From: Terriglobus roseus | Lineage (GTDB): Bacteria > Acidobacteriota > Terriglobia > Terriglobales > Acidobacteriaceae | DNA: 64,000 bases | Direction of reading: 5' to 3' | NCBI RefSeq assembly: GCF_900102185.1 | Contig: NZ_LT629690.1 | Span: 310,001 to 374,000, forward strand | Shown here: positions 1 through 64,000 of the stretch, in pieces | How positions within the stretch are numbered: the stretch's first letter is position 1 | How the letters are laid out: every line of letters begins with the position of its first letter | Program-made: the position numbers and the translations under genes | The notes under the pieces: generated by a model | The model's database searches: none | Told to the model about the DNA's origin: nothing | The model's input: only the letters and a program-made list of their open reading frames with translations

Positions 1-2
1 AG

Positions 3-509
3 TTGGTGCAGCCGTTGAGTGAGTTGAAGGCGGTGTTGGTGATGCCTTGTCCTTCGCGCGCAGAGGATGATGCTCCGCATGTGGCGGTGTGGAGTTTTGC
101 GGATGGATGTTTCCGCGGACCGGAGCGTGTGTCGTTGCTGGGTGTGCGGTTGGCGAAGGAGCAGGCGGAGGTTGGGTCCAGCTTGTTTGCGCAGCCGATG
201 ATGCTTGCGGCTACTCCGCTTGAGGGTGGTGCTGCTTCTGGTGGTTCGTCTTCGGGTTCTGCGGAGGAGCGGATGCTTGCTGCTGTCGCGCGATTGTTGG
301 ATAGTGCTGCTGGTGCGCGGGACATGGTGGAGCTTGGGGATCAGTTGTCGCTGTTGAAGCGTTGGTATTACCGGCCGGAGAAGCAGCGTGTGGGAGCGAT
401 CTTCTTTATGGCTCGTGGGGAGTGGCCCGTGCGACGGATGGTGCGGGCTGCGGCTAAGTTGGTTGCTCCGGTTGAGGCTGCTCCGAAAGTCGATGTAAAG
501 CCCGAATAG
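3..509 (+). CDS. UvrC-like excinuclease protein, C-terminal fragment (5' end outside window)
   Basis: The reading frame is open from the first bases of the window to a TAG stop, so the true start lies upstream. The last part reads like the C-terminus of the UvrC-like (GIY-YIG) proteins of Acidobacteriota, with a QLSLLKRWYYRPEKQRVG stretch followed by a basic, Arg-rich tail (PVRRMVRAAAKL). A Gly/Ser-rich low-complexity linker sits near residues 73-87. The catalytic domain is not in view, so nuclease function cannot be judged. The family call is from memory of the C-terminal motif and is moderate. The gene is followed by 112 bases before the arsR promoter and start. Confidence 0.5.
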   Translation: MVQPLSELKAVLVMPCPSRAEDDAPHVAVWSFADGCFRGPERVSLLGVRLAKEQAEVGSSLFAQPMMLAATPLEGGAASGGSSSGSAEERMLAAVARLLDSAAGARDMVELGDQLSLLKRWYYRPEKQRVGAIFFMARGEWPVRRMVRAAAKLVAPVEAAPKVDVKPE

Positions 510-587
510 TTATTAGCTTTCTTTTCGTGATCTACCCATCCTCGATTTCCTAATCAAAGAGCAGGCAGTCAGGCGAAAAAGCTGTGC

Positions 588-615
588 TTGACATCTTTCT
601 GAAATCCACTACCAT
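588..615 (+). promoter_or_regulatory. Putative sigma70-type promoter of the arsR-like gene
   Basis: A perfect -35 box TTGACA at 588-593 is separated by 16 bases from TACCAT at 610-615 (4 of 6 matches to TATAAT). Only six bases lie between this -10 and the GTG at 622, so transcription would begin at or next to the start codon. This geometry suggests a leaderless mRNA. It is inferred from sequence only. Confidence 0.5.
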
Positions 616-621
616 TTGGTT

Positions 622-972
622 GTGAATCGATTGGACACTACGTTTGCGGCTTTGTCTGATCCGACTCGGCGAGCTATGGTTGAGCGGCTTGCGCGGGGGC
701 CGGACTCGGTGCATGGGTTGACCGAGCGATTTGATGTGTCGCAGCAGATGATTTCGAAGCACATTGCCGTTCTGGTGCGCGCACGGATTGTTGTGAAGAC
801 GAAGCGTGGGCGTGAGAGTGTGTGCTCGCTTCGGCCCGAGGCGATTAAGACAGTGAGTGACTGGGCTTCTAACTATCGCCGACTTTGGGAAGAGCGTTTG
901 GACAGGCTGGATGCGGTTGTAACTCAACTGAAGAATGAGGAGATCAGAAATGGGAAACAGCATGGCAAATGA
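622..972 (+). CDS. ArsR-family winged-helix transcriptional regulator
   Basis: A protein of about 116 residues with the ArsR/SmtB helix-turn-helix: an N-terminal FAALSDPTRRAMVERLA helix, then the recognition segment DVSQQMISKHIAVLVRA and a wing containing KTKRGRESV. No Cys metal-binding pair is visible, so it is probably the non-metal subgroup that is usually paired with an SRPBCC protein. It overlaps the downstream SRPBCC gene, as is usual for this pair. GTG at 622 is chosen because a -10-like hexamer ends six bases upstream; TTG at 616 is the alternative in the same frame. It likely represses its own two-gene operon. Confidence 0.85.
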   Translation: MNRLDTTFAALSDPTRRAMVERLARGPDSVHGLTERFDVSQQMISKHIAVLVRARIVVKTKRGRESVCSLRPEAIKTVSDWASNYRRLWEERLDRLDAVVTQLKNEEIRNGKQHGK

Positions 973-1450
973 AACAGAGCGGATGACCATTACGCGCGTG
1001 TTTGATGCTCCGCGCGAGTTGGTTTGGAAGGCTTGGACAGACCCGAAGTATGTTGTGCAGTGGTGGGGGCCGAAGGGATTTACGACGACTGCATGCAAGA
1101 TCGATTTTCGCGTGGGAGGGAAGGCGCTCTTCTGCACGAAGTCGCCGGAAGGGCAAGAGTTCTGGAACGGGATTGAGTATTTGGAGATTGTGCCGTACGA
1201 GAAGATCGTCTCGCTTATGTACTTTGCTGATGTGGACGGGAACAAGATTGATCCCGCGCAACTGGGAATAGAGCATGAGGCAATTGAAGGGGCGTACGAC
1301 ATGACTCTGTTTGAGGATCTTGGAGACGGTACGACGAAGCTCACCTTTATTGGCAATGAGCCGATGAAGGACGCGGCAGAGAGCGGTCAGCTTGAGGGCT
1401 GGATGGAGACTCTGGACAAACTTGCTGACGTTGTCGCGGAGTTGGTTTAA
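950..1450 (+). CDS. SRPBCC / AHSA1-like domain protein
   Basis: A 166-residue protein of the Aha1-C-like START/SRPBCC fold. Recognisable features are the N-terminal ITRVFDAPRELVWKAWTDP strand-helix, the WWGPKGF motif and a C-terminal helix near GWMETLDKLADVV. The fold forms a hydrophobic cavity; the ligand is unknown. The start at 950 is chosen because GAGGAG (937-942) lies seven bases upstream; ATG codons at 935 and 962 are alternatives in the same frame. The gene overlaps the 3' end of the ArsR gene, so the two are probably translationally coupled, with the regulator controlling the SRPBCC protein. Confidence 0.88.
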   Translation: MGNSMANETERMTITRVFDAPRELVWKAWTDPKYVVQWWGPKGFTTTACKIDFRVGGKALFCTKSPEGQEFWNGIEYLEIVPYEKIVSLMYFADVDGNKIDPAQLGIEHEAIEGAYDMTLFEDLGDGTTKLTFIGNEPMKDAAESGQLEGWMETLDKLADVVAELV

Positions 1451-1790
1451 GGCGAACTAAGAAGCCGACGATTGATGATTGTCGCGTGCGAGATGCAGTC
1501 AGGTGTGGCGAGAAGGTTTCTCGTCCCTTGGCTGTATCGTCGTTTTGGTCGACCTACGAGCGCTTATTGAATGTGATAGGGATGCTTGTATCTGAAGTGG
1601 GTGGCGGAGATACATCCTCACTGCCCATCTTTAGTTTACAAGAGGCGGGTGGGCTTGCCGCAAGGTCCGGGTGTTGGTTCATGATCGTCATTCGGCGTGG
1701 AAGAATGCGCCGCGGAAGATGCTTCGTCTGGACCTGATGCTGACTTGATCTGGTTCGACGTTTCGTCACTTCAAAGGAGCGATTGAACTT
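1451..1790. other. Intergenic stretch without a supportable gene
   Basis: About 340 bases between the SRPBCC gene and arr. Short open frames exist on both strands, but none has a recognisable domain or a convincing ribosome binding site. A Shine-Dalgarno AAGGAG just before 1791 belongs to arr. No clear terminator hairpin was found. Confidence 0.5.
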
Positions 1791-2204
1791 ATGTCGGAAG
1801 TGGATAGCAGGTTTCGTCGGCAATACTTTCATGGCACCCGTGCTGATCTTCAGCATGGCGATCTGATCACTGTTGGCTACGCGTCGAACTTCGGAGAAGG
1901 GAAAGTACTGTCGTGGGTGTATTGCACGGGAACGCTGGATGCTGCGATATGGGGTGCGGAATTATCTGTTGGGGGTGGGGCGGAGAGGATCTACGTGGTA
2001 GAGCCGACCGGGGATATTGTGGATGATCCGAATTTGACGGATAAGAAGTTTCCCGGGAACCCGACTTTGTCTTATCGATCGCGTGAGCCGCTTCGCGTTG
2101 TGGCGGAAGTTACGAAGTGGCAGGGACATTCACAAGAGCAGATTCAGAAGATGAAGGGTGGTCTTGAGCGTCTCAAGACGGAACGCGCTGAGATTATCGA
2201 CTGA
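1791..2204 (+). CDS. arr: NAD(+)-rifampin ADP-ribosyltransferase (Arr)
   Basis: A 137-residue protein matching the compact Arr family, which inactivates rifamycins by ADP-ribosylation of the ansa-chain hydroxyl. Visible signatures are the N-terminal YFHGTRADLQHGDLIT segment, the central RIYVVEPTGDIVDDPNLTDK block, then KKFPGNPTLSYRSREPLRVV and a final EVTKW. Length and motif order match the family (about 140 residues). AAGGAG lies upstream of the ATG at a usual distance. No mobile-element signatures are nearby, so this is probably a resident chromosomal copy giving intrinsic rifamycin tolerance; that phenotype is inferred. Confidence 0.93.
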   Translation: MSEVDSRFRRQYFHGTRADLQHGDLITVGYASNFGEGKVLSWVYCTGTLDAAIWGAELSVGGGAERIYVVEPTGDIVDDPNLTDKKFPGNPTLSYRSREPLRVVAEVTKWQGHSQEQIQKMKGGLERLKTERAEIID

Positions 2205-2296
2205 GCCTTCCTTTGTGAGAAAGCGGAGCGCACAAAACTTCAGAGCGGCTGTTTTGGTTATGTAGGGCGACTCTAAAGAAACCGTCTAGGCTGCAG

Positions 2297-2309
2297 TATC
2301 CTGATGGCA
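2297..2309 (+). promoter_or_regulatory. Candidate -10 box directly before a start codon
   Basis: TATCCT at 2297-2302 is followed by exactly six bases and then the ATG at 2309. The same arrangement occurs before rsmD and the arsR gene. It suggests a leaderless transcript. No good -35 box was seen. Confidence 0.35.
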
Positions 2310-2761
2310 TGCGAGAGCAAGAGCTTCGGCAATATTTTCTAGGTCAAAGATCTGACTCTGAATTGAGCCAAGATTTGATCGGCTCTGTGGCGCAGATTGA
2401 TCAAATTGTGTCCTCCGTTCAGATCGTCGACATGCAGGAGTCTTTCTGCGTAACGAGGCCACACCTCGTAAAACTTTGTGACGCTTTTGTCAGAAGGGCA
2501 CTATCGGCAAGTGATCTGAGTGTTGTTGCTTTTGCATTGCTGGCTTCAGACGCTTTCGAGTGGCATGACGAAATCGTGAGTGAGGTTCTATCGGACTGGT
2601 CTGCGCCTGAGGTGAATTACGTATTGAACGCAGACACGATCAACATGCATCGTGACTGGTTGCTGGGATATGCAGAACCTTCTGAACGAACACCCAGTAA
2701 TACCCATCTCAAAGTGGGCAACCTGCTTGCAGTGAGAACGAAGACAGTATCTAACAATTAG
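2309..2761 (+). CDS. Hypothetical cytosolic protein
   Basis: A 150-residue acidic protein without signal peptide or membrane segments. It contains the block VTRPHLVKLCDAFVRRALSA, followed by helix-rich sequence ending in a WSAPEVNYVLNADTI segment and a Trp-containing tail. This arrangement resembles small helical proteins annotated as hypothetical or immunity-like, but I do not recognise a named family and assign no function. No Shine-Dalgarno is seen before the ATG; a -10-like box six bases upstream suggests a leaderless message. The next gene begins only ten bases after its stop, so the two are probably co-transcribed. Confidence 0.6.
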   Translation: MREQELRQYFLGQRSDSELSQDLIGSVAQIDQIVSSVQIVDMQESFCVTRPHLVKLCDAFVRRALSASDLSVVAFALLASDAFEWHDEIVSEVLSDWSAPEVNYVLNADTINMHRDWLLGYAEPSERTPSNTHLKVGNLLAVRTKTVSNN

Positions 2762-2770
2762 GATGTCGTC

Positions 2771-3172
2771 ATGCGGAAGACCTCGTCGAGCTTTGAACCG
2801 AATATAGCTGACGAAGACTTTTTCCAGAGGCTTCGCCGTGACTTAGATCGCCAGATCGCAGATTATGTGTACAAAATTCCCGAGGAGGCGATAGGAAATC
2901 CCCTTCCTGCTGAGACGATTTCGGACTACCTCGAGTCGATGCGTCTCTGCCTTGTTGACCCTCATTGGGAAGAAGCAAACATTTGCACTCCTGAAGAATC
3001 GCTCGCTGGTACGGGTGTGAAGCGCATGTGCGTGACTATGGCCGAAGAAGATAGTTATGTCCTCATTTTTGATCCACTATGTGAGGAATACCATCTGGCA
3101 TGGCGAAGCGCTGAAGGCCTTGGGACATGGGGTATCCGAGGGGCTGGAGTGGATTGCTTTATCGCGCGATAG
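2771..3172 (+). CDS. Hypothetical cytosolic protein, second gene of a two-gene unit
   Basis: A 133-residue protein, N-terminally charged (FFQRLRRDLDRQIADYVYKI) and C-terminally rich in aromatic residues and Gly (EEYHLAWRSAEGLGTWGIRG). No signal peptide, membrane helix or catalytic motif is visible. The spacing of ten bases from the preceding unknown gene argues for co-expression, and paired small unknown proteins of this type are sometimes immunity or toxin-antitoxin related. Nothing in the sequence proves that, so the function is left open. The 3' end faces the converging GH127 gene, 28 bases away. Confidence 0.55.
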   Translation: MRKTSSSFEPNIADEDFFQRLRRDLDRQIADYVYKIPEEAIGNPLPAETISDYLESMRLCLVDPHWEEANICTPEESLAGTGVKRMCVTMAEEDSYVLIFDPLCEEYHLAWRSAEGLGTWGIRGAGVDCFIAR

Positions 3173-3200
3173 CAAAGCGATATGTGCTTTGTACCGGGTT

Positions 3201-5192
3201 TTACGTCCTGATTTGTGGGAAGGCGGAGATGCGGAGTTTGGCTCCTGCGTAGGGGACTAGTGTGATGGTTTCTTGTGGGCGGGCGCTGGCCAGGTCTTTG
3301 CCTGCGAGTGGGCTTTCTGGGAGTGGGTTGGCTACTCCGTCGGTGCTGCGCCAGCGGTCTATCTGATGGGCTTGGACGCTGATCGTTACAGCGGGTGTTG
3401 CGGTGGCGAATGGGTGATCGCCGATTGGTTTCTCTTCTACTTTGAGTTTTGGAATCGTGGATTCGTCTGCGGCTAGTGCGTAGTTCCAGGGGCCGGTGGG
3501 GAAGACTTGCCAGTCGGCGGTGGGTTTGCGGTCGCGGAGTTTCATCCAGCTTTGGCCGGGGTCGAGTGAGAAGAGTAGCGGGCCGCGTTCGATTGCCAAT
3601 GAGTTGTGGAACCAGCGGGTGGCTCGGGGCTGCATGGGCAGCTTGAGGGTGATGGTGTCGCCGGATTTCCATTCGCTCGTGATGGGCGTGAAGGCTGCAG
3701 GTTTGAGTGGGGTGGATTGGCCTGCGATGGTTGCCGTCGCTGCATCCGTCCATGCGGGGCCGCGGAGATGCAGCGGGAATTGAACAGGTTTGTCGGTGTT
3801 GATGGTGATGCGGACGGTGTCGCGGAAGGGGTATTCGGTTTCTACCGTGATGTGGACGGGCGTATCGCGGACCTTGGTTTTGATTTCGCACGGCGCGTAG
3901 AGGGTGATGGCCAGGCCGTCGTCTGGTGTGCGCATGGCGAGGCTGGCGGCGAATTTGGGCCAGCCTTGGTGGAAGTTGGCTGTGCAGCAACCGAAGTGCG
4001 GTTCGAGGCCGTATAGGTTGGATTCGGGGCCGTTGGTGCTCCAGGGTTTGCTGTTGAGGCTGCACTGGACCTGGTTGGGTTGCTGGTCGTACTGGTGTGC
4101 CCACATGTCGTCCGTGAATGTTCCGGGCAGGGCGTTGTAGGCGATCTTCTCGATGCGGTCTGCGATGGCGGCGTCGCCGAAGGTGGCCAGGGCGACTTCC
4201 AGCGAGAACATGGTGTCGACCACGGTGCAGAGTTCGGTGCCCTGGACGGGATTGGGGCCGGCGAGGTGTTCGTCGCAACTGAACATGCCGTTGGGTAGGC
4301 CGTGGTACTTGTCCAGCGTGGCGAGCTGATAGGTGAAGTTGGCGTGTTCTTCGGGCTTGCCGTTGGAGCGGTACTGGACGGCGGCCGTCTTGAGGGCCAT
4401 GCCGTTGTTGACGCCGTGGGCCTGCATGGCGCGGTCGGGCAGCGGCGAGTCAAAGCCCTGCGGGCCGAGGATGGTTTTGTCCGTGGCTTGCTCGAAGGGG
4501 AAGTGACGGAACTCGGTCTCCCAATCAAAGCCCTGCTTTTGCAGGAGGGCGGCAAGTTTGGGGAGTTCGGGGTCGTGGGTCTGGTCGTAGAGCCACTGGA
4601 CGCCGTAGGCTGCGTCCTGCCAGCGGTAGAGTCCCCAGCTTTGCAGTGGGCGGGTGGGGAGTTCGGCGAGCTGGTGATGGAAGTATTTGGTGAGGAGTTC
4701 GGGGACACGCTTGTCGCCGGTGGCTTCGTAGTGCTGGATGAGGACTTTGACCATGACCATGCGGGGCCACCAGTCGTTGTTGCTGGCGGGGCCGATCATG
4801 CCGTTGGGTTGCTGGTGGGTGAGTGTCCATTCGACCCAGCGGTTGGCCTTGGCTTTGAGCTTGGGGTCATCAAGGAGGACGGCGAGGGGGTAGAGGCCGT
4901 CGAGGAAGTAGGGGCCGCGCTCCCAGCTTTCGCCGGTGCCGCCGAGCCAACCGCTGTTGTTGCTGAGGTCGGGCCAGAATTCGTCGAGGTGGCCGCCCAT
5001 GCCATCGGCCTGGACCTGGAGTTGGCGGCGGAGCCAGCCGGTGGGCTTGATTTCGCCCAGGGGGAGCGGCTGGAAGGCTGTGGGGGCCAGCTTTTGCGCC
5101 TGGTCCTGCGTTTGGGCGAAGGCGCTGGGGAGCATGGTGGCGGCGGCGGAGAGGGTGCCGAGTTTCAGGGCGTCGCGGCGGGACAGGTTCAT
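3201..5192 (-). CDS. Secreted glycoside hydrolase, GH127 / DUF1680 (beta-L-arabinofuranosidase-like)
   Basis: A 663-residue protein beginning with a twin-arginine type leader (LSRRDALKLGTLSAAATM). The body matches the DUF1680/GH127 family: an N-terminal (alpha/alpha) barrel with FLDGLYPLAVLLDDPKLK and WQDAAYGVQWLYDQ, and the EHLAGPNPVQGTELCTVVDT region containing the Glu and Cys expected for the Cys-dependent GH127 active site. Another conserved Cys pair lies in HFGCCTANFHQGWPKF, and a beta-rich C-terminal part follows. The start at 5192 is chosen because it begins the Tat signal; an upstream in-frame extension has no such feature. The likely substrate is arabinose-containing plant glycans. 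It is transcribed away from rne across a long shared intergenic region. Confidence 0.88.
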   Translation of the reverse strand: MNLSRRDALKLGTLSAAATMLPSAFAQTQDQAQKLAPTAFQPLPLGEIKPTGWLRRQLQVQADGMGGHLDEFWPDLSNNSGWLGGTGESWERGPYFLDGLYPLAVLLDDPKLKAKANRWVEWTLTHQQPNGMIGPASNNDWWPRMVMVKVLIQHYEATGDKRVPELLTKYFHHQLAELPTRPLQSWGLYRWQDAAYGVQWLYDQTHDPELPKLAALLQKQGFDWETEFRHFPFEQATDKTILGPQGFDSPLPDRAMQAHGVNNGMALKTAAVQYRSNGKPEEHANFTYQLATLDKYHGLPNGMFSCDEHLAGPNPVQGTELCTVVDTMFSLEVALATFGDAAIADRIEKIAYNALPGTFTDDMWAHQYDQQPNQVQCSLNSKPWSTNGPESNLYGLEPHFGCCTANFHQGWPKFAASLAMRTPDDGLAITLYAPCEIKTKVRDTPVHITVETEYPFRDTVRITINTDKPVQFPLHLRGPAWTDAATATIAGQSTPLKPAAFTPITSEWKSGDTITLKLPMQPRATRWFHNSLAIERGPLLFSLDPGQSWMKLRDRKPTADWQVFPTGPWNYALAADESTIPKLKVEEKPIGDHPFATATPAVTISVQAHQIDRWRSTDGVANPLPESPLAGKDLASARPQETITLVPYAGAKLRISAFPQIRT

Positions 5193-5768
5193 GGCTGGCA
5201 GGAGTCCTTCAGGGGAAAAGGGTAGCGCCGGATGAATAGACCTGTCATCCGGTAGCCAGAACCGCTGTGGGTGATGCACAATAAAGGCAGGTTTCAACCC
5301 GTCTGCTGGCGCGTCTCGCCGCCGCCGGGGAAGTGTAGCCGCTGACGTGCGCAAAGGTCGCCGGGGCGGTTGAACAAAGTTTAGTTGTAACGAATTGCAA
5401 GCTGCCGGTTACGGGCCATTGGGTCACGAAGGGCGGCTGGGTACAAAGTTCTGAACTACAGCAGTTGCTTCACCGGACGGTAAACGGCCCCGCCTCCACC
5501 CCTTTGTAACGGAGGCAAGCGTGGTCACAAACTCCGGAAAGCAGTTGATACGAAGAGGTTTTGCAGGAATGCATCACTGGTCGCACACGAGAGTTCCATC
5601 ACCACCCGGAGGGCGTTTTGGCGCTCGTTCGGGGGAGCTTGTGCTGCGCTCGGGTAGCCTTGGTTCAGATCCCACCCTGCCGTTTGGGATTGTTTCGCGC
5701 TAAGACAAGCGCAGCTCCCGCACTGACCTGAAGTCTCTCGTAACCGTTAGCGGAAACGAGCAGGACAC
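5193..5768. other. Long divergent intergenic region between GH127 and RNase E/G
   Basis: A stretch of 576 bases without a convincing gene. It must hold promoters for both flanking genes. An inverted repeat GCCTCC...GGAGGC lies near 5493-5517, and a hairpin lies just before the rne start. A segment around 5660-5690 looks T-arm-like but does not fold into a tRNA. A long 5' untranslated region for rne is possible. Confidence 0.5.
5737..5760 (+). promoter_or_regulatory. Hairpin in the 5' untranslated region of rne
   Basis: CTCGT (5737-5741) pairs with ACGAG (5756-5760), and inside it CCG (5744-5746) pairs with CGG (5751-5753) around a TTAG loop, with a symmetric AA/AA internal loop. It ends eight bases before the ATG, right next to the AGGA at 5762-5765. 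RNase E of enterobacteria autoregulates through 5' UTR hairpins; a similar role here is inference. Confidence 0.4.
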
Positions 5769-8700
5769 ATGTCGAAGGAAATTTATATCTCCACAACGCC
5801 GCATGAGACGCGGCTGGCCATCGTCGAAGACGAGCAACTGGCGGAGATTTACTACGAACGCGAGAACGAATACACACTCGCAGGCTCCATTTACAACGGA
5901 AAAGTGACCCGCGTGCTGCCAGGCATGCAGTCGGCGTTTGTCGACATTGGCCTGGAGCGCGATGCCTTCCTGTATGTCACCGACTTCATGGAAGAGCAGG
6001 GTGACTCCGCAGATTTCGATTCCAGCGAAAGCAACGGTGGCGGCGGTGGTGGTCGTCGTGGCGGACGCGAGCGCGGTGGTCGTGAACGCGGCGGACGGGA
6101 TCGTGAGCGTGGTGGCGAGCGTCGCCAGGCTTCGGATGCTTCTGCAGAGACCGAAAGCACTGTTTCTTTTGATGAGCCGATTGCACCTTCGCCGACTGAA
6201 GGCGTGGGCACGATTGATGCAGAGGGGACGGGTGGCAGCCGACGGTGGCGTGGACGTCGCGGACGTCGTCGCGGTCGTGGTCGCGGTGAATCGCCTGAGG
6301 TTACGGCAACGACTGCGGATGATACCGAGTCGGTGACGATTGAAGGCGGTTACGACGAGGACGAAGAGACGACCTCGTTGAATGCTGCTGATGAAACCAG
6401 CGCTATTGAGATTGATCTTTCTGCTGAGGCTGAAGCGCCGACGCAGGGTTATAACCCGAGCCAGGGCCGTGAGCGCGGTCGTAAGGATGATCGTCGCGGT
6501 GGCCGTGGTGGACGGGATCGTCGTGGACGTAACGGTGGGCGTGACCGCGATCGTGGTGAACGTAACAGCCGTCCGGCAGAGGCTCCGCTGTATGACAACA
6601 GCTATGCGGGATACGATGCACCGGAGGACCTGCTGCCGGAGTCGACGGGTGAGCCGATTGTGCTGCCCGGAGAGTCGATCCGTAAGTATCGTGACCCTGC
6701 CGAAGTAGCCGCGGAAGAAGAAGAGGCACGGAAGAACGCGCCGCCGAAGGCTGAGGTGGTGACGGTTTCTACGCCGTCGATTGAGATTGTGGGTTGGGAT
6801 GGTGGTTCGGTGTTGCCGGGCGAGACGCTGTCGCGCCATAAGAATCGTGCGCCGAAGGTTGTTGCTCCTGCAGTTGCAGAAGCTCCGGAACCCGCGCTTT
6901 CGCCGGAGGTGGAAGAGGCGCTGAGTGCTGATGCTGGCGCGGCCTTCGATGATGTGCCGGTTGCTCCTGTTGTGGAAGATGCGGAGCCGGTGGCACCTGA
7001 GGCCGAGTTTGAAGTGGCCCCGGTGACCGAGGTTGTTGAGGTCACTGAGCCGGTTGAGTATGAGCCTTCTGAAGGCGAGAGCGTGAGTGTGAAGGATGAG
7101 ACTCGCCGCGATCTTCGCCGCTTTGAGCAGGAGCCAGATAAGCCAGAGATTTCTGCAGAGGCGGAAGCCATCATCGAAGCCGAGACGGATGCGATTGGCG
7201 AGAGCACTGAAGAAGTTGAGTATGTAACGGCGGCAGAGCCTGCGGAGACAGTGGCTGCAGAAGAGGCCATTGAAACGGGTGCGGAGACTGACCCGACTAC
7301 TTATGATCTGCATGCTGAAGCGGAGACTGTTGCGGAGCCGAATTTCGCTGCTGAACCTAACTTCTCTACGCTGCAGGCTTCGGGCGAGTTGTTGTCAGTT
7401 ACTGCTGGTGTGGAAGAGCAGGGTGTATCGCCGATTGCGCAGCAGGATATCTATGAGCCTGCAACGCCGGTCGCGGTTGAAGGTGCAGTGCAGTCTGTGA
7501 CGCTGGCTGAGGCAGAGACCACGCCGGAACCGGTGGAGTCTGAAGAAGAGTTCCAGCCGCAGATTCATGCGTATGGCGATGGCGACTTCCACGAAGAAGA
7601 GATCGACGAGGAAGATGAGTTCGAGTACGAAGCTCTGACTGGCCACGCAGACGACGAAGAAGACGAGTACGAAGAAGAGACGCTGGAGGGTTCGTCGGAT
7701 CTGGGCGGTGTGTTGCACGAGATGCACCTGGACCGGGAAGTACAGACCGAAGAGTTTGACGAGGAAGAGGATGCCAGCGGTGGATTCACCGAGGCTGACT
7801 TTGCCGGTGGTGATGAGGAAGAAGAGGAAGAGCCTTCCGAGTCTTCGACCAGTGAACCGAAACCGGAACGCAACGAGCGCAGCCGTCGTGGTGGACGTGA
7901 TCGTCGCGGAGGTCGCAACAGTGGTGGCGATCGTGGACGTGGGCGTCGTCAGTCAGTGCAGACGCAGGACCTGCCGGCGATCAACGAATTGCTGAAGCCG
8001 GGTCAGGAGATTCTGGTTCAGATTGCGAAGGAGCCGATTGCAAAGAAGGGTGCGCGTATTACTTCGCACATCGCTTTGCCGGGACGCTTCCTTGTCTTCA
8101 TGCCGACGGTGAATCACACGGGCGTGTCGCGCAAGATTTCATCGGATGACGAACGTCGTCGTTTGAAGTCGATTCTGTTGTCTGAAAAGGGCGATGCGCA
8201 GGGTGGATTCATTGTGCGTACCGCTGCGGATGGTGCGAGCGAAGAAGAGCTGCGTACCGATCTGCGCTTCCTGATCCAGATCTGGACTGACATTAAACAG
8301 CGGTCGGAGTCTTCGAAGTCGCCTGCGCTGATCTATCACGATCTGAATCTTGTCGAGCGTATTCTGCGCGATCAGGTGACGGACAACTTCTCTGCGATCT
8401 GGGTGGATACGGAGCAGGAGTATGAGCGTGTATTGCGCTTCCTGCAGCGCTTCCAGCCGTCGCTGGTGCGTCGTGTGAAGTTGTACACGAAGGAGACGCC
8501 GGTCTTTGAACACTTCGGCATTACGCAGGAGATTGATAAGGCGCTGAAGTCGAAGGTGTGGCTGAAGTCGGGTGGATCGATTGTGATCAACCAGACGGAA
8601 GCGCTGGTGGCTATCGACATCAACACCGGTAAGTATGTTGGTAAGACGGCTCGTCTGGAAGACACGATTGTGAAGACGAACCTGGATGCGATTCCGGAGA

Positions 8701-9173
8701 TTGTGCGTCAGATTCGTCTGCGCGATCTGGGCGGCATCATTGTGATCGACTTCATCGACATGGATGACCGTAAAAATCGTGCGAAGGTGCTGCAGGCACT
8801 TGAGGACGAGATGAAGACGGATCGTGCTCCATCGAAGATTCTGCCGTTCAATGATTTCGGCCTTGTGATCATGACGCGTAAGCGTGTGAAGCAGAGCCTG
8901 GAGCGCACGCTGTGCATTCCTGATCCGATCACTGAAGGTACGGGCATGATCAAGTCGCCCATCACGGTTGCGAATGAAATCTATGTGGAGATGCGGAAGA
9001 TGCATCGTCACCTGGAGAAGCAGGATGTTCTGCTGCGTGTGCATCCGGAAGTGGTGAAGACTCTGAAGCTGAATAATGCGAAGCGACTTGTGGAACTGGA
9101 AGAGATGACTCGGAAGACGATTCTGTTGAAGAGCGATCCTTCCCTTAGCCCTGAGGCGTTTGATATCCACTAA
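5769..9173 (+). CDS. rne: Ribonuclease E/G with giant disordered insertion in the S1 domain
   Basis: A 1134-residue endoribonuclease for mRNA decay and rRNA processing. Residues 1-77 carry the first half of the S1 domain (GSIYNGKVTRVLPGMQSAFVDIGL). Homology resumes near residue 733 (LKPGQEILVQIAKEP) and continues through the RNase-H-like and DNase-I-like core. The catalytic Asp residues are in AIDINTG (D950) and IDFIDM (D994, D997). Between the S1 halves lie about 655 low-complexity residues: Arg/Gly patches at about 92-119, 158-173, 233-265 and 699-727 around a long Glu-rich acidic region. The CPxC zinc-link motif is missing: the equivalent positions (about 1052-1055) read DPIT. No C-terminal scaffold tail follows the core. 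It ends at a strong terminator. Confidence 0.95.
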   Translation: MSKEIYISTTPHETRLAIVEDEQLAEIYYERENEYTLAGSIYNGKVTRVLPGMQSAFVDIGLERDAFLYVTDFMEEQGDSADFDSSESNGGGGGGRRGGRERGGRERGGRDRERGGERRQASDASAETESTVSFDEPIAPSPTEGVGTIDAEGTGGSRRWRGRRGRRRGRGRGESPEVTATTADDTESVTIEGGYDEDEETTSLNAADETSAIEIDLSAEAEAPTQGYNPSQGRERGRKDDRRGGRGGRDRRGRNGGRDRDRGERNSRPAEAPLYDNSYAGYDAPEDLLPESTGEPIVLPGESIRKYRDPAEVAAEEEEARKNAPPKAEVVTVSTPSIEIVGWDGGSVLPGETLSRHKNRAPKVVAPAVAEAPEPALSPEVEEALSADAGAAFDDVPVAPVVEDAEPVAPEAEFEVAPVTEVVEVTEPVEYEPSEGESVSVKDETRRDLRRFEQEPDKPEISAEAEAIIEAETDAIGESTEEVEYVTAAEPAETVAAEEAIETGAETDPTTYDLHAEAETVAEPNFAAEPNFSTLQASGELLSVTAGVEEQGVSPIAQQDIYEPATPVAVEGAVQSVTLAEAETTPEPVESEEEFQPQIHAYGDGDFHEEEIDEEDEFEYEALTGHADDEEDEYEEETLEGSSDLGGVLHEMHLDREVQTEEFDEEEDASGGFTEADFAGGDEEEEEEPSESSTSEPKPERNERSRRGGRDRRGGRNSGGDRGRGRRQSVQTQDLPAINELLKPGQEILVQIAKEPIAKKGARITSHIALPGRFLVFMPTVNHTGVSRKISSDDERRRLKSILLSEKGDAQGGFIVRTAADGASEEELRTDLRFLIQIWTDIKQRSESSKSPALIYHDLNLVERILRDQVTDNFSAIWVDTEQEYERVLRFLQRFQPSLVRRVKLYTKETPVFEHFGITQEIDKALKSKVWLKSGGSIVINQTEALVAIDINTGKYVGKTARLEDTIVKTNLDAIPEIVRQIRLRDLGGIIVIDFIDMDDRKNRAKVLQALEDEMKTDRAPSKILPFNDFGLVIMTRKRVKQSLERTLCIPDPITEGTGMIKSPITVANEIYVEMRKMHRHLEKQDVLLRVHPEVVKTLKLNNAKRLVELEEMTRKTILLKSDPSLSPEAFDIH

Positions 9174-9195
9174 TCGTTTTGTGAGTAGGAATAAG

Positions 9196-9224
9196 AAAGG
9201 CGGATGCGATTGCATCCGCCTTTT
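9196..9224. terminator. Bidirectional intrinsic terminator between rne and GH92 gene
   Basis: A perfect 12-bp stem AAAGGCGGATGC/GCATCCGCCTTT with a GATT loop, A-rich on one side and T-rich on the other. It lies between the convergent rne and GH92 genes and can serve both. Confidence 0.92.
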
Positions 9225-9246
9225 CTTGTTTGTGAATTTTTGTGTG

Positions 9247-11562
9247 TTAGTTGCAGAGTTTGAAGCCGGGATCGGACATGGAGGGTGGTGGTGTTGCTTT
9301 GCCCCATGTTGCGCTTGGAGATGAGCCCATGGTGAGGATAAGTTCGCCTCCGTTCGCAATGTCGGCGTGACGGAACCATGTGTTGTTGAGTGGCTTGCCG
9401 TTGAGTGTGGCGGATTGGATGTAGCGGTTGAGGCCGTCTTCGCCTGCGTTTTTCGCTACGATATGCAGCGTCTTGCCGTTGCCGACTGCGATGGTGGATT
9501 CAGGGATGGCGGGTGTGCCGAGGATGTAGATGCCCTGGCCTGCGACGGGATAGAAGCCGAGTGTGTTGAAGATGAGCCAGCTCGACATGGCACCGGAGTC
9601 GTCGTTGCCGGGGATGCCGCTGCGTGTGTCGCTGAACCATTTTTCAAGCGTGAGGCGCAGAACGTCTGCAGTGTGATCCGGGTGGCTGGACCATGCGTAG
9701 AGCATGGGTAGAAGGAAGCCGGGTTCGTTGCTGACGTCGTAGTGGCCGTGGGTGAAGGTGTAGTCGAGGCGGCGTGCGAATTCTTCCGGGCCGCCTGAGA
9801 GTTCGACGATGCGACGCATGTCATGTGGTGCGTAGAGCGAGTAGGTCCACTCGTCGCCTTCGTAGAAGAAGCTCCACCATGAGCCGCGTACATCTTTGTT
9901 AGGTGCGGCCCATGTGCCGTCGGGATTTTTCGGACGGGTGAAGCCTTTGAAGCCGGGAACGCTGCGTTTGGCGCGTGGATTTACGTCAGCGCCCTCTTCC
10001 AGATTTTTATCCCAAAGGTTTTCAAAGTTGTGTGAGCGGGCGAGGTACTTCTTTGCGATGTCGTCTTTGCCGAGACCGCAGGCGACTTCCGCGATGGAGT
10101 AATCGTCGTTGCTGTACTCGACTGTGCGGGAGCCGGAACGCTCGTCTCTATTCGTTACGTAACCTAACTTGTTGTAATCGTCGATGCCGCCACGGCCTTC
10201 CTTTTGCAGGTCAGCGGGAGTGACTTCCGCGTTCTTGATCATTGCCTGCAGAGCGGTGTTCCAGTCGATGCCGGGAAGATGTTTCACGTAGGCGTCGGCA
10301 ACCATTACATCGGTATTGCTGCCGCCTTGCGTGCGGCCGGTGACGTTGCCGCTGCGTGCGTCGGGCATGTAGCCGTCGTGCTGATAGATGTTCAGCAATG
10401 AGCGTACGAGGTCACGTTCACGATCGGGTGCGACGAGTGTGAGGAAGGGCGCGGAGGAGCGGAAGGTGTCCCACACTGCGTAGTAATCGTCGTAGTAAGG
10501 TTCGGTGGATTGCCAGAGCGGATTCTCGCCGGTGCGGTCTACGGGCATCATCATGGTGTGGTAGATGGCCGTGTAGATCATGCGGCGTTGCTTCTCCGTT
10601 GCGCCGCTGAGGTGGATGGTGTCGAGCTGTTTCTGCCACTGCGCTACGACGTTGCGACGCGCTGCGTCGAGATCGTAAGTGGGCATCTCTTCGCGCAGGT
10701 TGTTGCGTGCCTGATCGATGGAGACGAAGGAGATGCCGACGCGCACGTGGACCTGTTGCTGCGCACTTGTTTTGAAGTCGAGGATGGCGCCGATGGGTGT
10801 TTCTGCGTTCACCGTTGCGTTGTGGTCATTGGTGATGCGGATGGTGGACGTGTCAGGGATGCTGTCTTTCCATGGGTTGCTGCCGTTGCCGGTCCATGTG
10901 CGTGCTGTGGTGACGGGCGCGTCGGTCTGGAGAACGAAGTAGACGCGGTATTCGCCGCCGCGATTCCATCCGCCACTGTAACGGCCGATGCCGGTGATCT
11001 CATGCAGGTTGGTAACGTGGACTTCACCGCCGACGAAGTGTTGGTCTTCCCATCCCTGCGAGTTGCCGCGCGAGAGGCAGTGTTCGAGATCGAGTGTGAG
11101 ATGTGCGTTCTGCGATGCGGGGAAGGTGTAGCGATGGATGCCGGTGCGGCGTGTGGATGAGAGTTCGGCGCGGATGTTGTAGCGCGTGAGTGTGGCGGCG
11201 TAATAGCCGGGTTGCGCGGTTTCTTTTTCGCGCGGCGATGCGATGGCGAGTGGTGTGACGTCGCCCGTTGTGGGCATGACGAGGATGTTGCCGTACTTGC
11301 CTTGCGCGCCACTGAGATGTGTGTGGCTGAAGCCGAGGATGCTGCCGGTTGACGAGTAGCCGAAGCCTGAGGGCCTGTGGTCAAACGTCTCCATGTCTGG
11401 GCCGAGCTTGACCATGCCGAAGGGAATGGCGGAGCCGATAAAGGTGTTGCCGCCCCAGTCGACGCCGATGTAGGGATCGATGTATGAGGTGAGCGGCTTC
11501 GGCTGCTGCGCGTGAAGCGTGGAGGCAAGGAGGAGCGCGAGGGCAAGAGTCTGCTTCGTCAT
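9247..11562 (-). CDS. Secreted GH92 family alpha-1,2-mannosidase-like glycosidase
   Basis: A 771-residue exported protein with a Sec signal peptide (ALALLLASTLHAQ). Family GH92 features are clear: an N-terminal YIDPYIGVDWGGNTFIG block, the FGMVKLGPDME segment, YAVWDTFRSSAPFLT in the (alpha/alpha)6 barrel, and the GIPGNDDSGAMSSW motif carrying the acidic catalytic base. GH92 enzymes are Ca2+-dependent exo-mannosidases acting on N-glycans and fungal mannans. The start at 11562 was chosen because it begins the signal peptide. A -10-like TACCCT at 11578-11583 would give a very short leader. It converges on rne and shares its terminator. Confidence 0.93.
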   Translation of the reverse strand: MTKQTLALALLLASTLHAQQPKPLTSYIDPYIGVDWGGNTFIGSAIPFGMVKLGPDMETFDHRPSGFGYSSTGSILGFSHTHLSGAQGKYGNILVMPTTGDVTPLAIASPREKETAQPGYYAATLTRYNIRAELSSTRRTGIHRYTFPASQNAHLTLDLEHCLSRGNSQGWEDQHFVGGEVHVTNLHEITGIGRYSGGWNRGGEYRVYFVLQTDAPVTTARTWTGNGSNPWKDSIPDTSTIRITNDHNATVNAETPIGAILDFKTSAQQQVHVRVGISFVSIDQARNNLREEMPTYDLDAARRNVVAQWQKQLDTIHLSGATEKQRRMIYTAIYHTMMMPVDRTGENPLWQSTEPYYDDYYAVWDTFRSSAPFLTLVAPDRERDLVRSLLNIYQHDGYMPDARSGNVTGRTQGGSNTDVMVADAYVKHLPGIDWNTALQAMIKNAEVTPADLQKEGRGGIDDYNKLGYVTNRDERSGSRTVEYSNDDYSIAEVACGLGKDDIAKKYLARSHNFENLWDKNLEEGADVNPRAKRSVPGFKGFTRPKNPDGTWAAPNKDVRGSWWSFFYEGDEWTYSLYAPHDMRRIVELSGGPEEFARRLDYTFTHGHYDVSNEPGFLLPMLYAWSSHPDHTADVLRLTLEKWFSDTRSGIPGNDDSGAMSSWLIFNTLGFYPVAGQGIYILGTPAIPESTIAVGNGKTLHIVAKNAGEDGLNRYIQSATLNGKPLNNTWFRHADIANGGELILTMGSSPSATWGKATPPPSMSDPGFKLCN

Positions 11563-11691
11563 GGCGGGTCTTGAGAAGGGTACAACTTTGCGATGACGAT
11601 TTGGTTGACGGAAAGTTTGGCTCGCAATGCGAAGTGCCCACATCTCTTGATCGAGATGTGGGCACTGTTGTTGGCTTTGGTTGTTGCTGGC

Positions 11692-12912
11692 TTACTTGGG
11701 GGTTACGCGGTAGACGCCGCCCTTGGCATCGTCTTCGAGGAACCAGAGTGCGCCGTCGGGAGCTTCTTCCACGTCGCGGATACGCTTACCCACGTCCCAG
11801 CGCTCTGCGGGCTTCGCCGTGGAGCCGGTGATGATGACGCGGTTGAGGGTGTGTGTGGCCATGCCGCCCATGAGCAGGTTGCCGTCCCACTGCGAGAACA
11901 TCTTGCCCTTGTAAAACATGATGTTGCCGGGGGCGATGATGGGCGTCCAGTAGATGACGGGCTTCTGCAGGTCAGGGCGCGTGTCCGGGCTGGGGATGGG
12001 CACGCCGTTGTAGTTCACAGCGTAGGAGACGAGGGGCCAGCCGTAGTTCTTGCCCTTCTCGATGAGGTTCAGCTCGTCACCGCCGCGGGGGCCGTGCTCC
12101 GCTTCCCACAGCTTGCCATCGGGAGCGAAGGCGAGGCCGTAAGGCGTGCGGTGGCCGCTGGTCCACGTTTCAGACGGGGTAAGGTTGGGGCCTGGGAAGG
12201 TGTAGTCGCGGACCTTGGGTGCGGTCTTGGCGGCTTCCGTGTCTGACGGCGGATCGATCACAGGAACAGTCGGCGCGCCGGTCTTGCCAGCCCAGGGGTT
12301 GCCGGGTGCGGGCTTGCCGTCGAGCGTGAGACGGAGGATTTTGCCGAGGGGCTGGTTGGGATCCTGTGCTGGTGTCATGCGCTGACGCTCGCCCACGGTG
12401 AGGTAGAGGAACTTCTTGTCAGGTGAGAAGGCGATCTGCGCGCCGAACTGGCCGCCGAGTCCGCGTTCGCCGTCGCGCCAGATGACCTTCAGGTCTTCCA
12501 GGCTTGCGGCGTTCGGCTTTAGATCAAGACGAGCTTTTGCCAATGCAAGGCTGGAACCGCCCGGTTCACCGGGTTCGGAGTAGGTGAGGTAAACGCTGTG
12601 ATCCTTTGCGTAAAACGGCGAAAGGAAGACGCCGAGCTGACCGCCCTGGCCCTTGTACAGCACGGGAGGAACGTTGGCGACGGGAATGCTTTCACCCTTC
12701 TGCGTCATGAGGACCATGCCGCCAACCTTTTCTGTGATGAGCATGCGGCCGTCTGGCAGGAAGGCAATGCGCCAGGGATAACGCAGCGTGGCCACCTGGG
12801 TCATGGTGAAGGGCAGGCTAGCTTCAGGCTTCTGTTCACCTGCGTTGATCTGTGCCAGGGCAGGCTGGAGAGCGGAGGCCAGCAGCAATCCTGTGAGTGC
12901 AAACCGTTTCAT
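11692..12912 (-). CDS. PQQ-dependent soluble aldose sugar dehydrogenase (YliI/Asd type)
   Basis: A 406-residue protein with a Sec signal peptide (RFALTGLLLASALQPALA). It is a beta-propeller quinoprotein of the glucose/sorbosone dehydrogenase family: YPWRIAFLPDGRMLITE opens blade one, and GPRGGDELNLIEKGKNYGWP is the family signature that helps hold the Ca2+/PQQ site. It would oxidise aldose sugars to lactones in the periplasm and pass electrons to a quinone or cytochrome acceptor. The start at 12912 is supported by a GGAAGG Shine-Dalgarno and by the signal peptide. It is divergent from the GH106-like gene. No PQQ synthesis genes are present in the window. Confidence 0.9.
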   Translation of the reverse strand: MKRFALTGLLLASALQPALAQINAGEQKPEASLPFTMTQVATLRYPWRIAFLPDGRMLITEKVGGMVLMTQKGESIPVANVPPVLYKGQGGQLGVFLSPFYAKDHSVYLTYSEPGEPGGSSLALAKARLDLKPNAASLEDLKVIWRDGERGLGGQFGAQIAFSPDKKFLYLTVGERQRMTPAQDPNQPLGKILRLTLDGKPAPGNPWAGKTGAPTVPVIDPPSDTEAAKTAPKVRDYTFPGPNLTPSETWTSGHRTPYGLAFAPDGKLWEAEHGPRGGDELNLIEKGKNYGWPLVSYAVNYNGVPIPSPDTRPDLQKPVIYWTPIIAPGNIMFYKGKMFSQWDGNLLMGGMATHTLNRVIITGSTAKPAERWDVGKRIRDVEEAPDGALWFLEDDAKGGVYRVTPK

Positions 12913-13087
12913 GGGTTTCCTTCCTTTTATGGGGACGTACACGATGAAAGATGACGAACTCAAGGATACGATGCGCGTTGTTTTCTGTGCATGAAAGATT
13001 GCGCCTGCGAGCGTCAGAAGAAAATTCGGTTCACGAAGATGTATGGGGTCACTTAGGATGAGGTGCCTTACAGGAGATCTTCTGGTG

Positions 13088-15985
13088 ATGGGTTCTGGCT
13101 ACATGGGGTTGAGATTTGCGTTGTTGGGATTGGGTGTTTGGGTTCCGGGTGTCGCGATGGCGCAGGCTGCAGGAACGAATCAGGGATGGACGCGATGGAA
13201 CCCGGTAACTCCGCTAACGGCCCAGAGCTTTGCGCACCCGTCCATGTCGGACAGGCCGTGGGTGCGGATGAATACGCCAGATGGGCTGACTTCCGATGAG
13301 TTGAAGGCGGAAGTGGATGCGATGGCCACTGCGGGTATTGGCGGCGTGGAGATTGGGCAGGGAACGTTTCCGGCGACGCCGCAGTTGATTGCGATTTTGC
13401 AGGAGGCGAATCGCAAGGGGCTGAAGGTGAGTTTGAGCCATGGGGCGACGACGGCTCCGAAGGGATACAGCCTGGACGAAGAGAACGTGCGTAAGACGTT
13501 GTTGTTTACCGCGTCGGATGTGAAGGGCGGGCTGACTGCGGATGTGACCTTTAAAGCTCCGTTGCCGCCGGTGAATCGTGGGTTTGGTGGAGGCGGTGGT
13601 GGGGGCAGGCCTGCACCTGCGCCGCAGCCTCGCCGCAGCACGCTGATTGCAGTGATGGCTTACAAGTGTGTGTCTTCCTGCGAGAGCGGCGTCGCTACGC
13701 TGGATTTTTCTTCGGCTGTGGATGTGACGTCTCAAATTACGGCCAAGGATGCGGCTGGAGTGGGTGGTGGTCCTACTACGGGCAAGCTTGCTTGGAAGGC
13801 TCCTGACGGTGGTGACTGGAAAGTTGTTGCGTTCTGGTCGCAGGGCGCTAATGCGCAGCCGGATCTGTTTAGCAAAGCAGGCACGGATGAACTGATTCGC
13901 GGCATGGAGGCTGATTGGACGCCGGACGTGAAGGCATTGCTGAAGGCGAATGGTGGGGATATTTTTTATGACTCGCATTCGGCGGATCGCGGCAGCCCGA
14001 CAGAGTTGTGGACGAACAACATGGAGGCAGAGTTCAAGGCGCGGCGTGGGTATTCGCTGTTGCAGAGTGCCGCTGCTTTGTTCCCGCAGAACTTCACGTT
14101 CAGCGATGGCAGTGCGGAGCGTGTGCGCAATGATCTGAATGCGGTGCGTACACAGCTTTGGATTGAGAACCATTTGAAGCCGATGCGTGCGTGGGTGCAT
14201 GGATACAATCTGCGTTTGCGTTTGCAGCCCTATGGTGAAGTGGTTGCCGCAACGCCGGATGAGATTGAAGCGGCGAGTGTGTTGGATAGGCCGGAGACGG
14301 AGTCATTGTTCTTTGGCGATGAGGTGGATAGTTTTCTACCGATTGCTGCGGCGAATCATATGACGGGCAACACCTGGTACTCGACGGAGTGTTGCGCCGC
14401 TGTGTCGAAGGCGTATGCGCAGACATTTCAGGATGCTGTGATTCGTATGCATCGTGAGTATGTGGCGGGTGTGACGAAGCTGGTGTATCACGTGTATCCG
14501 TATCGTGATGCAAAGGATTCGAAGTGGCCCGGATATCACTCGTTTGGTTCTGCAGGATTTTCGAATGCGTGGGGGCCGCGTAATCCGAATTGGATTGATG
14601 CGACTACGTACAACGATTACTTCGCTCGCACGCAGCAGGTGCTGACGCAGGGTACGGCGAAGGTGGACGTTGCGGTGTACATGTTGAGCTATACGTTTCC
14701 GCAGCCGATGCAGGTGAAGGGTGGTTTTCACATCTGGCCGGATACAAAGCTGCAGGAGGCTGGATTTACGCGGGATTATCTTGATCCTGCGTTGCTGGCG
14801 ATGCCGAGTGCGACGGTGACGAATCATGTGCTTGCAGCGAATAAGCCTGCGTATAAGGTGCTGATCCTGGATGGAGAGCAGCAGCCTAATGCTAATCCGG
14901 AACGCGATGCGATGCCGCTGGCTGCGGCACAGAGAATCCTCGCTCTGGCGAAGGCGGGATTGCCTGTGGTGGTTGTGGGTAAGGCGCCGGATCATGTGCC
15001 GGGACGCGATACGAAAGATGATGCTGCTGTGAAGTCGACCATGGACGCGTTGATGCAGTTGAAGAATGTGCATCGTGTATCGCATGAAGGGGATGTGCCT
15101 GCGTTGTTGTTGTCGTTGGGCATTCATCCATCGGCAGAGCCAGAAGCTCCTTCGCAGGTGTTAAGTCTACGGCGCGAGGATGCGGCTCGCGGCGTGCAGT
15201 ATTACTTCTTCTACAACCAGCAGGAAGTTACGCCAGCGGGTGAGCCTGCGAATTTGTTTGAGCCCGCGGGGACGAAGGTGTTTGACGGCAAGGTGACGCT
15301 GCATGGGCAGGGTAAGCCGTACGCGCTGGATGCGTGGAGTGGCGCGATTGTGCCGTTGAAGGGATTCGAAACAGTTGAGGGTGGTGTGCGTGTGCCACTG
15401 CATATCGCGGCTGATGACGCAGTGGTCATCGCGTTGAGTAAGACGCCTCTCACTTCGGCTGTTGTCGGCGCTGTGGTGACTGCTGCTGGTAGCGGAAAGA
15501 CGATGGACCTTACGGGAGCGCGATGGCATCTTGCGGTGGAAGATTGGAAGCCCGCTGTGAAGTATGGCGCAACGGGTGCGGAAGCAACGCAGACTTCGAA
15601 GGATGCGATTCCTGTGGAGTTGGAAGGACTGAAGTCGTGGAAGCAGATTCCGGGGTTGGCGGATGTGAGTGGTGTTGGCACTTACACGACAACGCTTAAC
15701 TTGCCTAACGATTGGAAGTCCGGATCTTCCGTGTTGCGGCTGGGCGAGGTAATGGATTCGTTCCAGTTGAAGGTGAATGGGAAGCTGGTGCCTGTGAATC
15801 AGATCAGTGCTTCCGCGGACGTGGGTAAGTATCTTCATGCCGGTGCGAACACCATTGAAGTGCGCGTGGCGACGACGCTGAACAATCGGCTTTCGCAACT
15901 GGACGCAGATGTGCGCAAGCGAAAGATTGTGCAGGAGTATGGATTGATTGGGCCCGTGGTGCTGCAGACTTCAGCGCAGCAGTAA
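13088..15985 (+). CDS. Secreted GH106-like glycosidase (alpha-L-rhamnosidase family)
   Basis: A 965-residue exported protein (signal peptide MGLRFALLGLGVWVPGVAMA). Near residues 50-100 it has the typical entry of GH106-type enzymes: RPWVRMNTPDGLTSDELKAEV followed by AGIGGVEIGQGTF. The central (beta/alpha) region includes FYDSHSADRGSPTELWTNN and LFFGDEVDSFLPIAAANHM, and the C-terminus is a galactose-binding-like beta-sandwich (TYTTTLNLPNDWKSG). A Gly/Pro-rich linker interrupts the N-terminal part. Bacterial relatives remove rhamnose from plant pectic glycans; the exact substrate is not readable here. ATG 13088 is preceded by AGGAGA ten bases upstream, and 13043 is an alternative start. Confidence 0.8.
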   Translation: MGSGYMGLRFALLGLGVWVPGVAMAQAAGTNQGWTRWNPVTPLTAQSFAHPSMSDRPWVRMNTPDGLTSDELKAEVDAMATAGIGGVEIGQGTFPATPQLIAILQEANRKGLKVSLSHGATTAPKGYSLDEENVRKTLLFTASDVKGGLTADVTFKAPLPPVNRGFGGGGGGGRPAPAPQPRRSTLIAVMAYKCVSSCESGVATLDFSSAVDVTSQITAKDAAGVGGGPTTGKLAWKAPDGGDWKVVAFWSQGANAQPDLFSKAGTDELIRGMEADWTPDVKALLKANGGDIFYDSHSADRGSPTELWTNNMEAEFKARRGYSLLQSAAALFPQNFTFSDGSAERVRNDLNAVRTQLWIENHLKPMRAWVHGYNLRLRLQPYGEVVAATPDEIEAASVLDRPETESLFFGDEVDSFLPIAAANHMTGNTWYSTECCAAVSKAYAQTFQDAVIRMHREYVAGVTKLVYHVYPYRDAKDSKWPGYHSFGSAGFSNAWGPRNPNWIDATTYNDYFARTQQVLTQGTAKVDVAVYMLSYTFPQPMQVKGGFHIWPDTKLQEAGFTRDYLDPALLAMPSATVTNHVLAANKPAYKVLILDGEQQPNANPERDAMPLAAAQRILALAKAGLPVVVVGKAPDHVPGRDTKDDAAVKSTMDALMQLKNVHRVSHEGDVPALLLSLGIHPSAEPEAPSQVLSLRREDAARGVQYYFFYNQQEVTPAGEPANLFEPAGTKVFDGKVTLHGQGKPYALDAWSGAIVPLKGFETVEGGVRVPLHIAADDAVVIALSKTPLTSAVVGAVVTAAGSGKTMDLTGARWHLAVEDWKPAVKYGATGAEATQTSKDAIPVELEGLKSWKQIPGLADVSGVGTYTTTLNLPNDWKSGSSVLRLGEVMDSFQLKVNGKLVPVNQISASADVGKYLHAGANTIEVRVATTLNNRLSQLDADVRKRKIVQEYGLIGPVVLQTSAQQ

Positions 15986-15999
15986 TGGCCCCATCTATC

Positions 16000-16233
16000 T
16001 TAGGGATGGCATTGAACCGTAATGGTGTCCATGCCGCTGAGCCTGTGAAGCAATGCTTCAATGCGATAGGCATGTTGCACTTCGCAGTCGAAACGCACCG
16101 TGATGGTGATGGTGTTCTGACTGCTTTCACCGGTAAAGGAGCGGATGTTGACTCTCTGCGTTTCAAAGACCTGAAGCACTCTTTGGAAGAAGAGATGTGT
16201 CTGCGTTGCGCTTAATTCGAATGTCCATGTCAT
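16000..16233 (-). CDS. Small ACT-domain protein, IlvM-like acetolactate synthase regulatory subunit
   Basis: A 77-residue single ACT domain closely resembling E. coli IlvM in length and pattern: an N-terminal strand (MTWTFELSAT), a helix (LFFQRVLQVFETQRVNI), a central strand (NTITITVRFDCE) and a final helix-strand (RIEALLHRLSGMDTITV). IlvM-type subunits bind the acetolactate synthase catalytic subunit, but no ilv catalytic gene lies next to it; downstream is the converging GH106 gene, 14 bases away. AGCAGGAA upstream is a plausible Shine-Dalgarno. The opposite-strand open frame over the same bases is a shadow. The 5' region carries a candidate attenuator, consistent with amino-acid control. 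Confidence 0.75.
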   Translation of the reverse strand: MTWTFELSATQTHLFFQRVLQVFETQRVNIRSFTGESSQNTITITVRFDCEVQHAYRIEALLHRLSGMDTITVQCHP

Positions 16234-16249
16234 AAGTTGTTTCCTGCTG

Positions 16250-16285
16250 AAAATGAAAATGCCACCTACCCGCTTGGGTGGTGGC
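16250..16285 (-). terminator. Candidate attenuator terminator upstream of the ACT gene
   Basis: Read on the minus strand, GCCACCACCC (16285-16276) pairs with GGGTAGGTGGC (16271-16261) around AAGC with one bulged A. It is followed by the U-rich run ATTTTCATTTT (16260-16250). The 5' arm can instead pair with an upstream GGTGGCC at 16332-16326 inside the leader peptide, giving an antiterminator. This is the classical layout of amino-acid attenuation. Not tested. Confidence 0.6.
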
Positions 16286-16311
16286 CATGAGCTGTCGGAA
16301 TGTAAAAGCGT

Positions 16312-16425
16312 CTAAGTCGCTATCCGGCCACCCATGGCAGAAGTAATGCAAATCGGAAGAATCGCGCACACGGTGCATACCTGCGAGCGAAGCGAAAGTC
16401 CGAGATGGAGGTTGGTCGGGTACAT
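16312..16425 (-). CDS. Candidate leader peptide of the ACT-gene attenuator (37 codons)
   Basis: A short frame beginning MYPTNLHLGL and ending with a TAG before the terminator hairpin. It contains five Leu, four Ile, two Val and four Thr codons, with the cluster AILPICITS lying immediately before the GGTGGCC segment that could form the antiterminator. Ribosome stalling at these codons when branched-chain amino acids are scarce would leave the antiterminator free. The predicted transcription start lies only about ten bases before the ATG, so no proper Shine-Dalgarno would be transcribed. A different frame starting MHRVRDSS is an alternative. The peptide is inferred from arrangement only. Confidence 0.4.
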   Translation of the reverse strand: MYPTNLHLGLSLRSQVCTVCAILPICITSAMGGRIAT

Positions 16426-16441
16426 ACGTTTGTTGTCCTGA

Positions 16442-16471
16442 GTTATACCAAATTGCTCTTTCCGCTCGCAA
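16442..16471 (-). promoter_or_regulatory. Putative promoter of the ACT-gene leader
   Basis: On the minus strand TTGCGA (16471-16466) and TATAAC (16447-16442) are separated by 18 bases, a good sigma70-type match. It drives toward the leader peptide and ACT gene. It lies just before the divergent TIGR03435 gene. Confidence 0.6.
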
Positions 16472-16503
16472 TTCTGTGCTACGAATTTACCGATAGGTGC
16501 TGG

Positions 16504-17436
16504 ATGAATCGATTTGTGCTGCACGTTGTATTTGCAATGATCACAACAGGTTCTGTGCTGGCACAGGCACCTGCAAGTGCTGATCGACCTGCGTTTGATG
16601 TTACTTCAGTGCGGCCAAGTAAAGCAGGTGTGGCGCAGCGATCGAATGTGCCGTTGGACTCTGGCAATGTGTACAGCACGGTGAGTGCGGATGATGCGCG
16701 CACGGCTGCGGGTGGGTATTTTGTAGCGACGCATCAGCCGCTGTGGCGCTACATCTCGTTTGCTTATAAGTTGTCAGGAACGCAGGAGCTTTCGTTTCGC
16801 TTCAACATGTTCTCTGGTGCGCCGAAATCTGGTGCGCCTTTTTGGGTGACAGGTGGGTTTGATTCACCGCCGGAGTTCTTCGACATCTCAGCGCGTGCGC
16901 CTGCGGAGACGACGATCGACCAGATGCGGTTGATGATGCAGTCGTTGTTAGCGGAGCGTTTTCATCTTTCGATGCATACGGTGCAAGCGGACGCGCCGGT
17001 GTTTGCGTTGGTATTGGAGAAGGATGGTGTTACAGGTCCGAAGCTGCAACCGCATCCAGCTTCCGATACTTGCAGTGCGCCTGTGGCTGATCTGCCGCCG
17101 GTGTGTGGTGTGGTTGCGCATGTTGCTGCGACAACGCCTGGGCAGCACTATGGTGGACGCGGAGTTTCTCTTTCGCTTTTCGCGAACTCCATTCAGACGA
17201 TGACAGGCATTGCTGCTGTGCCTCGGCCGGTGGTGGATGAGACGGGGCTGAAAGGGCTGTATGACTTCCATCTGACATGGGTGCATGATGCTGCGAGTGG
17301 AGACGCAGGCGTGGTGGATAACTCCGCAAACTTTCGCGATGCGTTGAAGCAGCAGTTGGGATTGAAGCTAAAGAACGATCGAGCGCCGATCCAGTTTTTG
17401 ATTGTGGATCGTGTGGAGCGGGCTACTGAGAACTAG
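16504..17436 (+). CDS. TIGR03435 / DUF3738 family secreted protein
   Basis: A 310-residue exported protein with a Sec signal peptide (FVLHVVFAMITTGSVLAQA). After cleavage it starts with the family hallmark PAFDVTSVRPSK, then the QMRLMMQSLLAERFHLSMH block, the VFALVLEKDG strand, RPVVDETGLKGLYDFHLTW, and a C-terminal QLGLKLKNDRAPIQFLIVDRVERATEN. This family is strongly expanded in Acidobacteriota (established) and has no settled function. The start at 16504 begins the signal peptide and has AGGTG upstream. It is divergent from the ACT gene and its attenuator. A second, sequence-divergent member lies at 34098-34934. Confidence 0.9.
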   Translation: MNRFVLHVVFAMITTGSVLAQAPASADRPAFDVTSVRPSKAGVAQRSNVPLDSGNVYSTVSADDARTAAGGYFVATHQPLWRYISFAYKLSGTQELSFRFNMFSGAPKSGAPFWVTGGFDSPPEFFDISARAPAETTIDQMRLMMQSLLAERFHLSMHTVQADAPVFALVLEKDGVTGPKLQPHPASDTCSAPVADLPPVCGVVAHVAATTPGQHYGGRGVSLSLFANSIQTMTGIAAVPRPVVDETGLKGLYDFHLTWVHDAASGDAGVVDNSANFRDALKQQLGLKLKNDRAPIQFLIVDRVERATEN

Positions 17437-17442
17437 GTCGCT

Positions 17443-17826
17443 TTAAGGCATTTGCTGAACCCATTGTTTTCGCCATGCAGGCGCTTCGAATGGATCGGAA
17501 AAGTATTGCGTTTCGTGCACGACCTTATCGTCGCGGAACTCCATGATACTAACGGTGAATGCGGGCTTGCCCTGGTAGGTGATGGTGTATTCGGTGACCC
17601 AGAGGTTGCCCTGTCCGACGATTCGGTGCACGTGGAAGCCTGAGGGCTTTCCCGGATGATGGCCTCGCAATGCTTGAAGATTGTTTCGTCCGATGATGCG
17701 TTCGCCTGACTGCGGGTAATCGCAGATGGAGTCGTCGTCGTAGATGGCGTGCTCTGCGTTCAGGTCGCCGGATGCGGATGCCTGCCAATGCGCATCGAGC
17801 GCTGCGCGTATCTGTTGTTCTGACAT
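17443..17826 (-). CDS. SnoaL-like / NTF2-fold protein
   Basis: A 127-residue cytosolic protein with the NTF2-like pattern: an N-terminal helix (IRAALDAHWQASASGDL), AIYDDDSICDYPQSGERIIGR, which is typical of SnoaL-like proteins, and a beta-sheet ending with VSIMEFRDDKVVHETQYFSDPFEAPAWR. The fold often serves as an isomerase, a cyclase or a ligand-binding pocket; no specific reaction is deducible. It converges on the TIGR03435 gene, whose stop is only a few bases away, and lies upstream of rsmI on the same strand with a 70-base gap. It is unlikely to be functionally tied to either. Confidence 0.85.
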   Translation of the reverse strand: MSEQQIRAALDAHWQASASGDLNAEHAIYDDDSICDYPQSGERIIGRNNLQALRGHHPGKPSGFHVHRIVGQGNLWVTEYTITYQGKPAFTVSIMEFRDDKVVHETQYFSDPFEAPAWRKQWVQQMP

Positions 17827-17895
17827 GATGCGATCCTTCTGGACTGCGCACTCATTGTGAACCTTGCGAAGAGCGATTGACGAGACTGGCGGAAA

Positions 17896-18774
17896 TCAGC
17901 GTTTGCCGCGAGTGCGTTGCCATTCGCGGTAGGCTTCGCTTTTGCCGATGCCGAGCTCTTTCGCGACCTGCTTCAGTGCGTCTTTTTCACTGATGCCGTT
18001 GCCGATGAGGCGACGGACTTGTTCGGCGAGGCTGGCGCTGGATTCGTTTTGTTCACTGAGAAGTTTGCCGGAGATGAGGAGGACCATTTCGCCGCGGATG
18101 CCTTCGCGTGATTGCACGGTGCTGCGGACTTCGCTTGCGGTGCCGCGTAGAAATTCTTCGTGCAGCTTAGTTAATTCGCGTGCGACTGCGATGGGATGCT
18201 GTGGCCCGAAGACGGCTTCTACATCCACCAGCGCTTCTGCGATGCGGTGTGGCGTTTCGTAGAAGATTTGTGTCGCTGACTCCTCTGCGGATTTAAGCGT
18301 TTCGCGTAGGGATTCGAGGACGGTGCGGCGTTCGCCTGCCTTGGATGGGAGGAAGCCGTGGAATGCGAATTGTTCCGTGGGTAGGCCGCTGGCGGTGAGC
18401 GCGCTGAGGACTGCGTTGGCACCCGGCACGGGGTAGACTGCGATGTTTGCTTCCACTGCCGCGCGCACGATCTCTTCGCCAGGATCGGCGATGCCGGGCA
18501 TGCCTGCATCGCTTACGACGGCAATGCGTGCGCCTTCACGTAACGCGTTGACGAGTTCTTCGGAGCGGCCGCGTTCGTTGTGCAAGTGATAGCTGACAGT
18601 GGGCGTGGTGATGCCGAAGTGATTGAGCAGCTTCTGCGTCTGACGTGTGTCTTCGCAGGCAATGCGGTCGGCACTGCGCAGAATGCGGAGGGCGCGCAAG
18701 GTGATGTCTTCGAGATTGCCAATGGGGGTGGCGACGAGGTAGAGGCCGGGCGCGAGTGGTGCGTCGTTACTCAT
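17896..18774 (-). CDS. rsmI: 16S rRNA (cytidine1402-2'-O)-methyltransferase RsmI
   Basis: A 292-residue SAM-dependent tetrapyrrole-methylase-fold enzyme that 2'-O-methylates C1402 in the decoding centre. Signature elements are LYLVATPIGNLEDITLRALR, ACEDTRQTQKLLNHFGI, VSDAGMPGIADPGEE and VPGANAVLSALTASGLP, in the family order. The C-terminal helical tail (GISEKDALKQVAKELGIGKSEAYREW) matches the RsmI HTH-like extension. The ATG at 18774 overlaps the stop of the upstream M50-like gene by eight bases, so translation is probably coupled; an earlier in-frame ATG would extend much further into that gene. Confidence 0.95.
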   Translation of the reverse strand: MSNDAPLAPGLYLVATPIGNLEDITLRALRILRSADRIACEDTRQTQKLLNHFGITTPTVSYHLHNERGRSEELVNALREGARIAVVSDAGMPGIADPGEEIVRAAVEANIAVYPVPGANAVLSALTASGLPTEQFAFHGFLPSKAGERRTVLESLRETLKSAEESATQIFYETPHRIAEALVDVEAVFGPQHPIAVARELTKLHEEFLRGTASEVRSTVQSREGIRGEMVLLISGKLLSEQNESSASLAEQVRRLIGNGISEKDALKQVAKELGIGKSEAYREWQRTRGKR

Positions 18775-19885
18775 CTTCGCCGGACCTTGCTGCGGCCAGT
18801 TCCGTGACGCGTCGTGCATTGCCCAGCATAGACATGGATTGCGTGAGGCTATTGGGCGTGAGGATGCCGACGAGTTTTTCTTCGCGCATGACGGAGACGA
18901 GTTGCGCGTCGCGATTTTTCTGCATGCGTTCCAACGCGGGCAGGAGAGGCGCGTCGGCGAGGACGACTTCGACGGTGCGTGTCATCACGCCCTGGACGTA
19001 ACCGTTGCCATCGGCGCGCAAAGCTTGCGCGAGTGTGTCGCGATGGATGGAGCCCACGAGGATGGGGCCACGCACGACGGGGAAGACGTCTTGAAGAGAA
19101 TGAACGCTGCGACGGAGAGCGTCTTCCAGCGTGTCGGATGCGGAGAGTGTTGCGAAGTCAGTGAGCATGACTTCAGCTGCAGTGATCGTGCCCGCAGCTT
19201 GTTGGCCGAGACGGGTGATGGCGTCACCACGGCTGGAAAGCAGCAGCGAGCAGCCCATGACGATGAGCCACGCATTCGTGAGCGCTGCGCCAAGGATGAT
19301 CAGGACCAACGATATTGCGTGTGACAGGCCTGCGGAGGCGCGTATACCGGAATCGTTGCCACGGATGCGGCGGAACTGGCGGCGCAACACGATGCCCGAG
19401 TCGAGTGGCCATGCCGGAAGAAGGTGTAGGCCGCCGAGGAGCACCTGCGCCCAGATGGCAGAGCGCAGCAGATGCTGCGGAGTGACCCACGGCTGCGCAA
19501 AGAGATTGATGGCCGGTGTTGCCGCGTACATCAGCAGCGCCATGGTGATGCCTGCGGCGAAGTTGGCGAGCGGGCCAGAGAGAGCGATGAAGCGCTCGCC
19601 ACGGGTGCTGGCGTTGAGAGATCGCTCTTCCGTGGGGGCGGAACCGGTGGGTAGCAGTAGCAGGCGGTCGACGGCGAATCCCGCGGATGCTGTGGCGAGG
19701 CCGTGACCCACTTCACGCACGATCACTGCTGAAAGCAGTAGCAGCCAAAGGCCGAAGCCACGCATGCCGCTGCCGTCCAGAAGCGAGGACAGCATGATGA
19801 TGATGGGCAATGAAAGAACGAAAATGGCGTGAAGACGAACCTCAACGCCGAAGTATTTGCCCAGAGTGACAGACCATCCACGCAT
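18767..19885 (-). CDS. Site-2-protease-like (M50) membrane protein with two CBS domains, degenerate active site
   Basis: A 372-residue polytopic membrane protein with the layout of CBS-containing S2P/M50 proteases: N-terminal GWSVTLGKYFGVEVRLH, about six membrane segments, then a CBS pair at about residues 238-365. The HExxH zinc motif is altered: position 57 is Arg, giving REVGH (residues 57-61), encoded by CGT where a His codon would be CAT or CAC. The second motif reads LLPAWPLDSG (D162), with Ser for the usual Gly. It is probably a catalytically impaired homologue acting as an adenylate sensor or scaffold, though function is unknown. A TACAAT box nine bases before the ATG suggests a very short leader. 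It overlaps rsmI. Confidence 0.85.
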   Translation of the reverse strand: MRGWSVTLGKYFGVEVRLHAIFVLSLPIIIMLSSLLDGSGMRGFGLWLLLLSAVIVREVGHGLATASAGFAVDRLLLLPTGSAPTEERSLNASTRGERFIALSGPLANFAAGITMALLMYAATPAINLFAQPWVTPQHLLRSAIWAQVLLGGLHLLPAWPLDSGIVLRRQFRRIRGNDSGIRASAGLSHAISLVLIILGAALTNAWLIVMGCSLLLSSRGDAITRLGQQAAGTITAAEVMLTDFATLSASDTLEDALRRSVHSLQDVFPVVRGPILVGSIHRDTLAQALRADGNGYVQGVMTRTVEVVLADAPLLPALERMQKNRDAQLVSVMREEKLVGILTPNSLTQSMSMLGNARRVTELAAARSGEDE

Positions 19886-19962
19886 GTTGGATTGATTGTA
19901 GTTTCTTTCAGAGATCAGGGTTCGTTATCAGAGCAGGCTTTGGGGACTGCTGCCGGTTTTCA

Positions 19963-19975
19963 TAGAATGGATTTA
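19963..19975 (+). promoter_or_regulatory. -10 box placed six bases before the rsmD start codon
   Basis: TAGAAT (19963-19968, five of six consensus matches) is followed by six bases and the ATG at 19975. A weak TTGGGG -35 lies 17 bases upstream (19940-19945). The spacing implies a leaderless rsmD mRNA. Inference from sequence only. Confidence 0.5.
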
Positions 19976-20538
19976 TGCGTGTGATTGCAGGAACATATCG
20001 TTCGCGGGTGTTGGGGGCTCCAAAGGGGTTGGCTACGCGGCCTACGAGTGACCGGCTGCGCGAGACTCTTTTTAATGTGATTGCGGCGCGGGTGCCGGAT
20101 GCTCGGTTTGCTGATCTGTATGCCGGTTCCGGTGCGGTGGGCATTGAGGCGATTTCGCGGGGAGCGGCTGAGGTTTTCTTTGCAGAGAAGAATGCTGCGG
20201 CACTGACCGCGATTCGCGGGAATCTGCGGACGCTTGGGATTGCGGGTGGATTTCAGGTGGAGGCTGGAGGGACTGCACCGTTGCTGAAGCGGCTAGCGGG
20301 AAAACCGCTGGACGTGTGGTTTCTTGATCCGCCGTATGAAGAGGTAGAGGAATATCGCAAGACGTTGACGACGCTGGGCGATGCCGGGAATGAGTTGGTG
20401 GACGCCGATTCGCTGGTGATTGCGGAACATACGCGCAAGCAGGCATTGCTGGATCGTTATGGTGTTTTGAAGCGGACGCGGACGTTGCTACAAGGCGACG
20501 CCGCGCTGAGCTTCTATGCCATGGAGACTACGGATTAA
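19975..20538 (+). CDS. rsmD: 16S rRNA (guanine966-N2)-methyltransferase RsmD
   Basis: A 187-residue class I SAM methyltransferase that modifies G966 of 16S rRNA. The N-terminus MRVIAGTYRSRVL is the classic RsmD opening. RPTSDRLRETLFN follows, then the SAM-binding loop DLYAGSGAVGIEAISRGA (residues 47-64) and the catalytic DPPY at 118-121. Length fits the family. No Shine-Dalgarno is visible; a -10 hexamer ends six bases before the ATG. The gene is divergent from the M50-like gene and its 3' end overlaps the converging unknown gene by four bases. CoaD, often next to rsmD elsewhere, is absent. Confidence 0.95.
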   Translation: MRVIAGTYRSRVLGAPKGLATRPTSDRLRETLFNVIAARVPDARFADLYAGSGAVGIEAISRGAAEVFFAEKNAAALTAIRGNLRTLGIAGGFQVEAGGTAPLLKRLAGKPLDVWFLDPPYEEVEEYRKTLTTLGDAGNELVDADSLVIAEHTRKQALLDRYGVLKRTRTLLQGDAALSFYAMETTD

Positions 20539-21104
20539 GGGTTGAAGCCGCCACCTGTCAGGGTTTGCGTTCGCAGGTCGAGTGCGAATGGGAGTTCCTT
20601 ATCGGAGGGCATGTGCCAACCCTTGCCGCGGAGAATGGTTCCGTCGACTGCGACTTCCGTGACGCCTTCCCAGGTGAGTTTTGGGCTTTGCCACATGCCG
20701 TCTGGTGTGAGGATGACGGCGTCGTGGAAACCGATGAGGATGAGCGCCTCTGCTTCCGGAGCGGCGTGGACGCTGACTACCGGGCGGATCGGCAGGAGAG
20801 CGGTGGCTTCTGGTTGGCTGGCGGGAATGCGATAGGCGTAGCCACCGGCGACGGCGAGAAGATGGTCCGGATTGGGTGTGGACCACAGGCCGGAAGCCAG
20901 GTTCTTATCCGAGAAGCCCAGAGCGCATTGGGCCACGAAGTTTGATCCGTCCACGGGTTTTACGTTGAGCCAGAGAGCGCCGCGGGCGAGCGCTTCTTCT
21001 TCGCCTGCAATGGCCAGCGGAAAGACGAAGTGGCGCGCGGGCATGATCATGGGCGCCCCGTTGAGGACTGATGCCTGCCAGGTGTGGGGAAAGTCGTCGG
21101 TCAT
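20535..21104 (-). CDS. Conserved hypothetical cytosolic protein coupled to thiL
   Basis: A 189-residue soluble protein with no signal peptide or membrane segment. It is rich in beta-strand-like alternation, with Trp-containing segments such as GLWSTPNPDHLLAVAGGYAY and GMWQSPKLTWEGVTEV spaced like propeller or repeat units, and ends in RTQTLTGGGFNP. I do not recognise a named family. Its ATG at 21104 overlaps the thiL stop in an ATGA arrangement, so it is translated with thiamine-phosphate kinase. That suggests co-expression but not necessarily a role in thiamine metabolism. It overlaps rsmD by four bases tail to tail. Confidence 0.65.
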   Translation of the reverse strand: MTDDFPHTWQASVLNGAPMIMPARHFVFPLAIAGEEEALARGALWLNVKPVDGSNFVAQCALGFSDKNLASGLWSTPNPDHLLAVAGGYAYRIPASQPEATALLPIRPVVSVHAAPEAEALILIGFHDAVILTPDGMWQSPKLTWEGVTEVAVDGTILRGKGWHMPSDKELPFALDLRTQTLTGGGFNP

Positions 21105-22075
21105 AGTGAATGCTCCCATCCGGCGGGCTCTAATCGTTCCGTTTTGCCGTTGCTGCGCAGGGTGATGTCTTTGCCCCGAACGATTTGGCCGATGTGGGTG
21201 ATGGGGATGCCGCCGATGCTGCGCGGGACTTTACTGGTGGCGGATGCGGTGAAGAGGAGTTGGTAGTCTTCGCCGCCGTGCAGGGCGTGTTGCAGAGCGT
21301 CTTTCTTATTGGTCAGGAGCTGGTGAAGTGGAAGCGAGTCGGCTTCGACGATGGCGCCTACTCGGGACTCTTCGCAGAGGTGGGTGAGGTCGGTGGACAG
21401 GCCGTCGCTGATGTCGATGGCTGCGGAGGCGAGGCTGCGCAGGCGTTGGCCAACGCGGAGTTGCGGCTGCGGGTAGAGGTGCGGATGGTCGTCAGCCGGG
21501 GAGGCTTTGCGGAGGCTTCGAGGCGATTTTGCCAGGGCGGCGAGTTCGGCAGAAGCTCCTCCCAAATGGCCGGTGACATAGAGGCCGTCGCCGGGACGCG
21601 CTTTGCTGCGGCGGAGTTCCGTGCCTTCCGGGACGGAGCCCAGAAGGACAATGTCTGCGAGGATGGCGTCGCCGGGAGCGGTGGAGGTGTCGCCGCCTGC
21701 GAGGGGTGTCTTGGTTTGTTTCGCCAGATGAAGCAAACCGCCTAGAAAGCCGTCAAGCCATGTGCGGTTTGCAGCGCGACGGGTGAAACCGGTGGGCAGG
21801 GCCAGGGACAAGAAGGCGGCCATCGGTTGCGCGCCCATCGCGGCGAGGTCGCTAAGGCCCCGGGCCAGGCAGCGGTGCCCTGCGGAGGCGGCGGGGTGCC
21901 AGTCTCGGCGGAAGTGGCGTCCTTCGAGGGAAAAGTCCGTGGTTACAAGAACATCGTGGCCCGAAGGAGGGCGCAGAACGGCGCAATCGTCGCCGATGCC
22001 GAGGCGAACCGCGCCCTTGGGGCGTCCAGCCCGATTGCGAAGCTGTTGGATGAATTGGAGTTCGCCGCTTGCCAC
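21101..22075 (-). CDS. thiL: Thiamine-phosphate kinase ThiL
   Basis: A 324-residue enzyme of the PurM/AIRS fold that phosphorylates thiamine monophosphate to the diphosphate cofactor. Family motifs: GIGDDCAVLRPPSGHDVLVTTD with the Mg/ATP-binding Asp pair, GLSDLAAMGAQPMAAFLSLALP, and IDISDGLSTDLTHLCEES with a later HGGEDYQLLF. GTG at 22075 is the start: a TATCCT box (22088-22083) lies seven bases upstream, fitting a leaderless message. Downstream, the next gene begins within its TGA stop. No other thi genes are in the window. Confidence 0.94.
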   Translation of the reverse strand: MASGELQFIQQLRNRAGRPKGAVRLGIGDDCAVLRPPSGHDVLVTTDFSLEGRHFRRDWHPAASAGHRCLARGLSDLAAMGAQPMAAFLSLALPTGFTRRAANRTWLDGFLGGLLHLAKQTKTPLAGGDTSTAPGDAILADIVLLGSVPEGTELRRSKARPGDGLYVTGHLGGASAELAALAKSPRSLRKASPADDHPHLYPQPQLRVGQRLRSLASAAIDISDGLSTDLTHLCEESRVGAIVEADSLPLHQLLTNKKDALQHALHGGEDYQLLFTASATSKVPRSIGGIPITHIGQIVRGKDITLRSNGKTERLEPAGWEHSL

Positions 22076-22088
22076 GTCTTTCAGGATA
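22073..22088 (-). promoter_or_regulatory. -10 box immediately upstream of thiL GTG start
   Basis: On the minus strand TATCCT (22088-22083) is followed by seven bases and the GTG at 22075-22073. This places transcription initiation at the start codon and supports the GTG choice. No Shine-Dalgarno is present. Confidence 0.45.
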
Positions 22089-22293
22089 ACGGCGAAAAAG
22101 TTCGTCTTTTCGCAAAGGCGGCGCGTATTTATTAGTGTCGGGAAAGAATTCGCGGAACTATCACCGTCTATGAGGCAACCCGTGTTTACCGGACAGCTTC
22201 GAGGCGGGTAAACTTAAAGAGTCGGAACGATCTGGCAACTCGCATTTCTGAATCGAGATCGGTAAATCGCATTTCGCGATCTTGGTCCACAGG

Positions 22294-23310
22294 ATGAGCT
22301 TAGTTTTGAAGAAAAGTTTTTACGTAGTACTGGTATCACGCGAGGAAGACGGATCGTTGCGCAGGGTTCCTGTGCCGCTGAAGTTCGCCTGGATGTTTGC
22401 GGGCGCGGCGGTGGTGGGTCTGTTCACGATCGCCGGTCTGGCTGGATCGTATTCTCGTATGTTGTTGAAAACGGAGCGTTTTAATCAGCTTCGTCAGGAA
22501 CACAATACCCTTCTGGGCGATTACGCGAAGCTGCAAAAGCGCGAGCATGAGAAGGAAGTCCAGGCAGCGTCGTTGGGTGCGCTGGCCAGCGAGGTTTCCG
22601 CGCTGTATGGTCTGACCGCGAAGGGCATTGCCAGCAGCACACAGGGCGTTTTTGGACGAGGCCGCAAGTCTGCCGGAACAGAGACTGCCGTTATTGCGCC
22701 GACGGAGACTACATCGGCTGACGCTGGTTTTAGCAATGCGAACTATTACAAGTCGTTGCAGGCGTTTTATTCGTTGCGGAACACCGCGATGGATGGCTCC
22801 ATGACGCGCGCAATTTCGAACAGCTTTGCGCCCTCCGGGTTGGGCAATTTCGGTATCGGTGCAAATCTGACCGGAAGCAATATTCCTACGTTGTGGCCGG
22901 TTCTGGGTTCGATTTCGTCTCCGTTTGGTGGACGGCAGGATCCGATCCTGGGCAATGGCGAAGGCGAGTTCCACAAGGGCGTAGACATCTCGGCCCCGTA
23001 TGGCACTCCGATCCGTGCGACTGCGGATGGTGTGGTGCAGATGGCTGGCATGGGCAACGGATATGGCCGCGAGGTGGTGATCAACCACGGTGGCGGCGTA
23101 GAGACGACCTATGCACACATGTCCGGTTTCCACGTTTCGGCGGGTGAGCAGGTGGTGCGCGGACAGGTGATCGGTTATGTGGGTACCAGCGGCCGTTCGA
23201 CCGGCGCACATGTTCACTACGAGGTGCGTCTGCGCAATGTACCGGTGAATCCGCACAAGTATCTGCGGGACTCAGTTAATGGAATCGGCACCGAGATCGC
23301 CAGCAAGTAG
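22294..23310 (+). CDS. Membrane-anchored M23 family (LytM-type) peptidoglycan peptidase
   Basis: A 338-residue protein: a short cytosolic N-terminus, one membrane helix (about residues 26-50, FAGAAVVGLFTIAGLAGSY), a coiled-coil-prone stretch (RFNQLRQEHNTLLGDYAKLQKREHEKE would continue it) and a C-terminal M23 domain. Zinc ligands are visible at HKGVDISAP (H227, D231) and HVHYE (H308), with H306 as likely catalytic partner, so it appears active as a DD-endopeptidase in cell-wall remodelling. The start at 22294 is chosen because it fits the family's short N-terminus; the alternative TTG at 22282 is in frame. It is divergent from thiL and followed by a strong terminator. Confidence 0.93.
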   Translation: MSLVLKKSFYVVLVSREEDGSLRRVPVPLKFAWMFAGAAVVGLFTIAGLAGSYSRMLLKTERFNQLRQEHNTLLGDYAKLQKREHEKEVQAASLGALASEVSALYGLTAKGIASSTQGVFGRGRKSAGTETAVIAPTETTSADAGFSNANYYKSLQAFYSLRNTAMDGSMTRAISNSFAPSGLGNFGIGANLTGSNIPTLWPVLGSISSPFGGRQDPILGNGEGEFHKGVDISAPYGTPIRATADGVVQMAGMGNGYGREVVINHGGGVETTYAHMSGFHVSAGEQVVRGQVIGYVGTSGRSTGAHVHYEVRLRNVPVNPHKYLRDSVNGIGTEIASK

Positions 23311-23330
23311 CGTTTGGATATTTGAGGAAT

Positions 23331-23360
23331 AAAAAGGCCGCTCATGGAGCGGCCTTTCTT
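23331..23360. terminator. Intrinsic terminator after the M23 peptidase gene
   Basis: An 11-bp perfect stem AAAGGCCGCTC/GAGCGGCCTTT with an ATG loop, flanked by A's on the left and TTTCTT on the right. It lies between the M23 gene and the converging lipoprotein gene and can work in both directions. Confidence 0.9.
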
Positions 23361-23378
23361 CATTTGTAATTGGAATCT

Positions 23379-23915
23379 TTAGCGGACGCCTACGGGACGA
23401 TCGTTGTTCCATTCGTCGGCGACGACGCCGATGGAGTTCAGCGTATCCATGGCTTTTTCCATGTTGATGCGAAGCTGGCGGCGAGCGACTTCCGGTGCGT
23501 CATGTGCTTCTTCAATGGCGACGACGCGGCCGTAAGGCCATGCTTCCTTGGGGATCGCATTGAGTGCTTCGGCCAGATTAGTGGGATCAATGTTCAGAAT
23601 CTGGCGACGTGCAGCCTCAGGACGCAGCATGGTGCCCTTACCCAGATCGCTGGGATTGGCGTCCGGCATCAGCACGTGCAGCGTGATCATCTTTTCCTGC
23701 ACGGTGAGCGATGGGTTCTGCCAACCGGAGATGGAACTCACGGACATGTAGAGGGTCTTGGACGGCGGGGGAATCTGTGCCAGATCGCGTCGCGCGTCGT
23801 TCAGTTGCGCTGCGGCTTCACGGCTGGCTTCCGCCGCAGAGGCGGGCCGGCTGTGGCAACCGGTCAAGGGGACCACGGAGAGGGCAGAAAGGAGAAGAAG
23901 GGCGGAGATACGCAC
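23379..23915 (-). CDS. Predicted lipoprotein of unknown function
   Basis: A 178-residue protein with a lipoprotein signal: ISALLLLSALSVVPLTGC, Cys20 being the acylation site. A helical segment follows (EASREAAAQLNDARRDLAQI), then a small beta-rich domain (KTLYMSVSSISGW, QEKMITLHVLMPDAN) and a C-terminal helix with many Arg/Glu residues. I do not recognise the family; no catalytic motif is visible. It lies 66 bases downstream of the ferritin-like gene on the same strand, so co-transcription is possible. It probably sits on the periplasmic face of a membrane. Confidence 0.75.
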   Translation of the reverse strand: MRISALLLLSALSVVPLTGCHSRPASAAEASREAAAQLNDARRDLAQIPPPSKTLYMSVSSISGWQNPSLTVQEKMITLHVLMPDANPSDLGKGTMLRPEAARRQILNIDPTNLAEALNAIPKEAWPYGRVVAIEEAHDAPEVARRQLRINMEKAMDTLNSIGVVADEWNNDRPVGVR

Positions 23916-23981
23916 ATTGTTAAGAATAACAATGCCAGCTATCGACGTTGCAGCAGAATGTGGGCGGTGTGTCCCATTTTG

Positions 23982-24881
23982 TTACACGGTGGTAATGTTT
24001 CCATTCACACCGTTGGGGAAGAACGCGCCCTTGGCGGTTCCTGTTGCGGTGTTGTTGTACAGAATGGCCAGCGTCTGCGAAGTGGAGCGCTGATAGGCGA
24101 AACCGTTGAAGGTATTGGTCTGACCGGGAACGCCGTTGGAGGCGGTATCGAAGAAGCCACCGTTAGCCGTTGTGGGACCCTGCTGGGCGAGGGCGGAGGT
24201 GCCGGGATCGCCGGGTTTGATATCAAAGCCGTCGGCGGGAACATACCCGGGAAGGCTGCTAGGGTAGCCGGAATTCTGCTGAATGGCGATAAGACGCAGC
24301 GCACCCGCGTGGAATCCTTCGACGGCGAGCATCTGCGCCAGCGCGGTGGAGTTGTTGCCGCTGAGGCGAGCCATGATGCCCGCATAGGCTGTGGCACCCA
24401 CATCCTCCAGCAAGCGCGCGATGGGGGTAATGTTGGACGCGTTGACGGCGGTGATGGCGGAAAGATTGAGTTGCGGCCGAGCAATGGCTAGCCCATTGCC
24501 GACGGCGGTTCGCAGCGCGGAGACGTGTGATATCTCGTCAAAATAAATTTCAGCGAAGAGATCGGTGATCTGCTGATTGGGGAAGGTCAACTGCCCAGGG
24601 GCACCTGTGGGTGCGGGGCCGCCGCCTGTCAGTGAGCTATCCAGATCTTTGCCCGTAACGATATAGGAATACAGAGTGGCCTGGAGATACTCAATGTTCA
24701 GAGCGAAGTTCAGTGTGTCGATTTCTGGTTGCGTTGCGGCATCCACGTAGGGTGTAGGGTCGCCGCATCCGACGGTGATCGCCGCAGCTCCGGCAAGGCT
24801 TGCGCAACTGAGAAAACGACGCCGGCTCAGAAGGTCGTCCGTGATGTTCTTCTTCAAGCCGGATGCTGAAACGTCTGCCAT
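23982..24881 (-). CDS. Exported ferritin-like domain protein
   Basis: A 299-residue protein with a twin-arginine style leader (LSRRRFLSCASLAGAAA) that also ends in a lipobox-like ITVGCG. The mature part matches the ferritin-like family PF13668: helix one DTLNFALNIEYLQATLYSYI, helix two with EIYFDEISHVSALRTAV, and AEGFHAGALR-type helix four (VEGFHAGALRLIAIQ). These carry the Glu/His set expected for a dinuclear iron site, although iron binding is not proven. The C-terminus is Gly/Thr/Asn-rich. It may protect the envelope from oxidants or store metal. Upstream lie 261 bases with no gene. Confidence 0.88.
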   Translation of the reverse strand: MADVSASGLKKNITDDLLSRRRFLSCASLAGAAAITVGCGDPTPYVDAATQPEIDTLNFALNIEYLQATLYSYIVTGKDLDSSLTGGGPAPTGAPGQLTFPNQQITDLFAEIYFDEISHVSALRTAVGNGLAIARPQLNLSAITAVNASNITPIARLLEDVGATAYAGIMARLSGNNSTALAQMLAVEGFHAGALRLIAIQQNSGYPSSLPGYVPADGFDIKPGDPGTSALAQQGPTTANGGFFDTASNGVPGQTNTFNGFAYQRSTSQTLAILYNNTATGTAKGAFFPNGVNGNITTV

Positions 24882-25142
24882 GTTGCCATTCTCTCCTTAC
24901 GGCGTGGTCGCGAAAAGATCACATCGCCATTCCTTCCCATTTCGTGAAAGGATAAGCCCGAGCCGTTGCGCACTTAGAGCGCAAAACAAGGTTAAGCGTT
25001 GCAATAAAACCGTATGCTTTCATGAGAAAAGCATTCGCGTCCGGTAAGCGCACAGAGGTCTCTGCCTGAAAGTAATTTTTGCTTCCGATCGGAGTAGTCG
25101 TGCGTACTTACACACTGGATACTTTCCGCAGGAGAAGGATGA

Positions 25143-25802
25143 ATGGCCAAGAGCAATGAAACCCTGGAGAAGCTGAAGCGTGGGATTCTGCAGTTTCAAA
25201 GCGAGGTGTACCCGGCACGCCGCGAAGAGTACGAATACGCTGCCACACACCCACAGAAGCCGCATACGCTGCTGATCACATGCGCGGACTCACGCATCGA
25301 TCCCGAAGCACTCACGCATAGTGGCCCCGGCGAAATCTTTGTCGCACGCAACGTGGGCAACATGGTGCCAGCCTATGGCGACATGCTGGGTGGTGTGTCT
25401 GCCGTGATTGAGTATGCGGTGGATGCGTTGAAGGTGAACCACGCTGTTGTATGCGGTCATACGGACTGCGGCGCTATGAAGGGAATTCTTGCAGGTGAGG
25501 GAGCACTGGATGCCATGCCCACTGTCAAGACCTGGCTTCGCAATGCGGATGCTGCTAAGCGCGTGGCGCAGACAATCGACGGCGAGAAGCCTGCATTGCA
25601 TACGATGACGGAGCAGAATGTGTTGCTGCAGTTGCAGCATCTGCGCACGCATCCGTCGGTAGCGGGAGCGATTGCTCGCGGTGACCTGACGTTGTCGGGA
25701 TGGGTATACGACATTGGTCACGGCGATGTGCGCATTTATGACGAGGCGGCGAACCGCTTTCTGTCTGTTCGAGAATCCGTAGCCCAGGAGGCCACTGCTT
25801 GA
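25143..25802 (+). CDS. Beta-class carbonic anhydrase
   Basis: A 219-residue cytosolic zinc enzyme interconverting CO2 and bicarbonate. Ligands are visible: C47 with the Asp-Arg dyad in CADSR (D49, R51), and H106 and C109 in GHTDCG. IFVARNVGNMVP and SAVIEYAVDAL are further family blocks. The start at 25143 has AGGAGAAGG (25130-25138) upstream. The last codons contain AGGAGG, which serves as the Shine-Dalgarno of the overlapping bestrophin gene. The pair suggests that bicarbonate is produced and moved by one coupled module; that link is inference. Confidence 0.96.
   Translation: MAKSNETLEKLKRGILQFQSEVYPARREEYEYAATHPQKPHTLLITCADSRIDPEALTHSGPGEIFVARNVGNMVPAYGDMLGGVSAVIEYAVDALKVNHAVVCGHTDCGAMKGILAGEGALDAMPTVKTWLRNADAAKRVAQTIDGEKPALHTMTEQNVLLQLQHLRTHPSVAGAIARGDLTLSGWVYDIGHGDVRIYDEAANRFLSVRESVAQEATA
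25786..25791 (+). promoter_or_regulatory. Strong Shine-Dalgarno inside the carbonic anhydrase gene
   Basis: AGGAGG lies seven bases before the TTG at 25799, which overlaps the carbonic anhydrase stop (TTGA). It fixes a non-ATG start for the bestrophin and implies translational coupling. Confidence 0.8.
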
Positions 25803-26713
25803 TCGTTCCTCACGCGCCGCAGCTTCGACGACTGCTGGAATACGTAGGCATGCCGCTTCTGCTGTTGTTTCTTTGGGACGCTGTCATTGTTCTGCTGTAC
25901 AAGGTTGCTCATTGGGATTGGCTCGCTTTGCCACATATTCCACTTGCGCTCTTTGGCTCATCCATTGGCCTGATTGTTGCGTTTCGCAATAACAGCAGCT
26001 ATGGCCGATGGTGGGAGGCGCGAACGATCTGGGGTGGTATCGTCAACAATTCAAGATCGTGGGCACGAGAAGTGCTCACGGCCATTGCACCGCAGAAACC
26101 CACGGAAAAGGATGCGGTTCGTGCCATGCAGGTGCGCATGGTGCATCTGCAGATTGCGTGGGTGCATGCGTTGCGTCAGCAGTTGCGTGGTCTGCCTCCG
26201 CTGGACGAGTTACATGGTCTGCTTCCAGAAGATGATCTGGTGGCTTTGAAGGACCAGAAGAACGTGGCCTTCACTCTGCAACTGTGGCAGGGAGACCTTG
26301 CACGGCAGGCCCTTGAGAACGATTGGATCGATAGTCTGCAGTGGTCTTCGCTAGATGGGACGCTGAACGATCTGATCGATTTTCAGGGCGGTTCGGAGCG
26401 TATCAAGAACACTCCGATGCCGAAGCAATACGACTTCTATCCACAGTTGTTTGTGAAGATCTATTGTCTGCTGCTTCCGCTGGGGCTGGTGCAGAACATG
26501 GGTTGGTTTACGCCGCTCGGTTCCACGCTGGTGGGATTCATCTTTATCGCGCTGGATAAGATTGGGCGCGATCTGGAAAATCCTTTCGACAACACGATCT
26601 ACGATATTCCGTTGACAGCGATGTCCCGGACTATCGAGATCAATCTGCGGCAGTCTCTGGGTGAGCGCTCTTTGCCTGCACCGGCAGAGGCGGTTCATGG
26701 CGTGCTCTGGTAA
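25799..26713 (+). CDS. Bestrophin family (UPF0187) anion channel/transporter
   Basis: A 304-residue membrane protein of the bestrophin family. Diagnostic segments are PLALFGSSIGLIVAFRNNSSYGRWWEAR (only its core motif RNNSSYGRWWEAR is needed), ARTIWGGIVNNSRSWARE, and the C-terminal QNMGWFTPLGSTLVGF, DLENPFDNTIYDIPL and SRTIEINLRQ. Four membrane helices are expected; bacterial homologues form pentamers. TTG at 25799 is the start because of the AGGAGG seven bases upstream. Bestrophins conduct chloride and bicarbonate in some systems and monovalent cations in one bacterial homologue; the carbonic anhydrase partner favours bicarbonate, which is inference. Confidence 0.92.
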   Translation: MIVPHAPQLRRLLEYVGMPLLLLFLWDAVIVLLYKVAHWDWLALPHIPLALFGSSIGLIVAFRNNSSYGRWWEARTIWGGIVNNSRSWAREVLTAIAPQKPTEKDAVRAMQVRMVHLQIAWVHALRQQLRGLPPLDELHGLLPEDDLVALKDQKNVAFTLQLWQGDLARQALENDWIDSLQWSSLDGTLNDLIDFQGGSERIKNTPMPKQYDFYPQLFVKIYCLLLPLGLVQNMGWFTPLGSTLVGFIFIALDKIGRDLENPFDNTIYDIPLTAMSRTIEINLRQSLGERSLPAPAEAVHGVLW

Positions 26714-26729
26714 TACCGGAGCATACAAA

Positions 26730-26794
26730 CTCCTAAACTTTTAGTTGACACACGGCGGCGGACAGGCGCATTCTTACTCCTAAAGATTTAGGAG
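26730..26794 (+). promoter_or_regulatory. Promoter and paired palindromic operators of the blaI-like operon
   Basis: A perfect palindrome CTCCTAAA-GA-TTTAGGAG lies at 26777-26794; its 3' half contains the Shine-Dalgarno GGAGGA. A partial copy, CTCCTAAA-CT-TTTAGTTG, lies at 26730-26747 and overlaps a TTGACA -35 box at 26745-26750. The centres are 47 bases apart. BlaI/MecI repressors bind as dimers to dyads, so these are the likely autoregulatory sites. Confidence 0.75.
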
Positions 26795-26806
26795 GAACGA
26801 ACGCGA

Positions 26807-27211
26807 ATGTCCGCCGCCGCTTCTGATAAGACTGCACTCACGCCGCTGGAACTGGAAATTATGCAGGTGCTGTGGAGCCAGGGGCCGAGCACGGCTGCGG
26901 AGATTGTGCCGCTGCTGAATGGCAACCTTGCTTACAACACCGTAGGCACCATGCTGCAAGTGCTGCTACGCAAAGGGCGTGTAAAGCGTACGGCAGAAGG
27001 GCGTGCCTATCGCTATCGTGCGACGGTGAGCCGTGAGCGGGCTGCGGGGTCGGCCATTGGCGATTTGTTGAAGCGCATGTTTGCGGGTGATGCGCAGGCC
27101 ATGCTGCTGGCGATGGTGGACTCCGGGCACGTTGACGCGGAAGATTTACAACGCGCGCGCAAGGCTCTGCAGGCAGCGGAACGCGAAGATGCGAAAGAGG
27201 CACGGGGATGA
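26807..27211 (+). CDS. BlaI/MecI/CopY-family transcriptional repressor
   Basis: A 134-residue winged-helix repressor. N-terminal LTPLELEIMQVLWSQGPSTAAEI, then YNTVGTMLQVLLRKGRVKR as recognition helix and wing, and a C-terminal dimerisation region (GDLLKRMFAGDAQAMLLAMV). BlaI proteins are released from DNA when the cognate M56 peptidase is activated. The stop overlaps the M56 gene start (ATGA at 27208-27211). Two dyads lie directly upstream. No beta-lactamase gene is in the window, so the signal and targets need not be beta-lactams. Confidence 0.93.
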   Translation: MSAAASDKTALTPLELEIMQVLWSQGPSTAAEIVPLLNGNLAYNTVGTMLQVLLRKGRVKRTAEGRAYRYRATVSRERAAGSAIGDLLKRMFAGDAQAMLLAMVDSGHVDAEDLQRARKALQAAEREDAKEARG

Positions 27212-29145
27212 GCGCGCCGGGGCTGTTTGACCAGGCGCTTGCTGCGTTTGCGCTGCATGCTGTGTGGCAGGTGCCATTGCTGGCGTGTGCGACGTGGTTG
27301 GCGGTGCGAGTAGGGCGGCCGAAGGTTCGGATTGCCCATGCGTTGTGGATGGCGACGCTGCTATTGTGTGTCGTTGCGCCGCTCTTATCGACCTGGCAGG
27401 GATATCGTGTGGCACGTGCTCACGCTCAGCAGAGTGCGGTTTTCATTAGCTACTCCGCGGACGATGCAGCGCACGATGTTCCGGCCATGCAACGCGAATC
27501 GGCCTGGCTGCGCTTCGCGCACAAGCACTTTAATACTGTGGATGGCTTACGGCCCCTTGCATTTGCTCTTCCGCCGCATGCGGCGCGTGGTATTGCAGCG
27601 CTGTATGTGTTGTTGCTTCTGTTTGCGTGTGTGAAATTCGGCATTGCGTGGCGACGTGCGCGGCTTTTGATACTCGCCGCGTCAGCTGACGTTCCGCAGC
27701 GGTTTGTTCAAGAAATGCGGGAGCAGTGCGAGTTGATGGATTGTGCGCTACCGTCTGTTGCGATGAGCGATGAAGTTGCGGGGCCGCTGTTGGCTGGAGT
27801 GTTGTGGCCAACGTTGTTGCTGCCTGCACACTCTGCAGATGAACTCAGCGAAGAGGAAGTTGAGGCGGTGTTGGCGCATGAACTTTCTCACCTTCGTCGC
27901 CGCGATCCTCTTTGGCATGCCGTGTCTTCCGTGATGTTGTTGCCGGTGCAGTTTCATCCCGCGGCAAAGTGGATTGCGTCGCGTATCCGGCAGACGCGTG
28001 AGATGGCCTGCGATGCAGATGCCGTGGCGTTGATGGGATCGTTGCGCTATGCGGATGCGTTGTTGTGTGTCGCAGAGCGTATGACCTTTTCGCCTGCTGC
28101 TACAGAAGGCGTAGGGTTGAGACTTTTCGATGTTGAGCACGTGTATACAGCTACCGCTCGCGACGGTCGGCTGCGGTCAAAAACAGGGCCTGCGACGGTG
28201 GGCCTCGAACTCTTCGACGCCACGGGCGCCATGGAGGAACGTATGAGGTCCATGATGAAAAACGATGAACCGATGAGCCTTCGCAGTCGTTGGACACGCG
28301 GCATTGCTGCTGCTGCAATTACCGCAACAGGAGTGGCGGGTGCTTGCATGATCCAGGTGCAGCCTGCCTTGGCTGCACAGCAGAAGGACGCGACAGCAGA
28401 AGCTCCAAAGATGAAGGTGGTGGTCGATGCAAACGACAATGGTCCCGCTCTGGTAAGCGGACGTCGGGTGCAAAAACAGTTGCAAGATGCAAGCCGGCGA
28501 TTGAATGACGCCGAGACACATGCAGCGACCGACGAAGATCGCAACAAGATTGCCACCGCACAGCAGATGCTTCGCGCGGCGCAATCGGAACTAACAGCGC
28601 AGAGTGCTCCGCGCACGATGATGCTCCGTGTCGATCATGATGCGCAGTTGGAAAGTGGCGATAGAGTTAAGATCCACCTGCAACGCTTGGATGCGCAGTT
28701 ATACAAAGTGCAGCTGGACGGACAGAAGCCCCGAGTGGATGTGAAACTGCAGGCGTTGCAAGTGCAACCGCGTGTGGAGTTGGAGCGAAGCCTGGTGATG
28801 ATTACAAAGCTGGAGCCGCCTGTACTGGCTGTTTCTTTGCAGGAGAGCGACAGACCGATAAAGGTTTCTGCGAATGTAATGGCAGGAAATACGTTGACGA
28901 AAGTGACTCCGGAGTATCCAGCGTCAGCGAAAGACGCGAAGATTCAGGGCCAAGTGGTGTTGCACGCGATCATTGATGAGAACGGCAAGGTGGAACAGAT
29001 TTCCGTCGTTAGTTCTCCGGATAGTGCGTTGTCAAAGTCTTCCATTGAAGCAGTACAGCATTGGACGTATAAGCCATATCTGCTGAATGGAAGGCCGACG
29101 GCAGTTGATACGACCATCAACGTGAACTTCACACTGGCACCATGA
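27208..29145 (+). CDS. M56 (BlaR1-type) membrane metallopeptidase with C-terminal TonB domain
   Basis: A 645-residue protein. Its N-terminal half contains about four membrane helices and the M56 zinc peptidase: HELSH at residues 224-228 and the third-ligand segment EMACDADA starting near residue 265. After a further membrane helix (GIAAAAITATGVAGACMIQV) comes a periplasmic Gln/Arg-rich region and a TonB C-terminal domain (VTPEYPASAKDAKIQGQVVL, HWTYKPYLLNGRP). There is no penicillin-binding sensor domain; the TonB-like domain replaces it. It is the likely sensor-protease for the BlaI partner. It overlaps both neighbours by four bases, forming a tight three-gene operon. Confidence 0.92.
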   Translation: MSAPGLFDQALAAFALHAVWQVPLLACATWLAVRVGRPKVRIAHALWMATLLLCVVAPLLSTWQGYRVARAHAQQSAVFISYSADDAAHDVPAMQRESAWLRFAHKHFNTVDGLRPLAFALPPHAARGIAALYVLLLLFACVKFGIAWRRARLLILAASADVPQRFVQEMREQCELMDCALPSVAMSDEVAGPLLAGVLWPTLLLPAHSADELSEEEVEAVLAHELSHLRRRDPLWHAVSSVMLLPVQFHPAAKWIASRIRQTREMACDADAVALMGSLRYADALLCVAERMTFSPAATEGVGLRLFDVEHVYTATARDGRLRSKTGPATVGLELFDATGAMEERMRSMMKNDEPMSLRSRWTRGIAAAAITATGVAGACMIQVQPALAAQQKDATAEAPKMKVVVDANDNGPALVSGRRVQKQLQDASRRLNDAETHAATDEDRNKIATAQQMLRAAQSELTAQSAPRTMMLRVDHDAQLESGDRVKIHLQRLDAQLYKVQLDGQKPRVDVKLQALQVQPRVELERSLVMITKLEPPVLAVSLQESDRPIKVSANVMAGNTLTKVTPEYPASAKDAKIQGQVVLHAIIDENGKVEQISVVSSPDSALSKSSIEAVQHWTYKPYLLNGRPTAVDTTINVNFTLAP

Positions 29146-30254
29146 TTCGTAGCTATCTTTCTGCAGCGATGGCGGCTGTCTGCGTTGCTCTTACGGGATG
29201 CAGCGCCGCGCATCGCGTGGATGCGCCTTCGATTCATTTGATGGAAGCTGCTGGCTATCCTGTGTTGACTTCTGCTGCGGATGCTTCGCAGAAGTTGACG
29301 GTGCAGACGACGATTGCGTTGGGTGCATCGTCAACTGCCGATTGTTCGATTGTGAGTAAGGTGTTTTCGCTGCAGCCCCCTGCTGATGCAGGTACTTCGC
29401 AGTGGATGATGACGAGTCCGAGCGTACAGGGATGGCAGGTGGCGGATACCGCTTCGCAGCTTCGCACAGAGTGGAGCGCGTTTGTGGCACAGCTTGCAGA
29501 ACTCAGACGTGCGGGATGTTTTGGTGCAGGCCGGAGCACGGCCGTGTTGCAGCAGATGATTGCCGATGCCATTCCTGTGCCTTCGGATGAAGCGCTTGTG
29601 TTGCGTTATGGATTCAGTGGCGAAGGTGTCGCGGATCTGCAGCCGGGAATGGTGTTGCAGGTGGAACGTAGTGTTCTCGGCGAACGCAAAGGGCGGCGTG
29701 AGTTGCAATCGCTACAGGCAGATTATGAAGTGATTGCTGCTGGCGATGGTGTGCGGCTAAAGCAGGTGCGTGCGGAGACGCTGCACATGCAGGAGCGGCC
29801 TGATGAGATCTTCGCCCTGGATCGGCTCACGCAGAATGTTTCGCATCTGCGGTTGTTGTTGCAGAACCTTACACCGGGAACGTCGGCGCAGCGGCCGCCG
29901 ATTTTGCTAATGGGTAAGGAAGACGCCGCTTTGCAGCGCGTTTCCGCAAATGTGGAAGCACAGGGTTGCGAGGCTGCTAAGAATGTTGCCGGTGTGCAAT
30001 GTCTAACGTTTCATGAAGCGGTCAGCCTGCTGGTGGCGGTGAAGGTGAATCGTAAGCCTGTGACGTTTGCATTGGGAACAACGCTGGGAGTGGTGCTGGA
30101 GGCGCAGGGGATTGATCCTGCGACCGCAACACTACGTCGTTTGTTAACGAATGGCCGCGTGGCCGCGGTGATCTTTCCGCAGACGCGCGATGGCGCCTCC
30201 CGCATTGTGTTGCAAGGCGAGGATGAGATTGTCGGAACTAAGTTAAGTAAATGA
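29142..30254 (+). CDS. Predicted lipoprotein, third gene of the BlaI-M56 operon
   Basis: A 370-residue protein starting in the stop codon of the M56 gene (ATGA). It has a lipoprotein signal peptide ending LTGC, with Cys20 for acylation. The mature part has no recognised domain: a Ser/Thr-rich N-terminal portion, a central predicted helix pair (TEWSAFVAQLAELRRAGCFG), and a C-terminal segment with PVTFALGTTLGVVLEAQGI and VIFPQTRDGASRIVLQGE. Since it is cotranslated with the sensor protease, it may be a periplasmic partner, ligand-sensing accessory or substrate; nothing proves which. Confidence 0.7.
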   Translation: MIRSYLSAAMAAVCVALTGCSAAHRVDAPSIHLMEAAGYPVLTSAADASQKLTVQTTIALGASSTADCSIVSKVFSLQPPADAGTSQWMMTSPSVQGWQVADTASQLRTEWSAFVAQLAELRRAGCFGAGRSTAVLQQMIADAIPVPSDEALVLRYGFSGEGVADLQPGMVLQVERSVLGERKGRRELQSLQADYEVIAAGDGVRLKQVRAETLHMQERPDEIFALDRLTQNVSHLRLLLQNLTPGTSAQRPPILLMGKEDAALQRVSANVEAQGCEAAKNVAGVQCLTFHEAVSLLVAVKVNRKPVTFALGTTLGVVLEAQGIDPATATLRRLLTNGRVAAVIFPQTRDGASRIVLQGEDEIVGTKLSK

Positions 30255-30255
30255 A

Positions 30256-31626
30256 CTAACGTTCCGGGTGCAGATTCATCTTGAGGAAGTCCACATAGAC
30301 TGGCCAGTCGGAAGGAACCATGCCGTGGCCGCCGTTGTGCATCTCGTAGCTTAGATCGTGAAAAATTGGTACGCCTGCTGCGGGTAAAACATCTGTGCCG
30401 AGGTCCTGCTTGCCGTAGAGACGGTAGACAGGGCCTGCAGCGACGGCGGCTAGAAACTCGCCTTTAGGATCGCTCCAGAAGTCGGTGTTGCCAGTTTGCA
30501 GCAGCAGCGGACGCGGCGCAACGAGTGCGACGAGCATGTTCGCGTCCATCGGTGCGTTATCCGGGAAGCCTGCGTAGTTGGCCCAGTTCTTCGCGAACTG
30601 ATAGGGGTAACGGCTAGGCGCGGTCATGTGTGCGATGGTCTCGCCGTAGTTGCGATGGCTGAGTGCTCCGCCGCCTTCGCCACCGCAGCTTGCAATGACT
30701 GCGGCGAAGCGTTGGTCATGCGCGCCCGCCCACAGCGCAGTTTTGCCCAGGCGTGAGATGCCGTGAACGGCGACACGTTTTGCGTCGATGTCTTTGTCGG
30801 TTTCGAAGTAGTCCTGTACGCGGCTCATGCCCCACGCCCATGCCGCGATGGAGCCCCATGCGTCGCCGGGACGGTCGTCGTTGTTCTTGATGTTCATGGC
30901 GCGTATGCCATCAGGAACGCCGGCGGGATAGTCAGGATCGATGTCGCCGTAATAGAAGGTGGCGATGCCGATGCCTGCGTCAAGGAAGATGTCGGCGTTC
31001 AGTTTGCCGAAGGCGCGCGTGGGCATTTCGCGTTTGCCGGTCTTCGGGTTCCACACTTCGACGGGGCGGATGCCGGGATCGTCAAAAGCCATTTGCGGTG
31101 CGCCGAAGTTGATGCTGAGCAACACTGGCGTGCGCTTCTTGGCCGAGACTTTTGCTGCGGGAAGATATTCGACCAGGTTGATGTGTGGGCCGGTCTTCTC
31201 TTTGTTCAACCAGATCACAACCTGTTTGCGAATGGCCTTGCCGTTGAGGGCGGGGGTGCCTTTGTCGAAGACCTCGAAGCTCTCGTCTGCTGGCTTGCCG
31301 GGCGCAATGCCGTATTGCTGCGTTTCAAAGAGGCGTACGATTTCGGGGCGGCGTTTGGTTTCCCATGTCTTTACATCGCGGACGGGAGTGCCGTCGGCCA
31401 TCTTCAGTGCGTCAGGAAGTGTGTACGTGCCTACTTTGCTCTCGTCGTAATTGACGGGAATGCCTGCAACGTCTTCAGGCTTGGCCGGAGGCGTCGTGGA
31501 CGTCGCGGATGGCAGATTGGGGCCAGCCTGCGGCGTTGCCGGAGCGCTTTGTGCGTTTGCTGTAGCTGCAGCGAGAAGGATGGCGAGCGCGAGAGGCAGG
31601 CGGGTGGCACGCAATGTACGGCGCAA
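30256..31626 (-). CDS. Secreted CE15-type glucuronoyl esterase
   Basis: A 456-residue alpha/beta hydrolase with a Sec signal peptide (LPLALAILLAAATANA) followed by a Pro/Ala/Thr linker. The nucleophile motif HGISRLGKTALW (S291) corresponds to the GxSRxGK signature of family CE15. CGGEGGGAL supplies the expected Glu (E317), and YEMHNGGHGM supplies the catalytic His. CE15 enzymes cut ester links between lignin alcohols and the glucuronoyl groups of xylan. Together with the other glycosidases here it fits hemicellulose turnover. It meets the lipoprotein gene tail to tail, one base apart. Confidence 0.88.
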   Translation of the reverse strand: MRRTLRATRLPLALAILLAAATANAQSAPATPQAGPNLPSATSTTPPAKPEDVAGIPVNYDESKVGTYTLPDALKMADGTPVRDVKTWETKRRPEIVRLFETQQYGIAPGKPADESFEVFDKGTPALNGKAIRKQVVIWLNKEKTGPHINLVEYLPAAKVSAKKRTPVLLSINFGAPQMAFDDPGIRPVEVWNPKTGKREMPTRAFGKLNADIFLDAGIGIATFYYGDIDPDYPAGVPDGIRAMNIKNNDDRPGDAWGSIAAWAWGMSRVQDYFETDKDIDAKRVAVHGISRLGKTALWAGAHDQRFAAVIASCGGEGGGALSHRNYGETIAHMTAPSRYPYQFAKNWANYAGFPDNAPMDANMLVALVAPRPLLLQTGNTDFWSDPKGEFLAAVAAGPVYRLYGKQDLGTDVLPAAGVPIFHDLSYEMHNGGHGMVPSDWPVYVDFLKMNLHPER

Positions 31627-31720
31627 CGGAATACTCCATGTGCGAAATTAAGTACCGTCACACCGTAGTTTCACGTAACAACAAGCGTCAAGTGCCAGCC
31701 TGAGACATTTGTATTAATTA

Positions 31721-31766
31721 AGAAAAAAGTAAAGCCTTCGTCATCGCTAACGGAAGACGAAGGCTT
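31721..31766 (-). terminator. Intrinsic terminator of the ABC ATPase gene
   Basis: AAGCCTTCGTC (31732-31742) pairs with GACGAAGGCTT (31756-31766). Reading the minus strand, the stem is followed by a T-rich run (TTTACTTTTTTC). It terminates the ABC transporter gene. Confidence 0.88.
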
Positions 31767-31786
31767 AGAACTTCATGCTTTGTTGC

Positions 31787-32518
31787 TTAGCCTGCCAGCA
31801 GGCTGCCGATCAGTGACTTGCGCGATTCGCGGGGTGGTGGCGGCGCGTCGTGCAGGCGGCCGTCGCGGACGTAAAGTATGCGGTCGGCGATGGCTGCGGC
31901 TTCCGGATTGTGGGTAATCATCAACACGGTCTGGCCCATTTCTTTGGAGGCATGGCGCAGCATTTCCAGCACGGTTTCGCTGTTTTCCGTGTCGAGATTG
32001 CCGGTGGGTTCGTCGGCCAGGATGATGGCCGGGCGGGTGATGAGTGCGCGTGCAATGGCCACACGCTGCTGCTCGCCACCCGAGAGTTCGCTGGGACGGT
32101 TGTCCAGGCGATTCTCGATGCGGAGAAGCTCCGCAAGATGGTGCAGCAGATTCTGGTCCAGCGGCTGGCCGTTATCTGCAATGGAGTGCGCCAGTTCCAC
32201 GTTGCCGCGCGCGGTGAGCGTGGGCAACAGGTTGAAACGCTGGAAGATGAAACCGATCTTCTGGCCGCGCTTGCGCGTGCGCTCCGCGTCGGAGAGGGAA
32301 CTGAAGTCTACGCCGTCAATGGTGACTGAGCCGCCGGTGGCTCGGGTGAGGCCGCCGAGAAGGTAAAAGAGTGTCGACTTGCCGGAACCCGAGGGCCCAA
32401 CGATGGCGACAAACTCACCGCGATCAATGGTGAAGGTGGCGTCGCGCAGCGCGTGTGTTTCGATTTTTCCGCTGCGATAAGTTTTTCCGAGCTGCTGTGC
32501 GACGATGATGGGCGGCAT
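31787..32518 (-). CDS. ABC transporter ATP-binding protein, LolD/MacB-like, without adjacent permease
   Basis: A 243-residue nucleotide-binding subunit: Walker A GPSGSGKST (about residues 40-48), Q-loop IFQRFNLLPTLT, signature LSGGEQQRVAIARAL, Walker B IILADEPTGNLD and switch His in MITHNPE. The NLLPTLTARGNVELA pattern places it with the LolD/MacB/FtsE-like type VII group, which works with FtsX-like permeases in lipoprotein release or efflux. No permease gene is nearby: the upstream gene is divergent and the downstream one is the CE15 esterase after a terminator. The partner must be elsewhere or shared. Confidence 0.93.
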   Translation of the reverse strand: MPPIIVAQQLGKTYRSGKIETHALRDATFTIDRGEFVAIVGPSGSGKSTLFYLLGGLTRATGGSVTIDGVDFSSLSDAERTRKRGQKIGFIFQRFNLLPTLTARGNVELAHSIADNGQPLDQNLLHHLAELLRIENRLDNRPSELSGGEQQRVAIARALITRPAIILADEPTGNLDTENSETVLEMLRHASKEMGQTVLMITHNPEAAAIADRILYVRDGRLHDAPPPPRESRKSLIGSLLAG

Positions 32519-32589
32519 ACCTGTTTTAAGTCTATCGCGGATGGGCGATGGGCATGTGTTGGGGCCATCCTGCTACCATTCGCCTATCC

Positions 32590-34101
32590 ATGAATATGGC
32601 TCCTGCGGGGAACATGCATTCTGTTGCGCTTGCGGTTTTTTGTGTTGCGTTTGCGCTGGTGACGGTGGCGGGTTTTCTTGCCGCAAAATGGCGGCGCCCG
32701 GATGAGGGTCTGCACTCGTTGGAGGAGTGGGGGCTGGGCGGGCGTTCGTTCGGCACGCTGATCACTTGGTTCCTGCTGGGCGGCGATGTGTACACGGCCT
32801 ATACCGTGATCGCGGTTCCGGCGGCCCTGTATGGTGCGGGTGCGCTCGGCTTCTTCGCGGTCCCGTACACCATTCTGATCTATCCATACATGATGCTGGT
32901 GCTGCCGAAGCTGTGGACGGTGTGCCACCGCAATGGCTATGTCACGTTTGCGGATTTTGTGAAGGGTCGGTTTGAGTTTCGTCCGCTGACGGTGGCGATT
33001 GCTCTTACGGGCATCCTGTCGCTGATGCCGTACATTGCGCTGCAGCTTGTGGGTATGAAGGTGGCACTAGCGGCCATGGGGCTGCGCGGCGAATGGCCGC
33101 TGATTCTCGCGTTTCTAATTCTTGCGTTTTACACGTACTCGGCTGGCCTGCGCGCGCCTGCGATTATCGCGGTGGTGAAGGACATCATGCTGTACGTGAT
33201 GGTGATTGCCGCGGTGATCTGGCTGCCCTCGAAGCTGGGTGGTTTTGGACACATCTTTGCCGTGGCCGCTGCGGAGTTGCCGAAGCATACGCCGCCGGGT
33301 GGAACGCTGTTGAAGGCGGGGCAATTGCTGCCGTATTCCACGCTGGCCATTGGGTCGGCGCTTGCGTTGATTCTTTATCCGCACACTTCGACGGCGACGT
33401 TGTCATCATCCGGCCCGCAGACGTTGCGACGGAATGCAGCGTTGTTACCCGCGTACACGTTGATGTTGGGACTACTGGCGCTGTTGGGCTATGTGGCGCT
33501 GGCTGCAGGTGTGAAGGCAGCCGATAAATCAGAAGTGATTCCGCTGTTGTTCCTGAATGGTTTTCCGGAGTGGTTTGCGGGATTCTGCCTGGCGGCCGTG
33601 GCGATTGGTGCGCTGGTGCCTGCGGCGATCATGAGCATTGCTGCGGCGAACCTGTTCACGCGCAACCTTTGGGGCGAGTTTGTAAAGACACCAATGAGTG
33701 CGCAGAAGGAAGCGGCGCAGGCAAAGATTGTGTCCTTGATTGTGAAGTTTGGTGCGCTCGCGTTTGTGCTGGAGACGCCGGGGTCTTACGCGATCGAGAT
33801 GCAGTTGCTGGGCGGCATCTGGATTACGCAGTTGTTTCCCGCAGTGGTTTGCGGTGCATTTGTGAAGCGCAGAACTCTGCATCCGTGGGCTGTGTTTGCA
33901 GGATGGCTTGCGGGTATGGTGTGGGGATCAGGGATGGCCATAGCGCTGGAGTTCAAGGGCAGCGGCGTGTATCCATTGCATGTCTTCGGGCAGACGTGGA
34001 GCATGTATGCTGCGATTCCTGCGTTGATTCTGAACCTGGTGATCAGCTTTGGATTGTCGCCGGTGTTCGCTCGGATCCGGCCAGTTGCTGTGAGTGCTTA
34101 G
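32590..34101 (+). CDS. Sodium:solute symporter family (SSS) transporter
   Basis: A protein of about 503 residues with about 13 membrane helices and the LeuT-fold SSS pattern: WGLGGRSFGTLITWFLLGGD in the first helices, AYTVIAVPAALYGAGALGF, and PHTSTATLSSSGPQTLRRN around the substrate region. The start may be 32590 or 32614; a TACCAT -10-like box lies ten bases before 32590, giving a very short leader. The substrate cannot be read from sequence; relatives carry monocarboxylates, proline or sugars. The stop overlaps the converging TIGR03435 gene by four bases. Confidence 0.9.
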   Translation: MNMAPAGNMHSVALAVFCVAFALVTVAGFLAAKWRRPDEGLHSLEEWGLGGRSFGTLITWFLLGGDVYTAYTVIAVPAALYGAGALGFFAVPYTILIYPYMMLVLPKLWTVCHRNGYVTFADFVKGRFEFRPLTVAIALTGILSLMPYIALQLVGMKVALAAMGLRGEWPLILAFLILAFYTYSAGLRAPAIIAVVKDIMLYVMVIAAVIWLPSKLGGFGHIFAVAAAELPKHTPPGGTLLKAGQLLPYSTLAIGSALALILYPHTSTATLSSSGPQTLRRNAALLPAYTLMLGLLALLGYVALAAGVKAADKSEVIPLLFLNGFPEWFAGFCLAAVAIGALVPAAIMSIAAANLFTRNLWGEFVKTPMSAQKEAAQAKIVSLIVKFGALAFVLETPGSYAIEMQLLGGIWITQLFPAVVCGAFVKRRTLHPWAVFAGWLAGMVWGSGMAIALEFKGSGVYPLHVFGQTWSMYAAIPALILNLVISFGLSPVFARIRPVAVSA

Positions 34102-34934
34102 TTGTCCGACGGTTTCTCGACGTGGTCGATGACGAACACACGGACTGGGCCTTTGGAGGCTTGTAGCCTAAGCCCGAGTTGTTCCTGAATCGCGGTGAAG
34201 ATGTCGGGAGCGTTTTGTTCGCTTGTAGCTTCTGGACGAACGGCGACCGATTCAGGTGTCCATCGCAGCTCGACGTCGTAGATGCCCGCGAGATTGGTCT
34301 GGTTGATGACTGATTTTGATAAGAGCCAGGAGAGGCTTGCAGCAAGCTCGTCTGCCGTCAGCTTGTAGCCCTTGGTATCCCCTGGGTGATTCTGCAGATC
34401 GCCACACGCAGCATCTTTCGGGAGGCCTTCTGGGCGTGGAAGGAAGGTGCAATCTCCCTTTACAACGGAATCCTTGAGCTTGCCCGGCTTGACGAGGACC
34501 AGGTCGTAGACGGGTTGCTCTCTTGTCTCCCAGTGGTATTTGAGTTGAAACCGATCTTCGAGCACGCCCTGAAGCATGATGGGGATGTCGTCGAAGCCGT
34601 GAACTTCGGCGGGTTTTGCGTTCAGGTCGTACCCGACGGATTTGATCCAGTCTGGGCCGCCTGCAAATTGGTATGGCTGTATCTGGAAGGCGTAATGGAT
34701 GAGCATCCACAGGGAGCTATTGTCCGAGGTGAATCTGCCGTCTGGATACGCCTGAAAGTTGTTAAAGTTCTTACGGTCGGCCGGATCGTGGGCTCGGACA
34801 GAGGCGACATCAAAGGAAGGCCGCTGTGCATCGGTGGGTGATGCTGCGGTTTGTCCACAGGCTGCGATCGCGATCGGCGCGACCAGCATGGTCACGACGA
34901 GAAGCTTCCTGGCAGGATGCATCCACTCGAACAT
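34098..34934 (-). CDS. TIGR03435 / DUF3738 family secreted protein, second copy
   Basis: A 278-residue exported protein (signal MLVAPIAIAACGQ; the Cys may be a lipid attachment site) with the hallmark PSFDVASVRAHDPADR. Then come the DDIPIMLQGVLEDRFQLKYH block, PVYDLVLVKPGK, NQTNLAGIYDVELRW and the C-terminal LGLRLQASKGPVRVFVIDHVEKPS. It is clearly related to, but divergent from, the copy at 16504-17436. Family function is unknown; members are frequent in Acidobacteriota, often associated with M56 peptidases. It overlaps the symporter tail to tail. Confidence 0.9.
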   Translation of the reverse strand: MFEWMHPARKLLVVTMLVAPIAIAACGQTAASPTDAQRPSFDVASVRAHDPADRKNFNNFQAYPDGRFTSDNSSLWMLIHYAFQIQPYQFAGGPDWIKSVGYDLNAKPAEVHGFDDIPIMLQGVLEDRFQLKYHWETREQPVYDLVLVKPGKLKDSVVKGDCTFLPRPEGLPKDAACGDLQNHPGDTKGYKLTADELAASLSWLLSKSVINQTNLAGIYDVELRWTPESVAVRPEATSEQNAPDIFTAIQEQLGLRLQASKGPVRVFVIDHVEKPSDN

Positions 34935-34961
34935 GTTGCTTTCTCTTATCAGAAAGAGCGA

Positions 34962-36047
34962 TTAGAAGACTTTGAAGTGGATGGTCAGATACTTCTTCGG
35001 GTCGCTGCGGATGGTGTTCACCAGCATCTGCGAATCGACGGCCAGCTTGTCGAGGTTGTGATACAGCGCGGGGTCTTTTACCAGCAGACCTGCAGAGCCT
35101 TCGCCCTTGTTGATGCCTGAAAGAATATCGTTCAGGTTGCTGACAGTGGCGTTCAGCTTGCCCGCAAAGGCGGGGTCTTTGGCGATGAGACCGAGCGCGC
35201 CCTTGCCCTGATCCGCTTCGGCCAACAGGCTGTTTGCGTGGGCCAATGTGGAGTTCAGGTTGTTATACAGCGCGTCGTCATGCAGAAGCTTACCTGCGGA
35301 ACCTTTGCCAGCGGCAAGGTCGTCGACGATCTTGTTCAGCTTGGCAGTGGTTTGGTTCAGGTTGTTATAGACATCATCGTCATGCAGCAGCTTGCCCACG
35401 GAACCTTTGCCCTGGTTCAGGTTCACTTCCAGCGTGTGCAGCTCTTCAATGGTGGCGTTGGCGCGCTTGTAGAGCGTGTCATCGTAGATGAGTCCGCCGA
35501 CAGACCCCTTGCCTGAGGCGATCTGATCCACGATGCGATCCATCTTGGCGAGGATGACGTTCAGACTCTCGATGGTGCCCTGACCTGCCTTGACCACATC
35601 CTGAAGGTTGGGCGTTTCCAACGTCTTCAGCTCCGTATGATCCTGCACCATGGGACCGTTTGCAGTTTGGCTATTCAGGTCGATCACGGTGTCGCCGAGC
35701 ACACCCACAGTGGAGAGCGATGCGCGCGTATCGGTGTGCACGTCTCTCTGAAACTTGCCGTCAATCCGCATGACCACCTGAATGGGGGTCAGCTTGCGCT
35801 TGGGGTCCTCCACCACGTTCACGGATTTGACGGTGCCAATGGTGACACCCTGCAAGTTGACGGCGGCGCCTTCTTTCACGCCCGCGGCATTTTCAAAATA
35901 GGTGTAGAGGGTCAGCTTGTGGGAGAACAGTCCCAACCCTTGCGAGCTTGTCATCAGGAAGAGCAGCGCGATCAACAGGGACAGCGACACCATGACCACA
36001 ATGCCAACCTTCAATTGCGACCACTTCACTTCACTCTGGCTGGGCAT
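34962..36047 (-). CDS. MCE/MlaD domain protein with five 34-residue repeats
   Basis: A 361-residue protein: a short cytosolic end, one membrane helix (about residues 14-33, VGIVVMVSLSLLIALLFLMT) and an MCE domain (about 40-125, KLTLYTYFENAAGVKEGAAV and DGKFQRDVHTDTRASLSTVG). A C-terminal region follows in which GKGSVG-type motifs recur at residues 179, 213, 247, 281 and 315, exactly 34 apart. MlaD-type proteins carry lipids across the periplasm, usually with MlaE/MlaF partners; no such genes lie beside it. The repeats probably form the elongated helical needle. A downstream TIGR03435 gene is on the other side. Confidence 0.9.
   Translation of the reverse strand: MPSQSEVKWSQLKVGIVVMVSLSLLIALLFLMTSSQGLGLFSHKLTLYTYFENAAGVKEGAAVNLQGVTIGTVKSVNVVEDPKRKLTPIQVVMRIDGKFQRDVHTDTRASLSTVGVLGDTVIDLNSQTANGPMVQDHTELKTLETPNLQDVVKAGQGTIESLNVILAKMDRIVDQIASGKGSVGGLIYDDTLYKRANATIEELHTLEVNLNQGKGSVGKLLHDDDVYNNLNQTTAKLNKIVDDLAAGKGSAGKLLHDDALYNNLNSTLAHANSLLAEADQGKGALGLIAKDPAFAGKLNATVSNLNDILSGINKGEGSAGLLVKDPALYHNLDKLAVDSQMLVNTIRSDPKKYLTIHFKVF
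35004..35513 (-). repeat. Five in-frame 102-bp repeats in the MCE gene
   Basis: The repeats encode GKGS(V/A)G(K/G)L followed by a D-x-Y-N-N-L-N type segment. Units two and three are nearly identical at the DNA level (around 35270-35410). Spacing is exactly 34 codons between all five motif copies. Confidence 0.85.
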
Positions 36048-36163
36048 GCGTGCGAGGCTACTCCTAATAGATCAACAATGTGCGGAGCAATGGTGCGCGC
36101 CCCGGCCAGTTCATTCCAAACGAAAGCTTACGGTAAATGGATGCAATTCCTGTGACTTTCGTT

Positions 36164-36586
36164 TCAAATCGTCGGCAGGCTCTCCAAGATTACCTGTGCA
36201 ATGGCGAGGTCACGGCCATGAGACAGGCTGAGATGCACGGCAGTCACTCCCATGGTAGCGGCTCTTTCGGCTGCCCGGCCATGAAAGAAGATTGTGGGAC
36301 GTCCGCCGGGTAGATGCGCCACTTCGATCTCGCGCCAGCTTACGCCGCGGGCAATACCGGTACCGAGCGCCTTCGCTCCGGCTTCCTTGGCGGCAAAGCG
36401 TGCTGCCAGGCTCTCCGCGCAGTTTCTCTTGCGCATGCAATAGGCGATTTCGCGCGGTGTGTAAATGCGATCCAGAAAGCGTTCTCCGAAACGATCCACG
36501 GAATCCTGGATGCGCGAAATTTCAGTCAGATCAACGCCCGTTCCAACGATCAAGAGAGAATTCCATCCTTGCACATTATGAGACAT
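36164..36586 (-). CDS. acpS: Holo-[acyl-carrier-protein] synthase AcpS
   Basis: A 4'-phosphopantetheinyl transferase of about 140 residues (or 129 if TTG at 36553 is used) that activates ACP for fatty-acid synthesis. Motifs: VGTGVDLTEISRI with the Mg-binding Asp, FLDRIYTPREIAYC, RFAAKEAGAKALGTG with the catalytic Glu-Lys, and VHLSLSHGRDLAIAQVIL. The start is uncertain: 36586 (ATG) is given, but the TTG in front of IVGTGVDL would match the usual AcpS N-terminus. A CATAAT box lies between these two candidates. It is divergent from the next gene. Confidence 0.92.
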   Translation of the reverse strand: MSHNVQGWNSLLIVGTGVDLTEISRIQDSVDRFGERFLDRIYTPREIAYCMRKRNCAESLAARFAAKEAGAKALGTGIARGVSWREIEVAHLPGGRPTIFFHGRAAERAATMGVTAVHLSLSHGRDLAIAQVILESLPTI

Positions 36587-36668
36587 CAGAAGAGGACTTT
36601 TCGATAGTGGCAAACTGTTCTGCAACAGGGCAGTGGCGGCCGTCATGAGGGCCGGTGGATAGGCCGAT

Positions 36669-37073
36669 ATGCCTGTTGTGAGCGATTCTGCAAGACAACC
36701 CGAACTGCGACTGCGCGGTTTCACCTATCTGGAACGAAACGCGCTGATGCCGGAGTTGGGCGTGTCGATTGACCTTGCCGGGGGATGGATTCTAGATCGC
36801 AGGACGCTGGATGCGAACTCGCTGGAGTTGGTGATGGAGTCACAGGCTGCGTCGCTTCCGGATGTGTACGGAGCTCTGCTAAGCAGTGGCCTGGAACTGA
36901 CTCGTGATAGCCATCGGGCGTTGGCGCAGCGATGTTTATGTTGCCAGTACTTGCCGGTACGCCGTGGTCCAGCGGGTGTTGTGGTGATGTATGTGGAGAT
37001 TCTGTTCCTAGAGCAATCGCCGCAGGCTCTGGACATGGTGCAAGTTTTGCCCCTGAAGAGCGCCGTGGCCTGA
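36669..37073 (+). CDS. Conserved hypothetical protein (acidobacterial type)
   Basis: A 134-residue cytosolic protein without membrane segments. It contains LRLRGFTYLERNALMPELGV near the N-terminus and GGWILDRRTLDANSLELVM, then a helical stretch (VYGALLSSGLELTRDSHRALAQ), and ends in a strand-rich tail (GVVVMYVEILFLEQ). I have the impression of similar proteins in other Acidobacteriota, but no functional family. It precedes the S4-domain gene by about 33 bases on the same strand, suggesting co-transcription. Confidence 0.65.
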   Translation: MPVVSDSARQPELRLRGFTYLERNALMPELGVSIDLAGGWILDRRTLDANSLELVMESQAASLPDVYGALLSSGLELTRDSHRALAQRCLCCQYLPVRRGPAGVVVMYVEILFLEQSPQALDMVQVLPLKSAVA

Positions 37074-37105
37074 TTCGTTGCCATTTGCCTTGTCGCGAAG
37101 GCAAG

Positions 37106-37492
37106 ATGGAGCAGATGGATTCGGTTCGACTGGACAAATGGTTATGGGCGGCGCGCTTCTTCAAGACGCGTGCGCTGGCGGTGAAGGCTTGCGAGCTGGG
37201 CAGGATTAAGCTGCGCGATCAGCCGGTGAAGCCTGCTCGCGAAATCAAGGCAGGTGACGTGCTCCGCATTACCAATGACGGCGGAATCTTCACGGTGGAT
37301 GTGCTGGCACTGAGCGATGTGCGCGGACCAGCCGCGGCGGCGCAGGCACTCTATTGCGAGACGGAAGAAAGTGTAGCCGCCCGTAAGAAAGAACAGGAGG
37401 CGCGGAAGATGAACCCGTGGTTTGAGATGGATCGTTCCGAGCGGCCTACGAAACGAGATCGCAGGGATTTGAACAGGCTTCGCGGACGATAG
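37106..37492 (+). CDS. hslR: S4-domain RNA-binding protein, Hsp15 (HslR)-like
   Basis: A 128-residue basic protein with an N-terminal S4 domain: VRLDKWLWAARFFKTRALA, CELGRIKLRDQPVKPARE and IKAGDVLRIT. The C-terminal half is charged (RKKEQEARKMNPWFEMDR, ERPTKRDRRDLNR). Hsp15 binds the 50S subunit carrying a nascent chain and helps recycle stalled ribosomes in E. coli. The start at 37106 is preceded by GAAGG; 37115 is also possible. The gene ends shortly before a 23-bp perfect terminator. Confidence 0.88.
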   Translation: MEQMDSVRLDKWLWAARFFKTRALAVKACELGRIKLRDQPVKPAREIKAGDVLRITNDGGIFTVDVLALSDVRGPAAAAQALYCETEESVAARKKEQEARKMNPWFEMDRSERPTKRDRRDLNRLRGR

Positions 37493-37507
37493 TCGTTCAC
37501 AAGAACA

Positions 37508-37556
37508 AAACAGAAATGCCCTGAACGTAAGCCTTACGTTCAGGGCATTTCTGTTT
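37508..37556. terminator. Very long perfect terminator between hslR and uppP
   Basis: A 23-bp perfect inverted repeat (37508-37530 with 37534-37556) around a three-base loop GCC, starting with AAACAGAAATGCCC and ending in its complement. It stands between convergent genes and has A/T-rich ends on both sides, so it may stop transcription from both. Confidence 0.88.
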
Positions 37557-37571
37557 AGAGCGTTGGTGCGT

Positions 37572-38465
37572 CTACAGGAGCACGCCGGGGTGAGCGTGGA
37601 GCCAGTAGAGAATGACTGCGCCAATGATGATTCGATATGCGGCGAAGATGCCGAACCCGCGTGTGCGCACCCATGACAGGAACCATGCCACCACCACGTA
37701 AGCCACCACAAACGACACGGCCATGCCAATGATGAGGACGATCCAGCGTTCCGGCCCCATCACCAGTGGTGTGAGAGCCTCTGCGCCCTGGGCTGCGATG
37801 TCCTTTGCGCTGGGGTGGACTGCCTTCAGCAGCGAGTAGCCGGTGGCGGCGATCATGGTGGGGATGGAGAGCAGGAACGAGAACTCCAGCGCGGCGGGAC
37901 GATCCATGCCCACGATCTGACCGGCAGCAATCGTGCTCATGGAGCGCGATGTGCCCGGGACGACAGCAGACAGCACCTGGCAGATGCCAATCCAGACGGC
38001 CTGCGGCAGGCTCATGTCCTCTACGTGTGTGGTGGAGGGTTCGCGACGCGACGCCCAGAAATCCACGGCCCACATAATGATGCCGCCAATGAGCAGCGCC
38101 AGTGCGATGACCGTCATGTTCTCAAGGTTCTCGCCAATCTTCTTCGTCAGCAGCTTTGCCGGTACGGCCGTGCAGACGAAGGCGATGAGCGTGAGCGAGA
38201 TGGGATGCGTAAGCCATGTCTTGTCGCCACGCTCGCCCTGCGGATAGGTCCGGAAATAACGGACGATGCGCAGCAGGAAGAAGAGCAGGAGTGCAAGGAT
38301 CGCTCCAAGCTGGATGACGATGGTGTACATCTTCCAGAATGGGTCGGCCAGCGGGATGTGCAACAGCGCTTCGGTGATGCGAAGGTGGGCCGTGGAACTG
38401 ACCGGCAGAAACTCGGTAAGGCCTTCAACGATGCCAAGGATGACGGAAAGAATGTATGCGTTCAA
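37572..38465 (-). CDS. uppP: Undecaprenyl-diphosphatase UppP (BacA)
   Basis: A 297-residue polytopic membrane enzyme recycling undecaprenyl diphosphate for peptidoglycan synthesis. Conserved motifs: EGLTEFLPVSSTAHL near the N-terminus and the catalytic PGTSRSMSTI motif in the middle, with about eight membrane helices (SAVVPGTSRS, LVIL-type segments). Overexpression of this family gives bacitracin resistance elsewhere. The start codon lies 18 bases after the stop of the upstream secreted SH3-like protein gene, so the genes are likely co-transcribed. Confidence 0.96.
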   Translation of the reverse strand: MNAYILSVILGIVEGLTEFLPVSSTAHLRITEALLHIPLADPFWKMYTIVIQLGAILALLLFFLLRIVRYFRTYPQGERGDKTWLTHPISLTLIAFVCTAVPAKLLTKKIGENLENMTVIALALLIGGIIMWAVDFWASRREPSTTHVEDMSLPQAVWIGICQVLSAVVPGTSRSMSTIAAGQIVGMDRPAALEFSFLLSIPTMIAATGYSLLKAVHPSAKDIAAQGAEALTPLVMGPERWIVLIIGMAVSFVVAYVVVAWFLSWVRTRGFGIFAAYRIIIGAVILYWLHAHPGVLL

Positions 38466-38483
38466 AGGGCCTTCACCAGCAAA

Positions 38484-39467
38484 TTAGTCGCGGTCACTGC
38501 CGTAAATCGCAATGCCTTGCTCCACCCTGTATACCAGACTGATGGCTCGAAGCGTGTAGTCGCTGTTCGGGAAGTTCTGCACCATGCGGTCACGAAGCTG
38601 ATGTACGCGCTGTGTGGCGACGTCTGCCTTCTTCTTGTTCTCTTCGGCGGCGTACATGGTGACGAGGACGCCCTGGCGGTAGGCAGCGTCCCAGAGTGCC
38701 TCGGCGGTTTTGGGGCCGTCGGGGAAGGCGTCTGCGTATTTAGCGTACAGCTCGGTTTCGCGTTCCGGGCATTTTGTCAGGCCCTGCCAGTCGCCGCAGA
38801 TTTTGATATCCAGCAGATCGAAGGCTGCCAGTGCGGGATATTTGCCCGTGCCGGTCTTCACGATGCGCTCCAGATCCTTCTGGTAGAGCTTCGGACGCAT
38901 GTTCGGATCGGGATCTTTCCACGAGGGCAGGGTTGAGGCGTCAAATTTTGCTTCCTGCCAGCGGACGTCGGCGGAGCGCCATTGTGCTTCGGCTGCCAGC
39001 GGCGACGAAGGGAAGTACTCGTAGACGCGGCGATAGAGCAGGTAAGCCGAACCCACGGCAGTCTTGGGTGCGTGTGGTTCGCTGGCGGCGGCTTCCCAAG
39101 TGGCGGCTGCGCCGTAAATCAGCTTGTCGCCGTTTGGGGTGGCAGAGGTGACGATGCCCTTGTCCTTGATCCAGCCGGAGCGGGGAATGCTGCCCTCGTC
39201 AGTGGAGAATTCTGGCTCGTCTTCTGTCTCGGAACGCTCCTGAATATCGGTGTTCGCGAAGATGGAGACCCAGGGGCCGCTCTTTTCGTTCACCACAATC
39301 TCGTGCCCCGGTGTGACCGTGCTGACGCGCTGCGAATTACCGTCGGGCGCAACGTAGACGTCCGCAGTGTGCAGAACGACACCGCGTCGGGAGTCAGGCG
39401 CAACTTGTTTCTGCGCCACGGCGACAGTCGGAAGAGCGAGGCAGAGAACAACGGCAAGCTTGCGCAT
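38484..39467 (-). CDS. Secreted protein with SH3-like N-terminus and TPR-like C-terminus
   Basis: A 327-residue exported protein (signal LAVVLCLALPTVAVAQ). Residues 25-70 look like a bacterial SH3 domain (VVLHTADVYVAPDGNSQRVSTV, GHEIVVNEKSGPWVSIF). The rest is helical, with TPR-like segments such as SAYLLYRRVYEYFPSSPLAAEAQ and ELYAKYADAFPDGPKTAEALW. It could bind peptidoglycan or act as a periplasmic adaptor; position before uppP fits a cell-envelope role, which is inference. There are two conserved-looking Cys (CGDWQGLTKC) about eight residues apart. Confidence 0.8.
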   Translation of the reverse strand: MRKLAVVLCLALPTVAVAQKQVAPDSRRGVVLHTADVYVAPDGNSQRVSTVTPGHEIVVNEKSGPWVSIFANTDIQERSETEDEPEFSTDEGSIPRSGWIKDKGIVTSATPNGDKLIYGAAATWEAAASEPHAPKTAVGSAYLLYRRVYEYFPSSPLAAEAQWRSADVRWQEAKFDASTLPSWKDPDPNMRPKLYQKDLERIVKTGTGKYPALAAFDLLDIKICGDWQGLTKCPERETELYAKYADAFPDGPKTAEALWDAAYRQGVLVTMYAAEENKKKADVATQRVHQLRDRMVQNFPNSDYTLRAISLVYRVEQGIAIYGSDRD

Positions 39468-39486
39468 ATGTTTTCTTAGACGACGA

Positions 39487-40494
39487 TTATGCTTTGGCGG
39501 TCAGCAGTTCTTGTTTCAACGACGGGTCAATGTTACCGCCGCTGACTACTACGACGATCTTCTTGGCTTCCGGCAGGCGATCACTGTGGAACAACGCTGC
39601 GGCGAGCGTGACCGCTCCGCTCGGTTCGGGAACGATATCGGTGGCCAGCAGAAGCACGCGCGTGGCTTCCAGGATTTCCTCTTCCGTGACAGTCGTAATG
39701 CCATCCACGAATTTCAAAATGTGCTGGAAGTTGCGCTCACCCAGGCTTTGCGTGCGCAGACCATCGGCAATGGTGCGCGTGGTCTTGTTGCCGGGCCACT
39801 CGATGAGTTCTTTCTTGTAGAAGCTTTCGGTAGCGTCGCCAGCCAATTCTGGTTCGCATCCCCAGACCTTCGCGTTACTGCCGGAGAGCTTAATGCCGGA
39901 GGCTACGCCGCTGAGCAAGCCTCCACCGCTGACGGGTGAGAGAACAAGGTCGGCATCGGCAGCCTGCTCGGCGATTTCGAGGCCGCAGGTGGCCTGTCCC
40001 GCGATGATGTACGGGTCGTCATACGGCGGCACCATCACGTAGCCGTGTTCTGCGACGAGTTCCTCGGCCATCTCTTTGCGCTCGCTGCTGGCAGGGCCAA
40101 CGAAAACCACTTCACCGCCAAGCGCAATGGTGGCTTCGCGCTTGTTGATGGGCGCGGATTCCGGCATGACGATGACGGCTTTTGCACCCATCGCACGACC
40201 TGCATAGGCCACACCCTGCGCGTGGTTGCCGCTGCTGTAGGTGATGACGCCGCGGCTGCGTTCTTCGTCGGTGAGGGATGCGACCTTGTTGTAGGCGCCG
40301 CGCAGTTTGAAACTGCCGATGGGTTGCTCGTTCTCTGCCTTCAGCCAGATTTCGCTGTGCAATGGGATGTCGAATCCGGCGGCGGCCATGCGTTCGGGAT
40401 CAAGCCGGTAAAGGCCTGTGCGGACACAGGTTCCGGCGATGCGTTCGCGTGCGGCGTGAATGTCGGCGAGGGTGATCAGCGGCTCTGTCGGCAT
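39487..40494 (-). CDS. PLP-dependent threonine/serine dehydratase
   Basis: A 335-residue fold-type II PLP enzyme: the cofactor lysine lies in SFKLRGA (K63), SSGNHAQGVAYAG binds the substrate carboxylate, SGGGLLSG binds phosphate and VVSGGNIDP is near the C-terminus. It lacks the C-terminal ACT domain of biosynthetic IlvA, so it is of the short catabolic/serine-racemase-like type; serine racemase activity cannot be excluded. The start at 40494 follows a GACAAT box by six bases, so the message may be leaderless. The downstream genes are 19 and 18 bases apart, suggesting one operon with uppP. Confidence 0.92.
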   Translation of the reverse strand: MPTEPLITLADIHAARERIAGTCVRTGLYRLDPERMAAAGFDIPLHSEIWLKAENEQPIGSFKLRGAYNKVASLTDEERSRGVITYSSGNHAQGVAYAGRAMGAKAVIVMPESAPINKREATIALGGEVVFVGPASSERKEMAEELVAEHGYVMVPPYDDPYIIAGQATCGLEIAEQAADADLVLSPVSGGGLLSGVASGIKLSGSNAKVWGCEPELAGDATESFYKKELIEWPGNKTTRTIADGLRTQSLGERNFQHILKFVDGITTVTEEEILEATRVLLLATDIVPEPSGAVTLAAALFHSDRLPEAKKIVVVVSGGNIDPSLKQELLTAKA

Positions 40495-40616
40495 GGATCT
40501 ATTGTCGCCCATCTGCGTGCGTGAGAGGAAACAAGCGAATTGGCGGGCGATTCGGTATCCTAGAAGCAGGCGTTTCGCCGTGATTTGAGCGAAGTCTTGA
40601 TCGGAACAGGAGCAGT

Positions 40617-41261
40617 ATGCAGGAGCGCGTCAAACTCGAACTGCCGGAGGGGAAGAGCAATCTTCTTCTGCACTCGTGCTGCGCGCCGTGTTCCGGCGAA
40701 GTGATGGAAGCGATGGTCGAATCGGGCATTCGCTTCTCGCTGTTTTTCTACAACCCCAACATCCATCCGCGGCGCGAGTACGAGTTGCGCAAGGAAGAGA
40801 ATGTCGACTTCTGTAAGAAGATGGATATTCCCTTCATTGATGCCGACTACGACATGGATAACTGGTTTGCGCGCGTGAAGGGTATGGAGAACGAGCCGGA
40901 GCGCGGTATTCGTTGCACGGAATGCTTTGAGATGCGTTTTGAACGCACCGCACTCTATGCTGCTGAGCACGGCTTCGACATCATCAGCAGTTCGCTTGGA
41001 ATCTCGCGCTGGAAAGACTTCAATCAGGTGACGGGAGCCGGTGTGAAGGCCGCCTCGCGTTATCCAGAGTTAAAGTACTGGGAATACAACTGGCGCAAGG
41101 GTGGCGGCGCATCGCGCATGATTGAGATCAGCAAGCGCGAGAACTTCTATCAGCAGGAATACTGCGGCTGCGCTTACTCGTTGCGCGATACGAACCTGGT
41201 ACGCATCTCCAACGGACGCGAGCCGATTCGTATGGGCGAGAAGTTCTACGGCATGGAATAG
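40617..41261 (+). CDS. queH: Epoxyqueuosine reductase QueH
   Basis: A 214-residue QueH (formerly DUF208) enzyme that completes queuosine tRNA synthesis by reducing epoxyqueuosine. Cys motifs that bind the iron-sulfur cluster and metal are visible: CCAPC (C21, C22, C25), GIRCTECFE (C100, C103) and YCGCAYS (C183, C185). [18 protein letters not shown] and [14 protein letters not shown] are family blocks. A Shine-Dalgarno AGGAG precedes the ATG. QueH replaces the unrelated QueG; no other que genes are nearby. Its 3' end faces the DUF2165 gene. Confidence 0.95.
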
Positions 41262-41276
41262 CCGCATTCTTTGTGC

Positions 41277-41777
41277 TTAACGATCTTCCGGTAGCAGAAG
41301 AATAATCAGCAGAATGCCTTCAATGGTGACCATGCGGAATGCTGCTTCCTGACCATTCCATATCTTTGATTGCCACATCAGGAACCACTCCGCACCCACT
41401 TCCAGAAACGCTACCAGCCACAGCAAAATACCTGCGGTAAGCGCCACGACTCCCACAACCTTTGTCTGAGTGAAGACCTGCGGTGTGGCATTGCGTGCGC
41501 GGAACATTGCTGCTGCGGCCCACCAGCACAACATCATGTTCAACGCCTCATACGTAATGATGCCGAGGTAGAAAACCAGGTGTGTCCACGCCGGATGCAG
41601 CGCACGCCACATGCCTTTATTGCCGGGGAAGGTGGTGTCCATGTCCAGCACGTGATGCACGAACTGATAGTTCGATTGGAAGTCGGTGATGTTGTTGAAG
41701 ACCACGAGCGCAAAGAAGAATGCCATGGCCGCCATCAACACGGACTTGGCAATGCGGACAGTGGTTGTGAAATGCAA
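41277..41777 (-). CDS. DUF2165 family membrane protein
   Basis: A 166-residue protein with four predicted membrane helices. The pattern SVLMAAMAFFFALVVFNNITDFQSNYQFVHHVL (core NNITDFQSNYQFV) and TTFPGNKGMWRALHPAWTH are typical of DUF2165, whose role is unknown. TTG at 41777 is the start: AAGGAG lies six bases upstream, and the following codons give HFTTTVRIAKS. It stands alone between queH (converging) and the pseudokinase gene. Confidence 0.88.
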   Translation of the reverse strand: MHFTTTVRIAKSVLMAAMAFFFALVVFNNITDFQSNYQFVHHVLDMDTTFPGNKGMWRALHPAWTHLVFYLGIITYEALNMMLCWWAAAAMFRARNATPQVFTQTKVVGVVALTAGILLWLVAFLEVGAEWFLMWQSKIWNGQEAAFRMVTIEGILLIILLLPEDR

Positions 41778-41849
41778 GGATGACTCCTTGATTGTCAGGA
41801 TGCGACTGAGAACCAGATCATATCGCGATTTCTATTGCATGCAGGCAAA

Positions 41850-41880
41850 CACAACGGCGGCCTTGTGGGCCGCCGTTGTG
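41850..41880 (-). terminator. Stem-loop downstream of the pseudokinase gene
   Basis: A 13-bp perfect stem CACAACGGCGGCC/GGCCGCCGTTGTG with a five-base loop. It lies 20 bases beyond the stop of the minus-strand pseudokinase gene. The following T run is short (GTGTTTGC), so termination may be imperfect. Confidence 0.7.
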
Positions 41881-41900
41881 CTCTGTGTTTGTGATGTGTT

Positions 41901-43355
41901 CTAGAAGTTGCGTGCGTAGGTGTCTCTTGGCAGGCCGGATTGGCGGGCGCGGTTGCGAAGTGCGAATGCGCTGGATGAATCCAGTGGGCCGCCCAGTGCA
42001 ACGAAGTATGGCGCGTGACCAGTAGGGGAAAAGACCTGCGGTTGTAGCCCCATGTACTTCTGCTGGAGTTGCAGCGCTTTGGCCTGTGCCTGTTGCTCGT
42101 GATTGTAGGTGTAAGCGATCACGCGCCAGCCTGCTTGCGCTGTTGATGTGAGCAGCGAAGCCGTTGCGGAAGGTGACGGCGTCTTGGTCGCGGCTGGTTG
42201 CGCAGGTTGTGGCTGTGCTTCGACGGGTGCTTGCGCGACCACAGCAGCGTGCGTTTCTGACGGCGTTGGTTCGCTGTTGTGGAAGGTCATCCACATGACG
42301 ATTGCGAAGAGCGCTAGGAGTGAGCCGGAGATTGCATAGGCCTTGCGGCTGATGGGACGCGGCATGAGGGGCCGCATTCGCTTCCACATCGCGGATGCTG
42401 CGGACTCCGTGCCTGCCTGATAACGCGGTTCATTGCGCAGGCTTCCTAAGCCCACGTCGAACGGATCATCTGACTTTGTTGTGGATGGTTGGGTGCGACG
42501 TGGTTCTGATGCAGCAGTCTTTGCGGATGCTTCGCGGCTTGCCAGGGCTCCCAGTACCGCATCGGGAGAGTTCGCTGCGCTTTGCGAAGCGGGCTGCGGT
42601 TTGACGGCGTTGGATGGCTGCTCATTCGCAACAGCAGCAACTGGCGCTGGCTTTGCGATGGGAGCAGGCTTCAAGTTGTTTAGGATGTCGACGACACCTT
42701 GCGCCGTTATGGTGCCATTGAGTGCATTGGGAACGATGCGATCCATAGGGCTTGGCAGCTTCATAGATGCCGGCCCTTGCCATTCAAGTGCAAGACAACG
42801 CAGCAGCAGCAGCCCCAGGTCGCGGACATCGCGCTTGCGCAGAGCTTCATGTGATTCAGGCGTGTCGGCTTCAAAATCGCCGATGCATTCGCGGGCGCAA
42901 TCGCTACGCAGTTTCACCACTTCGCCATGGGCGTAAACGTTGGAGGCATCCAGATGCTCATGGATGAGTTCTGTGGCGTGCAGTGCGGCGAGTGCACCTG
43001 CCACGGCTTCTGCTACTTCTTTTGTTTCGTCGAGTGTCAGTGGGCGGTCGCGCAGCACGTCGGCCAGGCTGGCATCGATGGGCTCTAACAGGCAGCAGGC
43101 AAGTGGAACGCTGTCAAACGTGATCTGTCCGCAATGCTTGATAGCCTGCAGATTGGGATGCGTGACGGCAGAGATCTTTCGCCATCTGCCTACGAGTTCG
43201 CTCTCGTCAAAGTGTGATTCGGTCAGGCGTAGCAGGGCCGGTTGGCCATCGGGCGTTGTGGTGCTGAAGAAGGCGCTACGACCTTCAGAGCGGAGTAGCC
43301 GGAGGATGGGGTAACCGGCAAGAACATTGTCTTCGTATTCGGTCCATAGGTGCAT
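41901..43355 (-). CDS. Predicted pseudokinase with membrane helix and C-terminal SPOR domain
   Basis: A 484-residue protein. Residues 1-230 look like a Ser/Thr kinase fold (GYPILRLLRSEGRSAFF as glycine-rich-loop region, GALAALHATELIHEHLDASNVYAHG as the catalytic loop). Key residues are absent: HRDxxxxN is replaced by HEHLDASNV (residues 132-140), DFG by a segment reading RSDCA (150-154), and no VAIK-type lysine is seen in LLRL. A Pro/Ala-rich linker leads to one membrane helix (about 338-357) and a SPOR domain (about 408-480, GWRVIAYTYNHEQQAQ), which binds denuded septal peptidoglycan. It may link a cytosolic signal to cell division or wall sites; this is inference. Confidence 0.78.
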   Translation of the reverse strand: MHLWTEYEDNVLAGYPILRLLRSEGRSAFFSTTTPDGQPALLRLTESHFDESELVGRWRKISAVTHPNLQAIKHCGQITFDSVPLACCLLEPIDASLADVLRDRPLTLDETKEVAEAVAGALAALHATELIHEHLDASNVYAHGEVVKLRSDCARECIGDFEADTPESHEALRKRDVRDLGLLLLRCLALEWQGPASMKLPSPMDRIVPNALNGTITAQGVVDILNNLKPAPIAKPAPVAAVANEQPSNAVKPQPASQSAANSPDAVLGALASREASAKTAASEPRRTQPSTTKSDDPFDVGLGSLRNEPRYQAGTESAASAMWKRMRPLMPRPISRKAYAISGSLLALFAIVMWMTFHNSEPTPSETHAAVVAQAPVEAQPQPAQPAATKTPSPSATASLLTSTAQAGWRVIAYTYNHEQQAQAKALQLQQKYMGLQPQVFSPTGHAPYFVALGGPLDSSSAFALRNRARQSGLPRDTYARNF

Positions 43356-43411
43356 ACGTCACGATCCTGGGGGATTGAATTCTCAAGGGATCACGTGCAC
43401 GTTATTCACCA

Positions 43412-43446
43412 AAACGAAACAACAGCAATCATGCGGTGTTTCGTTT
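43412..43446. repeat. 10-bp inverted repeat upstream of the pseudokinase gene
   Basis: AAACGAAACA (43412-43421) and TGTTTCGTTT (43437-43446) form a perfect inverted repeat with a 15-base spacer, about 60-90 bases before the pseudokinase start. It may be an operator or RNA hairpin. The 233-base gap it lies in holds no gene. Confidence 0.4.
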
Positions 43447-43588
43447 GCTCTGTTATTACTCGCAGGGAAATTCCTGCCGCATTTCATGCGAAACGGGAAG
43501 ATTATCGGCATCTTTCGAGATACTGCGTCACCTCGTGCCTTCTCATCTGGTGAACATTGCTTGCGTTTCGATGAAATCGCACTAAGTG

Positions 43589-45130
43589 CTAGCCAGCTTC
43601 GCCCGCTTTCGGATTGGGCTTGGGATCGGTGCGGTGATAGCCCTCGGCAAGCTGCTTGCGACTGCGTTGTTCAATCAGATTCGGGTCTTGACCGAGTTCT
43701 GCAACCAACACCTTGTGCATGTTCACAATGCGTTGTTTGTGTTCAGGCAATGAAGCCAGGTTGTGAAGCTCCTTGGGATCGTCGGGGAGGAAGTACAGTT
43801 CGTGTTCGTCTGGATGTTGCGCGTCAATCACGCAGTGGTAGACGTATTTCCAGTCGCCCTGGCGAACCATGGCATAGCCGCTGGAGGTGAACTGCGCCCA
43901 GTACTCACTGACAGCTGTGTCCTTCCACTTGTGCGTGGAGTTATCCATCCATGCGAGCATCGAGATGCCGTTCCAATCTTTTGGTGCAGTGCCGCCGCCA
44001 ACTTCAATCAGTGTTTGCACCAGGTCCAGATGTGAGCTCGCGCCTTTGCGTCGCTGACCACCCTTCCAGCGTTTGGGATAACTCACGATGAGCGGTACAC
44101 GTGCGGCGGTTTCAAACATGTTGTTCTTCCACCACATGCCATGCTCGCCCATGTTTTCGCCGTGGTCACTGCTGTACACAATGATGGTGTTCTCCGCGAT
44201 GTGCGGGTGTGCCTCAAGCGCGGCGAGCACTTTGCCAATCTCGTCATCGACCCAGTTGGTCAGGCCGTAGTAGCACTCGCGTCCTTGCTTTACGACGGCG
44301 TCTGGAACGCCAATCTCTTGGAAGCCTGCGCGCTGCACCTTGTAGTTCAGTGGCAAGGAATCAAGGTAGCCCTCGGGAATCTCCGGCATGGGCACCTTGT
44401 CCTTGTAACGATCGAAGTATTGCTGCGGCACGGTCAGAGGGAAGTGCGGCGCGAGATAGCCAACGAAGAGGAACCATGGCTCGTCCGCGTCCTTGTGCTG
44501 TGCGAAGAAGTCCAATGTTCCTGCGGTGACCTTCTGGTCGTGATTCATGATGCTGGAGTGGTCACCGGGATGGAACGATTCGAAGCGGTCAGAGAGGGAA
44601 GATTGCGTCAGATGCGTGGGCGCATCGCGATGGCCTTCGCCGGTCTTGTAGTTGTTGTTGAAGTTGCCGCCCCACTCAATGAATCCGTAACGCCGCGTGT
44701 AGTCGTAATGCTGCTTGCCGCATAGATAGCTCTTGTAACCTGCGGCATTCAGCACGCGTGGCAACGTGGCCATGTTGGCATCGGGCAGTTCGCTGGTAAG
44801 TCCCCACGCATCCACACGCGAGGCATACTTGCCCGCGGTCAACGATGCGCGCGAAGGCACACACAGGGGCGAGTTGCAGTAATGCGTGTCAAAGGTAATA
44901 CCTTTGGCCGCAAGCGAATCGATGTGCGGCGTCTGCACCAGCTTGTTGCCGTACGCACCGGTGATGGCGTAGTTGTGCTCATCCGACATGATCCAAAGGA
45001 TGTTCGGCTTCTTCTTAGTTGTGGACTTGGGAGCAGCATGTGCAGCTTGTGCTGCAGCAAGAACGGCTGCGCTTGCGGCGGTATCGCGGAGAAACTTGCG
45101 TCGGGAGAGTTTGGCTTGGTCGAAGTTCAT
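43589..45130 (-). CDS. Secreted sulfatase (formylglycine type)
   Basis: A 513-residue alkaline-phosphatase-superfamily enzyme with a twin-arginine leader (LSRRKFLRDTAASAAVLA). PNILWIMSDEH provides the first metal ligands (D50). The Cys-type sulfatase signature LCVPSRASLTAG (C90) is the site converted to formylglycine. YSSDHGENMGEHGMWWKN provides further metal ligands. The substrate is a sulfate ester, perhaps on a polysaccharide, but is not determinable. A formylglycine-generating enzyme is required and is not in the window. The start at 45130 begins the Tat signal. It is 35 bases downstream of the cupin gene and likely co-transcribed. Confidence 0.93.
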   Translation of the reverse strand: MNFDQAKLSRRKFLRDTAASAAVLAAAQAAHAAPKSTTKKKPNILWIMSDEHNYAITGAYGNKLVQTPHIDSLAAKGITFDTHYCNSPLCVPSRASLTAGKYASRVDAWGLTSELPDANMATLPRVLNAAGYKSYLCGKQHYDYTRRYGFIEWGGNFNNNYKTGEGHRDAPTHLTQSSLSDRFESFHPGDHSSIMNHDQKVTAGTLDFFAQHKDADEPWFLFVGYLAPHFPLTVPQQYFDRYKDKVPMPEIPEGYLDSLPLNYKVQRAGFQEIGVPDAVVKQGRECYYGLTNWVDDEIGKVLAALEAHPHIAENTIIVYSSDHGENMGEHGMWWKNNMFETAARVPLIVSYPKRWKGGQRRKGASSHLDLVQTLIEVGGGTAPKDWNGISMLAWMDNSTHKWKDTAVSEYWAQFTSSGYAMVRQGDWKYVYHCVIDAQHPDEHELYFLPDDPKELHNLASLPEHKQRIVNMHKVLVAELGQDPNLIEQRSRKQLAEGYHRTDPKPNPKAGEAG

Positions 45131-45165
45131 TCGTAGCTTTGCTCCCGTAGAGTGTACTGCGAAGA

Positions 45166-45600
45166 TTAGTCGCGGCCGATGGCGATGACGTAGTAGTTCG
45201 CTGCGACGTCGCCCACGCATTTGACCGCGTGGGGTACGTTTGAGGCTACGAAGAAAACGCCTCCGGGGCCTGCGGTCGTCTTTTGGCCGTTGTTGTCGAA
45301 CTCAAGTTGGCCTGACCGCACCAGCATCAATTCCGAGTGGCGGTGGTGGTGGGATGGGTGTGGCATCTGCCCTGGCGGCAGAGTGGTCTCGTGGACTTCC
45401 AGGGCTTCGCCTGTTGCAATCAAGCCGTGAAGCACTACCTGGTCCACTTGTCCGCTTGGAAATGGCACCGTGGGCAAGGCAGAGAACTGGTAGACCTTTG
45501 ACTCAGTGAGTCGTGGTGCGCCTTCTGCCTCGGCACGGCGACCGGTTGCGTTCACAAGTGCCGAGGCGGAGAGTGCGGCGATCATCTGTCGTCTATTCAT
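45166..45600 (-). CDS. Exported cupin-domain protein
   Basis: A 144-residue protein with an N-terminal RR leader (NRRQMIAALSASALVNATG), followed by a single cupin domain: HETTLPPGQMPHPSHHHRH with the first metal-binding histidines, SELMLVRSGQLEF, and GGVFFVASNVPHAVKCVG with the last His. It may bind a metal and a small ligand, or be an isomerase or dioxygenase-like enzyme; function is unknown. It lies upstream of the sulfatase gene and 48 bases after rnj. Its start codon is buried in a long hairpin (45593-45625), suggesting translational control. Confidence 0.85.
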   Translation of the reverse strand: MNRRQMIAALSASALVNATGRRAEAEGAPRLTESKVYQFSALPTVPFPSGQVDQVVLHGLIATGEALEVHETTLPPGQMPHPSHHHRHSELMLVRSGQLEFDNNGQKTTAGPGGVFFVASNVPHAVKCVGDVAANYYVIAIGRD

Positions 45601-45625
45601 AGGAAACCTCGTTCCCTATGAATAG
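45593..45625 (-). promoter_or_regulatory. 15-bp hairpin enclosing the cupin start codon
   Basis: On the minus-strand RNA, CUAUUCAUAGGGAAC pairs with GUUUCCUAUGAAUAG around a GAG loop. All 15 pairs form if one G-U wobble is allowed; at DNA level it is a 14 of 15 inverted repeat. The AUG of the cupin gene is inside the 3' arm, and the GAACGAGG Shine-Dalgarno spans the 5' arm and loop. It would block initiation unless melted or cleaved. Confidence 0.7.
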
Positions 45626-45648
45626 AGCCTCAGCACGGCGACCGTGTA

Positions 45649-47310
45649 TCAGATCTCCAGAATCACCGGCATGATCATTGGTCTGCGCTGCGTGTTCTTC
45701 TGGATGTAGCGCTTCAGGTCGGCGCGGATTTTTTCCTTGATCAGGATCCAGTCGCGCTTCTCTTCTGCGCTGCTTTCTTCCAATGTGCGGCCGATGATGT
45801 TGCGGGCGTCGGACATGATGCCCTCTTCGTTTACGGCGAATCCGCGGGTCACGATTTCTGGAGGTCCGGCCTGCTTGCCCGTCATCTTGTCGATGGTGAT
45901 GATGGCCATCACCAATCCCGCTTCGCTCAGGTGGCGGCGATCGCGGATGATGATGTCTTCCACCACATCAGCAGTGGAGCCAGAGTCGATGAGGATGCGT
46001 CCGCTGGCGACTTTGCCGGTCTTCTCAATGGATGTTCCGGTCAATTCCAACACTTCGCCATCTTCAATGAGCATGGCCTTTTCTGGGATGCCGGTGCCTA
46101 CAGCGATTTCGACGTGCTGCGTCAGGTGGCGATAGTCGCCATGGACGGGCACGAAGAACTTGGGGCGCAGCAGGTTGATCATCAGGCGCAGTTCTTCCTG
46201 TGATGCGTGGCCGCTGACGTGGATGAGGCCGCTCTTGCCGTCGTCGTGGATGACCTTTGCCTTGCGGCGGTAGAGGTGATCGATGACGTTGTAGATGGGC
46301 TTCTCGTTACCGGGAATGACGCGTGAGGAGAAGATCACGGTGTCGCCGGGTTCAATGCGCGCGTGCTTGTGGTTGTCCACTGCAGCGCGGCTGAGCGCGG
46401 ACATGGGTTCGCCCTGCGTTCCGCTGATGAGCACGCAGACCTGTTCCGGCGGCAGGTCCTTGATCTGGCCACTATGGATGAGGAGGCCCTGCGGCGGATC
46501 GATGTAGCCCAGATCCATAGCGATCTCGGTGGAGTTGTCCATAGAGCGGCCGATCAGCGCGACCTTGCGGTTGTGCTTGTGCGCCAGTTCCATTGCCAGC
46601 TTGATGCGGTGGATGGACGACGAGAAGCAGGAGAAGAAGAGGCGCTTCTCGGTGCGCGCAAAGATTTCGTCCAGCCTCGGCTTCACGGCGAGTTCGCCGG
46701 GCGTGTAGCCGGGGCGGTCGCAGTTGGTGCTGTCCTGCAGCAGCAGGAGGACGCCTTCTTTGCCCAGTTCCGCGAAGGAGTGCAGGTCAAAGGGCTTGCC
46801 GTCAGGCGAACTGAGGTCGATCTTGAAGTCGCCGGTGTGGACGATGGTTCCCACGGGCGTGCGAATGGCCAGCGCAACGCAATCTACTAGCGAATGGGTA
46901 ACGCGGATGGGCGAAATCTTGAACGGCCCCAGGACGAAGTTCTCGCCGGGCAGCATCTCGATCAGATCAGCGTCGTCCAACAGCTTGTGCTCTTCGAGCT
47001 TGCCTTCCACGTAGGTCAGCGTGAACTCGGTGCCATAGACCGGAACGTTCAACTGCGACAGGATGCGGGGCAGGCCGCCTATGTGGTCCTCGTGGCCGTG
47101 CGTGAGGATGATGCCGCGGACCTTGTCTCGGTTTTCCAGCAGATAGGTAATGTCGGGCACGACAATGTCAACACCGAGGAGGTCGTCCTCGGGGAACATC
47201 AGGCCGGCGTCGATGACGATGATGTCGTCTTTCCACTGGATGGCCATGCAGTTCATGCCGAACTCGCCCAGACCGCCCAGCGGGATTACTTTCAGTGTTT
47301 CGTTACCCAT
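45649..47310 (-). CDS. rnj: Ribonuclease J
   Basis: A 553-residue metallo-beta-lactamase/beta-CASP nuclease for 5'-3' exonuclease and endonuclease mRNA processing. HGHEDHIGG (H71, H73, D75, H76) is the zinc motif. The beta-CASP part contains FFSCFSSSIHRIKLAMELA, LIGRSMDNS and ISGTQGEPMSAL, and the later HVSGHASQEEL and VPVHGDYRHL motifs complete the site. The C-terminal domain supports dimer or tetramer formation. A TACCCT box (47324-47319) ends eight bases before the ATG, suggesting a nearly leaderless message. Together with RNase E/G at 5.8-9.2 kb, the organism has both decay nucleases. Confidence 0.96.
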   Translation of the reverse strand: MGNETLKVIPLGGLGEFGMNCMAIQWKDDIIVIDAGLMFPEDDLLGVDIVVPDITYLLENRDKVRGIILTHGHEDHIGGLPRILSQLNVPVYGTEFTLTYVEGKLEEHKLLDDADLIEMLPGENFVLGPFKISPIRVTHSLVDCVALAIRTPVGTIVHTGDFKIDLSSPDGKPFDLHSFAELGKEGVLLLLQDSTNCDRPGYTPGELAVKPRLDEIFARTEKRLFFSCFSSSIHRIKLAMELAHKHNRKVALIGRSMDNSTEIAMDLGYIDPPQGLLIHSGQIKDLPPEQVCVLISGTQGEPMSALSRAAVDNHKHARIEPGDTVIFSSRVIPGNEKPIYNVIDHLYRRKAKVIHDDGKSGLIHVSGHASQEELRLMINLLRPKFFVPVHGDYRHLTQHVEIAVGTGIPEKAMLIEDGEVLELTGTSIEKTGKVASGRILIDSGSTADVVEDIIIRDRRHLSEAGLVMAIITIDKMTGKQAGPPEIVTRGFAVNEEGIMSDARNIIGRTLEESSAEEKRDWILIKEKIRADLKRYIQKNTQRRPMIMPVILEI

Positions 47311-47362
47311 GGACTTTCAGGGTAGCACTCTGGGGGTGGGCATTGGCCAGATTGAGGGGCAT

Positions 47363-48709
47363 TTAGGGTCTTGAAGCGTTGGGCAACGGGGTCACTGCAA
47401 AGGGCGCGGACTTCTGTTCATGCTGTACACCGGCTAAGGCCGCATCGTTGCCATCTGTAAAGGGATAGCGCAATGCAAGAAAGAACATAACGGCCAGGAC
47501 AACGGCTTTTGACTGGCCGTAGAGATCCCGTCCGCCGATGTAAATGAACAGTTCCGGGGAGAGCACCAGGGCGAAGCAGGCCATGGTGGCGGTTGCTCCG
47601 GGAATGCGTCTGCCTTCCATGGCAGCTTCCGCAATCGCCAGGACAATCCATGCAAACGGGATATAGAGGAGCTCCAGCGTGTAATCCAACGACATCGTAG
47701 GCGCAGAGACGCAGGCCAGTGCAATGAACAAGACCTGATTTGCCCGCGGCATCTTCCATACCCGCGCGAAGAAGGCCACCATGAGGACAACGCCCAGTGT
47801 GGGCAGGTAAACCTTGAGGATGGGCATAAGGATGGACGGATGGCCGTCCAAAAGCAGGTGCAGAAAACCGCAGAAGGAATGCTCAAACATGGCTGCGCCC
47901 GGCCACGCGAAGGCTGGCGCCAGATTCAGGGCGCCGAAGATGTGGACACCCTCGGAGACTCGTCGGTTCGCTTCCAAAACATTTGGCCCAAGATAGGCCA
48001 GTGACGCCACGGTGACTCCAGCGAATACTGCGATGGAGAGAAGCATCGGCATGAATTTACGGGGACGCAGGCACAGAGCCAGGAACAGCATCGGATAAAT
48101 TTTTGCCGAACCGAAGATACCGATCAGGACGGCGAAAAGCCACCAGTTTCGACGGTAATAGGCCCAAAGCGCCACTGCGACGCCCACCCACAGCAAAGCC
48201 TCGATGTTGCCCTGGTGCAATGCGTAATCGACGGGCCAACTGCAGACGAGAGCGGTAAGCAGGAACAAGAATGACTGCTTTGCATTGATGCCGCGTTCCT
48301 GCAAGGCGCGATGCATCCGCATGCACATGAGCGCAATGGCGGCCAGTGCGATTCCTACCAGCGCATAGCAGCTTCTTGCGAAGATGCGAGCGGGGCCTGC
48401 AAACCAATGCAGGAAGACATACACGAAGATCGCCGGAGCGGGGTAGTAATAACGAACGCCCTCCGTGTACATAGTCGGAGAGTGGATGATGTCCACCTTC
48501 CCGATGTAGGCGTACACATCGCCAAACCAATCCTTGGTGTAGATGGCCGAAGGCAGACCATGCTGCGGCACATGCACCAGCAACACACGCAGCACCACGC
48601 TCAGGATGGAGAGCGCAAGGCACACAAGGCTGATGATCATGAACCATCGCAACTCCGTAGGCAAAGCCGGGAGAGTGCGAGACGAGCGTGCGTTCGAAGC
48701 GGTTTGCAT
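47363..48709 (-). CDS. GT87-like (DUF2029) integral membrane glycosyltransferase
   Basis: A 448-residue protein with about 10-12 membrane helices, matching the GT-C mannosyltransferase-like family (DUF2029/GT87): DWFGDVYAYIGKVDIIHS and VRYYYPAPAIFVYVF near the N-terminus, DYALHQGNIEALLWVGVA, and GIFGSAKIYPMLFLALCL. It would use a polyprenyl-phosphate sugar and act on the periplasmic side; the acceptor is unknown. A -10-like TAACCT lies about 70 bases upstream. It is likely transcribed independently of rnj, which follows. Confidence 0.85.
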   Translation of the reverse strand: MQTASNARSSRTLPALPTELRWFMIISLVCLALSILSVVLRVLLVHVPQHGLPSAIYTKDWFGDVYAYIGKVDIIHSPTMYTEGVRYYYPAPAIFVYVFLHWFAGPARIFARSCYALVGIALAAIALMCMRMHRALQERGINAKQSFLFLLTALVCSWPVDYALHQGNIEALLWVGVAVALWAYYRRNWWLFAVLIGIFGSAKIYPMLFLALCLRPRKFMPMLLSIAVFAGVTVASLAYLGPNVLEANRRVSEGVHIFGALNLAPAFAWPGAAMFEHSFCGFLHLLLDGHPSILMPILKVYLPTLGVVLMVAFFARVWKMPRANQVLFIALACVSAPTMSLDYTLELLYIPFAWIVLAIAEAAMEGRRIPGATATMACFALVLSPELFIYIGGRDLYGQSKAVVLAVMFFLALRYPFTDGNDAALAGVQHEQKSAPFAVTPLPNASRP

Positions 48710-48856
48710 ATCTTTAGATCGCCAGTACCAGGTGTGCAGTGGGGGAGCCGCAGCTCTGTCTTCGTCGCCGATGGACTTCAGGTTAGCATCGGTAGGTTTG
48801 GCGTTCGATGGACGTGTCTTTACGATTTAGAACTTCAGGCACAGAGCGGCGGCTGC

Positions 48857-49585
48857 CTACTCAGCTTGCGGTTGTTGGATTGCACTCGCCTGCGCGTCCA
48901 TGGAGCGCTTCAGGTGGCCGCAGCGATAGCCCATGTAGCTTTTCCACGGGGCGATGAGCAGGAATAGCAGGCAGGCGGTGGCAGCGCGGTTGGGCATGGT
49001 GAGGGCCACAATGCAGACCAGCACGCCAATGGTTGCTGTTCCGCTTTCCTCCAGGATGAAGTTGCGCGTTAGCCCACGCTCCAGCGGCGTAAATTGCAGC
49101 GCCTCCCGCTGACGATAGCCATTGGCGTATAGCGCGGCGAATAGGTAGTAGATTGTGGCGAAGCCACCCGCATACAGCACTACCAGTTCCTGCATCTTGC
49201 CGATTTCCAACTGGCCACTCTGCCCGAAGGCCGACAGAAACAAGAACTTCAACGGATAGACATAAAACAAAATGACGAACAGCAGCATGCCGTTCAGCCA
49301 GAGCGTCCCGGCGTCGTGCGTCCCAAGGCGACGGAAGATGTTGAAGTGGCCGAACCACACCAGCATCAGCAGGAGAAAGCTCACGCCAAAGGGAACAAAC
49401 CCCGCAAGAAGATGATGCAGCTCGCCGAAATCGCGTGGGACTTCGAGCGAGACGACGAGCAGCGTGAGCGCAAAGCCGAAGACAACGTCAGAGAATCCGT
49501 CCAGGCGAGAAAAGCCAAGTCCCCGCAGGCGAAAGCCGTCACTGTCGTAATGCTCGTGGTCGTCGTGCAACAGCGTTCGCAGCAT
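48857..49585 (-). CDS. TMEM175/DUF1211-type membrane protein (predicted potassium channel)
   Basis: A 242-residue protein with six predicted membrane helices. The first helix carries RLDGFSDVVFGFALTLLVV, the F-S-D motif that defines the pore helix of bacterial TMEM175 channels, and a second block WFGHFNIFRRLG resembles the loop after helix three. Bacterial TMEM175 proteins are tetrameric potassium channels. The start at 49585 is chosen as the first ATG before the HDDHEHYD segment; an upstream in-frame extension is not typical. It is the last gene of the minus-strand block, after dapD. Confidence 0.82.
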   Translation of the reverse strand: MLRTLLHDDHEHYDSDGFRLRGLGFSRLDGFSDVVFGFALTLLVVSLEVPRDFGELHHLLAGFVPFGVSFLLLMLVWFGHFNIFRRLGTHDAGTLWLNGMLLFVILFYVYPLKFLFLSAFGQSGQLEIGKMQELVVLYAGGFATIYYLFAALYANGYRQREALQFTPLERGLTRNFILEESGTATIGVLVCIVALTMPNRAATACLLFLLIAPWKSYMGYRCGHLKRSMDAQASAIQQPQAE

Positions 49586-49619
49586 CGGCTCTCTCCGGCG
49601 GGGATTCGGATGGATGTTC

Positions 49620-50456
49620 TTAACGCAGCAGATCTTCCAGCGCGAGTGACAGCTCGGTCTTCTCATCGCGGTACTTCACGATGACGGGGGTGTACACGCT
49701 GAGTCCCTCCGCACCAGCCTTGGTGATGGCGCGCGATCCCGGAACGACAACCGCGCCCGACGGGATGATCAGCGGAGTCTCGGCTGTGGCCTTGATGACG
49801 GTGTTGTTCACTACGTCATAGACCGGTGTGCCGCGAGTCAGGATGGTTCCAGCGGCCAGAACGGCCTTGCTGCGAACGATCGTTCCCTCGTACACGCCGG
49901 TGTTGCCGCCAACCAGCACATCATCTTCGATGATGACGGGGGTCGCGTTCACGGGTTCCAGCACGCCACCGATCTGTGCAGCGGCGCTCAGGTGAACACG
50001 CTTTCCAATCTGCGCGCAGGAGCCAACAAGAGCGTGCGAGTCGACCATGGTGCCTTCATCGACGTACGCACCCACGTTGACGTATGCAGGCGGCATCATC
50101 ACGACAGACTTTGCAAGGTATGCGCCTGCGCGGACGCTGGATCCGCCGGGAACAACCCGGATGCCCTGCTCTGCAGCGAAGGTGCGCGCGGGGTAGGTGT
50201 GTTTGTCGACGAAGGAACCCGCCGACATCTCGATCAGGTTGCCGAGACGGAAGCCCAGCAGGATACCGCGCTTAACCCACGCATTCACCTTCCAGCCGAT
50301 GGGGCTAGTGGCGTCAGGCTCGGCGGAGCGGATGGTTCCGGCTTCCAGAGCGTCGCGGAGTTCGTTGAAGGCGATGAGAGAGTTCGGGTCGGCGGCAGCG
50401 GATGCGCCAAGCGAAAACGCATGCTCGATGCGCTGTTCCAGATCATTCAAAGGCAT
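49620..50456 (-). CDS. dapD: Tetrahydrodipicolinate N-succinyltransferase DapD
   Basis: A 278-residue left-handed beta-helix acyltransferase that succinylates tetrahydrodipicolinate in diaminopimelate and lysine synthesis. Features: N-terminal helical domain, [65 protein letters not shown] (only its hexapeptide repeats matter), and [27 protein letters not shown] at the end. Its presence shows the succinylase route. A TAAACT box ends six bases before the ATG, suggesting a leaderless message. A terminator separates it from the upstream His-rich protein gene. Confidence 0.96.
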
Positions 50457-50497
50457 GAAGAAAGTTTATCAAGCGGAAGGTGTCCGCCTTGTAAATG

Positions 50498-50530
50498 AAA
50501 GAGCCGTCGCCATGAAGACGACGGCTCTTT
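50498..50530 (-). terminator. Intrinsic terminator after the His/Gly-rich protein gene
   Basis: AAAGAGCCGTCG (50498-50509) pairs perfectly with CGACGGCTCTTT (50519-50530) around a nine-base loop. It lies just beyond the stop of the His/Gly-rich gene and upstream of dapD. Confidence 0.85.
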
Positions 50531-50547
50531 TCTCATCCTGCTGCGGT

Positions 50548-51021
50548 TTAGTGGTGTCCGCCGCCACCACCGGGATGGCCAACACCGCCAGGTCCGCCGT
50601 GGCCTGAGAAGCCCGGCGCATGTTCGCCTTCCGGTCCGTGAGGTGCATTGCCAATGTGGCCCTGTCCATCGCGTGCTTCGTTACCGTGGAAGTGATTGAA
50701 AGGCACTTCACCGCGGGCGGGCATTGGACCGTGGTAGCCATAATGCGGGTCATAGCGGTTGTCTACGTGACCGTAGAAACCGTGCGGTCCGTGGAACCAC
50801 GGGCCGGCGCCGATGAAAACGCCACCGGTAAACCAGTCCGGGCCGTAATAACCGTAGGGTGCGCAGGCATAGGGCGCATAGTCAAAGTAGCCGTAAGGGC
50901 AGATCGGTGCAGGGCCAAGGTTGACGCCGATTGAAACCTGCGCGCGATCTGTACTGGGAGCAGCCAATGCCAGGGCGGCTACTGCCACCGCAGACAGGCC
51001 GAATGTTTTCCAGGAAGCCAT
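50548..51021 (-). CDS. Exported His/Gly/Pro/Tyr-rich protein
   Basis: A 157-residue protein with a signal peptide (GLSAVAVAALALAAPSTDRA). The mature part is low-complexity: Tyr/Pro/Gly-rich in the middle (PYGYFDYAPYACAPYGYYG) and very rich in His and Gly at the end (HGPEGEHAPGFSGHGG, then a run of Gly ending HH). It resembles small periplasmic metal-binding or surface-associated proteins of Acidobacteriota. No enzyme motif is seen; metal binding is a guess from composition. The start at 51021 begins the signal peptide. It sits between dapA and dapD and is closed by its own terminator. Confidence 0.72.
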   Translation of the reverse strand: MASWKTFGLSAVAVAALALAAPSTDRAQVSIGVNLGPAPICPYGYFDYAPYACAPYGYYGPDWFTGGVFIGAGPWFHGPHGFYGHVDNRYDPHYGYHGPMPARGEVPFNHFHGNEARDGQGHIGNAPHGPEGEHAPGFSGHGGPGGVGHPGGGGGHH

Positions 51022-51102
51022 GAATGTGTAACTCCTCTCGCTATCGTTTGATAGCAGAGGGAGAACACTTCGTTGCGGCGTCATTCTATGTCAGCAAATC
51101 GA

Positions 51103-51999
51103 TTACAGCAGATGGAGTTCCGTGGCGATTTTATGTAGCGATTCGCGCGTCTTGTCGCCAACCGGCAGCATGGGGAGACGAAGCGTATCGCCTGCGGCGA
51201 TCTTCATCGCTGCCAGCAGAGCCTTGGTGGGCGCTGGGTTGGGTTCAGCAAAGAGCACCGTGTTCAACGCGTGAACCTTACTGGCAGCTTCTGAGGCTGC
51301 TTCTCGGTTGCCGGAAAGTGCAGCAGTGACCACTGCCTTCACTTCCTTAGGAGCAACGTTCGACGCCACAGAGATCAGTCCCACGCCACCGCCCGCAACG
51401 ATGGGAAGCGCAAGATAATCGTCGCCGGAGAAGACGGCGAAACTTGCAGGCTTGATGGCGAGTAGTTCGCCGATCTGCGCAAGATTGCCGCTGGATTCCT
51501 TGATGCCGATGACATTTGGCAACTCAGCCAGACGCACGACTGTCTCCGGAAGCAGGTTTGCGGCCGTGCGTCCGGGGATGTTGTAGAGCAGCACCGGCAG
51601 CGGCGCGACGGCGTCCGCGATGGCCTTGAAGTGTAGATACTGGCCCTGTTGTGTGGGCTTGTTGTAATACGGGTTGGCGGTAAGGATGCCGCTCAGGCCC
51701 TTGATCTTCGCAATGCGTTGCGCGCGCGCGACGGCCTCACGTGTGCTGTTGTGCGTGCACCCAGCTACAACAGGGATGCGTCCAGTAGCAGCTTCAATCA
51801 CGGTCGCGATGACCGCATCCGTCTCGTCTTCGGTCAGGGTGCTGGCTTCGCCCGTGGAACCACAGGCCACCAGGAAATCGACACCACCTGCAATCTGCGC
51901 TTCCACCAGTTTCTTCAGCGAAGCGTGATCGACGCTCTCGTCCGGGTGAAAAGGGGTGATGATTGCAGTGCCGAGTCCAGTAATAATCGCGGGTTCCAT
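51103..51999 (-). CDS. dapA: 4-hydroxy-tetrahydrodipicolinate synthase DapA
   Basis: A 298-residue class I aldolase that condenses pyruvate with aspartate semialdehyde. The Schiff-base lysine is in GIKESSGN (K167). The catalytic Tyr is in YNIPGRT (Y139), preceded by ILTANPYYNKPTQQG. The N-terminal GLGTAIITPFH and ACGSTGEASTL are typical. Length is normal. A TACACT box lies ten bases before the ATG, giving a very short leader. It belongs to the lysine block of asd, lysC, dapB, dapA and dapD, all on the minus strand. Confidence 0.97.
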   Translation of the reverse strand: MEPAIITGLGTAIITPFHPDESVDHASLKKLVEAQIAGGVDFLVACGSTGEASTLTEDETDAVIATVIEAATGRIPVVAGCTHNSTREAVARAQRIAKIKGLSGILTANPYYNKPTQQGQYLHFKAIADAVAPLPVLLYNIPGRTAANLLPETVVRLAELPNVIGIKESSGNLAQIGELLAIKPASFAVFSGDDYLALPIVAGGGVGLISVASNVAPKEVKAVVTAALSGNREAASEAASKVHALNTVLFAEPNPAPTKALLAAMKIAAGDTLRLPMLPVGDKTRESLHKIATELHLL

Positions 52000-52068
52000 A
52001 CCACTGTTGAGTGTATCGCGTTCCGGTTTGTTTCTTGATACGCGCTTCGTGAAAGACGAAGGCTGGTG

Positions 52069-52677
52069 CTAACCGCGGTGTTTGCGGTGCGATGGACGTT
52101 GGGTGCCCAACTCCGGCACGATCCAGATCAGCGTTACCGCAAAATCCAGCGCCAGCGACAGGATCGGTTTGTAATACGCCACTGGAAGGGCGATGACGTA
52201 GAGAGCCAGACTGGTGATGTGTTTCACGGTCTCTTTGCGATCACGGCTGGGCAGCTTTTCCTCATGATCGTCATGCAGGCCGTTGAGCGAGAGTCGCAGC
52301 ACCAGAAACCCTATCGCAACGACGATGAAGGTGACGGTATAGAGCGCAGTGGAGAACGAGTCGTAGTGATGTTCGGCGACGTAGTCCGTGAAATAGGGCA
52401 GGAGCGACAACGTGAAGAGGAAGAGCAGATTCGCCCAGAGCACGCGGTAGTTGATGACCTCAGTGCGACTGCAGAGGTCATGGTGGTTCACCCAGTAAAT
52501 CGCCACCACAAGAAAGCTCAGTCCATAGATGCCCAGGCGCGGCAGGATGTGAAGGAAACCCGCGAAGCCGTGCGCCTCCGGCACGTGAAGCTCCAGCACC
52601 ATGATAGTGATGATGACGGCGATGACGCCGTCACTGAAGGCTTCCAGTCGGGTTGACTTCATTTCATGTGCGGGCAT
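52069..52677 (-). CDS. TMEM175/DUF1211-type membrane protein (predicted potassium channel), second copy
   Basis: A 202-residue protein with six predicted membrane helices and the pore motif RLEAFSDGVIAVIITIMVLEL in helix one (only the core FSDGVIAV matters), YWVNHHDLC after helix three, and a basic tail (RPSHRKHRG). It is a clear bacterial TMEM175 family member, related to but different from the copy at 48857-49585. The ATG at 52677 overlaps the stop of the upstream small membrane protein (TAATG), implying coupled translation. Confidence 0.9.
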   Translation of the reverse strand: MPAHEMKSTRLEAFSDGVIAVIITIMVLELHVPEAHGFAGFLHILPRLGIYGLSFLVVAIYWVNHHDLCSRTEVINYRVLWANLLFLFTLSLLPYFTDYVAEHHYDSFSTALYTVTFIVVAIGFLVLRLSLNGLHDDHEEKLPSRDRKETVKHITSLALYVIALPVAYYKPILSLALDFAVTLIWIVPELGTQRPSHRKHRG

Positions 52678-52967
52678 TAGCTGGCCTTCCCTAACTTCTT
52701 ACCGAGCAAGTAATAGAAGAGCATAGCCCAAAACACGGCACTAGCGAATGCCGTAATCACCAAAGATGGATCATGTGCGTTGTGGCCGCCGATCCCAAGT
52801 ATTGCAAAGGGAAATGCAGCAACGAGCCCCGGCAGGTTGGCGGCAGCGAAGGGGATAAGCCATGGACTATCAGACATAAAGTAGTCGGCGAGAACGAGTA
52901 TGCCGGGGATAACAAGCGCAGATGCTGCAGCCACACTGAGTGATAAGCGAAGCATCTGCGACGACAT
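52677..52967 (-). CDS. Small predicted membrane protein
   Basis: A 96-residue protein with about three hydrophobic segments: LSVAAASALVIPGILVLADY, LPGLVAAFPFAILGIG and ITAFASAVFWAMLFYYLLG, ending with a basic KKLGKAS tail. No family recognised. Its ATG lies three bases after the stop of the M29 aminopeptidase gene and its own stop overlaps the start of the TMEM175 gene, so the three appear to form one coupled unit. Confidence 0.75.
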   Translation of the reverse strand: MSSQMLRLSLSVAAASALVIPGILVLADYFMSDSPWLIPFAAANLPGLVAAFPFAILGIGGHNAHDPSLVITAFASAVFWAMLFYYLLGKKLGKAS

Positions 52968-52970
52968 TGC

Positions 52971-54221
52971 TTATACCCACTCGCCGAGACGCATCAGTGG
53001 CTCTTCTGTGCCATCTGCGAAGACGCCGTGTACATCCATCTTGCCGGAACCAATCATCCAGTCCACGTGGATCAGGCTGCTGTTTGCGCCCTTGCTGTTC
53101 AGCGTTGCTTCGTCCATCGTCTCGCCGTCCTTGATGCAGGTGGCGTACGCCTGGCCCAGAGCAATGTGGCTGGCTGCGTTTTCATCGAACAGCGTGTTCC
53201 AGAAGAGCAGGCCGCTCTGTGCAATGGGTGATGAGTGCGGTACGAGTGCGACTTCGCCGAGGCGGCTTGCGCCATCGTCTACGGCGATGAGCTTCTTCAG
53301 CGCCTCTTCGCCAGCGGTGGCGTGCGCTTCCACGATCTTGCCGTTTTCGAAGCGGACGCTGATGTTCTCAATCAGCGTGCCTTGATGCGACAGTGGCTTC
53401 GACGCAGTCACGGTGCCGTTCACACGGTCCTTGTGCGGTGTGGTGAAGCATTCTTCCGTGGGAATGTTCGCATTGCAGAAGATGCCGTTGCCGCAGACGC
53501 CTCCGCCACCGGCCCACAGATGATCGTCAGCAAGACCAACGACAAGATCAGTTCCGGGGCCGCGGAAGTGTAGCGCGTGATAGCGCTTGTCATTCAGCAG
53601 GGCCACGCGCTTCATGATGTTTTCGCCGTGCTGCTTCCAGTCAGCAACTGGGTCGTCGCCGGTAATGCGCGATGCGGAGAAGATGGCGTCCCACAGGCGA
53701 GCGACGGCTTCGTTCTCCGGCAGGTCAGGGAATACGAGCTTGGCCCATGCTGGTGTTGCACCGGCGAGGATGCTCCAGTTGATGGCGTGGCGCGTCACCA
53801 GTTCCATCGCAGGCTTCATGGCTTTGGATGCAGCCACGTTGGCGCGGCTGATCTTGCTGGGGTCCTGATCCTTTAGCAATGCTGGGTTCGCGCCGGTAAT
53901 GCCAAGCCGCGCGGCGTTGCTGCGAAACGCGTCTGCAATGCCGTCGGCCAGCCACTTAGGTGTGTAGTCGAATGCGGCGTCCGGAGCGTTCTGGTAGCGC
54001 GCGAGTGCTGCCACGTCATCCTGATAGAGCACCGTCACAGCGTATGCGCCTGCCTTGTACGCCTCTGCTACAACTTTGCGGATGAACGGAATGTGGTCAA
54101 GCGATGCAGTGACGACAACTTCCTGGCCTTCCTGGAGGTTCAGGCCAACGCGAACGGCGACAAGTGCAAGGCGGTCGAGCTTTTCATCAAAGGTGAGATT
54201 GGCAAACGGCTTGTTCGACAT
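52971..54221 (-). CDS. M29 family aminopeptidase (AmpS/PepS type)
   Basis: A 416-residue metallo-aminopeptidase of the M29 (thermophilic aminopeptidase) family. Recognisable are LDRLALVAVRVGLNLQEGQ, GTDLVVGLADDHLWAGGG, NIPTEECFTTPHKDRVNGTV and SLIHVDWMIGSGKMDVHGV, which contain the His, Asp and Glu zinc ligands. It releases N-terminal residues from peptides. It starts 80 bases downstream of dapB with a terminator-like hairpin between them, and leads the aminopeptidase-membrane protein-TMEM175 unit inserted between dapB and dapA. Confidence 0.93.
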   Translation of the reverse strand: MSNKPFANLTFDEKLDRLALVAVRVGLNLQEGQEVVVTASLDHIPFIRKVVAEAYKAGAYAVTVLYQDDVAALARYQNAPDAAFDYTPKWLADGIADAFRSNAARLGITGANPALLKDQDPSKISRANVAASKAMKPAMELVTRHAINWSILAGATPAWAKLVFPDLPENEAVARLWDAIFSASRITGDDPVADWKQHGENIMKRVALLNDKRYHALHFRGPGTDLVVGLADDHLWAGGGGVCGNGIFCNANIPTEECFTTPHKDRVNGTVTASKPLSHQGTLIENISVRFENGKIVEAHATAGEEALKKLIAVDDGASRLGEVALVPHSSPIAQSGLLFWNTLFDENAASHIALGQAYATCIKDGETMDEATLNSKGANSSLIHVDWMIGSGKMDVHGVFADGTEEPLMRLGEWV

Positions 54222-54266
54222 AGATGCGTTCCCTCAGAGGACGAAGCCTCGTGTTGCTTGTAAGAC

Positions 54267-54293
54267 GAAAAGGCCCGACCGAAGCCGGGCCTT
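54267..54293 (-). terminator. Hairpin terminator after dapB
   Basis: AAGGCCCG (54270-54277) pairs with CGGGCCTT (54286-54293). On the minus strand it is followed by TTTTCG. It separates dapB from the aminopeptidase gene. A sequence-related hairpin lies after lysC. Confidence 0.75.
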
Positions 54294-54301
54294 GCAAAGT
54301 T

Positions 54302-54979
54302 TTAGATCTGCGTGAAGATGTCGCGGAAGTCGTAGACACCCTTGCGTGTGCTGAGCCACTCGGCGGCGCGCACCGCACCTTCTGCGAAACCACGGCGGCC
54401 AAAGGCCTCATGACGCAGGCTGAGTTTGTCGCCTGCGCTGATGGCTTCAGCAATGTGAATGCCTGCTACATCACCCTCACGGATGGATTCGATGGGCACT
54501 TCGCCAGCTGCGTTCATCGCTTGCTGAATGCTGACGGCGGTGCCGCTGGGCGCATCCAGCTTCTGCGTGTGATGCGTCTCTTCAATCTTGAAGTCGTAAC
54601 CGTACTTCTTCAGCGAGTCGGTCATCTGCTTGGCAAGTTGCAGCATTACCTGAACGCCGATGGAGTAGTTTGTGCCGTGGAGCAGTGCAGCATCCTTGCG
54701 GATTGCCAGGCTGGTCATGTCGTTCAGCTGCTGATACCAACCCGTTGTACCTACAACTACCTTCGCCCCTACGGCGAGACATGCGCGCAGATTCGTCAGC
54801 ACTGCTTCGGGCGTGGTGAAGTCAATCACCACATCAAAGCCTGCGACGAAGGGCGCCGTGAGCGCTGCTCCGCGCGGGTTTTCCTTCGCATCCAGAACGT
54901 GTACGCCATGGCCGCGCTCTGTGGCGACCTCTGCTACCAGCTTGCCTGTCTTGCCGTGTCCCAGAACCAGCATCCGCAT
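54302..54979 (-). CDS. dapB: 4-hydroxy-tetrahydrodipicolinate reductase DapB
   Basis: A 225-residue NAD(P)H-dependent reductase, at the short end of the family. The N-terminal nucleotide-binding segment is MRMLVLGHGKTGKLVAEVA; VVIDFTTPEAVLTNL and VVGTTGWY follow. The substrate-binding EETHHTQKLDAPSGTA contains the catalytic His pair and Lys. It lies 85 bases downstream of lysC; two small hairpins occupy the gap. Confidence 0.95.
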   Translation of the reverse strand: MRMLVLGHGKTGKLVAEVATERGHGVHVLDAKENPRGAALTAPFVAGFDVVIDFTTPEAVLTNLRACLAVGAKVVVGTTGWYQQLNDMTSLAIRKDAALLHGTNYSIGVQVMLQLAKQMTDSLKKYGYDFKIEETHHTQKLDAPSGTAVSIQQAMNAAGEVPIESIREGDVAGIHIAEAISAGDKLSLRHEAFGRRGFAEGAVRAAEWLSTRKGVYDFRDIFTQI

Positions 54980-54994
54980 GGTTGGTTTTCCTTC

Positions 54995-55051
54995 AGGGGC
55001 TCAAGCCCCTTGTTGATGATTCCGATGGAACGGCCCGGCCGAAGCCGGGCC
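54995..55051 (-). other. Two hairpins between lysC and dapB
   Basis: AGGGGC-TCAA-GCCCCT at 54995-55010 and GGCCCGGC-CGAA-GCCGGGCC at 55032-55051. In the minus-strand RNA the second has a UUCG tetraloop (very stable) but no following U-run, so it is at best a weak terminator or a processing or stability element. Its CGAAGCCGGGCC core recurs after dapB. Confidence 0.5.
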
Positions 55052-55064
55052 TCTTCAAAAGCGT

Positions 55065-56534
55065 TTACTGCACCGTGATGCGTGCTGGTTCGTTCACTGG
55101 TGGTGCGCCGGTGGTGTTGGCGCGTGCATCCAGATCAAAGATGTTCGGATCAGGATCGGCGAAGAAGGTACTGTGCAGCGAACGGATCGCCTCTGATGCA
55201 TCATCCTCTTCGATCATGAAACTCATGTTGATTTCGCTGGCACCCTGAGAAATCATGCGCACGTTTACGTGGCCAATCGCAGTGAAAACTTTGCCTGCAA
55301 TGCCAGCGTGTCCGCGAATATCCTCGCCCACCAGGCAGACCAGCGCCTTGTTACTCTCGTACTTCACGTCGGCAATCTTCGAAAGGTCTTCTGCAATCTG
55401 CGGCAGCTTGTCACTGGTGTCCACTGTGACGGAGATGGAGACCTCCGAAGTGGAAACCATATCGATGACGACCTTGTGCTTGTCGAAGACGTCGAAGACT
55501 GCCTTCAGATAGCCATGCGTCATCAGCATGCGGCTGGCGACGATGTCCACGATGGTCAGCTTCTTCTTTACCGCAATGCACTTGAACGGCGAACGGCACG
55601 GCGGTGCAACAGCGCTGATACGTGTGCCTTCGTTTGCAGCGTTGCGGCTGTTGAGCACGAACACAGGAATGTTCTGCTGCACAGCGGGCAGGATTGTTGC
55701 AGGATGCAACACCTTCGCGCCGAAGTAAGCGAGTTCCGCTGCTTCTTCAAACGAGATGGTCTTCACACGCAACGCGTCCGGGCAGATGCGCGGATCGGTC
55801 GTCATGATGCCGTTGACGTCCGTCCAGATTTCAATGGCGCCGCCATGCAGACCGCCGCCAACCAGCGCAGCAGAGAAGTCACTGCCACCGCGGCCCAGTG
55901 TTGTTGTGATGCCTTTTTCGGTGGCACCGATAAAGCCACCCATAACCGGCGTCAGTCCCTGTTCAATCAAAGGAAGCGCATGTTCCTTCAAGCGCGCTTC
56001 AATCAAGGCTTCATTCGGGATCGCCTTGCCGTAGCCGTCATCGGTGACGATGCACTGGCGTGCGTCGAGATGGATACCCTTGATCCCGGCAGCATCGAAT
56101 GCAGCGGCAACAATCTGGCTGCTGAGGCGTTCACCGTAGCTCACCACGTTGTCCGTTGTGCGCGGAGTAAGTTCACCCACGGCGGCAATGCCACGCAGCA
56201 GATCGTCCAGATGATCGAAGTCGTGCTGGATGTGGTTTAGCAACACATTCAACTGCGGCTGCTTCACCAATTCACCTGCGGTTTCCAAGTGGCGCGAACG
56301 CAGACGCGCAGATAGTGCCAGTGCACCGGACTTGTCACCATGACCGGCTGCTGCTGCAGCGGCCAGAAGCGTGTCTGTCACCTTCGCCATTGCTGAGACA
56401 ACAACGACAACTTCCAAACCCTTTTCGCGGCGGCCACGCACAACAGCTGCGGTGCGGCGGATTGCAGCGGCGTCCTCTACGGAGGTGCCACCAAATTTCA
56501 TCACAACGAGTTGCGGACGGGATGCATTGCTCAT
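55065..56534 (-). CDS. lysC: Aspartate kinase LysC
   Basis: A 489-residue aspartokinase, the first committed enzyme of lysine, threonine and methionine synthesis. VVMKFGGTSVEDAAAIR is the kinase signature; TTLGRGGSDFSAALVG follows. Near the end are two ACT domains (about 335-480; KKKLTIVDIVASRML and VCLVGEDIRGHAGIAGKVF), for feedback regulation. The stop precedes dapB by 85 bases. Its ATG at 56534 overlaps the asd stop (ATGA), so asd and lysC are translationally coupled. A lysine riboswitch was looked for and not seen. Confidence 0.97.
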   Translation of the reverse strand: MSNASRPQLVVMKFGGTSVEDAAAIRRTAAVVRGRREKGLEVVVVVSAMAKVTDTLLAAAAAAGHGDKSGALALSARLRSRHLETAGELVKQPQLNVLLNHIQHDFDHLDDLLRGIAAVGELTPRTTDNVVSYGERLSSQIVAAAFDAAGIKGIHLDARQCIVTDDGYGKAIPNEALIEARLKEHALPLIEQGLTPVMGGFIGATEKGITTTLGRGGSDFSAALVGGGLHGGAIEIWTDVNGIMTTDPRICPDALRVKTISFEEAAELAYFGAKVLHPATILPAVQQNIPVFVLNSRNAANEGTRISAVAPPCRSPFKCIAVKKKLTIVDIVASRMLMTHGYLKAVFDVFDKHKVVIDMVSTSEVSISVTVDTSDKLPQIAEDLSKIADVKYESNKALVCLVGEDIRGHAGIAGKVFTAIGHVNVRMISQGASEINMSFMIEEDDASEAIRSLHSTFFADPDPNIFDLDARANTTGAPPVNEPARITVQ

Positions 56535-57652
56535 GCGTTCACCAACTCATTCTCGGCAAGCCCTGCTCCAGTCTTGGTGTGCAGATGCTTTCCGGGCAGC
56601 AAATCCATCTTTGCGAGGACTTCTGCGTTCAGAACCGCAGCGCCAGCGGCTCCGCGCAGTGTGTTGTGGCTCAGCAGGACAAACTTCCAGTCCAGCAGCG
56701 GGCACTCACGCAGCCGACCCACGGTGGTGCTCATGCCATTGCCTGCACCCACGTCAAAGCGTGGCTGCGGACGATCCGGCGCGTCGGTGAAGATCACCGG
56801 ATGCGCAGGTGCGGTAGGTAGATGATGCTGCGCCAGCGGCTGGAACTCAGCCCATGCGGCGAGAATTTCTTCGCGCGTGACGGGCTTCTTGAACTTGATG
56901 GAGACGCACTCTGTGTGACCGTCGATCACGGCAACGCGGTTGCAGTGCGCGCTGACCTTTGCCGGCAGCATGTCAATGCCATTGCCGTTGAAGCTGCCCA
57001 GCAGCTTGCCCACTTCTTCTTGCAGCTTTTCCTCTTCGTTCTTGATGAAGGGAACCACGTTGCCCAGAATGTCCAGCGAAGGCACGCCGGGATAGCCAGC
57101 GCCGCTAACGGCCTGCATGGTGCTCACGAATAGCGACTCAATCCCGAAACGCTCTTCCAGCGGCTTCAGCGCAAGCACCAGGCCAATGGCCGAGCAGTTG
57201 GGGTTGGTGACAATGTAGCCACCACTTTTCGATGTGTAGGCAGCCTGCTTCGTCAGCAGAGGCAGATGGTCTGCATTGACCTCAGGCACTACCAGCGGTA
57301 CATCCGGAGTCATGCGGAAGGCGGACGAGTTGGAGATGACAGCGCATCCCGCGTCTGCAAACTGCGGCTCCAGTTCCTTGGCAATGTCGCTGTCCAGCGC
57401 GGCGAAGATGATCTTCGGCACGTCACCGGTGTTGGCAGCAGGCGTGTTCGGTTGCAGTACCAGGTCCGCAATGCGCGCGGGCATGGGGGTGTCCAGCTTC
57501 CATTTGGCGGCGTCGGCGTAGCGTTTGCCCGCCGAACGATCGCTTGCCGCAACCCACGTGATCTCAAACCACGGGTGCTGGTCCAGAAGTTGAATAAAGC
57601 GCTGGCCGACGGTACCGGTCGCGCCGAGAATCCCCACCTTGCGACGTTCCAT
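56531..57652 (-). CDS. asd: Aspartate-semialdehyde dehydrogenase (archaeal/fungal type)
   Basis: A 373-residue NADPH-dependent enzyme reducing aspartyl phosphate to the semialdehyde. The N-terminal GILGATGTVGQRFIQLL is the nucleotide-binding loop; the catalytic Cys lies in TNPNCSAIGLVLALKPL (C153). MQAVSGAGYPGVPSLDI and KVSAHCNRVAVIDGHTE follow the archaeal/fungal branch rather than the classical proteobacterial one. It overlaps lysC by four bases. Upstream is an 81-base gap with a hairpin-like repeat (GTATCC...GGATAC) whose role is unclear. Confidence 0.95.
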   Translation of the reverse strand: MERRKVGILGATGTVGQRFIQLLDQHPWFEITWVAASDRSAGKRYADAAKWKLDTPMPARIADLVLQPNTPAANTGDVPKIIFAALDSDIAKELEPQFADAGCAVISNSSAFRMTPDVPLVVPEVNADHLPLLTKQAAYTSKSGGYIVTNPNCSAIGLVLALKPLEERFGIESLFVSTMQAVSGAGYPGVPSLDILGNVVPFIKNEEEKLQEEVGKLLGSFNGNGIDMLPAKVSAHCNRVAVIDGHTECVSIKFKKPVTREEILAAWAEFQPLAQHHLPTAPAHPVIFTDAPDRPQPRFDVGAGNGMSTTVGRLRECPLLDWKFVLLSHNTLRGAAGAAVLNAEVLAKMDLLPGKHLHTKTGAGLAENELVNA

Positions 57653-57733
57653 TATGTTCTGCAGTCCTTAATCCATACCGGATGTATCCGTTAAGGATAC
57701 CGGATTGCAGCGGCAACAATCGAATTTCCGTCC

Positions 57734-58039
57734 TTAGAAGTCAGATGCCCGGCGACGCGTGACGTAAACCGTCCTTGTCCGCGTGCCGAACGCGCCCCAT
57801 GCGATGAGAAGGCCAACGGCATGGATCAGGAACCAGATGCTGAGCCCCTGGGTGGTGTAAATCCAAAAAAGGATCAGAATGCGCGGTATCAGCAGCGCCA
57901 CCAGCGTGGGAATAAGGCTGATGACGAACACATTCCCCGTATGACCCTGCAGGTACAGCGCCAGCAGCGAAAGCCGCGGCAGGAAGAGACTGAGGATAAG
58001 AAACCAGAGGGGAAGTCCAAGCGAATGCAGATCGGGCAT
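57734..58039 (-). CDS. Small predicted membrane protein
   Basis: A 101-residue protein with about three hydrophobic helices (LPLWFLILSLFLPRLSLLALYL, VFVISLIPTLVALLIPRIL and FLIHAVGLLIAWGAFG) and a basic C-terminal tail (TRTRTVYVTRRRASDF). No family recognised. It starts three bases after the stop of a small lipoprotein gene and so is probably co-expressed with it. Functional guesses would be unsupported. Confidence 0.72.
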   Translation of the reverse strand: MPDLHSLGLPLWFLILSLFLPRLSLLALYLQGHTGNVFVISLIPTLVALLIPRILILFWIYTTQGLSIWFLIHAVGLLIAWGAFGTRTRTVYVTRRRASDF

Positions 58040-58042
58040 GGG

Positions 58043-58255
58043 TTATTGCACCTTTACTGGGGGAGGGGTCTGAGCCTGAGGTTGCGGCGGCTGATTCTGT
58101 TGTGGCGGCGTGGGTGCGGCCTGTCCTGCTTTGCCGGTGTCATGACCGCTGGGCGCAGCGTCAATCACCGCGCCGTGCTTCACGGCGGCGTCGGGCTTGC
58201 ATCCGGCCATGGCAACCATCAGAACGCACACAAGCGTTCCCGCCAGCAGTTTCAT
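58043..58255 (-). CDS. Small Pro/Gln-rich predicted lipoprotein
   Basis: A 70-residue protein with a lipoprotein signal (LLAGTLVCVLMVAMAGC, Cys19) and a mature part that is almost entirely disordered and rich in Pro, Gln and Ala (PPQQNQPPQPQAQTPPP). Such short lipoproteins often tether to peptidoglycan or are anchors; nothing more can be said. It lies 50 bases after nrdR, on the same strand. Confidence 0.72.
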   Translation of the reverse strand: MKLLAGTLVCVLMVAMAGCKPDAAVKHGAVIDAAPSGHDTGKAGQAAPTPPQQNQPPQPQAQTPPPVKVQ

Positions 58256-58305
58256 GAATGCTGTGATGCGAAGTGGATGCTGTGTGGTTTGCGAAGCGGG
58301 GAAGT

Positions 58306-58785
58306 TTATATTCCCGTGGATGGCTTGCGAATTCTCGATCCCAGCAGCTCTTCCAGCTCTGCCTTGAATTCGCGCACGTCCTTAAAGTCACGATAGACGC
58401 TGGCGAAACGGATATACGCGACCGTATCAATCTCTTTCAGTCGCGTCATGATCAGTTCGCCGACCTCTACGGTCGTGCGTTCGCGCTCCGGCGAATCCAC
58501 CACGTAGGCTTCAGTCTCATCCACGATCTTGCCCAGCTTGCCTGTTGGGACGGGACGCTTCTGGCATGCGTGCAGCAAGCCATTCAGGACCTTCTGCCGA
58601 TCAAACTTCTCGCGGCGTCCGTCCTTCTTCACGACCATGTAGGGAATTTCATCGATGCGTTCGTATGTGGTGAAGCGCTTATTGCACTTCTCGCACTCGC
58701 GGCGGCGACGGATGCTATCCGCCTCCTTGCTCTCGCGTGAATCAACGACTTTATCCTGAGCCCAGCCGCAAAACGGACACTTCAT
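58306..58785 (-). CDS. nrdR: Ribonucleotide reductase transcriptional repressor NrdR
   Basis: A 159-residue repressor of nrd genes. The N-terminal zinc ribbon uses C3, C6, C31 and C34 (MKCPFCGW and ECEKCNKRF), followed by the ATP-cone domain (VVKKDGRREKFDRQKVLNGL, TVEVGELIMTRLKEID, YIRFASVYRDFKDV), which senses dATP/ATP. A TAGAAT box lies nine bases before the ATG, giving a very short leader. No nrd genes or NrdR boxes were seen in the window. Confidence 0.96.
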   Translation of the reverse strand: MKCPFCGWAQDKVVDSRESKEADSIRRRRECEKCNKRFTTYERIDEIPYMVVKKDGRREKFDRQKVLNGLLHACQKRPVPTGKLGKIVDETEAYVVDSPERERTTVEVGELIMTRLKEIDTVAYIRFASVYRDFKDVREFKAELEELLGSRIRKPSTGI

Positions 58786-58813
58786 GCAAGGCCAATTCTA
58801 TCAAGCATTCCCA

Positions 58814-59845
58814 TCATGACTTCTGTGCGCTTTCGCGGGCCACCGTGCGCAGGTTTACGCTTTCCACGCGGGCGTAGATCAATCCGGGCAGGATCACGTT
58901 GATTGTGGTCACAAAGTACATGATGATGGCCGCACTTGCCGCTAGCTCTGCAGGAACGCCAAACAAACGAGTCAGCGCGCCGAAGGTGAGTGCCTGCGCT
59001 CCACCGCCGACTCCCGGCAACGTAACAATGCCGCCCACCACGCTGAAGCCCATTAACAGCAAGCAATGCGCAATGGTCAGGTTGTGCACCGGCGCTGGAA
59101 ACGCCTTCATGGTGAGCACGTAGGCCACCGCAACGGCTCCCCACAAAGCAAAACTGCACACGATAATGCCGATGAAGTCACTGGTGCTGCCCACGACGTT
59201 CAAACCGTTGCGGAATTCCAGTACTTTGGCTTCCGCACTTTGTCCCGTTGGTTTGGAGAGAATGCCCACAATATGACGGATCAGGCGCGCCATGAACTCG
59301 CCAGCCACGCGAATTGCGACAACGAACGCGACCAGTACAGCAATCATGGCGGCGATGACCCATCCCAGCTTGTGAAACAGCTCATGGTAGGGCAGAGCGT
59401 TCAGTTGCGGACTGACGATGAGATTTCCGGCGAAGAGAATGCCGAAGGCAGCGAGATCGAAGATGCGCTCCACCGCTACGACCGCAATCTGCGATGAGAA
59501 CGACAAGCCAGTGCGTCGGCTGACGAGGTAAGGGCGAATCAGTTCACCCACGCGCCCGAAGATGGCGAGACCCGTAAAACCGATGAACTGAGCGCCGAGC
59601 AGCGTCCACCAAGGCTTCCGTTGTTCAGGCGGCAGAGACGGCTTTAGAAAAATGGTCCATCGCACAGCGCGCGCCACGGAGTTGCTGTAGACCATCAGTG
59701 TTGCCATCAAAAACAGTGGCAGGTTCACCTGGCGGCAGGCCAGCCAGAACGCATGCCAATCAAACTGCGATTGGTGAATTTTCCAAAGAAGAAATGCTGC
59801 AAGGAGGACGACGATCGTCCAGATAGCGATGCGGCGTTTGTTCAT
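58814..59845 (-). CDS. Lysylphosphatidylglycerol-synthase-TM / UPF0104 family membrane protein
   Basis: A 343-residue protein with about eight membrane helices and the family pattern: YSNSVARAVRWTIFLKPSLPPEQRKPWW, FTGLAIFGRVGELIRPYLV, VAVERIFDLAAFGIL, and the C-terminal GGIVTLPGVGGGAQALTFGALTRLFGVPAE. Members are predicted to flip or transport lipids or precursors; the charged synthase domain of MprF is absent. It lies between nrdR and the lytic transglycosylase, three bases from the latter, so a cell-envelope role is plausible. Confidence 0.88.
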   Translation of the reverse strand: MNKRRIAIWTIVVLLAAFLLWKIHQSQFDWHAFWLACRQVNLPLFLMATLMVYSNSVARAVRWTIFLKPSLPPEQRKPWWTLLGAQFIGFTGLAIFGRVGELIRPYLVSRRTGLSFSSQIAVVAVERIFDLAAFGILFAGNLIVSPQLNALPYHELFHKLGWVIAAMIAVLVAFVVAIRVAGEFMARLIRHIVGILSKPTGQSAEAKVLEFRNGLNVVGSTSDFIGIIVCSFALWGAVAVAYVLTMKAFPAPVHNLTIAHCLLLMGFSVVGGIVTLPGVGGGAQALTFGALTRLFGVPAELAASAAIIMYFVTTINVILPGLIYARVESVNLRTVARESAQKS

Positions 59846-59848
59846 GCT

Positions 59849-60529
59849 TTAGCGAACCACCGTGGCGGAAACTGCGCGTGCCTGTTCCGCAACACGGCGA
59901 TTAAATTCCCGGATCACGCGCGCCACATACGCCCGCGTTTCACGGTAAGGCGGGATGCCATGATAACGATCCACCGCGCCCGGGCCTGCGTTGTAAGCAG
60001 CCAGCGCCAGTGCAAGGTTGTCGTGGTATCGAGTCAATAGCTGATCCAGATAGGCGCTGCCACCGTTGACGTTCGATGCGGGGTCAAAGCTGTCCTTCAC
60101 GTTCAGTTGGTTCGCCGTTCCCGGCATCAACTGCATCAGACCGCGTGCTCCCGTGCGTGATACAGCCTTGGTGTTGCCACCGCTCTCGGCCTGAACGACG
60201 GACGCCAGCAGAGCCACGTTCACGTTGTGGCGAGCGCCGGAGTCGGCAAGGATGATGGCGGTCCCGGCGGGCTCGTGGGCCTCGGCCTTTACAGGCGCAG
60301 GGACATCTGGTGCCGCCTCTACTGAGGTGATGGAGGACGCCGCAACATCCATGAAATTGTCCGCGCGAAGATACAGCCGGGTGATGTCTGTGGAGAGGGC
60401 CTCATGGCGTTCGCAGGTGATGCTGAACCCATTGCGCAGCGTTACCACCTCCGCGGCGTGGGCGGCAGCCACACACATACCCGGTAGCAAAAGAAGCGCT
60501 GCAATCCTTCTGACGGAGAGGGAGGCCAT
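59849..60529 (-). CDS. Secreted lytic transglycosylase (SLT, family 1-like)
   Basis: A 226-residue exported enzyme (signal RRIAALLLLPGMCVAAAHA). After an N-terminal region of about 90 residues comes the SLT lysozyme-like domain: VVQAESGGNTKAVSRTGARGLMQLMPGTA with catalytic E115, then SYLDQLL-type helices and NLALALAAYNAGPGAVDRY. It cleaves peptidoglycan glycan strands forming anhydro-muropeptides. The start at 60529 begins the signal peptide, and a TACTCT box ends seven bases before it. It is followed within three bases by the flippase-like gene. Confidence 0.93.
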   Translation of the reverse strand: MASLSVRRIAALLLLPGMCVAAAHAAEVVTLRNGFSITCERHEALSTDITRLYLRADNFMDVAASSITSVEAAPDVPAPVKAEAHEPAGTAIILADSGARHNVNVALLASVVQAESGGNTKAVSRTGARGLMQLMPGTANQLNVKDSFDPASNVNGGSAYLDQLLTRYHDNLALALAAYNAGPGAVDRYHGIPPYRETRAYVARVIREFNRRVAEQARAVSATVVR

Positions 60530-60566
60530 CCCCACCAGAGTAGCATCCGGGGTTCTGCCGATTGGG

Positions 60567-61463
60567 TCAGCGGGCGGCATGATCAGCCGCAAAGCAATGG
60601 GCGATGGCCTCGGCCACGCCATCTTCGTGATGGTGCCGCGTGACCGTCCAATTACGCTCTTCCGCCAGCAGCCGCAGATCATCGGGTGCATTGCCCATCA
60701 ACATCGGCCATTGCGCCTGCTCCAGCATGGTCAGGTCGTTCCAGTTGTCGCCAATGGCCATCAGGTCGCTCGCCGTAAGTCCTTCTTCGCGCAGCAGATG
60801 TGCCAATCCCGCACCCTTCGAGCAGCCCTGAGGCAGGATGTCCAGAATGCAGAGATCACGCAGCGGATAGACCGTCCGCGTTAGCGACAGACGGCCTTCG
60901 TGCGCAGCATCCAGATGCCGGAAAGCCATTTCCATGCGTTCCATGCCACCGCACAGCATGGCCTGAATCGCAGGGAACTGAGCTGTACGAAAGGCAGATT
61001 CAATGGGCGTAAAACGACGGATGTCTGCTGCGTTGGCCACCATCCATTTCTCAATGCTGGCGTGCAGATCGTCGACTTCCTCCAGCACCAGTGCGCCACC
61101 AGCTTCGTTGCCATGCGGGTCCATGGTGTCAAAGGTGAAGACGAGGCAGTTGCGATAATCCGTGACTGTTTCGCAGAGCCACAGTGCCGTTTCTGCTGGC
61201 ATTTCCTCGCGAAAGAGCAGACGACCATCCATGGTGCGGGCCACGGCTCCGTTCGAACTGAGCACGATGTCGTGGGGCTGGAAGTTGCCAGTCTGCAGCA
61301 CCTTCATGGCGTAGCTATGGCGGCGTCCCGTGGCGATCACGATACGCGCACCGGCGCGGCGTGCACGATCTAGCGCGAGCTGATTGCCTGGCGACACCGT
61401 GCCGCCGGGATGAACCAGCGTGCCATCCATGTCGATGGCAATCATCTTCGGTGTATCGCTCAC
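60567..61463 (-). CDS. Cof-type HAD-superfamily phosphatase
   Basis: A 298-residue HAD-like hydrolase: IAIDMDGTLV contains the nucleophile Asp and the second Asp of motif I, IATGRRHSYAM is motif II, a C2-type cap lies at about 90-190, and IGDNWNDLTMLEQA is motif IV with the Asp pair. Substrates are usually sugar phosphates or similar. The GTG at 61463 overlaps the stop of the EamA gene (GTGA) and has GGAG five bases upstream; the ATG at 61445 is an alternative. It belongs to the EamA-HAD pair. Confidence 0.9.
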   Translation of the reverse strand: MSDTPKMIAIDMDGTLVHPGGTVSPGNQLALDRARRAGARIVIATGRRHSYAMKVLQTGNFQPHDIVLSSNGAVARTMDGRLLFREEMPAETALWLCETVTDYRNCLVFTFDTMDPHGNEAGGALVLEEVDDLHASIEKWMVANAADIRRFTPIESAFRTAQFPAIQAMLCGGMERMEMAFRHLDAAHEGRLSLTRTVYPLRDLCILDILPQGCSKGAGLAHLLREEGLTASDLMAIGDNWNDLTMLEQAQWPMLMGNAPDDLRLLAEERNWTVTRHHHEDGVAEAIAHCFAADHAAR

Positions 61464-62377
61464 ACAGACTCCATCTGGATGGCTTCGCTGGCGACTTCTC
61501 CACGTGTCGAAAGCACCACAGCCGCGCCCACAATCAGCGATCCACCGAGCCATGCAATCAGACCCAGATGTTCATGCAGCAGGCACACTCCCAGCACCGA
61601 TCCAATGACCGGCTCTAGGTTAATAAAGATGCCGCCCTGCGATGCGGGTACCTGCGTCATACCCCAATTCCACAGCAGGTTGGTTGCAGCGGTGCAAAGA
61701 ACACCACTGGCTGCAAGTGCCAACCACGCTTTCATGGAGACTCCATGTACTGGCGGTATCCCATACTGCAGTGGCACCCAGATGAGCAGCATGATCGTCC
61801 CCAACACCAGGCTGCGCGCGCTGACCTCTAGCGCGCTATGGCGAAGAAGAAGCTTCTTGTTGCCCAGCAGCCACACCAGTGCAATCACCACAGAGAGAAC
61901 AATCAGCGAATCGCCCAGCAGTGAGGATGTTCCGCTTGCGTCGTGACCGCCCAACGCGATCATGCAAGCGCCCGTGGTCGAGGCGATCAGGGCAGTCCAT
62001 CCCACGGCATCCAGCCGCTCTTTCAGGAAGATGGCTGCGGCTGCGGCCAGAATGACGGGCAGCGTGCCGATCATGAGCGCGGCATGCGAAAGAGAAGTGA
62101 TCGAAAGTCCCTTAAACTGCACCAGAAATTGCAGCGGCACTCCGAAAAATGCGGCGATGAGCAGCAGCCGCCATTCGGATGCGGTCCATCGTTCGCCACG
62201 GCCTTTTACCAGCGGCAGGATGGGAAGTGCTGCAAAGAGAAAGCGATACAGCACCATGTGGCCCACGCTGACCTCGCGCAGGGCGATCTTGCCAAAGAAG
62301 AATCCTGTGCCCCAGAGCGCCCCCGCCGAGGCGCAAGCCAGAAATCCAAGCGGACGGGAAGTGGTAGAGGAGGGCAT
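61460..62377 (-). CDS. EamA/DMT-family transporter
   Basis: A 305-residue protein with ten predicted membrane helices in two EamA repeats. Motifs: GALWGTGFFFGKIALREVS in the first, ALMIGTLPVILAAAAAIFLKERLDAVGW at the end of the first repeat, and VPASQGGIFINLEPVIGSVLG with LLHEHLGLIAWLGGSLI in the second. It is an exporter of amino acids or metabolites with unknown substrate. The start at 62377 was chosen as the first plausible Met before the first helix. It overlaps the downstream HAD gene by four bases and is divergent from the unknown secreted protein gene. Confidence 0.92.
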   Translation of the reverse strand: MPSSTTSRPLGFLACASAGALWGTGFFFGKIALREVSVGHMVLYRFLFAALPILPLVKGRGERWTASEWRLLLIAAFFGVPLQFLVQFKGLSITSLSHAALMIGTLPVILAAAAAIFLKERLDAVGWTALIASTTGACMIALGGHDASGTSSLLGDSLIVLSVVIALVWLLGNKKLLLRHSALEVSARSLVLGTIMLLIWVPLQYGIPPVHGVSMKAWLALAASGVLCTAATNLLWNWGMTQVPASQGGIFINLEPVIGSVLGVCLLHEHLGLIAWLGGSLIVGAAVVLSTRGEVASEAIQMESV

Positions 62378-62468
62378 CTTTCCACTGTCGCACAGGATGG
62401 CGCGAAGCATGATGAGCAGGTTGTTGAAGGCTCGCGTTACCATAGGATTCTCAACCCGGACCACTGCA

Positions 62469-63812
62469 ATGCCTGCCTCGTTCCGCCACCGCTTGTTTGT
62501 GCTCGCGCTGTTGTTGCCGAGTCATGCCTTTGCAGCTGCAGTAAATGATGATCCTGCAACGAAACCCGCCGTTCCTGCGATTCAACTGCCCCTGGAGCCA
62601 TTCGGCTATCGGCCGATGACCTCTGGGATGGGCCTCCGTGCCGGGTACACCAGCGCCACGGTGCACTTCATTGATGCTGACCATCTTCTACTGACCTACA
62701 CCGCGAAGAAGCTGATAAAGCGCATGCCAGATCAGCGCGAGACAGACGACGACCACTTTGTACGCGCGTTGGTCATCAGCCTGCCCGATGGCAAAGTACA
62801 GCGCGAGGCAGAGTGGCGGATGCATGATCGCTCTCCCTATCTGTGGGCGCTTGGGAGCGGTCGCTTCCTATTGCGCATCCGCAACAATCTCTACTCGCTC
62901 GATCCCATGGGCAGCTACGACCCATTGCATTTGGGCCAGCGGCTACTGATTGAAAACGAAGACGATCTTGAGGCTCTGCAATTCAGCCCGCAGCACGACC
63001 TGATGCTGCTTGAGACCACGCCCGCACGCAAAATTGGTGATGATCCAACAGATCAAAAGGAACGTCCCGTTTCTGTCTTCTTCTATGGTGTGGCCTTGCA
63101 GCCGGACGGTTCTGTTCGCCTAAGCAACCGGGGCCATGCTGAGTCCAAGAGTGCTTTCACGCTCTCCTTCACCTCGATGGGAGTTCTGGAGACGGTACAC
63201 GAGGATCGCACCCACTGGGGTTTCGACTTTCACGGTTACAACGGCGCCAAGATGGAATTGGGAGGCTTCACCTCCACCTGTCGCCCCATCAGTATGTTCA
63301 TCTCCGACGCAGAGTTTTTCGCCTTTGGCTGCCGCGGCGGTGAAGAACACAAACTGATGGGTGGGTTCAACCTGCTGGCCGAAGCGAAGTGGGTCTTCAC
63401 GACGGACGATGAGCCGTTGTGGCTCGCCGTAGATAACTCCCCGGCAACGGGGCGATTCGCTGTGCGGAACACGCTCACGTCAGTCAGTACCCAGGGCACC
63501 GGATTAGCTGACTCAACCGACGTGCGGGCGGAAGAGATTCGCGTCTATGGCAATCGCGAAGGTGACGAGCTGTTGCGGGTCAACGCGACACCTGTGCAAC
63601 GCCCAGCAGGCAATTTCGCGTTATCGCCAGACGGTATGCGGCTGGCTGTCTTCCAGGGAACGCAGCTTTCCATCTTTAACCTGCCGGAACTCAAGCCTGC
63701 AGAACGTTCTCTGCACAACAAGGAACAGGGAGCGCTGGCGCCGTTGCGGCCGGCTGCAACCCTCGGCGTCATCTCCACACTTGCTGGTAGCAGTGACAAC
63801 CGAACGCCGTAA
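62469..63812 (+). CDS. Conserved hypothetical secreted protein, beta-propeller-like
   Basis: A 447-residue exported protein (signal RHRLFVLALLLPSHAFAAA). The mature part is beta-rich with repeats reminiscent of a propeller: ATVHFIDADHLLLTYTAK, YLWALGSGRFLLRIRNNLYSL, LEALQFSPQHDLMLLETTPA and FALSPDGMRLAVFQGTQLSIF. No catalytic motif is evident. Similar proteins seem common in Acidobacteriota, but function is unknown. The start at 62469 begins the signal peptide; an upstream extension would overlap the divergent EamA gene. It converges on mreD, six bases apart. Confidence 0.75.
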   Translation: MPASFRHRLFVLALLLPSHAFAAAVNDDPATKPAVPAIQLPLEPFGYRPMTSGMGLRAGYTSATVHFIDADHLLLTYTAKKLIKRMPDQRETDDDHFVRALVISLPDGKVQREAEWRMHDRSPYLWALGSGRFLLRIRNNLYSLDPMGSYDPLHLGQRLLIENEDDLEALQFSPQHDLMLLETTPARKIGDDPTDQKERPVSVFFYGVALQPDGSVRLSNRGHAESKSAFTLSFTSMGVLETVHEDRTHWGFDFHGYNGAKMELGGFTSTCRPISMFISDAEFFAFGCRGGEEHKLMGGFNLLAEAKWVFTTDDEPLWLAVDNSPATGRFAVRNTLTSVSTQGTGLADSTDVRAEEIRVYGNREGDELLRVNATPVQRPAGNFALSPDGMRLAVFQGTQLSIFNLPELKPAERSLHNKEQGALAPLRPAATLGVISTLAGSSDNRTP

Positions 63813-63818
63813 TCGCTT

Positions 63819-64000
63819 TTACAGCACAGTGTCCATGCGTGTGCGGTCCAGCAGCAGGAAGATCGGTATCGCGACGGCAGAATTGATTGCTGCGCGGATC
63901 AGTTCATGTATCCAGCGTGGATGCGCCTCTGCTTGTCCCAGCAGGATGCTTTGAATCAAGTACAGCAGCGCTGATTGCAGCAGGCAGAAGACGAAGTTCA
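63819..64000 (-). CDS. mreD: Rod shape-determining protein MreD, C-terminal fragment (5' end outside window)
   Basis: The minus strand at the right edge encodes about 60 residues ending at the TAA at 63819-63821, with no stop to the window edge. The peptide is hydrophobic, starting NFVFCLLQSALLYLIQS, then LGQAEAHPRWIHELIRAA and INSAVAIPIFLLLDRTRM, ending in DTVL. The RAAINSAVAIPIFLLLDR pattern resembles the C-terminal helix of MreD, which works with MreB and MreC in cell elongation. Only the C-terminus is visible, so the call is moderate. The rest of the mre operon would lie beyond the window. Confidence 0.55.
   Translation of the reverse strand, partial: NFVFCLLQSALLYLIQSILLGQAEAHPRWIHELIRAAINSAVAIPIFLLLDRTRMDTVL

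Follow-up and report, generated by a model that had tools for sequence, protein, structure and literature searches.

The window, a 64,000-nucleotide stretch of the Terriglobus roseus genome (contig NZ_LT629690.1, positions 310,001 to 374,000), carries on its minus strand a compact unit in which a promoter-like sequence is followed by a short leader frame, a terminator-like hairpin and the gene for a small stand-alone ACT protein (Table 1). A preliminary description had read this unit, from the letters alone, as an ilv-type transcription attenuator in front of an orphan IlvM-like ACT protein. The leader frame, the GGTGGCC motif, the complementary terminator arm, the U-rich run and the 77-codon ACT gene all lie where that description had placed them, and the promoter sequence it proposed is present as claimed; a strict consensus scan of the region called neither promoter nor terminator. 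Folding of the window sequence on its own was only mildly better than chance (z = -1.88; 5 out of 200 shuffles matched or exceeded its stability). At gathering scores Rfam found nothing in the window and only tRNAs in 16 loci of relatives, and an ARAGORN scan of the window found nothing. With the fold z-score and the consensus scan both giving weak signals, comparison with relatives was needed to decide.

Table 1. Features of the attenuator–ACT unit, with positions numbered from the first letter of the window.
Feature	Position	Strand	Basis or remark
Promoter-like TTGCGA-N18-TATAAC	16442..16471	minus	Read from sequence; kept in congeners bar a few changes
Promoter boxes: TTGCGA, 18 nt spacer, TATAAC	16471-16466 (TTGCGA); 16447-16442 (TATAAC)	minus	Read from sequence
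Leader frame, 37 codons, ATG (16425) to TAG (16312), ending in CAILPICITSAMGGRIAT*	16312..16425	minus	Ile (ATT) cluster near the end
Segment 2, GGTGGCC, within the last leader codons; putative 5' half of the antiterminator	16326..16332	minus	Sequence and covariation
Segment 3, terminator 5' arm	16276..16286	minus	GGCCACC (16286-16280), complementary to segment 2
Segment 4, terminator 3' arm with bulged A (16267)	16261..16271	minus	Sequence, folding and covariation
Terminator hairpin, bulged A at 16267	16285-16261	minus	Read from sequence
U-rich run ATTTTCATTTTC after the hairpin	16249..16260	minus	Sequence; invariant in both congeners
AGGAA, ribosome-binding-site-like	16241..16245	minus	Read from sequence
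ACT gene, 77 codons, probable IlvM-type orphan AHAS small subunit	16000..16233	minus	Purifying selection, small-subunit clade, predicted ACT fold

Within the genus the unit is present in 3 out of 19 genomes, the window's own included, and the leader, used as a DNA query against the genus, gave three strong matches, the remainder being at chance level. Neither congener shows any change in leader length, in GGTGGCC or in the terminator; from promoter to ACT gene, indels are confined to the spacer behind the leader. At one congeneric locus, L007, a glycosidase gene has been lost from one flank and ~720 nt are missing within the other neighbour; the leader and the ACT gene are retained. As judged by comparison of the window with this locus, the ACT gene evolves under purifying selection (dN 0.017, dS 0.33, dN/dS about 0.05). 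The leader peptides of the same pair differ by 8 nonsynonymous codons and 1 synonymous codon, with the Ile codons retained, and the peptide as a whole is not under purifying selection in this comparison. The frame claimed for the leader is kept both in the congeners and in distant relatives.

A contig scan with the window protein alone as the query found no relative. A profile built from three proteins, run against 399 genomes of the class, detected homologues in further genera of the family. A wider profile run against 398 family genomes, with at most 13 candidates per genome scored – further orphans may therefore exist – detected a short stand-alone homologue (E below 1e-17) in at least 18 genomes and a two-domain homologue of 191–200 residues in at least 3, all from one genus. 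We refer to these 18 and 3 genomes among the matches listed as the 21 carriers. In one of them (G213, locus L078) the orphan ACT frame is interrupted by an in-frame stop; the leader and the terminator look intact. The attenuator model R1, trained on 20 of the carriers' leaders, matches upstream of the homologue in 21 out of 21 carriers, where 20 matches are to its own training sequences and that in G552 is independent. In the nine relatives first inspected, with neighbouring genes named by eye, the unit lies downstream of leuB in six, after a RimO/MiaB-like gene in two and elsewhere in one; given these different neighbourhoods, the attenuator and the ACT gene move as one piece. In none of the loci seen does the ACT gene adjoin ilvB.

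The alternative stems were compared across 20 leaders, a set that contains near-copies (the window and its two congeners). Terminators of -18.7 to -25.8 kcal/mol were parsed in 19 out of 20, and the twentieth (L077) was recognised by eye. Pairing of the leader end with the terminator 5' arm was above the shuffle mean in 20 out of 20; in 13 of them p is at most 0.05, and the segment 2 pairings of the other seven are singly not below p 0.05. Where the arm reads CCACC, segment 2 is mostly GGTGG, and where it reads CCGCC, segment 2 is mostly GGCGG or GGCGC; segment 4 tracks the arm. Segment 2 fits this pattern more poorly in L042, L079 and L080. Native 2:3 and 3:4 pairs outscored swapped partners in 10,000 out of 10,000 permutations of the 20 leaders, a result that holds with 17 representatives. 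For the terminator, 97.6% pairing and two compensatory pairs were found on a trimmed alignment; the antiterminator, in a register picked by best fit, shows 78.6% pairing, with 15 out of 500 shuffles reaching its score. Covariation is thus found in both stems (0 out of 10,000 permutations), more weakly in the antiterminator than in the terminator, and argues that a mutually exclusive antiterminator is maintained.

Equilibrium folding with a stalled ribosome in place favoured the terminator in 20 out of 20 leaders. The same outcome was obtained for E. coli ilvL and ivbL at the positions tried, and equilibrium folding therefore does not discriminate; with the terminator favoured at equilibrium, it is the order of synthesis that must decide. 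Even without its 3' arm the RNA is folded, at -12.2 to -32.2 kcal/mol, and some of these folds may be exactly the 2:3 stem.

As to the amino acid that is read, Ile-rich tails are found in 20 out of 20 leaders compared: among 380 leader-tail codons, 85 are Ile, 16 Leu and 15 Val. ATT accounts for 73 of the 85 tail Ile codons, as compared to 50 out of 173 in ten genes of the window. The preliminary description had noted an Ile/Leu/Val/Thr-rich cluster; its isoleucine part recurs across the relatives, while Leu, Val and Thr do not form a conserved cluster, and we conclude from codon content that the amino acid sensed is isoleucine specifically. Counted back from the last base of the leader stop codon, the central base of segment 2 is 8–19 nt away, and 10 nt away in 13 of the 20, so near the stop that a ribosome there would cover segment 2. 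The ribosome footprint, as given in PMC4833913, extends ~12 nt downstream of the codon, and a ribosome stalled on the earlier Ile codons would accordingly leave segment 2 free. In seven leaders (L037, L038, L044, L068, L071, L075 and L076) a TATGCT-like -10 box is located only ~7 nt 5' of the leader ATG; because of this short distance, the leader transcript may be leaderless in those seven genomes.

What does the attenuated gene encode? No curated family model reaches its cut-off with the window protein, the best being ACT_4 (20.7 of 27 bits), and NCBIfam gives no match; the IlvM model matches the relatives' proteins under its cut-off. The predicted fold is a single ACT domain (beta-alpha-beta-beta-alpha-beta; pLDDT 81 over 77 residues). 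A PDB sequence search with the window protein returned nothing at E up to 1, and a fold comparison returned many ACT domains as neighbours, with nothing at E 0.001 or better and the AHAS III small subunit (2f1f) at rank 46; the comparison displays the ACT fold and does not name a partner. Ancestry is better defined. In the tree the orphans group as a single clade that excludes canonical IlvN (support 99/97 and 99/91), the three two-domain members of this clade pass the cut-off of ALS_ss_C, the C-terminal domain of AHAS small subunits, and the orphan profile reaches canonical IlvN with E-values down to about 1e-12. On these grounds the ACT protein descends from AHAS small subunits.

The effector-loop glycine, which we take to be the same residue as the glycine changed in AHAS III, is missing from E. 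coli IlvM and, with G213 excluded from the alignment, from 20 out of 20 clade members. Both E. coli IlvH and E. coli IlvN have it, as do 21 out of 21 canonical IlvN proteins. The clade and E. coli IlvM also share a two-residue gap. According to PMC5727371, AHAS III becomes valine-insensitive when a conserved glycine is changed, at a site where AHAS II shows no conservation. The tree, with its long branches, places E. coli IlvM with E. coli IlvN and IlvH, apart from the orphans; since it does not join the two, the likeness between the orphans and IlvM, i.e. the lost glycine and the gap, may be convergent.

We consider it probable, on ancestry and motif, that the ACT protein works as an AHAS small subunit. 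Inspection of 18 weaker profile matches (18 genes from 18 loci, two of these loci being the same place and one locus holding two copies) yielded 16 canonical IlvN with the glycine and with no attenuator match upstream. At one such locus (L222, G480) two near-identical canonical ilvN genes lie ~8.7 kb apart on one contig, and a masked or partial assembly is possible there. Proteins of G008 and G517 (L213:1077-1955 and L218:1655-2536, ~293 residues) match the orphan profile only and combine ACT with a CBM9-like domain, over the family cut-off in one and under it in the other, with no attenuator match. Their existence means that profile kinship is no proof of AHAS function, and slightly lowers the odds for small-subunit function, for a valine-insensitive swap and for the full scenario of IlvN displacement given below.

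The preliminary description had found no acetolactate synthase beside the ACT gene and suggested looking for the catalytic subunit elsewhere. None adjoins the gene; the genome does encode IlvB at C1:2969315-2971018, with IlvN at C1:2972165. Exactly one AHAS large subunit is found over the family cut-off in 21 out of 21 carriers, and a canonical IlvN is present in the fetched region in all 21. The T. roseus genes form an array, leuA-leuB-leuC-leuD-ilvD-ilvB-ilvN-ilvC (mostly named by eye), in which only a short stretch separates a TATACT from the leuA start. The ilvB–ilvN gap of the window genome (L011, about 7000-8130) contains a transposase-like frame on the opposite strand and a GNAT-like frame, both recognised by eye. 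Applied to 22 loci around the carriers' ilvB, searched upstream to ~9 kb where the contig allowed (almost none in G692, ~3 kb in G191), R1 gave no attenuator match. Among 19 carrier ilvA loci R1 matched only that of G534, where ilvA stands behind the attenuated small subunit, and it recovered four out of four positive controls; in G692 and G552 the ilvA search gave no match. With no R1 match at ilvB, and G534 alone at ilvA, the isoleucine signal in carriers would, as far as R1 sees, go to the small subunit.

Outside the carriers' small-subunit loci, we inspected 29 distinct further sites among the R1 matches listed (at most 8 candidates per genome scored). In 23 the leader suits the downstream gene, as judged by eye and weakly so for L161 and L142; 11 of the 23 gene products were checked with family models and the others were named by eye. 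The remaining six (L138, L139, L143, L170, L172 and L173) have no fitting leader. The 23 comprise 9 sites before ilvA, 1 before ilvD-ilvB, 1 before ilvB in another family, 2 before PaiB-like genes, 6 before aspartokinase genes, 3 before sulfur-related genes and 1 before a hisI-like gene. Those before ilvA, encoding threonine deaminase, have Ile leaders and occur in Acidobacteriaceae that lack the orphan (L131, L132, L134, L137, L141, L161, L163, L165 and L168; the L131 product is confirmed by NCBIfam). Ile/Val-rich leaders with terminators precede ilvD-ilvB in G039 (L160) and ilvB in G444 (L136). The aspartokinase genes follow Thr leaders, often with Met or Ile too (L130, L135, L142, L145, L167 and L171; three checked with models). 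Leaders with Cys runs and terminators precede a TauE/SafE gene, a nitrite/sulfite reductase gene and an NMT1-type binding protein gene (L140, L144 and L169), and a leader with five consecutive His codons precedes the hisI-like gene (L162, G536), whose product matched no family model at the threshold used. Finally, in L164 and L166 Ile leaders stand before a PaiB-like gene, which is followed by a citramalate-synthase-like gene (under cut-off).

Such attenuators before amino-acid genes look undescribed for Acidobacteria. Our literature search, in which subscription journals were thinly covered, retrieved neither an attenuated orphan AHAS subunit nor a functional leader-peptide attenuator in Acidobacteria. 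A comparative study of attenuation was reportedly published by Lopatovskaya and others in 2010.

The closest known counterpart is E. coli ilvL, the leader of ilvXGMEDA (AHAS II), which likewise has Ile codons and a leader end complementary to a terminator arm (GTGCGGGG with CCCCGCAC). The ilvL leader, however, has many Val and Leu codons besides those for Ile and stands at the head of an operon of pathway genes, whereas the attenuator of the window reads Ile and precedes a single orphan subunit gene. The product of that operon's ilvM resembles the orphan in loop and gap, yet is not joined to it by the tree. E. coli ivbL is also a leader-peptide attenuator before an AHAS gene (ilvBN), but has a Val/Leu leader and precedes the genes of both the catalytic and the regulatory subunit. 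The carriers' own canonical IlvN shares a homologous N-terminal ACT domain with the orphan and differs in having two domains and the loop glycine, in adjoining ilvB and in giving no attenuator match. The ilvA and ilvD-ilvB attenuators of Acidobacteriaceae match the same R1 model and share the Ile tails and the layout; they head enzymes, while the carriers' switch heads a regulatory subunit.

We have little doubt that a ribosome-mediated transcription attenuator is present. The reading that best accounts for the locus is that an isoleucine-sensing attenuator controls a one-gene unit for an IlvM-type AHAS small subunit, to which we assign a probability of roughly 0.8, counting in its favour the attenuator in 21 out of 21 carriers, the Ile tails and the permutation result; the covarying stems, the kept leader frame and the catalytic subunit encoded elsewhere likewise support what the preliminary description had proposed. 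When Ile-tRNA is ample, the ribosome would reach the leader stop and cover GGTGGCC, the terminator (3:4) would form and transcription would stop before the ACT gene. When Ile-tRNA is scarce, we infer that the ribosome stalls on the ATT cluster, so that segment 2 could pair with segment 3 ahead of synthesis of the 3' arm, and transcription would run on into the ACT gene. The ACT protein would then join IlvB, the sole AHAS catalytic subunit, either alongside IlvN or in its place; without the effector-loop glycine, the ACT protein might make AHAS less valine-sensitive, allowing isoleucine to be made despite an excess of valine. We propose the joining of IlvB and the relief from valine because of the ancestry of the protein, its lost glycine and the ability of excess valine to starve cells of isoleucine via the shared enzyme. 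A valine-insensitive subunit swap is proposed tentatively, at slightly under even odds. The full scenario, in which isoleucine attenuation has moved from the enzymes onto a stand-alone IlvM-type subunit that displaces IlvN and yields, by an inducible swap, a valine-resistant single AHAS, is marginally more doubtful still.

The main rival keeps the attenuator and changes the partner: the ACT protein could serve another enzyme of isoleucine or leucine synthesis (IlvA, or a LeuA- or citramalate-synthase-like enzyme) or be a free isoleucine sensor. The gene order in G534, where ilvA comes next after the attenuated small-subunit homologue, the position downstream of leuB in six of nine relatives and the AHAS family model fits under cut-offs would all agree with this. 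However, IlvA of the window genome already has its own ACT domain, the two-domain clade members carry the AHAS small-subunit C-terminal domain, and the orphan profile extends to canonical IlvN; we consider another partner unlikely. Far less probable is that the ACT gene is a decaying small-subunit fragment and the attenuator a relic. While 1 of the 18 short copies, that of G213, has an in-frame stop and the gene is found in only a minority of the genus, the low dN/dS, the retention of the unit at L007 while its neighbours decayed and the attenuator in every carrier make this reading already unlikely. Least probable of all is a chance leader frame followed by an ordinary terminator or by a regulatory site that a protein binds, a reading that would suit the weak single-sequence signals and the leader peptide's lack of overall purifying selection but not the Ile-rich tails with segment 2 right before the stop in 20 out of 20 leaders, the three-way covariation of segments 2, 3 and 4, or the sites of like layout at which Thr, His or Cys codons precede a matching gene.

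Returning to the proposed IlvM-type small subunit under isoleucine attenuation, its interest lies in the contrast with E. coli, whose several AHAS isozymes are not equally sensitive to valine (PMC5727371). The unit suggests another solution, namely one AHAS plus a second regulatory subunit induced by starvation, with the attenuator placed on the regulator rather than on the enzyme, and it predicts subunit exchange on AHAS. If this is true, one catalytic gene would do in these bacteria what E. coli does with separate isozymes.
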